A DNA stretch of 29,972 bases from a virus. Below are positions 1 through 29,972 of this stretch, in pieces (position 1 is the first letter of the stretch; every line of letters begins with the position of its first letter). A program made the position numbers and the translations under genes. Where the stretch lies: the IMG/VR virus record IMGVR_UViG_3300017697_000063, positions 1 through 29,972 of that record; one strand, 5' to 3'. The notes under the pieces are model-generated. The model was not told where the DNA came from, did not search any database, and was given only the letters and a program-made list of their open reading frames with translations.

Positions 1-571
1 CAGTAACTTTCCTTGCTGTGTATCCTACTATTTGATTGTTAAAATAAAACGGAACTATTAATCTATCTCTGTATCCAATCTTAGGTGTCCAATGAAAGTT
101 GTAATCTTCTAAGTACAACTGTCTTGACTTCATATACTCTAATACTTTAATTAAATGAGCGTCACTAGTATCAGTATATTCGCTTATTGGCTTTGCATCG
201 TCTGGCAGTTCTACTGTCTTAAACTCAGGCATACGTGTTATTGTATTTGCTAGTTCGTCAGATTCAAATTGTAATACTGCTAGAGATAGTTTGTTAATAG
301 CATCATCGTTAACGTTAATCCATTGTAAGAGTTTTTTCATCTTATATGTAATACGTCTGCCTTTGTTCCAACTTGCTGTAAAGCCACAATTGAAACAATG
401 ATAGCTTACACCTTCTTCTGCATTTTGGATTAGTCCACCACGTTGTCTAGTATCAGCACCTGTACCATTGTGTACACAACAGGGAGCATTGAAGCTAGTC
501 CAACCACTTGGTGTAGTTTTACGCTTCGCAGGCAAATGTGCTAATATAGTTTCGTGTACGATTCCGCTCAT
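1..571 (-). CDS. gp61: DNA primase, T4 gp61-like (3' end cut off by window edge)
   Basis: Only the N-terminal 190 residues are inside the window; the gene runs off the left edge. The product is the T4-type primase that makes RNA primers for lagging-strand synthesis together with the gp41 helicase. Directly visible are an N-terminal zinc-ribbon with ligands near C31/C32, H34, C59 and C62 (CCVH ... CFNCGF), and the start of the catalytic core around residues 170-190 (GYRDRLIVPFYF, GYTARK), which matches the region leading into the TOPRIM fold of CHC2/DnaG-type primases. The ATG at 569-571 has no Shine-Dalgarno and lies 6 nt downstream of a perfect TATAAT, so the mRNA is probably leaderless. The gene is separated by 35 nt from the structural-type gene upstream and has its own promoter. 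Confidence 0.88.
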   Translation of the reverse strand, partial: MSGIVHETILAHLPAKRKTTPSGWTSFNAPCCVHNGTGADTRQRGGLIQNAEEGVSYHCFNCGFTASWNKGRRITYKMKKLLQWINVNDDAINKLSLAVLQFESDELANTITRMPEFKTVELPDDAKPISEYTDTSDAHLIKVLEYMKSRQLYLEDYNFHWTPKIGYRDRLIVPFYFNNQIVGYTARKVT

Positions 572-577
572 AGTATT

Positions 578-606
578 ATTATACTATAAGTCTACATAAA
601 AGTCAA
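578..606 (-). promoter_or_regulatory. sigma70-type promoter for primase, predicted leaderless start
   Basis: On the minus strand TTGACT (606-601), a 17-nt spacer and TATAAT (583-578) form an almost perfect bacterial housekeeping promoter. Only 6 nt separate the -10 box from the ATG at 571, so +1 is predicted at the A of the start codon. The -35 box immediately follows the stop codon (607-609) of the upstream gene. Confidence 0.85.
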
Positions 607-1398
607 CTAGTTTCTTACTAGAACTTTATCCAATGTACCCGATCCCGGAGTAGTATATGCTATTCTTAAGTGTGAGTAAACTCCATTAAAGTTTACATAT
701 TTTGGTTGTGTTTCGTTTGCTAAACTTACAGTTGCAACAGTACCCCATGGAGTTCCGTTAGTAACTTGGTTATCTAATGTACCTTGTATTTCCACATCGC
801 CTGTAAAGTCTGTTGAGTAAAGTGCCGCTGTATGTAACGCTGAATTGCCGTTACGTGCCGCTTCAGCAGTAATTGTTTCACTAGTATAGTTTCCTGTGCT
901 TGCCGCAACTTCAGTAAATGTATTAATACTGTATGTTGCACTTGGTCCTGGGAACGCTTCTGAACTAATCATCATAGTGCCTTTAACACCAAAGTGACTG
1001 TTAGCATACGTTAATACATTAGTATTGTCGCTGTCCTTAGTTAAGAACACGTTGTAGCTTACATACTGTTGTTTAACATCTAGCAATTCGTTAGCAGTGA
1101 TTTCAATTTTGAACTGTCCCTTTTTTGACGGTGTACTTGTTTCTAGGATGGTACCAGTCTTCTCTAGAATTAATACATTGTTTTCGTCGAACGCCATTAG
1201 CTTAGGGGTGTAAGTATTAAGTATGCTTACTGGTTTATGATCTGAATTCTTTATCTCGAAAGCTATCGTATTGTCTATCCCTCGATATAGTTGTAATGTT
1301 CTCTGGTACACTGGTCTATACTCCGTTATGTTGTTAGCCAAATCCGCAATGAGGCCAACTTGGTTACTTGCTAAATATCTGTATGTTAATTGCGACAT
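607..1398 (-). CDS. putative virion structural protein, unknown
   Basis: A 263-residue protein if the third codon (ATG 1396-1398, MSQLTYRYL) is the start; an ATG two codons earlier (1402-1404) is inside the late box and less likely. I do not recognise a specific family. The N-terminal half (residues 1-135) reads as a beta-rich module with a string like RTLQLYRGIDNTIAFEIKN, which resembles phage baseplate-upper-protein N-terminal (BppU-like) domains. The C-terminal third is Thr/Ser/Gly/Asn-rich and ends in a beta-sandwich-like segment (YVNFNGVYSHLRIAYTTPG), as seen in fibre or decoration proteins. There are no membrane segments or signal peptide. An AATAAATA late box abuts the start, supporting expression with virion genes. 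Assignment to the virion is inference from composition and promoter type. Confidence 0.6.
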   Translation of the reverse strand: MSQLTYRYLASNQVGLIADLANNITEYRPVYQRTLQLYRGIDNTIAFEIKNSDHKPVSILNTYTPKLMAFDENNVLILEKTGTILETSTPSKKGQFKIEITANELLDVKQQYVSYNVFLTKDSDNTNVLTYANSHFGVKGTMMISSEAFPGPSATYSINTFTEVAASTGNYTSETITAEAARNGNSALHTAALYSTDFTGDVEIQGTLDNQVTNGTPWGTVATVSLANETQPKYVNFNGVYSHLRIAYTTPGSGTLDKVLVRN

Positions 1399-1403
1399 AT
1401 ACA

Positions 1404-1411
1404 TATTTATT
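1404..1411 (-). promoter_or_regulatory. T4-type late promoter box (AATAAATA)
   Basis: Minus-strand AATAAATA differs from the T4 late consensus TATAAATA at one position. It ends 5 nt before the ATG at 1398, which places the expected late start site on the A of that ATG. No Shine-Dalgarno is present. The same 5-nt spacing recurs at 23565 and 25163. Confidence 0.55.
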
Positions 1412-1425
1412 TAAAAAGAGAATCA

Positions 1426-1794
1426 ATGCTACTTAAAGATATCGAAACAAAATTCCCATTCCTTAGTATCGTACAATACGGCGGTAATGAATACGTGGGC
1501 ATTATAAATAATCAAGATAATTATGTCACAAGCATGTATGTTTATACTGATCTATCATCAGATGAGTCTAGGCAAGCATTTCTAGATCTAGGCGAAGCGT
1601 GGTGGTTTGAAAGCAATAGAACTATTCCGATCAGTATCTTTCTACCGAAAGAGTTCCCAGCATTTAGACATTGTCTAATGACAATGAATACTAAGGATGT
1701 TAAAGTAACTGTAGGTCCTGTTGTTAACCTAGGTAACTTAGCAGTTAAAAGAGTAAAGCGTAAGAGCGTACAGCTAGTACGCAAACCCAAGTAA
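1426..1794 (+). CDS. conserved marine T4-like phage protein, unknown function
   Basis: The only plus-strand gene of the window encodes 122 residues starting MLLKDIETKF. The ATG at 1426 is preceded by an AAAGAG Shine-Dalgarno-like stretch at 1415-1420; an in-frame ATG at 1390 exists but overlaps the divergent gene's start and lacks such a site. The protein is compact and mixed alpha/beta, with an aromatic core (GEAWWFESNR, IPISIFLPKEF) and a strongly basic C-terminus (VKRVKRKSVQLVRKPK) that could bind nucleic acid. From memory, similar proteins occur as small conserved hypotheticals in marine T4-like cyanophages. It diverges from the structural-type gene on its left and ends 1 nt from the stop codon of the convergent DUF6065-like gene. 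Function unknown. Confidence 0.75.
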   Translation: MLLKDIETKFPFLSIVQYGGNEYVGIINNQDNYVTSMYVYTDLSSDESRQAFLDLGEAWWFESNRTIPISIFLPKEFPAFRHCLMTMNTKDVKVTVGPVVNLGNLAVKRVKRKSVQLVRKPK

Positions 1795-1795
1795 C

Positions 1796-2557
1796 CTATT
1801 TGTACCTTTTAGGACTTAATTTAGCTCTATAGTGTTGTGCTTTAAACATGGCGTTGTGAATGAACTGCGTAACTTTGTTATGCATACTCCTATGGTCGCC
1901 AACTTTAATCTCCATCTGAAAGTCTTCACGTTTGAACGGAATGATCTGTACAATAGGCATACCAATTGGTAATAACACTTCTTCATCAATAGGAGCAGTA
2001 AACCAAGTATTAACGTGTAGCTCATGATAGATATCTGTATCAATAACTCCATTTAACACTTCTAAGTTACCGTGCTTGTTGTAGTGTGGCGCACACACGT
2101 AACAACTATACCCCGGAGGAGTTTTTACCATCCAAGGATTAATTAATTTAAATGTTCCTTCAAACGCATCAGGTGGAAAAGGATAAGCGTCCATCTGTTC
2201 ATGTGGATGTGTTGCCGCACCAAACATATTGCTTTGAGGTCCTGCAGGCATACGCCATACAAGGCCTTGCGGACAATGTTCATTCTTCTCAACACGTTTA
2301 ACTTTATAGTCACTCCATAGTGGAATAACATACCCCATGTTTAATACATCAAGTACTGCTGGACAACTCTTAACTGTTTGATATCCATCTTGGTGACTAC
2401 CGTCAGGAGCCATGCCGTTCTTTTCAGAACCTAGTTCCATATTCTTTGCACCACTTTGCTTTTTAAACCATTCAGGCCAAAACTTAGTTGCTGGTACAGG
2501 TGGCATTGCTTCTGGTAGTTCTTCCCATTTAGTGAAGAAAGTTACATCAATAGTCAT
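1796..2557 (-). CDS. DUF6065-like protein A
   Basis: 253 residues, unknown function. It is a distant paralogue of the gene at 8327-9046: both have a PEW(W/F)K motif early, a K-x-CPA-(V/I)-x-D-x-L-x-x-G segment followed by P-(L/S)-W, a central NPW/SPW motif followed by KTPPG/KETTG, and a late acidic 'G-(V/I)-ID/TE' region followed by P-x-G-x-P/E-x-x-Q-x-(I/V)-P. That pattern recalls the DUF6065 family; the match is from memory. A two-Cys string (YSCYVCAP) is near the middle and the C-terminus is basic. The start ATG overlaps the stop of the mini-DnaE gene (ATGA), indicating translational coupling at the end of the gp62 operon. It ends tail-to-tail with the plus-strand gene. No transmembrane segment seen. 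Confidence 0.7.
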   Translation of the reverse strand: MTIDVTFFTKWEELPEAMPPVPATKFWPEWFKKQSGAKNMELGSEKNGMAPDGSHQDGYQTVKSCPAVLDVLNMGYVIPLWSDYKVKRVEKNEHCPQGLVWRMPAGPQSNMFGAATHPHEQMDAYPFPPDAFEGTFKLINPWMVKTPPGYSCYVCAPHYNKHGNLEVLNGVIDTDIYHELHVNTWFTAPIDEEVLLPIGMPIVQIIPFKREDFQMEIKVGDHRSMHNKVTQFIHNAMFKAQHYRAKLSPKRYK

Positions 2558-3123
2558 TCGTTATCCTCTTTCAGTTGTTCGCACAATAAGTTCATGTGAA
2601 CAACAATAGCATGTGCGTATGCTACTGCGTGGGCTTTCTTAAAGAAGTATTGCCCGTCAGTCGGTTTTACCCAAACTTGTTCGTGTATCTCGTTCCAAGT
2701 TTTGTTTGCTAGATGTCTTTTCGCTGGTCGTATTATCGCTACTGTCGCCGCTAACTCTAATACCGAGCTGGGCTTCAAGACTTTTAATAGTTCGCTGTGC
2801 CCGTTTAGATGAAAGACTTTTTCGCTGAAGTCTTCGTGTTCCAGAAGTTGCCATAAGGGTTCCTTTTCCATTAGTGCGTTTAGGTGTGCTTCATTCTCTA
2901 CCTCAGTGTAAATAGAAACATTGAGGAAGTCTAGTTTAAAGTATCCTCGGTCCTCTGCTGTGTCATGATCTATTGTACTCAATAAATCAATAGGGTTATG
3001 TGGAATCTCTGTTGCGTAGATTCCCGTATTATGTTTTTTACCTGTACCTAACTTTGCAACTCGATGCTTTAGCTTCTCAAGTATTTTCTTTCTATCTGCA
3101 AAGTCAATATCAATATCTGGCAT
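2554..3123 (-). CDS. miniature DNA polymerase III alpha (DnaE)-like protein
   Basis: 189 residues that read as a condensed bacterial replicative polymerase core. Visible motifs, in DnaE order: PDIDIDF at residues 2-8 (E. coli DnaE has PDFDVDF, with catalytic D401 and D403); an HNTGIYATEIPHNPIDLL stretch (29-48) resembling the DnaE H-A-A-G-V-V-I-S region; FKLDFLNVS (62-70), matching KFDFLG with the third catalytic Asp; FHLNGHSELLKVLKPSS (about 104-120) and LAATVAIIRPA, resembling FQLES...LLxxLKPxSxxDLxAxxALYRPG; and YFFKKAHAVAYAHAIVVH near 159-176, matching FxKSHAxAYAxxAY. The PHP domain, most of the fingers, the clamp-binding site and the OB/tau-binding regions of a full DnaE (about 1,100 residues) are absent. 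The gene shares 1 nt with the upstream oxygenase stop (TAATG) and sits in the gp62 clamp-loader operon. Homology is well supported; polymerase activity is unproven. Confidence 0.72.
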   Translation of the reverse strand: MPDIDIDFADRKKILEKLKHRVAKLGTGKKHNTGIYATEIPHNPIDLLSTIDHDTAEDRGYFKLDFLNVSIYTEVENEAHLNALMEKEPLWQLLEHEDFSEKVFHLNGHSELLKVLKPSSVLELAATVAIIRPAKRHLANKTWNEIHEQVWVKPTDGQYFFKKAHAVAYAHAIVVHMNLLCEQLKEDNE

Positions 3124-3608
3124 TACTGTATCATTGTCCTTGTTGAATAACTTGTTTTAAATGCTAAAGTTATTCTTGGTTGTTCTATATTCAAAGGTGC
3201 ATGTCCTTTGTGTAACTTCTGTGCTTGAAAGCAAACTAATGTATTTTGCACAAATGGAATTTTTATTTCGTCATGTATTTCAAACTCACCACTATCTTGT
3301 ATAGTATCACTTGCCATATATAAACAAGTCATCTCTCCATCATCTGCATGAAAGTCACTTACCATATCGTTGTGTTGTATATTGATATACATTCTAATTA
3401 AATCTAATTTCTCATCTAATGTTTTTTGCAGTTTAGTAAACAAAAAGTTATTCATAGGTTCTGCTGGATTCATTTCACTAATGTAAAACTCTTTTGCACC
3501 CTTTAAACTCTTTTGACCAAAGTAGTGCGGATAATCATAAGTGTACATATGATTCAAATAACTTACTAGATCCGGCTCTAACCAATTGTCAATAATCTTT
3601 GTTTTCAC
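3123..3608 (-). CDS. 2-oxoglutarate/Fe(II)-dependent oxygenase (P4H-like)
   Basis: 161 residues starting at GTG (3608), whose GTGA overlaps the stop of the zinc-finger gene, so translation is coupled. The double-stranded beta-helix iron site is visible: H87-x-D89 (DFHADDGEMTCLYMAS), a GEFEI strand, then NTLVCFQAQKLHKGHAPL with the distal His (H133 or H136) and R145 (QPRITLAFK) as the probable 2-oxoglutarate-binding arginine. The layout is that of the small prolyl-4-hydroxylase/P4Hc oxygenases that are abundant in marine T4-like phages. The substrate cannot be read from the sequence. It is much shorter than the second oxygenase in this window (6286-7056) and not closely similar to it. Its position between a zinc-finger protein and the mini-DnaE in a replication operon is unusual. 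Confidence 0.8.
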   Translation of the reverse strand: MKTKIIDNWLEPDLVSYLNHMYTYDYPHYFGQKSLKGAKEFYISEMNPAEPMNNFLFTKLQKTLDEKLDLIRMYINIQHNDMVSDFHADDGEMTCLYMASDTIQDSGEFEIHDEIKIPFVQNTLVCFQAQKLHKGHAPLNIEQPRITLAFKTSYSTRTMIQ

Positions 3609-4294
3609 AGTCCTGCCTTCTTTACTATTTCTTTTACTAATTCTATATCCGAGCCACTACGTTTAAATCGTGTACTCCAATGACCCGGGTCCATTATCGC
3701 ATACACAATCTGTAGTTGCTCGTCATTAAACTTGCTCATCATTTCTTTACCTGACTTGCAGTTTAATATTAACCACGGGCTTACTTTACCGTCAACAATA
3801 TCTTGAGTCACTCTATTAAGACTCGCATAGTTAAAGTAGTCTTGCCACCTTGCTTCTTTCTCGTCTCCCCATTCCATCATGTTCTTAACACTACGTTCAA
3901 GAGCAGTTTCAACACCTTCCTTACGAATAAGATCAAGTGCATACTTTTCATATAGTTCTTCTCTACACCAATGGTCTAGTTTAACTCCGCTTGTAACTAC
4001 GTAGTCAATATACTTCTCTGGGTATAACGGTCTTACGTTACTAACAAAGCTACCAAACTTTACAAATGCATTGTAGTAAGGACTATTGCAAAACTGTTCA
4101 TATGTTTTAACACCATCAAAGCGTTGACATAGTTTATAAAATCTATTAAACGTTAAGTACCCTAGTTGTACACGTTTCTCATCTTTTTGTAAAGCTCTAC
4201 GTTTCTTTTCACACATATGTACCATAAGAGTTTTTTCTCTTGTGTACGATACTTTACAGTATGGACATTCAAATCCTTCTTTAGACTTTGACAT
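3605..4294 (-). CDS. zinc-finger (C2HC) protein, conserved in marine T4-like phages
   Basis: 229 residues with the start placed at ATG 4292-4294 (MSKSKEGFECPYC); an upstream in-frame ATG at 4360 would lie deep inside gp62. A GGAT Shine-Dalgarno precedes the chosen start, which overlaps the gp62 gene by 14 nt. The N-terminus carries a clear single zinc finger: C10-x2-C13-x12-H26-x-C28, followed by a basic KKRR patch. The remaining 200 residues are helical, rich in Tyr, Trp and charged residues, with no recognised enzyme motif. From memory, a protein of this shape (CPYC finger, then a long helical body) recurs beside replication genes in cyanophages, without known function. Nucleic-acid binding is inferred from the finger and the neighbours (gp62 upstream; oxygenase and mini-DnaE downstream). 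Confidence 0.75.
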   Translation of the reverse strand: MSKSKEGFECPYCKVSYTREKTLMVHMCEKKRRALQKDEKRVQLGYLTFNRFYKLCQRFDGVKTYEQFCNSPYYNAFVKFGSFVSNVRPLYPEKYIDYVVTSGVKLDHWCREELYEKYALDLIRKEGVETALERSVKNMMEWGDEKEARWQDYFNYASLNRVTQDIVDGKVSPWLILNCKSGKEMMSKFNDEQLQIVYAIMDPGHWSTRFKRSGSDIELVKEIVKKAGL

Positions 4295-4748
4295 CTTTTT
4301 TATCCATCCCGTGTTGTTCGGCGAGCTCTTTAAGTTCCTTTGTTGTAGATATTCTAGCAAGTAATTCTACCTCATCTAATTTCATTTCAGGAAACATATC
4401 TTTAAGAAACTTGACTGCTTTGTTATCAGAGCCTTTTTGTTTCATACCTAACCACTGATGGTGTCTGCTTTTACGTGTTGCGTTATGTGTTGCACACAAC
4501 AGTTGCCATTGTAGTTGCGGATGTCTTGTTCCTAACACATTCCAATTCTTATTATAATATTCGTTTGTGGCAATGACTGCCCATTCTTTTGCGTCTTGCG
4601 ATCCGCCTACACTACTTGCATAACGGTTAAGCAACCAAAAGTTTAATTCTTTACGCTCTTCTTCTGACCATTCTTTATACGCACCCTTGGCATCCATATC
4701 CAAGGCCATAAAGATTTCATTCAGCGGTAGTTTCTTTTTCTGTTTCAT
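4281..4748 (-). CDS. gp62: sliding clamp loader small subunit, T4 gp62-like
   Basis: 155 residues. The string WLLNRYASSV...EWAVIATNEYYNKNWNVL...HPQLQWQLLCATH...HHQWLG (about residues 38-101) is the hallmark of the T4 gp62 family in marine phages: a compact helical protein that joins four gp44 ATPases to load the gp45 clamp. The C-terminal third is Lys/Glu-rich and helical. The gp44 partner is not adjacent; the next gene is the zinc-finger protein, so the clamp-loader genes are split compared with T4. The ATG at 4746-4748 has no Shine-Dalgarno and sits 7 nt after a TATACT -10 box, and the promoter lies inside the coding sequence of the preceding gene. First gene of a five-gene operon. Confidence 0.8.
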   Translation of the reverse strand: MKQKKKLPLNEIFMALDMDAKGAYKEWSEEERKELNFWLLNRYASSVGGSQDAKEWAVIATNEYYNKNWNVLGTRHPQLQWQLLCATHNATRKSRHHQWLGMKQKGSDNKAVKFLKDMFPEMKLDEVELLARISTTKELKELAEQHGMDKKDVKV

Positions 4749-4998
4749 TACGTATAGTATACCATATTACGAGAGCTTTGTCAAGTTGTTTTTTGAGTGT
4801 ATAGTTTGTTTTGGAACAATCTACCATATCCAAATATTCTTCAAAGTCCATTCGGCCATTATGTTTTTTGATCGCTTTTGCTTCCCCACCAACGATCCAA
4901 CGAGGTATGTTGTTGTGTGGAGGGTCACGATACCGAGCGAACACAATACCATTGGCTCGCTCGTATATCAATGCTTCGTTTGGAAGTAAACTTCCCAC
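4717..4998 (-). CDS. small conserved phage protein, unknown function
   Basis: 93 residues starting with GTG at 4996-4998, 3 nt after the TAA of the lysine-rich protein gene. The start fits the conserved N-terminus MGSLLPNEALIYERANGIVFARYRDPP, which I recall from marine T4-like phages as a short hypothetical protein. The middle contains IPRWIVGGE and the C-terminal half is a charged helix (YTLKKQLDKALVIWYTIRNETEKE). No membrane segment or cysteine cluster. No good Shine-Dalgarno precedes the GTG, so it probably depends on translation of the upstream gene. The last 32 nt overlap gp62, and its coding sequence contains the gp62 promoter. Confidence 0.75.
   Translation of the reverse strand: MGSLLPNEALIYERANGIVFARYRDPPHNNIPRWIVGGEAKAIKKHNGRMDFEEYLDMVDCSKTNYTLKKQLDKALVIWYTIRNETEKETTAE
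4756..4784 (-). promoter_or_regulatory. sigma70-type promoter for the gp62 operon, predicted leaderless start
   Basis: Minus strand: TTGACA (4784-4779), 17-nt spacer, TATACT (4761-4756), then 7 nt to the gp62 ATG at 4748. The -35 box is a perfect consensus. It lies within the coding sequence of the preceding gene, and the start codon lacks a Shine-Dalgarno. Confidence 0.85.
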
Positions 4999-5001
4999 GA
5001 C

Positions 5002-5235
5002 TTACTTCTTCTTAGCAGGCTTCTTAGCCGGAGCCTTTTTCTTTGTTACTGGTTTGGCTTTTGGTGCTTTAGGCTTAGCCTTAGGCTTTACTGTACCTTT
5101 TCCACCAACTGTTTTCTTAACTGCTTTTTCGGCTTTTTGTTCTGCCGCAATTATCTCACCAACCTCAGTAGGGTTAGGCATAATTGATTTAGTTATTTTA
5201 TTTGTTGTCTTCTTAATTGAATCCCACATTCCCAT
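5002..5235 (-). CDS. lysine/alanine/proline-rich basic protein, histone H1 tail-like
   Basis: 77 residues. The N-terminal 38 residues form a possible amphipathic helix (MGMWDSIKKTTNKITKSI). The C-terminal half, from about residue 44, is built of repeated PKAKP / KKAPAKKPAKKK units, almost free of acidic and hydrophobic residues. This composition is that of eukaryotic H1 tails and bacterial H1-like DNA condensers (HctA/AlgP type). Non-specific nucleic-acid or membrane binding is therefore likely; packaging or compaction of DNA is inference. The ATG at 5233-5235 has a strong AAGGAG Shine-Dalgarno. An AATAAATA late box at 5282-5289 suggests late expression. The repetitive codons (aag/gct-rich) and higher GC stand out from the surroundings. 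Confidence 0.75.
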   Translation of the reverse strand: MGMWDSIKKTTNKITKSIMPNPTEVGEIIAAEQKAEKAVKKTVGGKGTVKPKAKPKAPKAKPVTKKKAPAKKPAKKK

Positions 5236-5252
5236 ATCTTTTCTCCTTAGTT

Positions 5253-5284
5253 ATAATAGACCGAACCAAAGCCCGGTCTATTAT
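5253..5284. terminator. 11-bp hairpin downstream of the transporter gene (possible terminator)
   Basis: Arms 5253-5263 (ATAATAGACCG) and 5274-5284 (CGGTCTATTAT) are perfectly complementary around a 10-nt loop. In minus-strand transcription it follows the transporter stop codon, but no uninterrupted U-tract follows; the plus-strand side is more U-rich. It overlaps the late box at 5282-5289. It may end or stabilise the early transcript, or be an RNA-processing site. Confidence 0.5.
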
Positions 5285-5289
5285 TTATT
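5282..5289 (-). promoter_or_regulatory. T4-type late promoter box (AATAAATA)
   Basis: Minus-strand AATAAATA, one mismatch to the T4 consensus, 46 nt upstream of the lysine-rich protein's ATG. A start about 6 nt further down would give a leader carrying the AAGGAG ribosome binding site. The box overlaps one arm of the hairpin at 5253-5284. Confidence 0.5.
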
Positions 5290-5296
5290 TGTCTTT

Positions 5297-5908
5297 TTAG
5301 CCTTGTTCTTGATCGGCTAGTCTTGTTTTTAAGTATCTTAGTAATACTCCGTATGCTGGTAGGAATACAATTAATCCTACTGCAATTTTTATTACAACTT
5401 GTGAACCGGCAATCTCTACCCAGTTCGCCGCCATATATTCATCTGCTGAGTTGTTAAACGCAACGGCAAAGAATGTGTATGTGTCAATGACGTTTGCAAC
5501 AACTGTCGATAGTGCTGGAGCAATCCACCACTGCTTTGACCAATTCTCTCTAAAGTATTGGAACACGTACACATCTAAGAATGTACCTACGGCATATGCA
5601 GTTGCACTTGCAAAACCAATACGCATGGCTACACTCTCTGGTGCACCTTCAGCTAACACTACGCAGATTGATCCAATAATTGCAAATGGATAAGCCGCCG
5701 CAATAGTTGCTCTCGCAATGCCTTTGCCTAGCATTCTAACTGTTAAGTCAGTTGCTAATACCACAAGCGGGAATGTAAATGCCGCCCAGGTTAATTTAAT
5801 GCCTGCAATTTCTACCGGGATAGAAACTAAAGCATTTGAAATTGTAATGACAACAACATGCAGTAATGCAAGTTTCATCATCATCATCTTGTCAATGTTT
5901 TTGAACAT
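5297..5908 (-). CDS. queuosine precursor-type transporter (VUT family, YhhQ-like)
   Basis: 203 residues, an integral membrane protein with about six hydrophobic segments (roughly 10-30, 36-57, 66-87, 90-112, 128-150, 165-190). The sequence FTFPLVVLATDLTVRMLGKGIARATI (about 45-70), the small-residue-rich third segment and the SNALVSIPVEIAG N-terminal region match the VUT family (PF02592, COG1738). Its E. coli member YhhQ imports 7-cyano-7-deazaguanine (preQ0) or preQ1 for queuosine in tRNA. The family length (about 220) agrees. An AAAGGAAAT Shine-Dalgarno precedes the ATG. Last gene of the methyltransferase/oxygenase/cupin run. No Q-biosynthesis enzyme is visible in this window. Phages that use 7-deazaguanine in DNA or tRNA are known, so salvage of preQ0 or preQ1 from the host is the natural reading, but substrate is inferred. 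Confidence 0.8.
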   Translation of the reverse strand: MFKNIDKMMMMKLALLHVVVITISNALVSIPVEIAGIKLTWAAFTFPLVVLATDLTVRMLGKGIARATIAAAYPFAIIGSICVVLAEGAPESVAMRIGFASATAYAVGTFLDVYVFQYFRENWSKQWWIAPALSTVVANVIDTYTFFAVAFNNSADEYMAANWVEIAGSQVVIKIAVGLIVFLPAYGVLLRYLKTRLADQEQG

Positions 5909-5910
5909 AA

Positions 5911-6276
5911 TTATTTCCTTTTTCTTTGTTCTGTTACGCTCGAGCCGCTTGTTCTTCTTACGATATCATCGTGATTAAATTCAGCCCAGTACAATTCAAA
6001 AGCGACTCCATCTTCTAAACCTTCGAACTGGTGAATCTTGCCGGGCTTCACTTGCGTAAAGTCTCCTGCTTCAAGAATAGTTTCATCAACTAGTCCTTGA
6101 TCATCTTGCCAAACTCGAACAATCATCTTGCCCGATTCAACAAAGAATCCGTTCCATTTATATTCGTGTGCATGTTCACTACATTTGAATCCTGCTTTAT
6201 ATTCAATGCGATGAAACTCTAGTACACCGTTTGCATGTATTAATTCAGTTTGTCCCCAAACTTTTCCTGCTTTCAT
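5911..6276 (-). CDS. cupin-fold protein
   Basis: 121 residues with the start at ATG 6274-6276. An ATG two codons earlier directly abuts the GGAG Shine-Dalgarno, while this one has a 6-nt spacer. A single cupin domain is visible: EHAHEYKWNGFFVESGKMIVRV (motif 1, His-x-His-type ligands around residues 36-38, then Gly) and a second motif with PGKIHQFEGLEDGVAFELYW. The FTQVKPGKIHQFE segment resembles sugar-isomerase or small-molecule-binding cupins rather than a specific enzyme. The C-terminus is basic and unstructured. It sits 2 nt downstream of the oxygenase gene and 2 nt upstream of the transporter, so the three are co-translated. A role in binding or isomerising the substrate of the neighbouring enzymes is inference. 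Confidence 0.8.
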   Translation of the reverse strand: MKAGKVWGQTELIHANGVLEFHRIEYKAGFKCSEHAHEYKWNGFFVESGKMIVRVWQDDQGLVDETILEAGDFTQVKPGKIHQFEGLEDGVAFELYWAEFNHDDIVRRTSGSSVTEQRKRK

Positions 6277-6285
6277 ATTCATCTC

Positions 6286-7056
6286 CTAATCAACGAACTT
6301 AAATAATTTCTCTTGTACGTGTCCGTCTATATTAACATAACGTCTAATAGTATTTGGATTGTCACGAGGTTCAACTCCGTGTAAACTATCTACTGTGTTT
6401 AAAAACATAACCATAGTGTTTGCTTTATATGGAACACGTTCTACAACTTCAATATCTTCTGCAACTGCTTCACGACCTGTTACTCTGCGCCATTGCTTAC
6501 CTGCTGTGTTTCTATAAACATTTAGACCACCATCTGTGCCTGTGTCATCTGCCTTCTTCATGTAAAACAAACCTGCAAACAATTCTTTTGATTGATCAAC
6601 ATGCGGAGTTCTAATTTGTATATTGTCTATTGCATTTAATACAAACTGCATTTCCATTCTAATTGATCCGCTCTTAGGAGCTCTACGTGGAGCAACATCA
6701 CTACGCATATACTTGGTATATAATCCTTCTGGACAAAACGATCCTGGTGGATAGTGTGCTTCAAGTCCTGTGCGAAATGCTCTTATTACTTCGTTTTTAA
6801 ATTCTCTGCTAGTTGAATATGCGGCAAATTCTTGCCATGCTTGACTTACTGTTGCGTAAGTATCGAAGTCATGATCAACGTAACGTGCAGTACCAAAGCC
6901 ATGTGTTTCGCCTTTGGTCATGTACTGTTCTGGGTATTCTGCTTCTAGCTTATTGTACAAGTCCCATGGTAGGACTTCATCAATAACGATATATGGAAAC
7001 GGGCTCAACCTTAAGTCACTTGGCTTAAAGTTTTGGAGGACACTATACTGGTTCAT
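6286..7056 (-). CDS. 2-oxoglutarate/Fe(II)-dependent oxygenase (larger type)
   Basis: 256 residues. The iron-binding triad is visible as H152-x-D154 (RTPHVDQSKELFAGLFYMKK) and H226 (DSLHGVEPRD), followed by R239 (IRRYVNIDG) as the likely 2-oxoglutarate contact. GGLNVYR (177-182) is the conserved strand between them. The N-terminus, PFPYIVIDEVLPWDLYNKLEAEYP, is typical of 2OG-oxygenases acting on small molecules or glycans, with the usual 'fx.v.d.fl....' opening. The ATG overlaps the methyltransferase stop (ATGA). The substrate is unknown. Its neighbours (two SAM methyltransferases, a cupin and a transporter) suggest modification of one small molecule or surface sugar rather than nucleotide repair; that is inference. 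Confidence 0.83.
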   Translation of the reverse strand: MNQYSVLQNFKPSDLRLSPFPYIVIDEVLPWDLYNKLEAEYPEQYMTKGETHGFGTARYVDHDFDTYATVSQAWQEFAAYSTSREFKNEVIRAFRTGLEAHYPPGSFCPEGLYTKYMRSDVAPRRAPKSGSIRMEMQFVLNAIDNIQIRTPHVDQSKELFAGLFYMKKADDTGTDGGLNVYRNTAGKQWRRVTGREAVAEDIEVVERVPYKANTMVMFLNTVDSLHGVEPRDNPNTIRRYVNIDGHVQEKLFKFVD

Positions 7057-7772
7057 TTATAACGGTTCGCAATCTCATCGCTAGATATATTATCACCTGC
7101 ATATAAATGTTGCTGTGGCATCTCAAATTCTGCATCAGTCTTACGTTTCATAATAGCAACAACCATAGGATCTCTTTCCCATGTATCTAATTTAAACTTA
7201 CCTCTGTAACCTTTGTCACGTGATAACTTTTGTCCTAGCTTCTCAATGTGATGTCCGTCACTAGTACCAATCCATACGCCATGCATCTCATAATCATTTT
7301 GGTGTGCTAGGCAGAAAAACAAATTAGGATGAAAGCTATAAAAGCCGTGATCAACCCAACGATAAAAAGGAAGTACATGGATCATGTATCCACCAACCTT
7401 AGTCATGTCGTGTATGTTTTTAAATACTGTGTACTGATTGAATACGTGTTCGCCTGTGCCGTTATTAGTTACTAGGTCAAACTGTTCTGTAAAGTTATAT
7501 GCTTGTTTGCAATCTAAATTAAGATCCATTGCAACAGCATCTTTCTCTGTATTAACATCGATAGCAAGATATCTTCCAAAGCCTAAGGCTTGAAAGTATT
7601 CTTTAGTAGTGTTAGCATGTGTATGAATACCACGTGCATTAAAAATTTTAGCACGTGACTTATTATTTTTTAAACGCTGGTTGCCCATCTCACATACAGT
7701 AGGAGTCTTGTTTGCTTTGATATCATCGTATACTGAATCAATAGCTTCTGTAATTAAATTAGTAAAGCTCAT
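7053..7772 (-). CDS. class I SAM-dependent methyltransferase-like protein
   Basis: 239 residues. A Rossmann-type layout is recognisable: TVCEMGNQRL (about 25-34) in the place of motif I but without the standard GxGxG, GRYLAIDVN (motif II, acidic residue after beta-2), FDLVTNNGTGEHVFNQYTVFKNIHDMTKVGGYMIHVLPF (motifs IV and V, about 100-138). HGFYSFHPNLFFCLA follows, a string I associate with FkbM-like or glycan-associated phage methyltransferases. The weak motif I makes catalytic activity less certain. The TAG of the preceding methyltransferase is one base from this ATG, with GGAGAA as ribosome binding site, so the two methyltransferases are a translational pair. Substrate unknown. Confidence 0.72.
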   Translation of the reverse strand: MSFTNLITEAIDSVYDDIKANKTPTVCEMGNQRLKNNKSRAKIFNARGIHTHANTTKEYFQALGFGRYLAIDVNTEKDAVAMDLNLDCKQAYNFTEQFDLVTNNGTGEHVFNQYTVFKNIHDMTKVGGYMIHVLPFYRWVDHGFYSFHPNLFFCLAHQNDYEMHGVWIGTSDGHHIEKLGQKLSRDKGYRGKFKLDTWERDPMVVAIMKRKTDAEFEMPQQHLYAGDNISSDEIANRYK

Positions 7773-7773
7773 A

Positions 7774-8340
7774 CTATTTCTCCAACACTACAATATATTT
7801 GTTGTTCTCATGTACGCCGCCACGCTTATCTGTTCTTGTCTTTTCAAAGAACTCGTGATGTACAATTTTTACACCTGGCATACATTTTTCAATTCTTTCT
7901 TTCCACCAACCCGGATTCTCTACAATTAAATGTGCATTACGTCCGTCTGGTAAAAACTTTTTAGCTGGGCTAGTAGCAATAATAAGAAATGCATTTTTGT
8001 TAAACAGTTCGTGAATATCTTTTAGTACATCATCTAAAAAGAAAGGCTCAATATGTTCTAGTACGTCTGTACTAATAAGCATATCAGCAGGCTTCTTGTT
8101 ATCGGGAATATTAAAGTCTGGCATCCCTGGATCCCAACCAATTGCACTAATCTCTGGATACGATTCTTTGAGTGCTAATACAACTCCACCTTTGCCGCAA
8201 CCATAGTCTAAAATAGACTGAGGTTTAAATTCTTTAATCCATTTTTCGATAGCCTTTAATCCTTTAGCGTCACCGAAAGATGCTTTCTCGCTGTGTAGTT
8301 GTGCTAACTGGCGAGCGTATTCTTCACTAATTGTTTTCAT
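7774..8340 (-). CDS. class I SAM-dependent methyltransferase
   Basis: 188 residues with a textbook methyltransferase core: motif I ILDYGCGKGG (residues 43-52) binding SAM, an acidic motif II in AIGWDPGMPDF, and motif IV STDVLEHIEPFFLDDVL (90-105), the VLEH type found in Methyltransf_23/UbiG-like enzymes. Motif V is NAFLIIATSPAKKFLPDGRNAHL. The late segment WWKERIEKCMPGVKIVHHEFF fits the usual C-terminal beta-hairpin. A AAAGGAAAT Shine-Dalgarno precedes the start, which overlaps the DUF6065-like gene by 14 nt. The substrate is not evident; it pairs with the second methyltransferase downstream. Confidence 0.85.
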   Translation of the reverse strand: MKTISEEYARQLAQLHSEKASFGDAKGLKAIEKWIKEFKPQSILDYGCGKGGVVLALKESYPEISAIGWDPGMPDFNIPDNKKPADMLISTDVLEHIEPFFLDDVLKDIHELFNKNAFLIIATSPAKKFLPDGRNAHLIVENPGWWKERIEKCMPGVKIVHHEFFEKTRTDKRGGVHENNKYIVVLEK

Positions 8341-9046
8341 CTAATTTCCTTTGCTTCCCAACATTACGTATCGATTTCATATAACTTCCTACGGAGGATA
8401 TATTAACTGTATTTAAATTCTGCATAGTTTGGTTGTCTGTTAAGTGGACGTTAAGTTTTATTGGTTTGTCACTCATTGGTACTAGTTGTAACCAAGGTTC
8501 GCCAACTTCAATTTTAACTTCACTACCGTATGGAACCATAATGTTATTTAAGATACTATGTTGATGTTTATACTCTGTGATACCAGGTACGCCCCAGTAT
8601 GCTAATGGATTCTTTGTGTGCCAATCAGGTTTGATCCATACCCATTTTACACCTGTAGTTTCTTTCATAAACCACGGTGAGCCTAACTTAACATGTGCAA
8701 GTCCAGGCTTGTGAAAATCAAAGTCACGTTCGTCGTGTGGCAATGCAGGAATAAAGTCAGGAAAGACTCTTACTTCTTTCTCTCCTCCAATACCTACACG
8801 CATATGTAGTTCACACCAACTAGGGAAAATAATTCCTGCCTTTAATATATCATTAATAGCAGGACATTGTTTCATTGAACTTATCGGCAAGTCGTCATAG
8901 AACTCTTGGTGCGTAGGTCTACTTGCTGGTAAACTTTTCCACCATTCGGGTATATACTTCTTTGCCAACTGCGGCTTACATTGATCGTAAGCGTATTGTT
9001 GGTTTGTATATACGTCTACTGTTATACTGTTAGATAAGAATCCCAT
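8327..9046 (-). CDS. DUF6065-like protein B
   Basis: 239 residues with ATG at 9044-9046 (MGFLSNSITV); a GTG at 9061 would add five residues but has no ribosome binding site. Paralogue of the gene at 1796-2557: shared features are PEWWK near residue 36, MKQCPAINDILKAG followed by FPSWCE, a GSPWFMKETTGV motif with a run of aromatic residues (KWVWIKPDW), and VPYGSEVKIEVGEPWLQLVPM. The expected DUF6065-like 'G-V-I-D-T-D' is less clear here (VPGITEYKHQHSILNN). The family name is from memory and its function is unknown. It overlaps the unknown gene at 9030 by 17 nt and the methyltransferase by 14 nt, so it belongs to the same operon. Confidence 0.7.
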   Translation of the reverse strand: MGFLSNSITVDVYTNQQYAYDQCKPQLAKKYIPEWWKSLPASRPTHQEFYDDLPISSMKQCPAINDILKAGIIFPSWCELHMRVGIGGEKEVRVFPDFIPALPHDERDFDFHKPGLAHVKLGSPWFMKETTGVKWVWIKPDWHTKNPLAYWGVPGITEYKHQHSILNNIMVPYGSEVKIEVGEPWLQLVPMSDKPIKLNVHLTDNQTMQNLNTVNISSVGSYMKSIRNVGKQRKLDENN

Positions 9047-9536
9047 AATCAATAACTTCACTTTGTCTACTAATGTCTTTTACAAACCACGCACATTGCG
9101 GGTTGTCACCATCAGTTAAAGGTACACCTAATAGTTGTCCGTTTTTCATTTTAGGGAAATACCATTTTACATCATTGTAAAAATTAGTAATCTTTACTTC
9201 TCCCCAATTCATCATACTACTAGTTAACGGATTAAACAAGAACGCTTCAAAGCCTCTATCGTTTAAACTTGTTAATGGTAGTACTTCAATGTCTCCAGCA
9301 CCGCCGCTGTCACCTACTGCTAAATGCCAATCGATAGGCATAGTTATTTCATGCCCTCCAATTTCCATTACCATTGCTGGTGAGTTAAATGATTCTAAAA
9401 AAATCAAAGGAATATAAAAGAAGTCAGGCTCTTTTGGATTACTATTATCCAATACTGAAAATCTAATGTCATCTGTTAATTCGTCCGGAAGGTGTTCGAG
9501 TTTGTAACATTTGTTTTCTAATGTTAATATTCTCAT
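9030..9536 (-). CDS. conserved marine T4-like phage protein, unknown function
   Basis: 168 residues, mixed alpha/beta, acidic, no transmembrane segment. Recognisable strings are MRILTLENKCYKLEHLP, GGHEITMPIDWHLAVGD, LEVLPLTSLNDRGFEAFLFNPLTS and GEVKITNFYNDVKWYFPKMKNGQLL. The protein looks like a compact beta-rich fold. I remember similar sequences as conserved hypotheticals in marine T4-like phages, and I know of no assigned function. The ATG at 9534-9536 has an AGAGGA ribosome binding site. It lies 21 nt after UvsW and overlaps the DUF6065-like gene, so it is transcribed with the helicase operon. Confidence 0.72.
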   Translation of the reverse strand: MRILTLENKCYKLEHLPDELTDDIRFSVLDNSNPKEPDFFYIPLIFLESFNSPAMVMEIGGHEITMPIDWHLAVGDSGGAGDIEVLPLTSLNDRGFEAFLFNPLTSSMMNWGEVKITNFYNDVKWYFPKMKNGQLLGVPLTDGDNPQCAWFVKDISRQSEVIDYGILI

Positions 9537-9557
9537 TTATAATCCTCTGTTTTCATA

Positions 9558-11021
9558 TTAATTCCAATCCACTTTCTCAATCGTAAATGGATACTGTGCT
9601 TCTTTGTAAAACTTCTTTCTTGATGTTAAGTGCCTTTTCGCATACTTACATGTGCTAGTTATATCCCAAATTTGCACAAAGTCTTTGTCTTCTGCTTTTC
9701 TTACGCCTCTGCCTATACTTTGAATTACTCGAACAAAAGATTTTCCAGGTTCAATAAGTACAAGATTAAAAATCCTAGGTATATTAATGCCCACTGCCGC
9801 AACTCCGTATGTTGCGATAATAACTTTATTAGTTGCTTCTTTAACTTCGTCATACTGTTCCTTGCGATCTTTTAATTTGACATCGCCTTTAATAAAAACA
9901 CTATCTGGTATTGCTTCTAGTAGTAGCTCGCCTGCACTAATTCTATCAACTAGTATTAATGTATTGCCTGAGTTTTTTATGTTGTTTAATAGTTTGCCTA
10001 TATATTTTATTCTTTCTGCATCTGTTACTAGAAACTTTAACTCTTCTGGATAACCTGCAAAACTTTTAATGTCAATCATTTGTACAATGTTAACATGACA
10101 GTTAGCTAGTACGCCTTTGTCTTGTAATTCTTTTGCACTAATGTTGCCAATGACTGGACCTATACTTGCTAAGATACTTTGAAACTCAAACTGTTCTTTA
10201 GGTACTGTACCTGTTAAGCCCCAACGTATAGGTGCATGTTTTAAATTTTGTGTAAGTAATTTTTTAAGCACTTCTGCTTTTGCTTGGTGTACTTCGTCAA
10301 TAATAATTGTTTGTACGCCTTCTAAAAACTCTGCAAGTGTTAGTACGTCATCATAGTTTTTACTTTTCTTATCTAGTATATTTAAACTTTGCCAAGTACA
10401 AATTGTATGTGTCTTGCCTAATTCTTTTCTATCACCGAAGTAAACACCTACATCTAATCCGCAGTTAACATAGTCTTCCTCTGTTTGTGTAACAAGTGAT
10501 TTGTTAGGAACAATAACTAACGTCCGACCAATCTTTTCCATTAAGTGTGATAGCGTTGCAGTAATAATAGTTTTACCTGCACCAGTTGCAACTTCTTGTA
10601 ATGCTTGTGGATTATTTAAAAAGTTATTAACTGTTTCAACTTGATAGTCACGTAGTACAATAGGTTCGCCAGCCATCATATGTCCTTCTGGCCATACTGT
10701 GCCTTGGTCCTTCCAATAGTCTTCTGTAATTGCATTAAAGGACAAGTCATGCTTCTCTCTGTGATCTACTATCTCAGATATTTCAATACCTTGCTCAACG
10801 ATACTATTAACAATAGTATCTAAATGATTAACATATCCTGTACCACCAATACCAAAGAACGCAACGTTTCCGTCCCAACGTCCTAGTTTGTATTGTGGCA
10901 AGTAACGTGCATAAGGAACTTGAAACTTTAACTTGTTAGCAATCTTTCTACGATTCTCAACAGGCAAGTTTTCAACTTTTACATTTACTTCATCTTGAAT
11001 TACTATTTTACAACTTGTCAT
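9558..11021 (-). CDS. uvsW: UvsW-type DNA/RNA helicase
   Basis: 487 residues, length as in the T4-like UvsW family. It is a superfamily 2 helicase that unwinds branched DNA, R-loops and recombination intermediates and helps switch from origin- to recombination-dependent replication. Motifs seen: LRDYQ (motif Q-like, 123-127), Walker A ATGAGKT (145-151), TLVIVPNKSLVTQ (Ia), DEVH (242-245, motif II), LTGTVP (III), LILVDRISAGELL (IV), VIIATYGVAAVGINIP (V) and VIQSIGRGVRKAED (VI). The N-terminal region (1-115) corresponds to the UvsW small DNA-binding domain. The ATG overlaps the upstream 435-residue gene's stop (ATGA), so the two proteins are made together. Confidence 0.93.
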   Translation of the reverse strand: MTSCKIVIQDEVNVKVENLPVENRRKIANKLKFQVPYARYLPQYKLGRWDGNVAFFGIGGTGYVNHLDTIVNSIVEQGIEISEIVDHREKHDLSFNAITEDYWKDQGTVWPEGHMMAGEPIVLRDYQVETVNNFLNNPQALQEVATGAGKTIITATLSHLMEKIGRTLVIVPNKSLVTQTEEDYVNCGLDVGVYFGDRKELGKTHTICTWQSLNILDKKSKNYDDVLTLAEFLEGVQTIIIDEVHQAKAEVLKKLLTQNLKHAPIRWGLTGTVPKEQFEFQSILASIGPVIGNISAKELQDKGVLANCHVNIVQMIDIKSFAGYPEELKFLVTDAERIKYIGKLLNNIKNSGNTLILVDRISAGELLLEAIPDSVFIKGDVKLKDRKEQYDEVKEATNKVIIATYGVAAVGINIPRIFNLVLIEPGKSFVRVIQSIGRGVRKAEDKDFVQIWDITSTCKYAKRHLTSRKKFYKEAQYPFTIEKVDWN

Positions 11022-12325
11022 ATATTCTCTACTTTAACTTGCCATCTGCTGTGTGGACTCGATACTATCGATCCTACATCATAAGACATTATTAAATCAA
11101 TTCCGTTTATGTACTCATTAATATAGTTCATTGGTTGCCTTGTTAAACACAACGATGCTATTGGCATCCAATCACTTTTAAACAATGGCTTAGGAACTTT
11201 ATTATTACTAATATACACTACTTTAGTGTTTTTGTCAACATAATTATTTAATCCCTTATCATGGACGAATTGGTTAAATTCCTTAGCATGATCCAGGTCT
11301 TTGTTGTCCAATCTAAACATAACACTCATTTGTTCTTTTGGAATAAAGTTTACAAACTTATTATGGTATTCTATTAGCCTGTCCATACATGTATGTGTAT
11401 CAAGTACAATTAATAATGGAAATCTATCTAACTCAATTAATGCTGTTGCTAAGTTATCAACAGTCCAATCTGAGTCTCTAATGTTTAGTTGTGTGTTACT
11501 TCTGTTAGCAATCTTAAATGTTAGTGTGCTACAGTTGTTATGTCTAAAACTTTTTGTTACATGTATGTCATTAAAATACTCAAGACCATACATACCTTTT
11601 CTATCATAATATTTGTAGAGGTTGCTATCATTTGGTTCTCCTAAATCTTTTACACATTCTTTAATGCCGTGGTCAACATAGTTAATAAATTTATAATCTT
11701 TAACTCCTGGCAAGTACTCATAGCTATGAGAATTCATGTGTGCTAGTTGGTCGTATACTTCTTGTACACTAGCATCAATGTCAAACTTACTTTGAAACTT
11801 TCTTGCAATATTTACTACTTTCCAAATGTATCTTTCAGTTAACGGAAAGTAATGCTTGTGCTTTTCGTAGAAGTAATCTTTGTTGTTGCCGTTCTTTAAT
11901 TCTTCTAATCTAGTAATAACTTTTTTGTTAAATGGGAATCTGATAACAAGCATATTTTCTTCTACACCCTTGTAACCAATCTGTTGTATCTTAACCCAAT
12001 GTGAACTATCTAAGTCACGTAGCGGACTTCTTAAGTTATCTAAATGGTTCTTAAGTTCAATGTTATGCTTTGTGAACTGTGGTGTGTAGTACTCTACTAA
12101 TAGTCTTTTAACAAGCTCGTGTTGCTTAGGCGTGAGTGCAGTACCTCTAAAACATTGTTTAGCAATACTAAACATAATCTTATGGTTGTCTTCATGTAAC
12201 GTAAACGAATGTAAGTCTGCTAACTTTTTATTAACGCTGAACTTAAAGTTACTGATACCAGCAACTAGTTCTAGGCAGTCTTCAACGGTAAGGTCATTAA
12301 TGTCGATTGGTTCTTTTCTAAGCAT
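11018..12325 (-). CDS. unknown protein translated together with UvsW
   Basis: 435 residues that I do not recognise. Residues about 49-72 (KIMFSIAKQCFRGTALTPKQHELVKRLL) form a helical module with a 'G-x-x-L-T-x-x-Q' turn, a motif that also appears in phage primase- and helicase-associated proteins. Residues 110-165 (beta-rich, IRFPFNKKVITRL) and a long C-terminal half with Rossmann-like strands (FPLLIVLDTHTCMDRLI, VVYISNN, GIDLIMSYDVGS) follow. No Walker A, no nuclease PD-ExK and no zinc cluster is obvious. It is first in its operon, with a strong promoter whose -10 lies 6 nt from the ATG, no Shine-Dalgarno, and an ATGA overlap with UvsW. A role with UvsW in recombination or replication is inference from coupling. 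Confidence 0.72.
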   Translation of the reverse strand: MLRKEPIDINDLTVEDCLELVAGISNFKFSVNKKLADLHSFTLHEDNHKIMFSIAKQCFRGTALTPKQHELVKRLLVEYYTPQFTKHNIELKNHLDNLRSPLRDLDSSHWVKIQQIGYKGVEENMLVIRFPFNKKVITRLEELKNGNNKDYFYEKHKHYFPLTERYIWKVVNIARKFQSKFDIDASVQEVYDQLAHMNSHSYEYLPGVKDYKFINYVDHGIKECVKDLGEPNDSNLYKYYDRKGMYGLEYFNDIHVTKSFRHNNCSTLTFKIANRSNTQLNIRDSDWTVDNLATALIELDRFPLLIVLDTHTCMDRLIEYHNKFVNFIPKEQMSVMFRLDNKDLDHAKEFNQFVHDKGLNNYVDKNTKVVYISNNKVPKPLFKSDWMPIASLCLTRQPMNYINEYINGIDLIMSYDVGSIVSSPHSRWQVKVENI

Positions 12326-12331
12326 GTATGT

Positions 12332-12360
12332 ATTATACTAGATTATAGTTCAGAAGTCAA
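12332..12360 (-). promoter_or_regulatory. sigma70-type promoter for the uvsW operon, predicted leaderless start
   Basis: Minus strand: TTGACT (12360-12355), 17-nt spacer, TATAAT (12337-12332), then 6 nt to the ATG at 12325. It has the same boxes, spacer and start-codon distance as the primase promoter. The -35 region lies in the last codons of the upstream glycan gene. Confidence 0.88.
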
Positions 12361-13194
12361 GCGTTTTAATGGTAAACCTTGGGCTATTTCATCCAAAGTC
12401 CATTCTGTGTATGCGTAGTCATTCAACCATAGTCGCCTGTCTGGTTGTAAGGGTGCTTCTATATCGTGGAAGAAGTCTATGTCATTACCGACGTCATACG
12501 CTAACGAGCTGGTACCTACAAACGCTGGAACGCCGTTTAGTATACTGTGTATACCAGGATTACTACTGTAGCTTACAGTAGCCCATACGTTGTTAAAATC
12601 TAAATCAAAGTCATCGTATGTATCGTTAATATGGTTAGGCTCTTGTCTATACACATGTCTAAGTCCACGTTCAATGTGGTCTAGTCTACAACGTGGGTGT
12701 GGTCTAAATACTATAGGACGGTCTGTGTGTTTGCGTATTTCATCGTAAGTGTTTAGAAACCAATTACTCATACGTGGCATGCCTTGCCATTGTAAACTTT
12801 TATCATGTTGTCCACATACAAGAATATGTTGGCCATCGTTAGTCCAACGTTTTGCTTCAAGTCCTAGTAAGTCTGCTCTAGTACTGTCGTTGCCTTTAGC
12901 ACCAAAGTTAGCATCGCTGTTAATACCATTGATGCCTACTTTCCATGTAGTGCCTCTTTGAATTCCGCCTACTTCTAATACTATTACAGGTTTGTTTATT
13001 GCTCGGAAGTGTTCCCAGACTTTTTGGTTTCCAGCCATTCTGCCAAACCAAAGCACACTCCAAATAACAGCAACATCGCAATCCCAGTCATTAACAGTAA
13101 CGGTATGGCCAGCACTATGCAAACTAGTTGCAAAAGCGTCAAACACTGGTTTACTATTCTGTGCACCATTCTCTGTAAATAAACTAAACTTCAT
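12343..13194 (-). CDS. capsule/teichoic-type glycosyl- or glycerophospho-transferase-like protein (RPHP family) 1
   Basis: 283 residues. The C-terminal half has the donor-site signature of GT-B capsule (KpsS/KpsC-like) and CDP-glycerol-type transferases: RPIVFRPHPR (about 159-168) and VSYSSNPGIHSILNGVPAF (207-225), where a 'T-x-x-SxxxxxxAxxxGxP' loop normally contacts the nucleotide. The N-terminal half is a Rossmann-like domain (DCDVAVIWSVLWFGR). Two related genes follow the same pattern at 13996 and 14940. The protein is shorter than free-standing KpsS (about 390), so it may be only the core. It overlaps the upstream transferase by 11 nt and is the last gene of the glycan run; the uvsW-operon promoter starts inside its 3' end. 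Acceptor unknown. Confidence 0.7.
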   Translation of the reverse strand: MKFSLFTENGAQNSKPVFDAFATSLHSAGHTVTVNDWDCDVAVIWSVLWFGRMAGNQKVWEHFRAINKPVIVLEVGGIQRGTTWKVGINGINSDANFGAKGNDSTRADLLGLEAKRWTNDGQHILVCGQHDKSLQWQGMPRMSNWFLNTYDEIRKHTDRPIVFRPHPRCRLDHIERGLRHVYRQEPNHINDTYDDFDLDFNNVWATVSYSSNPGIHSILNGVPAFVGTSSLAYDVGNDIDFFHDIEAPLQPDRRLWLNDYAYTEWTLDEIAQGLPLKRLTSEL

Positions 13195-13999
13195 TCCAAT
13201 ATGACTCGCTCCTTGGCTGTAGTAAGTCTTTCTTTCGACTCCTACCTTCTTGCTTTCTTACACCTTTAAGATGATCAAAGAATGCGCCAAGTTCACAATT
13301 AATTAACGGATGACCTTCTCCGTTTACAAGATGTCCGCTGAAGTCTTTAATGTTTTTATGTTCTATTCTAATTTTCTTTAGGACTTGATCAAACACATAA
13401 CTGTCATGCCATTCTTCCATCTTAAAGATTCCGTCATCAGCTTCTTCGTAAACTCTTTCAAACTCTTTTAGGAATGCATCGCACCCTGGAGTTCTAAGTG
13501 TAAGTCCGTACCACCCGCACTCAGGCCATTTTTTATTTCTACCTAAGTAGTGTAACCATTGTGATGCAGGTATTAAATTTCTAAATTGTCCGTAAGTAAT
13601 AGGACTGTGTACATATGTATCACCGTCAATCCAAACTAGAATATCTGTGTTAGGATCTTGTGCGGCTTCAAATACTGCATATGTTTTGTTTGCAAAACGT
13701 ACTGCGTCCCACTTAAACTTCTTATGATGATCTCTTGGGCGTCTAGCAGGCCAAGGACATATACCATTTGCTTTAGGATCGTCTTTGTGTCTTTCTTTAA
13801 ATGCATTAAGTTTTGGTAATACTTCTTTAGCATTTACAACTTTGATATTTGCACCTGGTGGTACAACAGGAATACAATCTTCTGCATATACTACTAGCTC
13901 AACTGCCGGGTGTACGTTCTTAGCCCAACTATCAATAAGACGTTGTCCGTATTCTTCTAATCCTGGTTGATGAAATGTTGTTATACATTTTATTCTCAT
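13184..13999 (-). CDS. glycosyltransferase, GT-A type with DxD
   Basis: 271 residues with the start at ATG 13997-13999 (MRIKCITTFHQPG), which overlaps the upstream stop (ATGA) and has GGAG 9 nt away; a longer in-frame start at 14065 lies inside the upstream gene. The GT-A donor site is seen as DILVWIDGDTYV (119-130) with D125-G-D127 as the metal-binding DxD. WLHYLGRNKKWPECGWYGLTL and DDGIFKMEEWHDSYVFDQVL (acceptor region with a conserved His-Asp) follow, an arrangement I have seen in phage and marine bacterial glycosyltransferases of uncertain CAZy family. The sugar and acceptor are not predictable. It lies between two RPHP-type genes of the glycan island. Confidence 0.75.
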   Translation of the reverse strand: MRIKCITTFHQPGLEEYGQRLIDSWAKNVHPAVELVVYAEDCIPVVPPGANIKVVNAKEVLPKLNAFKERHKDDPKANGICPWPARRPRDHHKKFKWDAVRFANKTYAVFEAAQDPNTDILVWIDGDTYVHSPITYGQFRNLIPASQWLHYLGRNKKWPECGWYGLTLRTPGCDAFLKEFERVYEEADDGIFKMEEWHDSYVFDQVLKKIRIEHKNIKDFSGHLVNGEGHPLINCELGAFFDHLKGVRKQEGRSRKKDLLQPRSESYWNEV

Positions 14000-14943
14000 T
14001 TTACGTATCTCCTCATCCATTCCCATGCTTCGCCACTTTTTAAGTCTGCAAAACTCCAATGGCATTGTGATATTTTTCTAATCCATTTTTCTCTATCAAA
14101 CGGTCTTAATTTTGACAATGCATCTATTCTTTGAAAGCATACTTCTTGTACTTGACTTGCTTGCCAGTCTTCGCATATAACAGGAACACCTTCTATAATA
14201 CTAGCTACACCTGGGCTACTGTTGTACACAATAGAACAATGTGCAGTTGCTAGGTCTTGTGCAATGTCTGGTTGAAAACTAATTCTAATGTTGTCGCCTG
14301 TGATTCTTTTTACATACTCAGGTGCTTTTTTATCTCCTGGGTGTGGTCTAATAATAATAGGTCTAGTTGTGTACTGTCTAATCTCTGCAATTTTAGTATT
14401 AGCCCAAGTAACAACATCTTTACCTTTCATGCTCCAACCACCATTACGTTGTAAACATAATAAAATATTATCTCTGTTATTATAGTCCCATGGCTTTAGT
14501 TTAACACCTAAGTCACGTTGTATCTTTTCCCATTGTGCATCACCTGGCTCTTCATTGCAATACTCTGCGGTGTTAGCAAACACTCCATCATAACTATAAC
14601 GTAAGTAATGATGTGGTTCATTTTGTTTTGCTTTGTATAAAAATAAGTTACTATCTGCTGTAATAAAACGTTTGTTAGCTGTGTTACTTGCAATACTTCT
14701 GCGTAAGTTAATGTGTGGTACTGCTTGACTGTCTTCGTGCATAAAGCCTTGCATAACAGCTACGTCACATGCCATTGTATCAAATCCATCATATACCAAC
14801 CCGTTGTCCCCCGACACCCTGACTCCTGATATAAAATTTTTGATAATATCTAATTTATGATTTGGTTTAATTGGTCTACCCGGCTTAGGCAACTTGCCTT
14901 TGTTCCCAGGTGGTATAACTTTAGTGTAACCTATAACTCTCAT
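13996..14943 (-). CDS. capsule/teichoic-type transferase-like protein (RPHP family) 2
   Basis: 315 residues. It has the same C-terminal signature as its two relatives: RPIIIRPHPGDK (194-205) and SIVYNSSPGVASIIEGVPVICEDW (237-260), the nucleotide-sugar or CDP-polyol binding half of a GT-B fold. Residues 1-150 form a separate domain with GDNGLVYDGFDTMACDVAVMQG and HINLRRSIASNTANKRFITADSNLF, plausibly the acceptor half. Of the three paralogues this is the most canonical. Both ends overlap the neighbours by 4 nt (ATGA), so expression is coupled. Membrane anchors and signal peptides are absent, so it would act in the cytoplasm on a sugar-nucleotide or a lipid-linked acceptor. The exact reaction is unknown. 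Confidence 0.72.
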   Translation of the reverse strand: MRVIGYTKVIPPGNKGKLPKPGRPIKPNHKLDIIKNFISGVRVSGDNGLVYDGFDTMACDVAVMQGFMHEDSQAVPHINLRRSIASNTANKRFITADSNLFLYKAKQNEPHHYLRYSYDGVFANTAEYCNEEPGDAQWEKIQRDLGVKLKPWDYNNRDNILLCLQRNGGWSMKGKDVVTWANTKIAEIRQYTTRPIIIRPHPGDKKAPEYVKRITGDNIRISFQPDIAQDLATAHCSIVYNSSPGVASIIEGVPVICEDWQASQVQEVCFQRIDALSKLRPFDREKWIRKISQCHWSFADLKSGEAWEWMRRYVK

Positions 14944-15938
14944 TTTACTATGCTCCAGGCGTAACCACTTAACATTTCATCATATGTAAATTGGTTATTA
15001 GATAGGTATCTACACAAATAAGTTAACTGTTTCCTCCCTGGATGCTCAGCAAATTCAATTCTCTTTAAACTAGTTTCGCAAATATCTTGAGCACAATTTG
15101 GTCCTAGCACTACGGCAGGTTTACCATATATCATTGCTTCAAGTGCGGCAATACTGTTGTATGTTACTAGGCAATGTACATCATCTGCAAGTGCCTGCTC
15201 CATTGTGTTAACACTAACACGATCTTCTCTACTTGGCTTCTTACGTAGCTGTACAGGTCTTGATGTGTTCTTTCTAATAGTAGCAATAGTTTGATCGATC
15301 CATGTGTCCAAGTCTTGATCAAAGTATTTCATTACCTTTTCGCTTGGTGGTACTACTAATATTTTACGTCCTGGTGTTGCGTCTTTAAATGGAATAGCTA
15401 ATGAATTCCAACGTCCGCCACCATACCATTTATCTGATCCTGGTTGCTCTCTGTCAGGCATGTGTAAGTTTTGTAATGCATTTTTTACAATTCTATGATA
15501 AGTTTTTTTACCATTTGGATTACGTGTACTTGGATTGTTACCTACATAACCTGTGTCCATAAAGTAGAAATCTCTACCACGTTCAATACACATCTTAATT
15601 AATTTTTGTTTGCCTAGTCCTCTAACTAGTAATGGAGTATCATCTTCCCAATCAACATCGTCAGCACGAATATACTTACCGCCACTACCTAGTGCCATGC
15701 CCATTACAAAAGAATCAATAAGTCCAAAAGAACCTTTAACTTTCTTTTCTACTTTTTTAATTCCGCTGTCTACACATATTACTGGAGGGTTTTTTACTTC
15801 TTGGAAAACTTCTGAAACTGCTTCTACAGCATGCCTTTGTTCTCCAGTTGCAACGCTGTGCAAAATCTTATCTATCATTTCTTTTAAATGTGGTCTAATC
15901 ACTCTGGTATCCCATTCGCCTGTATTGTTTTCACTCAT
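14940..15938 (-). CDS. capsule/teichoic-type transferase-like protein (RPHP family) 3, atypical
   Basis: 332 residues. The GT-B donor loop is present as LVTYNSIAALEAMIYGKPAVVLGPN (257-281), but the expected RPHP is RPVQLRKKPSRED (227-239), with the histidine lost, so this copy may be inactive or specialised. IRPHLKE near residue 14 is a different segment. LLVRGLGKQKLIKMCIERGRDFYFMDTGYVG (about 103-133) and FDQDLDTWIDQTIATIRKNTSRP complete the two-domain outline. The C-terminus (CRYLSNNQFTYDEMLSGYAW) resembles the end of capsule biosynthesis transferases. It overlaps the next gene by 4 nt. The TAA of the preceding glycosyltransferase is 1 nt from this ATG, and no good Shine-Dalgarno is seen. 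Confidence 0.68.
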   Translation of the reverse strand: MSENNTGEWDTRVIRPHLKEMIDKILHSVATGEQRHAVEAVSEVFQEVKNPPVICVDSGIKKVEKKVKGSFGLIDSFVMGMALGSGGKYIRADDVDWEDDTPLLVRGLGKQKLIKMCIERGRDFYFMDTGYVGNNPSTRNPNGKKTYHRIVKNALQNLHMPDREQPGSDKWYGGGRWNSLAIPFKDATPGRKILVVPPSEKVMKYFDQDLDTWIDQTIATIRKNTSRPVQLRKKPSREDRVSVNTMEQALADDVHCLVTYNSIAALEAMIYGKPAVVLGPNCAQDICETSLKRIEFAEHPGRKQLTYLCRYLSNNQFTYDEMLSGYAWSIVK

Positions 15939-15939
15939 A

Positions 15940-16620
15940 TTATCTATCCATCATTTGATATAAATTGTCTTTCCATTCTTGAGCAAATTCACAATTTCGA
16001 TAGTTCTCAAACCAAGGTCCACCTTCTGTATAATGGATAAGGTTAGGCTTTTCAATATCATCATACACACCTACTAGATAGTTCCATGTGTGATCTAATT
16101 CTCCTAGATACGCATCATCTTCAAGCCAACTAAATCTGTGGAAGTATGCTCCGTTTAATTCGTTACTGTTTACCATGTCTTGTGTAAGTCTAGCATTTTG
16201 TGGATGTTCGCAGTTGAACAGCATTACGCTTGACCAATTCTTACGTGGATAAACTGTTTGTTTTTGTCCGTCCATCTTAGTACCTTCTTGTACTTCGTAA
16301 TCATGTTTAACACACATAACAGCATATTTGTCGTCTGCTTGATCAAATAATTTTTGTATGTCTGTTTGTAAAATCATATCACAGTCTATAAACAATGCCC
16401 AACCTTTAAAGTTTGTAAGCTCTGGAACTAGGAATCTTGTGAATGTAAATTCAGTACTTGCTAGTTTGTCAATTGGTCTTTTATACCAACCAGAGTCTCT
16501 TAACTCTTGTTGTTTTAATGAATGTACACTTACGTTTTTACTTTGAGTTTGGATACTGTGTTTACATACTTGGTATGCAATATCTTCTCTTGGATCGTAT
16601 CCTACAAATACTTTATTCAT
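15940..16620 (-). CDS. glycosyltransferase, GT-A type with DxD
   Basis: 226 residues. MNKVFVGYDPREDIAYQVCKHSI (1-23), the nucleotide-binding strand-loop, and GWALFIDCDMILQTDI (73-88) with D79-C-D81 as DxD are typical of small bacterial and viral glycosyltransferases that begin 'KVFVGYDPRE'. The C-terminal segment WLEDDAYLGELDHTWNYLVG resembles the acceptor-site H-x-N/W motif of GT8/DUF-type enzymes. The sugar donated is unknown. The ATG overlaps the stop of the methyltransferase upstream (ATGA). It is first of the five contiguous transferase genes. Not similar enough to the other DxD enzyme in the window to call recent duplicates. Confidence 0.8.
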   Translation of the reverse strand: MNKVFVGYDPREDIAYQVCKHSIQTQSKNVSVHSLKQQELRDSGWYKRPIDKLASTEFTFTRFLVPELTNFKGWALFIDCDMILQTDIQKLFDQADDKYAVMCVKHDYEVQEGTKMDGQKQTVYPRKNWSSVMLFNCEHPQNARLTQDMVNSNELNGAYFHRFSWLEDDAYLGELDHTWNYLVGVYDDIEKPNLIHYTEGGPWFENYRNCEFAQEWKDNLYQMMDR

Positions 16621-17297
16621 GCTTTGACCTTCCTAACATATACTGCGGTTCTATCAATAGTATGTATCTCAAGAGAGGTGCCAAACACCTCATGAAAGGC
16701 TTTTTGACTTCCACGCCAACTGTTATAGTCGTCTAAAACCATGTAACCACCTACGTTTAATAACGGCCATAGTGTTAATAATTCTTGTAATGTACTTTCA
16801 TACCAGTCGGTATCTAAGCGTAATAATGCAATATTTTTTGGTAAATTATTCTTATCTAATAGTGTTTGTTCAACAGGACCTTTAATAAAATTGCACTGAT
16901 GTGGAGGAATATATTTGAATACATTAGTACTAACTTCTCCAATTTCTGCTCTGCACCACTGATCGAAACCGTGCTTTGCTTTGCGACTAAACCTTGCATG
17001 TGTTACTGCACCTAGTTCATTTATTTTATGATCATGTACAGTTGGTTGTGTCATGCCTTCAAATGTATCGTATAACCAAAAGTTTCTATTTGTTTTATTA
17101 TTAGCTAACCAAGCACTAATAATTTGTCCGCCCTTCCATACTCCACACTCAACTATATCGCCTGTAATATTATTAGCGTCAAGGTCTCTTACAGCCCGTA
17201 TAGTCTGTGTTATACGTTGTCCGCTTGTCATTGTATACGGAGCAACTTCTTCTACTATACGAAGCTCTTTTTTAGTTGGCATGAAAGTTGCTGTCAT
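16617..17297 (-). CDS. TylF/macrocin-type O-methyltransferase
   Basis: 226 residues with ATG 17295-17297 chosen because it begins 1 nt after the upstream TAG; earlier ATGs (17318, 17360) would overlap that gene further and lack ribosome binding sites. The TylF family (PF05711) signature is clear: YTMTSGQRI, then GDIVECGVWKGG (46-57), the SAM site, and the metal and catalytic aspartates in ALLRLDTDWYEST (D162, D164) and GGYMVLDDYNSWRG (D189, D190). Members methylate sugar hydroxyls in macrolides, LPS or O-antigen. In this gene run it probably methylates a sugar of the same glycan. It lies between the cytidylyltransferase fusion and a glycosyltransferase. Confidence 0.85.
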   Translation of the reverse strand: MTATFMPTKKELRIVEEVAPYTMTSGQRITQTIRAVRDLDANNITGDIVECGVWKGGQIISAWLANNKTNRNFWLYDTFEGMTQPTVHDHKINELGAVTHARFSRKAKHGFDQWCRAEIGEVSTNVFKYIPPHQCNFIKGPVEQTLLDKNNLPKNIALLRLDTDWYESTLQELLTLWPLLNVGGYMVLDDYNSWRGSQKAFHEVFGTSLEIHTIDRTAVYVRKVKA

Positions 17298-17298
17298 G

Positions 17299-18111
17299 CT
17301 ATACTGGCGATCCTTCATGCCACTGATCATACTCGTAATCTGGAACGCCACGTCTTTCAATATCTTCTTCTATACATTGTTCGCCACGTTGTATTTCTAG
17401 TATATGTGCATTTACTTTACCAGGGTTACTTGGTAAGTGCCAAACTTCTTTATTAATTTCATATGGCATACCTTGAGGATTTAAGTAAACAATCTCTTGT
17501 CTGCCTTCCCATTCGGTTACCATTTTAACTTCGCCTTCAAGTATGTTCCATTGTTCACTACGTTTAAAATGTTTTTGATCGCTTAGACGTTTGCCTGGAT
17601 ATATTACAAGCTCTTTTACTTTGTAACCTTGTTTGGGTTTGTCATCTAGTACACGCCAATAACCCCAATCACGTTCTGTCTTTTGTGTCTTCCACTCGTC
17701 TAGTATCCAACTGCTACTATTCATTTTGTTTTCTCCACCTACCCCAAATTCAAAATGGACTTGAGGATGGTCGCCGTATATTTTGTACTCTGGAGTTGTT
17801 GTATTAGTTCTGTCACCGCCATTAGCAAAAATAACTTTTCCTACTTCGGTTGACATGGTATGGAATATTGCATGACATGCTGAATCGTCTTCATCGTCAA
17901 AGCCTATAACTTTGTCTACGATAGCAAGTTCTTTTATGATTGCAAGTCTTTCTTTAAAGGACATGAAAGGCCGACCCTTTTTTCGAGTCAGCCATTCATC
18001 TGAGTTTACTGCAACAATTAGTTTATCACCTAATTGTTTTGCGGCCTTGAAGTATTCAATATGGCCGGAATGTAAGGGATCGAACCCACCTGTCACTAGT
18101 ACGTTTATCAT
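17299..18111 (-). CDS. cytidylyltransferase-cupin fusion protein
   Basis: 270 residues with two domains. Residues 1-140 are a cytidylyltransferase (nucleotidyl transferase of the RfaE/TagD type): TGGFDPLHSGH (7-17) with the HxGH motif (14-17), AVNSDEWLTRKKGRPF and an ERxxII motif (MSFKERLAIIK), which activates a sugar or polyol phosphate with CTP or ATP. Residues about 149-245 are a cupin of the type II mannose-6-phosphate isomerase kind: DWGYWRVLDD, VKELVIYPGKRLSDQKHFKRSEQWNILEG (H181, E186) and EVWHLPS (H225). No Shine-Dalgarno is present; a TTTAAATA late-like box ends 5 nt before the ATG. This is an activation enzyme with a built-in small-molecule domain. RfaE-type is a guess; CDP-glycerol or ADP-heptose are alternatives. 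Confidence 0.82.
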   Translation of the reverse strand: MINVLVTGGFDPLHSGHIEYFKAAKQLGDKLIVAVNSDEWLTRKKGRPFMSFKERLAIIKELAIVDKVIGFDDEDDSACHAIFHTMSTEVGKVIFANGGDRTNTTTPEYKIYGDHPQVHFEFGVGGENKMNSSSWILDEWKTQKTERDWGYWRVLDDKPKQGYKVKELVIYPGKRLSDQKHFKRSEQWNILEGEVKMVTEWEGRQEIVYLNPQGMPYEINKEVWHLPSNPGKVNAHILEIQRGEQCIEEDIERRGVPDYEYDQWHEGSPV

Positions 18112-18116
18112 ACTAG

Positions 18117-18124
18117 TATTTAAA
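18117..18124 (-). promoter_or_regulatory. possible late promoter box (TTTAAATA)
   Basis: Minus-strand TTTAAATA, one mismatch from TATAAATA, ends 5 nt before the cytidylyltransferase ATG, which has no Shine-Dalgarno. The spacing equals that at 1404, 23565 and 25163. The AT-rich context makes chance likely, so confidence is low. Confidence 0.3.
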
Positions 18125-18126
18125 CT

Positions 18127-18711
18127 TTAACGGTTTAGTGTTTCGATATACTGGATTACATTTTCAGGTGTTGATTCAACATACGGATCTTGATCGTCTC
18201 CGCAGTTGTTGTAACCTTCTTCAATGAAACTTTCATTAACAGTCATGTTGTCAACATACATTGCATATCTCCATGATCTGTTTGCAAAGCCTAAATGTTG
18301 TTTATTACAAAGCATACCAATAGCATATGTAAAGTCTGCATTACCATCTGCTAGTAATTTAACGTTAGTACATCCTAGTTCTTTAGCCCATGCATTCATT
18401 ACAAATGCATCGTTAACACTTACACAATATACTTCATCTACGCCTTGTGCTTTAAACTGTTCATACATTTTTTCAAATGTTGGTAGTTGTTCTGAACTAC
18501 ACGTTGGTGTAAATGCTCCGGGCAAACCAAAGATGACAACTTTTTTATTTGCAAAAAGTTCTGCACTAGTTTTCTTTACCCAACAGCCACCAATGGCACA
18601 TCCGCCATCATCACCAACTTCATCTCCTTCACGTAAAACGAAAGTGACATCTCCTGGAATCTTATCCCATTTTTCAATTATTTTCTTTTCACCTGGTAAT
18701 TGGTAACTCAT
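18127..18711 (-). CDS. peroxiredoxin (Prx5-like)
   Basis: 194 residues. The peroxidatic site PGAFTPTC (64-71) matches the Prx consensus PxxxTxxC, with C71 as catalytic cysteine; NRSWRYAMYVDN supplies the conserved Arg (R148) of Prx5-type enzymes. The remainder (ANKKVVIFGLPGAFTPTC, YEQFKAQGVDEVYCVSVNDAFVMNAWAKEL) follows the thioredoxin fold of AhpC/TSA-Prx5 hybrids. A distal C170 (GYNNCGDDQDPYVES) could be the resolving cysteine. It would remove peroxides or peroxynitrite in the infected cell, using thioredoxin or glutaredoxin. The gene lies between uvsY and the glycan run, 20 nt after uvsY. Such genes are auxiliary metabolic genes; no redox partner is visible nearby. A strong ribosome binding site is missing. 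Confidence 0.9.
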   Translation of the reverse strand: MSYQLPGEKKIIEKWDKIPGDVTFVLREGDEVGDDGGCAIGGCWVKKTSAELFANKKVVIFGLPGAFTPTCSSEQLPTFEKMYEQFKAQGVDEVYCVSVNDAFVMNAWAKELGCTNVKLLADGNADFTYAIGMLCNKQHLGFANRSWRYAMYVDNMTVNESFIEEGYNNCGDDQDPYVESTPENVIQYIETLNR

Positions 18712-18730
18712 ATCTTAATTTATTCCTATG

Positions 18731-19186
18731 TTATATACTAGCATCTTCCATGCCAGCTACTCTTAATTTAACTATGTTTGTAAGTTGCCATTGTTTTTGA
18801 TCTAGGCCCTTACAAACGCCTAACCATTTATTACGCATCAATGCAAACTCGTTAATGATTTTTTCATAATCAACAACGTCAGCTTCACCGTCTACATATT
18901 TTTCTACATCTCTACTCGACAATGCACGAGCATAGCTTTCTAAATATTTCCTAAAAAAGCTACTACGTAACCTACGTAACTCAATGTTTAGGTATTCTAA
19001 TATTGCTTCTAGCTCTTGTAATTGGTTGAAACGTTGTTCAACTATACCCGGCATTGATGCCGAAGCTCTTTCAACATTACCTTTTATTTTGCACTCCAAC
19101 CTTGCTTCTTGCAACTCACTTTCGTAAAATGCAATAGCTTTTGGAATGTTGCTAATGTCTCTAGCAATATCAGAATACCATCCCAT
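18731..19186 (-). CDS. uvsY: UvsY recombination mediator
   Basis: 151 residues. The helical, acidic protein with LARxxEFALMRNKWLGVCKGLDQKQWQLTNIVKLRVAG (C-terminal third) has the conserved signature of marine T4-like UvsY: 'MRxKWxGV...xxAFxxxxWxLxNIxKL'. UvsY loads UvsX onto gp32-coated single-stranded DNA. Its length (T4: 137) and its place directly after uvsX and gp32 support the call. The ATG shares one base with the preceding stop (TAATG). The N-terminal part (MGWYSDIARDISNIPKAIAFYESELQEARLE) forms the coiled-coil-like oligomerisation region. Confidence 0.85.
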   Translation of the reverse strand: MGWYSDIARDISNIPKAIAFYESELQEARLECKIKGNVERASASMPGIVEQRFNQLQELEAILEYLNIELRRLRSSFFRKYLESYARALSSRDVEKYVDGEADVVDYEKIINEFALMRNKWLGVCKGLDQKQWQLTNIVKLRVAGMEDASI

Positions 19187-19419
19187 TAGTAATCGTCCTC
19201 GTTATCAAACGAATCTTCGTCAGTTTCTTCTTCTAGAAAATACCCAATAGCTTTATCTAAGTTATTGTCAGAACCTAACGCATCTCTAAATGCTTCATCA
19301 CTTGTACCCAAGTCAGCACATAGATCAACATACTTTTCAGCAATAGTTTCTATATGTTTCTTATCAAGATACTCTTTGAACACTTGCCAAACTTCTATAA
19401 CTGTTGAACCTGATTCCAA
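19186..19419 (-). CDS. small acidic protein, unknown, between uvsX and uvsY
   Basis: 77 residues, predicted pI well below 5, ending in a run of Asp/Glu (EEETDEDSFDNEDDY). The start is the TTG at 19417-19419, supported by the strong AAGGAG Shine-Dalgarno 7 nt upstream; no ATG is available there. The first part (VIEVWQVFKEYLDKKHIETIAEKYVDLCADLG) is helical. Conserved small acidic genes occur at this position in marine T4-like phages, and function is unknown. The acidic tail resembles acidic tails of proteins that bind gp32 or basic surfaces, which is inference. It is translated immediately before uvsY (TAATG). Confidence 0.75.
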   Translation of the reverse strand: MESGSTVIEVWQVFKEYLDKKHIETIAEKYVDLCADLGTSDEAFRDALGSDNNLDKAIGYFLEEETDEDSFDNEDDY

Positions 19420-19463
19420 TTTATTCTCCTTAGTTTTAATACTGCTACTTATACAAAAAGTAG

Positions 19464-20549
19464 TTAGCTATTAGCTACCTCTGCCTCATCGGTTTCGACT
19501 ACGGCTTCTTCAACTGTTTCAACTGCTTCAGCAATGTTGGTCCAGTCCATCATAATTGTGTCAAGAGCGTCACCGCCTGCTTCCCACACTTTACGATATT
19601 CTTTTACTTCATTACCTTTAGAATCAGTATACCTTAGTCTGTTACCGTCTTTGACAAGTAAACCTTTTTTCTCAAACAAGTCAACCAATCCACTGTATGG
19701 ATTCATACCTGTTTCATAAGGAATCTTAACTTGTACTCCTTCAAAAGGTTTTGCATAACGAGTTTTCATAACCTTACAGCCTGCACGGATACCCATAACT
19801 TGACTGATCTTGTTACCATCTTCGTCTTCTTTTAGCTTCAACTTTTTCATTGCAACAACAATACTTGATGCATAGATAAAGCCTTGTCCACCTGATATCT
19901 TATCATCTGGATCAAACATATCTTGTGAAGCGTATGTGTGATTAGTACAAACTAATCCTACATTACAACTACCAATCATGTTAACAGTATTACGGACTAA
20001 TGAAGTTAGTGCTTTAGGCTTACGACCCATATCACCTTTCATATCACCCTTGTTAAACTGGTCAACATCTGTAGGTGTAAGTAACATACCTAAACTGTCA
20101 ACTACAAACAAAATCTTAGGACGTTCTTCGTCTGGCATTGTTTTATAGTCAATCATAAACGTACTAATAGTTTTAGCAACGTCATCAATCATTGACATGT
20201 TTAGTTTAAGAAGTTTATCTTCTGATGTATCAACATCGAGAGCTTTAAGCCAACTCTCATCAAGTGCGTTCTCTGAGTCAATTAAGACTACAAAGATACC
20301 TTGTTCTTGTGCCGCTTTTACAATGTTACCTGCACAGATATAACTCTTACCTGCACCAGATTCTCCTGCAAAAACAGTTACCTTACCTAGCGGAACACCT
20401 TTGTGAAAGTCGCCACTAATAAGATAGTTTAAGGCATAGTTACCTGTACTAATCCAATCAGTTGGATCGTTAAATCCACTACTCATGCCTGTGATTGATT
20501 TAGTTAAGTTTTTACGAAACTTAGAAACGTCAAATGCTTTATTAGCCAT
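19464..20549 (-). CDS. uvsX: UvsX RecA-like recombinase
   Basis: 361 residues (T4 UvsX 391). RecA-fold ATPase: Walker A GESGAGKS (62-69), FVVLIDSENALDESWLKAL (about 95-113), Walker B KILFVVDSLGMLLTPTDVDQF (about 145-165), and the L1/L2 DNA-binding loops around KGDMGRKPKALTSLVRN and KISGGQGFIYASS. The C-terminus is acidic (TVEEAVVETDEAEVANS), as in UvsX proteins that bind UvsY/gp32. It catalyses strand exchange in recombination-dependent replication. The ATG has a GGAG Shine-Dalgarno; the 62-nt gap from gp32 contains two hairpins, suggesting separate tuning of uvsX. Confidence 0.95.
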   Translation of the reverse strand: MANKAFDVSKFRKNLTKSITGMSSGFNDPTDWISTGNYALNYLISGDFHKGVPLGKVTVFAGESGAGKSYICAGNIVKAAQEQGIFVVLIDSENALDESWLKALDVDTSEDKLLKLNMSMIDDVAKTISTFMIDYKTMPDEERPKILFVVDSLGMLLTPTDVDQFNKGDMKGDMGRKPKALTSLVRNTVNMIGSCNVGLVCTNHTYASQDMFDPDDKISGGQGFIYASSIVVAMKKLKLKEDEDGNKISQVMGIRAGCKVMKTRYAKPFEGVQVKIPYETGMNPYSGLVDLFEKKGLLVKDGNRLRYTDSKGNEVKEYRKVWEAGGDALDTIMMDWTNIAEAVETVEEAVVETDEAEVANS

Positions 20550-20577
20550 TGTATCTCCTTATCAGATTGTCTGAATA

Positions 20578-20599
20578 GGGTGTAGCGTTAACTACACCC
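20578..20599. terminator. hairpin between gp32 and uvsX (attenuator or mRNA-processing site)
   Basis: A perfect 8-bp stem, GGGTGTAG (20578-20585) with CTACACCC (20592-20599), around a 6-nt loop. No U-tract follows on the minus strand, so full termination is unlikely; partial attenuation or RNA stabilisation of the gp32 message is more plausible. A second small stem (TCAGA/TCTGA, about 20562-20574) lies between it and the uvsX ribosome binding site. Confidence 0.5.
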
Positions 20600-20611
20600 A
20601 CTCAGTTTAAA

Positions 20612-21580
20612 CTAGCTCTGGCGGCTTCTGATCATCGCTAGGATGTCTTCTGCTTTGTTGCCATCGCCTGCCGCTTCAGTTGCCGTAGGTGCTACTGCAT
20701 CAGCTACTGGAGCCGTTGCTTGTGCTACTGCTGGTGCCGCTGGAGCCGGTGCTGGTGTACTTGCTTTAACTGGATCACCAGTTGCCGCTCTTACGCCTGC
20801 TGGTCTAAAGTATTGACCAAATGCTTCCATGTCGTATGCTTCACCATCTACTGATGCTTCAAACATTTTCTTGATAACTTCAACTGCTACTGCTTCAGGT
20901 TTCTTAGGCAAGTAGTCGCTCATGTTAAACAAGCCATTGTCTTCAATTGCTTTATACTCAGCTTCATCTAACGGACGCTCTCTACGAGCCCAGTTTGATG
21001 TTGAGTAATCAGCATATCCGCCTTTGGATGTCTTAGCGATTCTAAAGTCTACACCTGCTGTGTAGTCTGTAGGTAGTTCGTTCATATCTGGATCCATTAA
21101 TGCTCCCTTAATGATTTGGAAGATTTGTGGTCCAATTATAAAACGTCTGATTGGGTTTTCCGGAGTTTGATCCTCTGAAATTTGGTTATCAGTCACAAAG
21201 CCTTGGAATACGTATGAACGCTTTTTCCAATACTTACGACCCATATCCTCTAACTTTGGATCTTTAAACCATCCACGTACTTCTGAAAGTACTGGACAAG
21301 TTTCCCCATACATTTCCATACATGGTACTTGTACCTGTACTGGACGAGAGTCTGTCTCGCCTTTAATTCCAGCGAATGGAAGTTTAATCATTAAACGTTC
21401 CTGCCAGAAAAATGTATTGTTTTCGTCACCATCAGGTAAGAATCTGACTGTGCTAGTCTGACCTTCCTTCAAATTCCAAAATGGGTAAATTGCGTTGTCG
21501 CCGCCGCTTCTGTTGTCTGAACCACCTGTGCGTGATTCTTGCTCTTTAAGTTTAGCTCTGATCTCTGCTAATGTTGCCAT
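20612..21580 (-). CDS. gp32: single-stranded DNA-binding protein gp32
   Basis: 322 residues. The N-terminus (MATLAEIRAKLKEQE) is the basic cooperativity region; residues 31-230 form the OB-fold core with IYPFWNLKEGQTSTVRFLPDGD and the Cys pair in VPCMEMYGETCPVLSEVRGW (C87, C95) where T4 gp32 has its zinc site. A Pro/Ala-rich linker (PAPAPAAPAVAQATAPVADAVA, shown only in part) and the conserved C-terminal KAEDILAMIRSRQ follow, matching marine gp32 proteins. It coats lagging-strand and recombination ssDNA. An AGGAGG Shine-Dalgarno precedes the ATG, after a 140-nt leader with a promoter and two symmetric elements; autoregulation as in T4 is plausible. Confidence 0.9.
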   Translation of the reverse strand: MATLAEIRAKLKEQESRTGGSDNRSGGDNAIYPFWNLKEGQTSTVRFLPDGDENNTFFWQERLMIKLPFAGIKGETDSRPVQVQVPCMEMYGETCPVLSEVRGWFKDPKLEDMGRKYWKKRSYVFQGFVTDNQISEDQTPENPIRRFIIGPQIFQIIKGALMDPDMNELPTDYTAGVDFRIAKTSKGGYADYSTSNWARRERPLDEAEYKAIEDNGLFNMSDYLPKKPEAVAVEVIKKMFEASVDGEAYDMEAFGQYFRPAGVRAATGDPVKASTPAPAPAAPAVAQATAPVADAVAPTATEAAGDGNKAEDILAMIRSRQS

Positions 21581-21621
21581 AGTTATTGCCTCCTATAAGT
21601 TTTAAGCCTATGTGCTTTAGT

Positions 21622-21675
21622 GCGGAATATTCCGCTGTGCCTTTTAAAGTAGTAGCACATGTTATATACTACTAC
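21622..21675 (-). promoter_or_regulatory. palindromic leader elements of gp32
   Basis: Two symmetric elements lie between promoter and gene: a perfect 14-nt palindrome GCGGAATATTCCGC at 21622-21635 in the predicted leader RNA, and an inverted repeat GTAGTAG/CTACTAC (21649-21655 and 21669-21675) that overlaps the -10 box. They are candidates for protein or RNA-structure control of gp32; in T4, gp32 represses its own translation through a leader structure. Confidence 0.5.
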
Positions 21676-21694
21676 AGTTACTTAGTAATGTCAA
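21666..21694 (-). promoter_or_regulatory. sigma70-type promoter of the gp32-uvsX-uvsY operon
   Basis: Minus strand: TTGACA (21694-21689), 17-nt spacer, TAGTAT (21671-21666). The predicted start near 21659 gives a leader of about 79 nt before the gp32 ATG. The gap from 21581 to 21720 contains no gene. Confidence 0.65.
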
Positions 21695-21720
21695 CCACTA
21701 GGTTGCCAAAAAAGTGATTC

Positions 21721-23559
21721 TTAGTTATTAATGCCTGCTAGTGATTTGATTCTTTCCATCTCACTATCTTTACCTTGCATTAATCTTGCAATCATTTTCT
21801 CAGCTACTGGTACGCTGTTCTCACCAAATTCTTTTTCACATGCAGTTACTACTGCTTGTTCGCCTTTTGGAAAGTTGTTAGTTGTGTAGTCATAATAACT
21901 CTTAACTAGCTCTTCTAACTTCTGTCCTGGTGTTCTATCATCACCTTGATCGCCGTCCATTGCGTCTGGAGTATCAGGGTGCATCATTTGTCCTTGAGGA
22001 TTAATTTTGACATCCATAGTGCCTGTGTCGTCAGCTTCTTTTGCTTTCTTTTGTGCTTGAAAAGACTTACTATGCTTAGTATACTCATCGCCTGATAAAT
22101 CTCTTGGACCTTTATTATGGTTTTTCTTTAACCATTTTGTAAAATCTGTTGTTGGATCGCCTGCTTTTTTTGATGGCACATTGTCGTCATCTGATTCAGA
22201 TGCTAAATCACCCGTATCAATTTGATTCATAATATTGGAATTCTTTCCTTTTAAGTATTTCATTACTAATGGACGGACACATGTATCTGCATCTTTTTGT
22301 CCAACTTTCTTGAACATGTCTAAAAGCATTGGATCGTCTATAACGCCCTTCATGCTTTCGATTGCATTCGTGCCGTTTATCCCGGCAGGAAAATGTTGAG
22401 CCATTAAGCCATTAATTTGTTTAACCGCGGCCGCTTGTGCTTCTTCGTCACCGTCAATTAATGCATTGTCTTCCTCTCCTACGATTGAGTCTAACGCCCT
22501 CTCAAATTCCATTTCTGGAGTTTGTACTTCTGCTTCTTCTACTTCTGCCTCTACTTCAGTTTCTGTAACAAAGTCTTCTGGAGTTGTTTCAGTTGCAGTT
22601 GTTACTTCACTTACTAGTCTATATACGTAAGGAAATACATCTTTTAATTCTTCGTTAAATGTTCTGATAGTTAATTGGTCAATCCAATTTTCTGCAACAT
22701 CTTCTGGAACATTTTCATTTACTACAGGAGCAAAATTTGCAAATGTTTCTTTGTAATAGTTACTACGTTGTAGTTTCATTACTTCTGTTTTGATGTTTTC
22801 TAATCTTACATCTACTGCTTCCATGTAACCTTTTAAGCCTTCTGCCATTACGCTTGAACGGTTCATGTAAGTTTTGAACTTACGTAGTTTGTTTAATTCT
22901 GTTGACATCTCAACAATGTGTTTACCAAAGTCATCGTACTGGTTGCCGCCTTCTGCTACGTGGCGTGCCATTGCTCTAGCACCATTTAAGTGTCTGAATG
23001 GATATTTAAATCTTTCTCCAGCTTCACTTTCAATATACATACTGTGTACGTTTTGTGTTCTTGATCCAGGAACTTCTTGGTTCACTGGTTTCGTGTGCTT
23101 GAGTACTAAACGAGCAGTATCGATATCTTCGAAACTTGTTCTACTAGTACCGTACATTTTTGACTCACTCATTTGTGTTTCTCCGGCAGTTTTTGTTAAG
23201 TGTGCGTAATCTCTTTTGTCTAGATTACTTTTTGTAATATCTCTTGTATCAAAGTTCAACATATGCTTCTTAGAAAAAATACGTATTTCTTTTAGAAAGT
23301 TATACCAATTGTTCTTTTCAGCTTCTCCGGCTTCTGCCATAAAGTCCTGATTAAACAATACAGTAACACCTGACTTTTCATCTAGTGTGATACTAACTTT
23401 TCCTAGTACGTTTGCACCTTCTTTGTAATCAAAATCAAAGTACTTTGCTAGTCTTGGCTCATCTGTTACAGCACCTTGCTCGTCTCCGATTGTTACTGAT
23501 TCGAATCTGCCTCTAATTTTGGCAAATAATTTTTCTGATATAGGTTCCATGTTGCTCAT
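21721..23559 (-). CDS. large acidic virion structural protein, unknown
   Basis: 612 residues, no recognised enzyme. The N-terminal 100 residues are a mixed fold (MEPISEKLFAKIRGRFESVTIGDEQG). The middle is helical, followed from about residue 335 by a very acidic stretch (ETEVEAEVEEAEVQTPE) and a low-complexity Asp/Lys region. The last 60 residues (LVKSYYDYTTNNFPKGEQAVVTACEKEFGE) form a module that recurs in marine T4-like structural proteins (YDY-T-xFPKGExAVxxxVxKxFGE). The gene is directly downstream of gp17, and a GATAAATA late box ends 5 nt before the ATG; no Shine-Dalgarno. The start could instead be the ATG three codons later. A head or prohead-core component is my inference. Confidence 0.7.
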   Translation of the reverse strand: MSNMEPISEKLFAKIRGRFESVTIGDEQGAVTDEPRLAKYFDFDYKEGANVLGKVSITLDEKSGVTVLFNQDFMAEAGEAEKNNWYNFLKEIRIFSKKHMLNFDTRDITKSNLDKRDYAHLTKTAGETQMSESKMYGTSRTSFEDIDTARLVLKHTKPVNQEVPGSRTQNVHSMYIESEAGERFKYPFRHLNGARAMARHVAEGGNQYDDFGKHIVEMSTELNKLRKFKTYMNRSSVMAEGLKGYMEAVDVRLENIKTEVMKLQRSNYYKETFANFAPVVNENVPEDVAENWIDQLTIRTFNEELKDVFPYVYRLVSEVTTATETTPEDFVTETEVEAEVEEAEVQTPEMEFERALDSIVGEEDNALIDGDEEAQAAAVKQINGLMAQHFPAGINGTNAIESMKGVIDDPMLLDMFKKVGQKDADTCVRPLVMKYLKGKNSNIMNQIDTGDLASESDDDNVPSKKAGDPTTDFTKWLKKNHNKGPRDLSGDEYTKHSKSFQAQKKAKEADDTGTMDVKINPQGQMMHPDTPDAMDGDQGDDRTPGQKLEELVKSYYDYTTNNFPKGEQAVVTACEKEFGENSVPVAEKMIARLMQGKDSEMERIKSLAGINN

Positions 23560-23564
23560 GTTAA

Positions 23565-23572
23565 TATTTATC
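23565..23572 (-). promoter_or_regulatory. T4-type late promoter box (GATAAATA)
   Basis: Minus-strand GATAAATA ends 5 nt before the ATG at 23559. Its TAA is also the stop codon of gp17 (23568-23570). With +1 expected 6 nt after the box, the transcript would begin at the ATG. Confidence 0.65.
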
Positions 23573-25157
23573 TCATATTAGTCGAAACGAATATAGGCAT
23601 GGGCGGTTCGTAATCTTCGCTTGATTCTGCCTGATTGAACGATTCGTATACTCTTGGATCCCAGTCTTTTAATACTGCGATTATACGCATACTTAGCAAT
23701 GTTGCACTAACTAAATCGTCTGTTTCTCCGGGTTTTGCTTTATAACTACTACCACTTGCTACAAATCCTTTAAGCTCTGATAGTAATACTTTGCTGTTTA
23801 CTTGTAGTTTATCGTTTTCGATCATAGTTTTTAATCGACTACAAGCACTAATTTTAGTACTGTGTGTTGTGTTAAATCCTTTACGGAACTTACGCACATG
23901 TCCTTTACGCATAGGTTCACTTGTAAGTAGCCCTGGTATATTCTCTTCTCCAAGGTCTCTAATAACAATTAATGCACCTTCTCCAATACTGTTGTTCTCT
24001 ACACTCCAATATATGTTTGATCCGTTGTTATTACATTGCTCTTTAATATAATCACATATATCTTTTAAAACTCTAATCTGTCCTGGTATAGCAGTTTCGT
24101 TATGTCTCCATTCTGCTATTTGCTTATAGCTTGGTACTTCAAATACTTGTATTGCGGCAAAGTCGCCTCCAGTACCCATACTAGGATCAAGGGCAACAAC
24201 ATAGTTGTTATCACCTGTTGGTTTGCCGTACCAACGTGTTTGACCCATATTAAGTATTGGATCTGTACCTTCCATTGATGCTAACTTAATACTATTAATA
24301 AGTGTTTCATCATAGATTAAGAATTCACAACCATACTCACGTCTAAACTTTTCTTCACCAATACGCCCAATTTCATTCTTCCTCCATTCTTCATCTCTGT
24401 CAGGATGTTCGTCCCAACTACATGTAAAACCATGAAAGCCATTCTTACCAATAGATGCTTCGTTACCGTGTTCGTCAAATTTATCTTCTGACTCTTTCCA
24501 AATAACAGCAAATGTATCTTCATCACTATTAGGTGTACTTGTAATAATAGCACGACCACCTGTTGCTAGTGTAGGAGATATTGATGTCCAAAATTCTTCT
24601 GCAATGTTAGGATTAACAAATGCAAACTCATCACAGTATAGTAATGATATGGACATACCACGTCCTGTGTTTCCTGTTGTAGTAGCACTAACAATACGTG
24701 ATCCGTTTTCAAATTCCATGCTACCCTTGTTGTAGTTAGTAACACCTGCTCTAATATGATCAGAACACATTTCATACACGTATCTAATACGTTGCATAAT
24801 TTCTTGGGCACCTGTATATTTGTGTGCGGCAATTAGTATTGTTTGATCTGGATGAAACATTGCATACCAACACAAGTAAATTGCGGCAGTAGTTGTCTTA
24901 CCAGTTTGTCTTGGCAACATATTAATGTTAAAACGGAAGTCGTGATAACTCTGTAGTAAACGTACTTGATATCCATATGGATCAAATAATAATTTACCTT
25001 TTACAGGGTGCTGAATAAATGCAAACTTCTTAGCAAAGTACAAGTATCCATCTTTTGGATCCATGCATTGCTTAAGGTCGTCAATCTGCGCCTCGGTATA
25101 TGTATCTCTTGTGTGTGCCTTCTTTGTTAAGACACCATCTAAACTCTTTGTTGCCAT
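23568..25157 (-). CDS. gp17: terminase large subunit gp17 (ATPase-nuclease)
   Basis: 529 residues. The ATPase carries Walker A RQTGKT (83-88, preceded by MLP), Walker B SLLYCDEF (171-178, D176-E177) and the coupling motif TSTPN (about 207-211). The nuclease domain begins about residue 318 with VVALDPSMGTGGDFAAI (D324 metal site), followed by ENNSIGEGAL with a downstream Glu, and TDDLVSATLL near the C-terminus (the third acidic residue). It pumps DNA into the prohead and cuts headful units. T4 gp17 has 610 residues, and a shorter form is normal in marine relatives. The ATG has no Shine-Dalgarno, and an AGTAAATA late-like box ends 5 nt before it. A strong terminator precedes the promoter. Confidence 0.95.
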   Translation of the reverse strand: MATKSLDGVLTKKAHTRDTYTEAQIDDLKQCMDPKDGYLYFAKKFAFIQHPVKGKLLFDPYGYQVRLLQSYHDFRFNINMLPRQTGKTTTAAIYLCWYAMFHPDQTILIAAHKYTGAQEIMQRIRYVYEMCSDHIRAGVTNYNKGSMEFENGSRIVSATTTGNTGRGMSISLLYCDEFAFVNPNIAEEFWTSISPTLATGGRAIITSTPNSDEDTFAVIWKESEDKFDEHGNEASIGKNGFHGFTCSWDEHPDRDEEWRKNEIGRIGEEKFRREYGCEFLIYDETLINSIKLASMEGTDPILNMGQTRWYGKPTGDNNYVVALDPSMGTGGDFAAIQVFEVPSYKQIAEWRHNETAIPGQIRVLKDICDYIKEQCNNNGSNIYWSVENNSIGEGALIVIRDLGEENIPGLLTSEPMRKGHVRKFRKGFNTTHSTKISACSRLKTMIENDKLQVNSKVLLSELKGFVASGSSYKAKPGETDDLVSATLLSMRIIAVLKDWDPRVYESFNQAESSEDYEPPMPIFVSTNMR

Positions 25158-25162
25158 ACTAT

Positions 25163-25170
25163 TATTTACT
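25163..25170 (-). promoter_or_regulatory. T4-type late promoter box (AGTAAATA) for gp17
   Basis: Minus-strand AGTAAATA, two mismatches to TATAAATA, ends 5 nt before the gp17 ATG and directly follows the terminator at 25172-25198. No Shine-Dalgarno is present. Confidence 0.5.
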
Positions 25171-25171
25171 C

Positions 25172-25198
25172 AAAAAAATACCCGCCGGAGCGGGTATT
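25172..25198 (-). terminator. Rho-independent terminator after the small head gene
   Basis: Minus strand: a 9-bp GC-rich stem (AATACCCGC with GCGGGTATT) around a TCCG loop, followed by a T run. It follows the 25238-25594 gene by 40 nt and precedes the gp17 promoter box, so it isolates the two transcripts. Confidence 0.9.
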
Positions 25199-25237
25199 GA
25201 ATGTTGTTGTGACGTTTGTTATTATTATTATTCTTGA

Positions 25238-25594
25238 TTAACCAGTTACGGTTAAGAAAGTTGCTTCTACAACATCGGTGCCTGTTACATCAACGTTGTT
25301 TGGTCCTACTGCTGTACCTAATGCTCTAATACGTGCTTGTAAGTCCGCTGGGCTTGTATTTCTGTCTGTAATAACGCTAATCTCACCTGATGCATCGTTT
25401 TTTACAGCATACATCAAAGGATTAACTTCTTTAATAATCATTTCTACTGCTTCATCAACAGCATCATCTTCAGCTCTCAAATCAACATCTGTATTACCAG
25501 CAACTTGTACTGTGATTAAAAACCCTTTAGCACCATGGGAATATACATTACCTGCTGTAACACTTAATCCATTAGTTCTTGCAAATCCAGCCAT
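25238..25594 (-). CDS. small virion-type protein, unknown
   Basis: 118 residues. MAGFARTNGLSVTAGNVYSHGAKGFLITVQ (1-30) is a beta-rich, Gly-containing segment with TVTG at the C-terminus; residues 40-60 form one helix (AVDEAVEMIIKEVNPLM). This shape fits a small capsid-decoration or tail-accessory protein, but I recognise no family. An AAGGAG Shine-Dalgarno lies before the ATG, and it ends 40 nt before the terminator. It follows two probable internal head proteins and gp16 in a late run and precedes gp17. The strong terminator implies that its transcript is abundant. Confidence 0.65.
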   Translation of the reverse strand: MAGFARTNGLSVTAGNVYSHGAKGFLITVQVAGNTDVDLRAEDDAVDEAVEMIIKEVNPLMYAVKNDASGEISVITDRNTSPADLQARIRALGTAVGPNNVDVTGTDVVEATFLTVTG

Positions 25595-25604
25595 TTATAT
25601 CTCC

Positions 25605-26243
25605 TTAGTGACTACCGCAACTACTTGCGTATAGTTTTTCGAATTTTTCTTTGCCGCAACCAAATTTAGAATCTACTTTTTTAAGCATTTCATTTTTTGA
25701 ACATCCACTTGCGTCAAGTCTTTTCATTTCTGCTTTACAGCCTGCTTCGTCGAAACTATCTTCTTTTGCTTCGCCAAACTTTTCAGCAAACTTAGCTTTT
25801 AATTCTTCTTTGATCTTATTTTCAAGTGCCATTGGATTATCACCGCCTGCTACTTTTGGATATGTTTTCTTTTCTTTATTAAGTCCGCCGGATAAGTCTT
25901 TAGTCATATACTTTGTGTCTTGATGTTGTTCATCTGGACTGTTAGCATAATCTTCGTTATCGCTAGGCTCATCTTGCATTGTAAGTTTTGTTGGCATGTC
26001 ACTTGGCATCTTCATTGGCATTGGACCATCTTTTGGACCATCCATCTTTTTCATAATGTCCATTGATTTCTCAATGTCGCCACGCATACCTAAACTTGGC
26101 ATTGGCTCTGGGTTAAGATCTTTATCTCCTAACACTTTAAATAATTCGCCTACTTCTTGTGGACTATCACCTGTTAATGAAATGTTCATTGATGCCGCTT
26201 CGTTAAGGTCATCAATTTTTTTATAAATGTCTTCTAGTTTCAT
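25605..26243 (-). CDS. probable internal head/prohead protein, Cys-rich C-terminus
   Basis: 212 residues, unknown function. The N-terminus MKLEDIYKKIDDLNEAASM resembles a capsid-targeting peptide with a T4 prohead-protease type site L-x-E (LNE, residues 13-15). The middle is Met/Pro/Asp/Lys-rich and likely disordered (residues 50-120, with PMPMKMPSDMPTKL), and the C-terminal 45 residues contain five cysteines (C168, C180, C195 and others near the end) in AGCKAEMKRLDASGCSKNEML and SKFGCGKEKFEKLYASSCGSH. Cysteine pairs in a phage cytoplasmic protein suggest metal binding or later disulfides. The upstream stop is 1 nt away and GGGGAG is the ribosome binding site. The internal-head assignment is inference. 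Confidence 0.6.
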   Translation of the reverse strand: MKLEDIYKKIDDLNEAASMNISLTGDSPQEVGELFKVLGDKDLNPEPMPSLGMRGDIEKSMDIMKKMDGPKDGPMPMKMPSDMPTKLTMQDEPSDNEDYANSPDEQHQDTKYMTKDLSGGLNKEKKTYPKVAGGDNPMALENKIKEELKAKFAEKFGEAKEDSFDEAGCKAEMKRLDASGCSKNEMLKKVDSKFGCGKEKFEKLYASSCGSH

Positions 26244-26244
26244 A

Positions 26245-26811
26245 TTATTTGCTCCCCATTGGGCTTTTGCTTTGTGGTTCGCCCATATCTTGAATTTGTT
26301 CTTTGTTTGGTTGAATGCTTCCTATTGGATCATTCTCTCTTTCTTTACGTGCTTGTTCTAGCTCTGCTAGTAAGCCCATAACTCTTTCACCTGTCACTTG
26401 CTTATGAACTGCTGGATCTGATTCTGGTAAGTCGCTACCTAATGCTGGCTCATAAACTTTAGTGTATTCTGTATCTTGATATTGCTCTTGTGGAGCATCT
26501 AAGTTTCTTACAATTAAGTGTGACTGTGGTAACCCGCATGTCTGTGTTAAGTATTCTGCTAACACAGGTGCAATAGTAGGATATGCTAATTCCGCTTCGC
26601 AGTAATTAACTTCGCAGTTTTGTAACTGTGGAAAATCTAATGGGCGTTCTGTAATCGGTGTTCGTTTACAATCCGTCATATTCATTACACCAAACTTCTG
26701 AAGTGATTGTTCCATAGTGTCCATGCAACCTTCAGGTAGTTCGCCTGCAATACCAATTTTAAATTTATAAGTCTTTTTCGACTCTGTTAAATAATCTGCA
26801 AATGTCTTCAT
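26245..26811 (-). CDS. probable internal head protein with capsid-targeting peptide
   Basis: 188 residues. The first residues, MKTFADYLTESKKTYK, look like the capsid-targeting sequence of T4 internal proteins (MKTYQEFIAEA), ending with L-T-E, which fits the gp21 prohead protease site L/I-x-E. The remaining protein has FKIGIAGELPEGCMDTMEQSLQKFGV (an RRM/ferredoxin-like strand-helix), a NCEVNYCEAEL cysteine pair and a hydrophilic tail with LLAELEQARKERENDP. No enzyme motif seen. The ATG has an AAGGAA ribosome binding site and a GATAAATA late box 18 nt upstream that overlaps the gp16 stop. Packaging inside the head is inference. Confidence 0.62.
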   Translation of the reverse strand: MKTFADYLTESKKTYKFKIGIAGELPEGCMDTMEQSLQKFGVMNMTDCKRTPITERPLDFPQLQNCEVNYCEAELAYPTIAPVLAEYLTQTCGLPQSHLIVRNLDAPQEQYQDTEYTKVYEPALGSDLPESDPAVHKQVTGERVMGLLAELEQARKERENDPIGSIQPNKEQIQDMGEPQSKSPMGSK

Positions 26812-26828
26812 ATCAGTTCCTTATATGT

Positions 26829-27317
26829 TTATTTATCCATGTTTTTCAATTTCTCAAGCAAACTGTTACGGTCAGTAACTACGTATCCTTCACCATTTAC
26901 AAGCCCAGAATCTTCATATCCGCTGTCTTTATCTTGCTTTTCTTTCTTAAGTTGCAAGTCAATCATTTTTAATTTCTTATCTAGTTTTGCAACCTTGGCG
27001 TCAAGAGCCGTTTTAAGCATTCCTCCAGCCACTTCAAATACTCTGCCACTATATCTACTCTCCACATTCATACCCAAATCCATTAGATCATCATAGGCTG
27101 TAGTAGCCTTTAGTGCAATTTCGTTGAGTTCTTTATCTGCTAATTCACCTAGTCCTTTTACAGCTGGTAATGCCGCAGTAATTTTATCAAGTTCTGCAAT
27201 ATCTCTAAAGTCTTCTTGTTGGTCTGCTTTAACAACATCATTAGAGTTTGATTGCTCTTGTTTAATAATTTCCTGACTTTCAGGCAAATTGAGTAATTCT
27301 TCTAGTTTCTTAGTCAT
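26829..27317 (-). CDS. gp16: terminase small subunit gp16
   Basis: 162 residues, mostly helical. The block ATTAYDDLMDLGMNVESRYSGRVFEVAGGMLKTALDAKVAKLDKKLKMIDLQLKK (about 90-143) is the conserved core of marine gp16: a helix with SxxRxxEVxxxMLKT, followed by a long coiled coil. The N-terminal 40 residues are acidic and probably flexible. gp16 recognises DNA and stimulates gp17 ATPase. gp17 lies three genes downstream, whereas in T4 it directly follows. A GATAAATA late box precedes it by 26 nt; the ribosome binding site (GGAAAA) is weak. Confidence 0.82.
   Translation of the reverse strand: MTKKLEELLNLPESQEIIKQEQSNSNDVVKADQQEDFRDIAELDKITAALPAVKGLGELADKELNEIALKATTAYDDLMDLGMNVESRYSGRVFEVAGGMLKTALDAKVAKLDKKLKMIDLQLKKEKQDKDSGYEDSGLVNGEGYVVTDRNSLLEKLKNMDK
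26830..26837 (-). promoter_or_regulatory. T4-type late promoter box (GATAAATA)
   Basis: Minus-strand GATAAATA, 18 nt before the ATG at 26811, overlapping the TAA stop of gp16 (26829-26831). An AAGGAA ribosome binding site lies between box and start, unlike the 5-nt-spaced boxes. Confidence 0.65.
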
Positions 27318-27343
27318 TTTGGTTTTCCATTATATGCTACTAT

Positions 27344-27351
27344 TATTTATC
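27344..27351 (-). promoter_or_regulatory. T4-type late promoter box (GATAAATA) for gp16
   Basis: Minus-strand GATAAATA immediately follows the gp4 stop codon (27352-27354) and lies 26 nt before the gp16 ATG. Confidence 0.65.
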
Positions 27352-27789
27352 CTATTTTCGTTTGCCTGAGTGAAAAATGTCTTTTTCGGTTATAACTCTA
27401 AAGAAGATTTTCTTCTGTTTACACCACGCTCTAGCGGCTTCCCACTTAGCAACATTTTGGATATACTGTGCTTGACGCCATTTATCACGTCCAACATTCT
27501 CTTTCATAGTTTGATTATCAGGCTTAACTTCAATTAGTTCAACATGTGGTCTACCATTTTTATCGCTGTATTGTATTAAGAAATCTGGTACATAAACTGT
27601 ATGCTTACCTGTTAATGGATTTCTATATGGTATCTTAACACTTTCACTTGCCCATTTACTAACACTAGGACTTTCATCGCAGAATTTCATAAATGCAAAT
27701 TCCCAACTACTTCTGTATATAGGTGTCTTTGTACCTAAGTATTTTTCGGGGTACTTTAATGTATACCGACCCTGAGCAAACTTACCCAT
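27352..27789 (-). CDS. gp4: head-completion nuclease-like protein gp4 (gp50)
   Basis: 145 residues. Homologous to T4 gp4/50: YPEKYLGTKTPIYRSSWEFAFMKFCDESPSVSKWASE (13-49) then VYVPDF (65-70), ELIEVKP (84-90) and KWEAARAWCKQKKIFFRVITEKDIF. These are the PD-(D/E)xK/TnsA-N-type elements: E30, D69, E87 and K89. T4 gp4 is needed to finish DNA-filled heads before tail joining and may trim the DNA end. The gene follows the 136-residue protein by 4 nt, and a ribosome binding site is not obvious. Length and motif order agree with T4 (150 residues). Confidence 0.87.
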   Translation of the reverse strand: MGKFAQGRYTLKYPEKYLGTKTPIYRSSWEFAFMKFCDESPSVSKWASESVKIPYRNPLTGKHTVYVPDFLIQYSDKNGRPHVELIEVKPDNQTMKENVGRDKWRQAQYIQNVAKWEAARAWCKQKKIFFRVITEKDIFHSGKRK

Positions 27790-27793
27790 AGCA

Positions 27794-28204
27794 TTATACC
27801 ACTATGTTTCTAGTTTCTAATTTATTAGTTGCTTGGTCTACTTTGTAACCTAGTGTACTGATTTTTGATCTATTGTAATTTAAAATTTCTGTAATTACTG
27901 AACTTAATTGTACTTGGTCAAATCCGGCAAGTGTATCTATTAACTCAAAGATTTTTACGTTATCAATTTTTGCTTGTTGCATAACAATAGTTGCAACACT
28001 ATTAGCACTAACTTCATCAAAGCCTCTTTTAGAAAAGAAAGCTACAGTTGCATCAACTTCGTTACTTGAAAATTCAAATGGTTCTGAATAATATTGATTA
28101 AAGAATTGTTTTACTTTAGTCGCACTATCGCCTGCCTTAGCTGGAAGGTTACCATATAAATTAGTTGGTGTACTATTTTTGTTAGTTGATATATTGTCGC
28201 CCAT
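27794..28204 (-). CDS. conserved virion-type protein, unknown
   Basis: 136 residues. The block FEFSSNEVDATVAFFSKRGFDEVSANSVATIVMQQAKIDNVKIFELIDTLAGFDQVQLSSVITEILNYNR (about 43-113) is a helical domain that I recall from marine T4-like phages with the pattern 'F..KRGF...AA...A..I..QAK.D...VF.LLDTL.G...VQLS.LV.EILN.NR'. The N-terminal 30 residues (GDNISTNKNSTPTNLYGNLPAK) are flexible, as in tail or head connector proteins. Function is not known. It lies between the tail-tube-fold protein and gp4, with an AGGAT ribosome binding site, so it is part of the late virion operon. Confidence 0.7.
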   Translation of the reverse strand: MGDNISTNKNSTPTNLYGNLPAKAGDSATKVKQFFNQYYSEPFEFSSNEVDATVAFFSKRGFDEVSANSVATIVMQQAKIDNVKIFELIDTLAGFDQVQLSSVITEILNYNRSKISTLGYKVDQATNKLETRNIVV

Positions 28205-28213
28205 AAATTAATC

Positions 28214-29569
28214 CTATGTAAATAGAGTATTACCATTAGCATTTGAAATAGCTTTTTCTCTTGCTGATGCTTTATCTGCCGCCGTTTGTGCATTGTATGC
28301 CGCACTAATAATTTCCGGTAACGGTGATCCGCCGTTGTTAATATGATCCTTCTTAAAGAAAGTACTTTTAGCTACTGAGTCAGCCGCACCTGGATTTCCT
28401 TTTAAGAAGTTAGTAACACTACTTAGTGGGTTACCAATTTTACCACTAGCAACTCCGGCTAGTGTTGTTAAGCCTGCAACTGTAGCAATAGTGCTAAAGC
28501 TACCACCTGAACCGCCTGACTTAGGAAATGCAAGATTTGCTACGCCACTAACATCGATGCCAGTTGCTTTACCAATTTGGTCTTTTAGTATTCCAAATCC
28601 TTCTTCACGTAGTCCTTCTTTACCTAAGCTCTTAGCATTTTGTGTTATGCTAGTTGCTTTTAATACTGTACCTAAAAAGTTTGTTGGACTGCTAAATGCC
28701 GCACCACTACTAATATCTCCAAACACTTCACCAATGCCGCCTGCAATACCGCCAACACCAAACACACTACTAGTTCCGCCTCCTCCTAATGAATTAGGAC
28801 TTGGTACTTGATCGTAATGGCCACTTGCACTACCAAAGCTCTTAGGTGCTGAACCATCTTTAACTGGTCCTCTTGCATACCATACAGTTTCGTATTGTAT
28901 TGTCATGTTGTTTGCAACTGAGTCACTTGAACTGTTGTCCATAGTGTCGTGTCCCCATTCACTAATGATAGGGTTAACTAATGTAAACGCTGTGTAACGT
29001 TTTCTCGACATTTGATAAATTTGAATACTTTCAAAAAACGGTTTAAGAGAATCGTTATCCATACCGTATCTAAAACTGTTTGCCGCTTCACCTTGATAAC
29101 TTGATCCTCTATTGTACGCCGCATTAGAAGTATTAGGATTTGTACTTCCGTCTATACTTGCATAGTTACCATCTTTAAAATAATATCTATAGTATGCTTC
29201 CCACATAGCAGTTGTTTGACCAAAGTTGTCATCGTGGAATACAACGTTAATAGGATCGTAATCTAATCTTGTTTGTAAATTTCTTTTCTTATTGTATTGA
29301 TGCTTTAGTGTTGTTGCAATTTGATACTTAGGCAAGTCAACACTTTTAACAAGCATATTAATTTCTTGTGTTTTTAATTGAGGAATTAATTGTACTGCTT
29401 CAGGATTTAAATTAAAACTTACGTGATAAAGAAATTTACTTTTAGGACTTAGTCTATGTGCGTCATCAACAAAAAGTCGAGCCGCGTGTGCTTGGTCGCC
29501 TAAGTTACCTTTAGGGCTTAATGCACCACTTACTAAATTATCTAAAAACCCGTTGAGTTTATTTGCCAT
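28214..29569 (-). CDS. tail-tube-fold protein, gp48/gp54-like (tail tube initiator or cap)
   Basis: 451 residues. Residues 1-240 contain the tail-tube (gp19-like) fold pattern: KFLYHVSFNLNPEA, INMLVKSVDLPKYQIATTLKHQYNKKRNLQTRLDYDPINVVFHDDNFGQTTAMWEAYYRYYF and IQIYQMSRKRYTAFTLVNPIISEWGHDTMDNSSSD, ending with MTIQYETVWYARGPVK. In T4 this fold is used by gp54 (initiator) and gp48 (cap), which join tube and baseplate. The C-terminal 200 residues are Gly/Ser/Ala-rich with hydrophobic patches (ATVAGLTTLAGVASG) and are absent from T4 gp54 (about 320 residues). A GATAAATA late box and a GGAGAG ribosome binding site precede it. Which of gp48 or gp54 it represents is unclear. Confidence 0.68.
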   Translation of the reverse strand: MANKLNGFLDNLVSGALSPKGNLGDQAHAARLFVDDAHRLSPKSKFLYHVSFNLNPEAVQLIPQLKTQEINMLVKSVDLPKYQIATTLKHQYNKKRNLQTRLDYDPINVVFHDDNFGQTTAMWEAYYRYYFKDGNYASIDGSTNPNTSNAAYNRGSSYQGEAANSFRYGMDNDSLKPFFESIQIYQMSRKRYTAFTLVNPIISEWGHDTMDNSSSDSVANNMTIQYETVWYARGPVKDGSAPKSFGSASGHYDQVPSPNSLGGGGTSSVFGVGGIAGGIGEVFGDISSGAAFSSPTNFLGTVLKATSITQNAKSLGKEGLREEGFGILKDQIGKATGIDVSGVANLAFPKSGGSGGSFSTIATVAGLTTLAGVASGKIGNPLSSVTNFLKGNPGAADSVAKSTFFKKDHINNGGSPLPEIISAAYNAQTAADKASAREKAISNANGNTLFT

Positions 29570-29588
29570 TGTTACTCTCCTGTATTAA

Positions 29589-29596
29589 TATTTATC
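29589..29596 (-). promoter_or_regulatory. T4-type late promoter box (GATAAATA)
   Basis: Minus-strand GATAAATA, 19 nt before the ATG at 29569, with an AGGAGAG ribosome binding site between. It lies 26 nt after the terminator of the tail tube gene. Confidence 0.7.
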
Positions 29597-29621
29597 CTAA
29601 TAAGATAAGTGCGTACAGAAT

Positions 29622-29656
29622 AAAAAAGGATGTCAAAATTAATTGACACCCTTTTT
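29622..29656. terminator. bidirectional-type terminator after the tail tube gene
   Basis: A long stem: AAAAAGG-TGTCAA (29623-29636, one A:C mismatch at 29630/29649) with TTGACA-CC-TTTTT (29643-29656) around a 6-nt loop. On either strand the A/T arms give a U-run after the GC-containing core. It ends the transcript of the gene at 29682. Confidence 0.88.
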
Positions 29657-29681
29657 AAGTTTCAGGAAATATTGTTAACTA

Positions 29682-29972
29682 TTAACTTGCGCCGCCGCCT
29701 GTAATAGCTGTGTTAACTGTACGTCCGATTGCTGTTCCTACGCCTGTACCTTGTGGGCTTTGAATAGCGTTATCGTAGCGTATTGCTAGTGCAACAGTTA
29801 CTGGATCGTTAGTAGAGTAAGACAAGCTGTTATAGTTTGCTGACTCTAAGTAACAACCATACAATTCAAATGTCTCTAGTACACTTGCTGTATTAGCACC
29901 GTTACCACCGTCTAATATTTCAATTCTTGTAACGAATTTGTAATCGCTACCTGACGCCGCCGAACTTTGTTC
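29682..29972 (-). CDS. gp19: tail tube protein, gp19-like (5' end cut off by window edge)
   Basis: The C-terminal 96 residues are visible; the start lies beyond the right edge. The sequence runs from SDYKFVTRIEILDGGNGANTASVLETFELYGCYLESANYNSLSYSTNDPVTVALAIRYDNAIQSP to a Gly-rich tail. The 'FELYGCYLES(A)xYxxLxY...VTVALAIRYDNA' block is the conserved C-terminal part of T4-type tail tube subunits (gp19), in which the last strand forms the inner ring. The open frame continues to the window edge without a stop. A strong terminator 26 nt after the stop fits a highly expressed structural gene. A gp19 paralogue rather than gp19 itself is possible, because the next gene is also a tube-fold protein. 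Confidence 0.78.
   Translation of the reverse strand, partial: EQSSAASGSDYKFVTRIEILDGGNGANTASVLETFELYGCYLESANYNSLSYSTNDPVTVALAIRYDNAIQSPQGTGVGTAIGRTVNTAITGGGAS

Follow-up and report, generated by a model that had tools for sequence, protein, structure and literature searches.

The window analyzed here is an entire deposited record of 29,972 bp and represents part of an incomplete phage genome. From 5908 to 5297, on the minus strand, it carries a gene for a predicted transporter of the QPTR/COG1738 family with an ATG start and a product of 203 aa; a preliminary description had located this ORF without giving its strand, and we find it to be a real gene that reads on the minus strand. The gene begins 2 bp past the end of an upstream ORF, also on the minus strand (5911-6282), encoding a small cupin protein of 123 aa that matches Cupin_2 with 35.8 bits, over a cut-off of 27.2. 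Genes for a UvsW-type helicase, a gp32-type single-stranded DNA-binding protein, and a terminase are present in the window as well, and the earlier description of the phage as T4-like fits these neighbors. None of the preQ0/Q-pathway genes tested was found within the 29,972-bp window, and the statement that it holds no Q-pathway enzymes was right for those genes.

Several other ORFs on the minus strand of the window deserve mention. The product of 2554-3123 (189 aa) matches the PHROGs DNA polymerase family phrog_11778 (2e-58) and may come from a split or partial polymerase gene. The proteins encoded at 1796-2557, weakly DUF6065-like (21.6 bits, cut-off 26.6), and at 8327-9061, which matches phrog_7084 (1e-19), carry no functional assignment, and their N-termini look alike by eye. 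Positions 17299-18711 encode a fusion of a cytidylyltransferase and a mannose-6-phosphate isomerase C-terminal domain, beside a peroxiredoxin-family gene.

The transporter passes the cut-offs of Pfam PF02592 Vut_1 (89.3 bits, cut-off 27.2) and of TIGR00697, the queuosine precursor transporter model (111.7 bits, cut-off 50.95), and shares 44% identity with Escherichia coli YhhQ across 201 aa (E 6e-52). Thirty-eight residues are invariant in a 17-sequence alignment that includes YhhQ and QPTRs of isolates and other phages. The cut-off of 252 for NF008406, the preQ0/preQ1 transporter equivalog, was missed with 194.2 bits, while the QPTR of Vibrio phage 2.275.O, which served as a positive control, scored 320.2 bits. 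Because the equivalog cut-off was missed, we file the protein under QPTR/COG1738 and not as a YhhQ ortholog; the family named in the earlier description, VUT/YhhQ-type, holds by these profile matches. Six transmembrane segments, a feature of the QPTR family in the accessible text of PMC5372724, appear here as a prediction, namely, as six long helices in an AlphaFold model with a pLDDT of 86.7. The top PDB matches of this model are mostly ECF S-components of varied vitamins, all of them weak and none below E 0.07, and a sequence search against solved structures gave no relevant match for the transporter.

A contig scan found 184 relatives of the QPTR in viral contigs, and dN/dS of the window gene against 12 relatives was 0.05 to 0.19, with dS often around 1 or above. 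The gene is therefore no chance ORF, and it is under purifying selection. Our locus counts rest on the best 80 of the 184 relatives, of which 46 have uvsW in the same locus and 34 do not. The cupin gene is found in 44 of the 46 uvsW-type loci, adjoining the QPTR in most. When 80 loci were fetched with the cupin instead, 34 held a QPTR, which belonged to the window subtype in 22 loci and, in 12, to a second one (48 to 51% identity) located in the same region; 46 held none, some of these being ended early by contig edges. This count led us to reject a dedicated two-gene unit of cupin and QPTR; the cupin is a neighbor and a position marker of the transporter and no exclusive partner. The second subtype was also seen directly behind FolE in G071 and G085 (L364:17609-18268 and L365:8643-9329), where it is 50 to 54% identical to the window QPTR.

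The slot thus described is compatible with a mobile passenger gene that has little or no effect on infection. Within the cupin set, the closest relatives without a QPTR at the slot (L269, L270, L272, L275, and L276) have flanking genes up to 98% identical, and two subtypes occupy one region. Between uvsW-locus phages, moreover, the QPTR is conserved more than uvsW (84% versus 67% for L014), and conservation above that of the neighboring genes is expected under recent exchange. The low dN/dS at dS values often near or above 1 and the intact state of the gene in many divergent phages argue against such a passenger, and we consider this explanation very improbable.

In a small tree built from the 17-sequence alignment, the marine phage QPTRs branch apart from E. 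coli YhhQ. As for a cellular origin of the QPTR, one scan of genome contigs returned two relatives, an alphaproteobacterial gene with 37% identity and a gene with 82% identity on a 7.6-kb contig of a Pelagibacter MAG, whose gene content is phage-like in look; that Pelagibacter is the host of the window phage is only a hint.

Genes of the preQ0 pathway were searched in 50 QPTR-bearing viral records, mostly the longest of the 80 best and including near duplicates (e.g., G027/G030). The co-occurrence counts are raw and ignore kinship between records, and the ORF picker for large records was crude, some short or overlapping genes being dropped. FolE was present in 21 of the 50 records, a protein of 485 to 560 aa with a predicted tRNA-guanine transglycosylase (TGT) fold also in 21, and a QueE-like protein above 90 bits in 20 (25 at E ≤0.001, including weak radical SAM cross-matches); the same 20 records contain all three. 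QueC was found in two records, both times weakly, QueD (PF01242) in one, and QueF above its cut-off in none of the 50; a sub-threshold QueF candidate in G037 with two in-frame stops was set aside. The Pfam TGT model PF01702 was likewise passed in none of the 50, although 21 hold the TGT-fold protein. Many of the remaining 30 records are short fragments, yet G009 (116 kb) and G023 (230 kb) are also among them, and in G023 the QPTR is accompanied by neither FolE nor the TGT-fold protein nor a strong QueE match. The preliminary description had the transporter serving either host enzymes or enzymes encoded elsewhere in the genome and had named queC/D/E/F, folE, tgt, and dpdA-like genes as the ones to look for. 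The 20 records with FolE, QueE-like, and TGT-fold genes favor the second option, as does the gene content of the nearest large relative, described below.

In the large records, the QueE-like gene and the gene for the 485- to 560-aa protein, which bears a DSGGFQ motif, lie close to FolE. Against phrog_2076, "QueE-like radical SAM domain," the QueE-like protein gave an E value of 1.3e-52, and it stays below all NCBIfam QueE cut-offs; Vibrio phage nt-1 also has a QueE-like gene, which lies apart from its own preQ0 cluster. For both reasons, we treat QueE activity of this protein as putative. In each of five records (G023, G027, G037, G033, and G035), weak radical SAM matches number six to ten, which is above the expectation for a phage. 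Divergent, mutually related PP-loop proteins are encoded at L083:1039-1698, L176:3677-4375 (minus), and L177:3608-4471, and the first of them has a weak QueC match through a C-terminal cysteine region.

The QPTR not only co-occurs with pathway genes in relatives but also clusters with them. Flanks of up to 10 kb hold at least one gene for FolE, the QueE-like protein, the TGT-fold protein, or a phosphoribosyltransferase in 26 of the 34 loci without uvsW and all four in 16, with FolE abutting the QPTR in L038, L039, L046, and L047, whereas such a gene lies nearby in only 1 of the 46 uvsW loci. Eight loci without uvsW have none of the four in their flanks: L007, L011, and L018, which have other genes in common with the window, are truncated on one side close to the QPTR, L079 comes from G048, which has pathway genes elsewhere, and the others are L041, L043, L049, and L053. 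Two genomes of the window type, G006 and G037, also carry pathway genes elsewhere. The arrangement known from Vid5 and EC151, with the QPTR inside a preQ0 gene cluster, is thus absent from the window and present in relatives of the other layout.

The phosphoribosyltransferase scores 41.7 bits against Pribosyltran (cut-off 26.3); among NCBIfam models, xanthine/hypoxanthine types come closest to it, with scores under their cut-offs. It stands beside FolE, QueE-like, and TGT-fold genes in 22 of the 34 loci without uvsW; examples of this recurring neighborhood are L367:9152-9700 (minus), L174:8235-8699, and L261 gp163. Weak homologs exist in Campylobacter phage CP220 and in PA5oct, in the latter between the TGT-fold and QueE-like genes. 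One idea is that the enzyme could recycle guanine freed by base exchange or activate an imported base.

In G027 and G044, the QPTR lies among genes for adenylosuccinate synthetase, phosphoribosyltransferases, an IMPDH-family protein, and a PnrA-like protein. Together with the missed NF008406 cut-off and the varied vitamin specificities of the best, if weak, structural matches, this setting would suit a transporter that now carries a different substrate, perhaps a purine base or some other small metabolite, and aids nucleotide supply and not 7-deazaguanine chemistry. We judge such a change of substrate unlikely, since the TIGR00697 cut-off is well exceeded and the invariant residues are common to YhhQ and the QPTRs of isolates, and the purine genes could equally supply GTP to FolE. 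As an observation on the same region of G027 (170000-189500, our locus L171), the QPTR there sits among purine and SAM genes, including those for adenylosuccinate synthetase, an APRT-like protein, and a PnrA-like substrate-binding protein, and one protein reads, by eye only, like an S-adenosylmethionine synthetase.

The large relative nearest to the window, G052 (268 kb), matches 33 of the 40 window genes, with TerL, UvsX, and gp32 being 96.4%, 96.6%, and 96.0% identical, respectively. It carries genes for the QueE-like protein (189974-190873), FolE (191246-191929), the phosphoribosyltransferase (194151-194699), the TGT-fold protein (199209-200741), and a PTPS/QueD-like protein (255048-255497; 46.1 bits, cut-off 22.4), and it contains no match to Vut_1 and hence no QPTR. 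Since G052 has FolE, QueD-like, QueE-like, and TGT-fold genes without the transporter, the window phage's kind possesses the pathway, and the QPTR is an optional add-on.

A second set of 49 mostly long records was drawn from 160 loci of the cupin and the TGT-fold protein. Fifteen contain the TGT-fold protein, 13 of these FolE, and only one (G071) a QPTR; because 14 of the 15 were fetched by the TGT-fold protein itself, they form a non-random sample. Substitution of the QPTR for a missing QueD found no support: beyond the single QueD among the 50 QPTR records, QueD occurs in 6 of the 49 records of this set, one with a QPTR (G071) and five without, and the large QPTR-less records G064, G065, and G066 are also without QueD. 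Rfam searches for a preQ1 riboswitch in seven sources returned no match of any kind at the gathering threshold.

The TGT-fold protein may be more interesting than the transporter. One member lies at L170:11881-13338 (minus), with further members in L171, L172, L173, L085, and L261, and viral contigs hold at least 597 coding stretches of the family. Two members scanned gave no match to Pfam, PHROGs, or NCBIfam models, and a sequence search against solved structures gave no relevant match either. A tblastn search found the gene in 13 records of isolates, annotated "hypothetical protein," namely, 11 Pseudomonas phages (the PA5oct/Paride group among them), Sinorhizobium phage Phosso, and Vibrio phage 2.275.O. 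An AlphaFold model computed from 41 sequences reached a pLDDT of 88.1 and a pTM of 0.89; its nine best Foldseek matches in the PDB are all TGT (E 3.2e-6 to 1.7e-4), and VIA-align gave TGT for all of the 50 matches listed, with Z scores of 18.0 to 19.4. The family has, by this modeled structure, a TGT fold. That these phages have no transglycosylase at all, as was first hinted by the empty Pfam TGT search, was overturned by the motif scan and these fold searches.

The motifs DSGGFQ and FDC are invariant in the family alignment (A3), and hhalign placed the family's FDCASPFLATANG on FDCVMPTRNARNG of E. coli TGT at E 0.0034 but with a probability of 9.5%, a weak match, the reference value for the unrelated QueA being E 0.18. 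The aligned aspartates of E. coli TGT are presumably catalytic. DpdA2 of phage nt-1 gave only short blastp pieces, an hhalign E value of 0.15, and 7.0 bits (E 0.082) in hmmsearch, and Vid5 DpdA gave an hhalign E value of 0.19. These comparisons gave no significant match of the family to DpdA1 or DpdA2 (Vid5/nt-1 type); DpdA3 and DpdA4 are reportedly from work by Cui in 2023, and the family may coincide with such a recently named subfamily. We rejected identity with the system of Campylobacter phage CP220, with its reportedly full 7-deazaguanine replacement, since nothing significantly homologous to the TGT-fold protein came up in the six-frame ORFs of that phage.

A TGT fold leaves two targets to be weighed, DNA and tRNA. 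The transporter could serve tRNA queuosine by supplying preQ0 or preQ1 to the host TGT, which would place queuosine in GUN-anticodon tRNAs of the host or the phage during infection, and salvage of queuosine precursors is the known role of the QPTR family in the accessible text of PMC5372724. G048 (374 kb) has tRNA genes for His(GTG), Asn(GTT), Asp(GTC), and Tyr(GTA). It is the only one of six large records scanned with GUN anticodons; in G006 and G037 the scan gave no tRNA gene at all, and in G023, G027, and G052 no GUN anticodon turned up. This count of one in six led us to reject the QPTR as a support for phage tRNAs. In relatives, moreover, the QPTR clusters with the phage's own TGT-fold protein, although tRNA is also a possible target of that protein. 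We therefore regard service to tRNA queuosine as an improbable role. The preliminary description had offered tRNA queuosine and protective 7-deazaguanine in DNA side by side, and the scarcity of GUN tRNAs makes the former the less favored of the two.

The explanation that we prefer, with confidence somewhat better than even, is that the QPTR imports preQ0 or preQ1 and thereby feeds a phage transglycosylase that modifies and protects phage DNA, the pathway being encoded outside the window. The window gene would give rise to an inner-membrane importer, which during infection would raise the 7-deazaguanine pool of the host cell, most likely with preQ0 and/or preQ1, in the manner of E. coli YhhQ. 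FolE, the QueE-like radical SAM enzyme, and the TGT-fold transglycosylase are most likely encoded beyond the window in the phage's own genome, as in the nearest relatives. The transglycosylase would swap guanine for 7-deazaguanine in DNA, probably that of the phage, and the modified DNA would be shielded from host restriction. Import would supplement a phage pathway that usually has no recognizable QueC. Our data show that the protein belongs to the family, that its gene is under purifying selection, that pathway genes co-occur and cluster with the QPTR in relatives, and that the TGT fold is predicted; the direction and substrate of transport, the presence of the pathway in this genome, DNA instead of tRNA as the target, and protection are inferences. 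Against this explanation stand the lack of any pathway gene in the window, whose genome is incomplete, the dispensability of the QPTR to the pathway as seen in G052, the QPTR of G023 without pathway genes, the rarity of QueC and QueD, the missed NF008406 cut-off, the negative riboswitch searches, and the possibility that the TGT-fold family acts on tRNA, its sequence likeness to TGT being weak and its likeness to the phage DpdA proteins already known being marginal at best.

A broader and more tentative proposal, to which we give somewhat less than an even chance, is that a large group of ocean phages has an unannotated 7-deazaguanine DNA modification system. It would consist of a TGT-fold family unlike DpdA1/DpdA2, FolE, a QueE-like protein in which an insertion separates the cysteines, and a phosphoribosyltransferase, which may recycle guanine to GMP or activate 7-deazaguanine; the QPTR would be an interchangeable import module, with at least two subtypes gained in one slot. 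If this is true, many uncultured ocean phages shield their DNA with 7-deazaguanines by means of a transglycosylase without a name in current family libraries, and an importer of their own lets some of them draw precursors from the surroundings of the host during infection. The question could then be put to phages that are already in culture, since the TGT-fold family has members in the Pseudomonas PA5oct/Paride group and in Vibrio phage 2.275.O.

Phage QPTRs as such are of a known kind; new are the optional slot in T4-like ocean phages and relatives with unannotated TGT-fold, FolE, and QueE-like genes. As far as the accessible parts of these papers go, a preQ0/preQ1 transporter was reported as the first in phages for Pantoea phage Vid5 in 2018 (PMC6266253), Hutinet in 2019 mentioned that some phages have YhhQ homologs, uncorrelated with any group (PMC6884629), and such transporters are named for Enterobacter phage EC151 (PMC8310023) and in a figure legend of PMC7472734. 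A precedent for 7-deazaguanine in phage DNA is a vibrio phage with FolE, QueD, QueE, QueC, DpdA, and QueF, which shows, in the available text, ∼15% dG modification consistent with dPreQ1 (PMC12028318). The titles and abstracts searched, mostly of papers free of subscription, contained no report that places a QPTR in the marine T4-like group or that describes the unnamed TGT-fold family.

Compared with DpdA/DpdA2 modification of phage DNA, as the accessible text of PMC6884629 presents it, the relatives of the window phage likewise encode a TGT-superfamily protein alongside FolE and QueE-type genes in one genome, but their TGT-fold protein has no significant match to nt-1 DpdA2 or Vid5 DpdA, and QueC is mostly missing. 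E. coli YhhQ, which has the family residues in common with the window QPTR at the identity given above, is a cellular gene, and our small tree puts the marine phage proteins on a branch of their own. Gene maps place the QPTR inside preQ0 gene clusters in three isolates, Vid5, Providencia phage PSTCR7, and Vibrio phage 2.275.O. Vid5, PSTCR7, and EC151, by their available descriptions, resemble the window in having a phage Vut_1/COG1738 protein tied to 7-deazaguanine genes, with preQ0/preQ1 salvage as its proposed role; their transporters lie in complete or nearly complete preQ0 clusters of siphophages, whereas the window copy, 36 to 37% identical to those of Vid5 and PSTCR7, is away from pathway genes in a T4-like phage. 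Vibrio phage 2.275.O differs from the window phage in being a jumbo phage, in having QueF and QueC adjoin its QPTR, and in passing the NF008406 cut-off, but it resembles the window group in that its QPTR is 42% identical to that of the window and a member of the TGT-fold family is encoded in the same phage.
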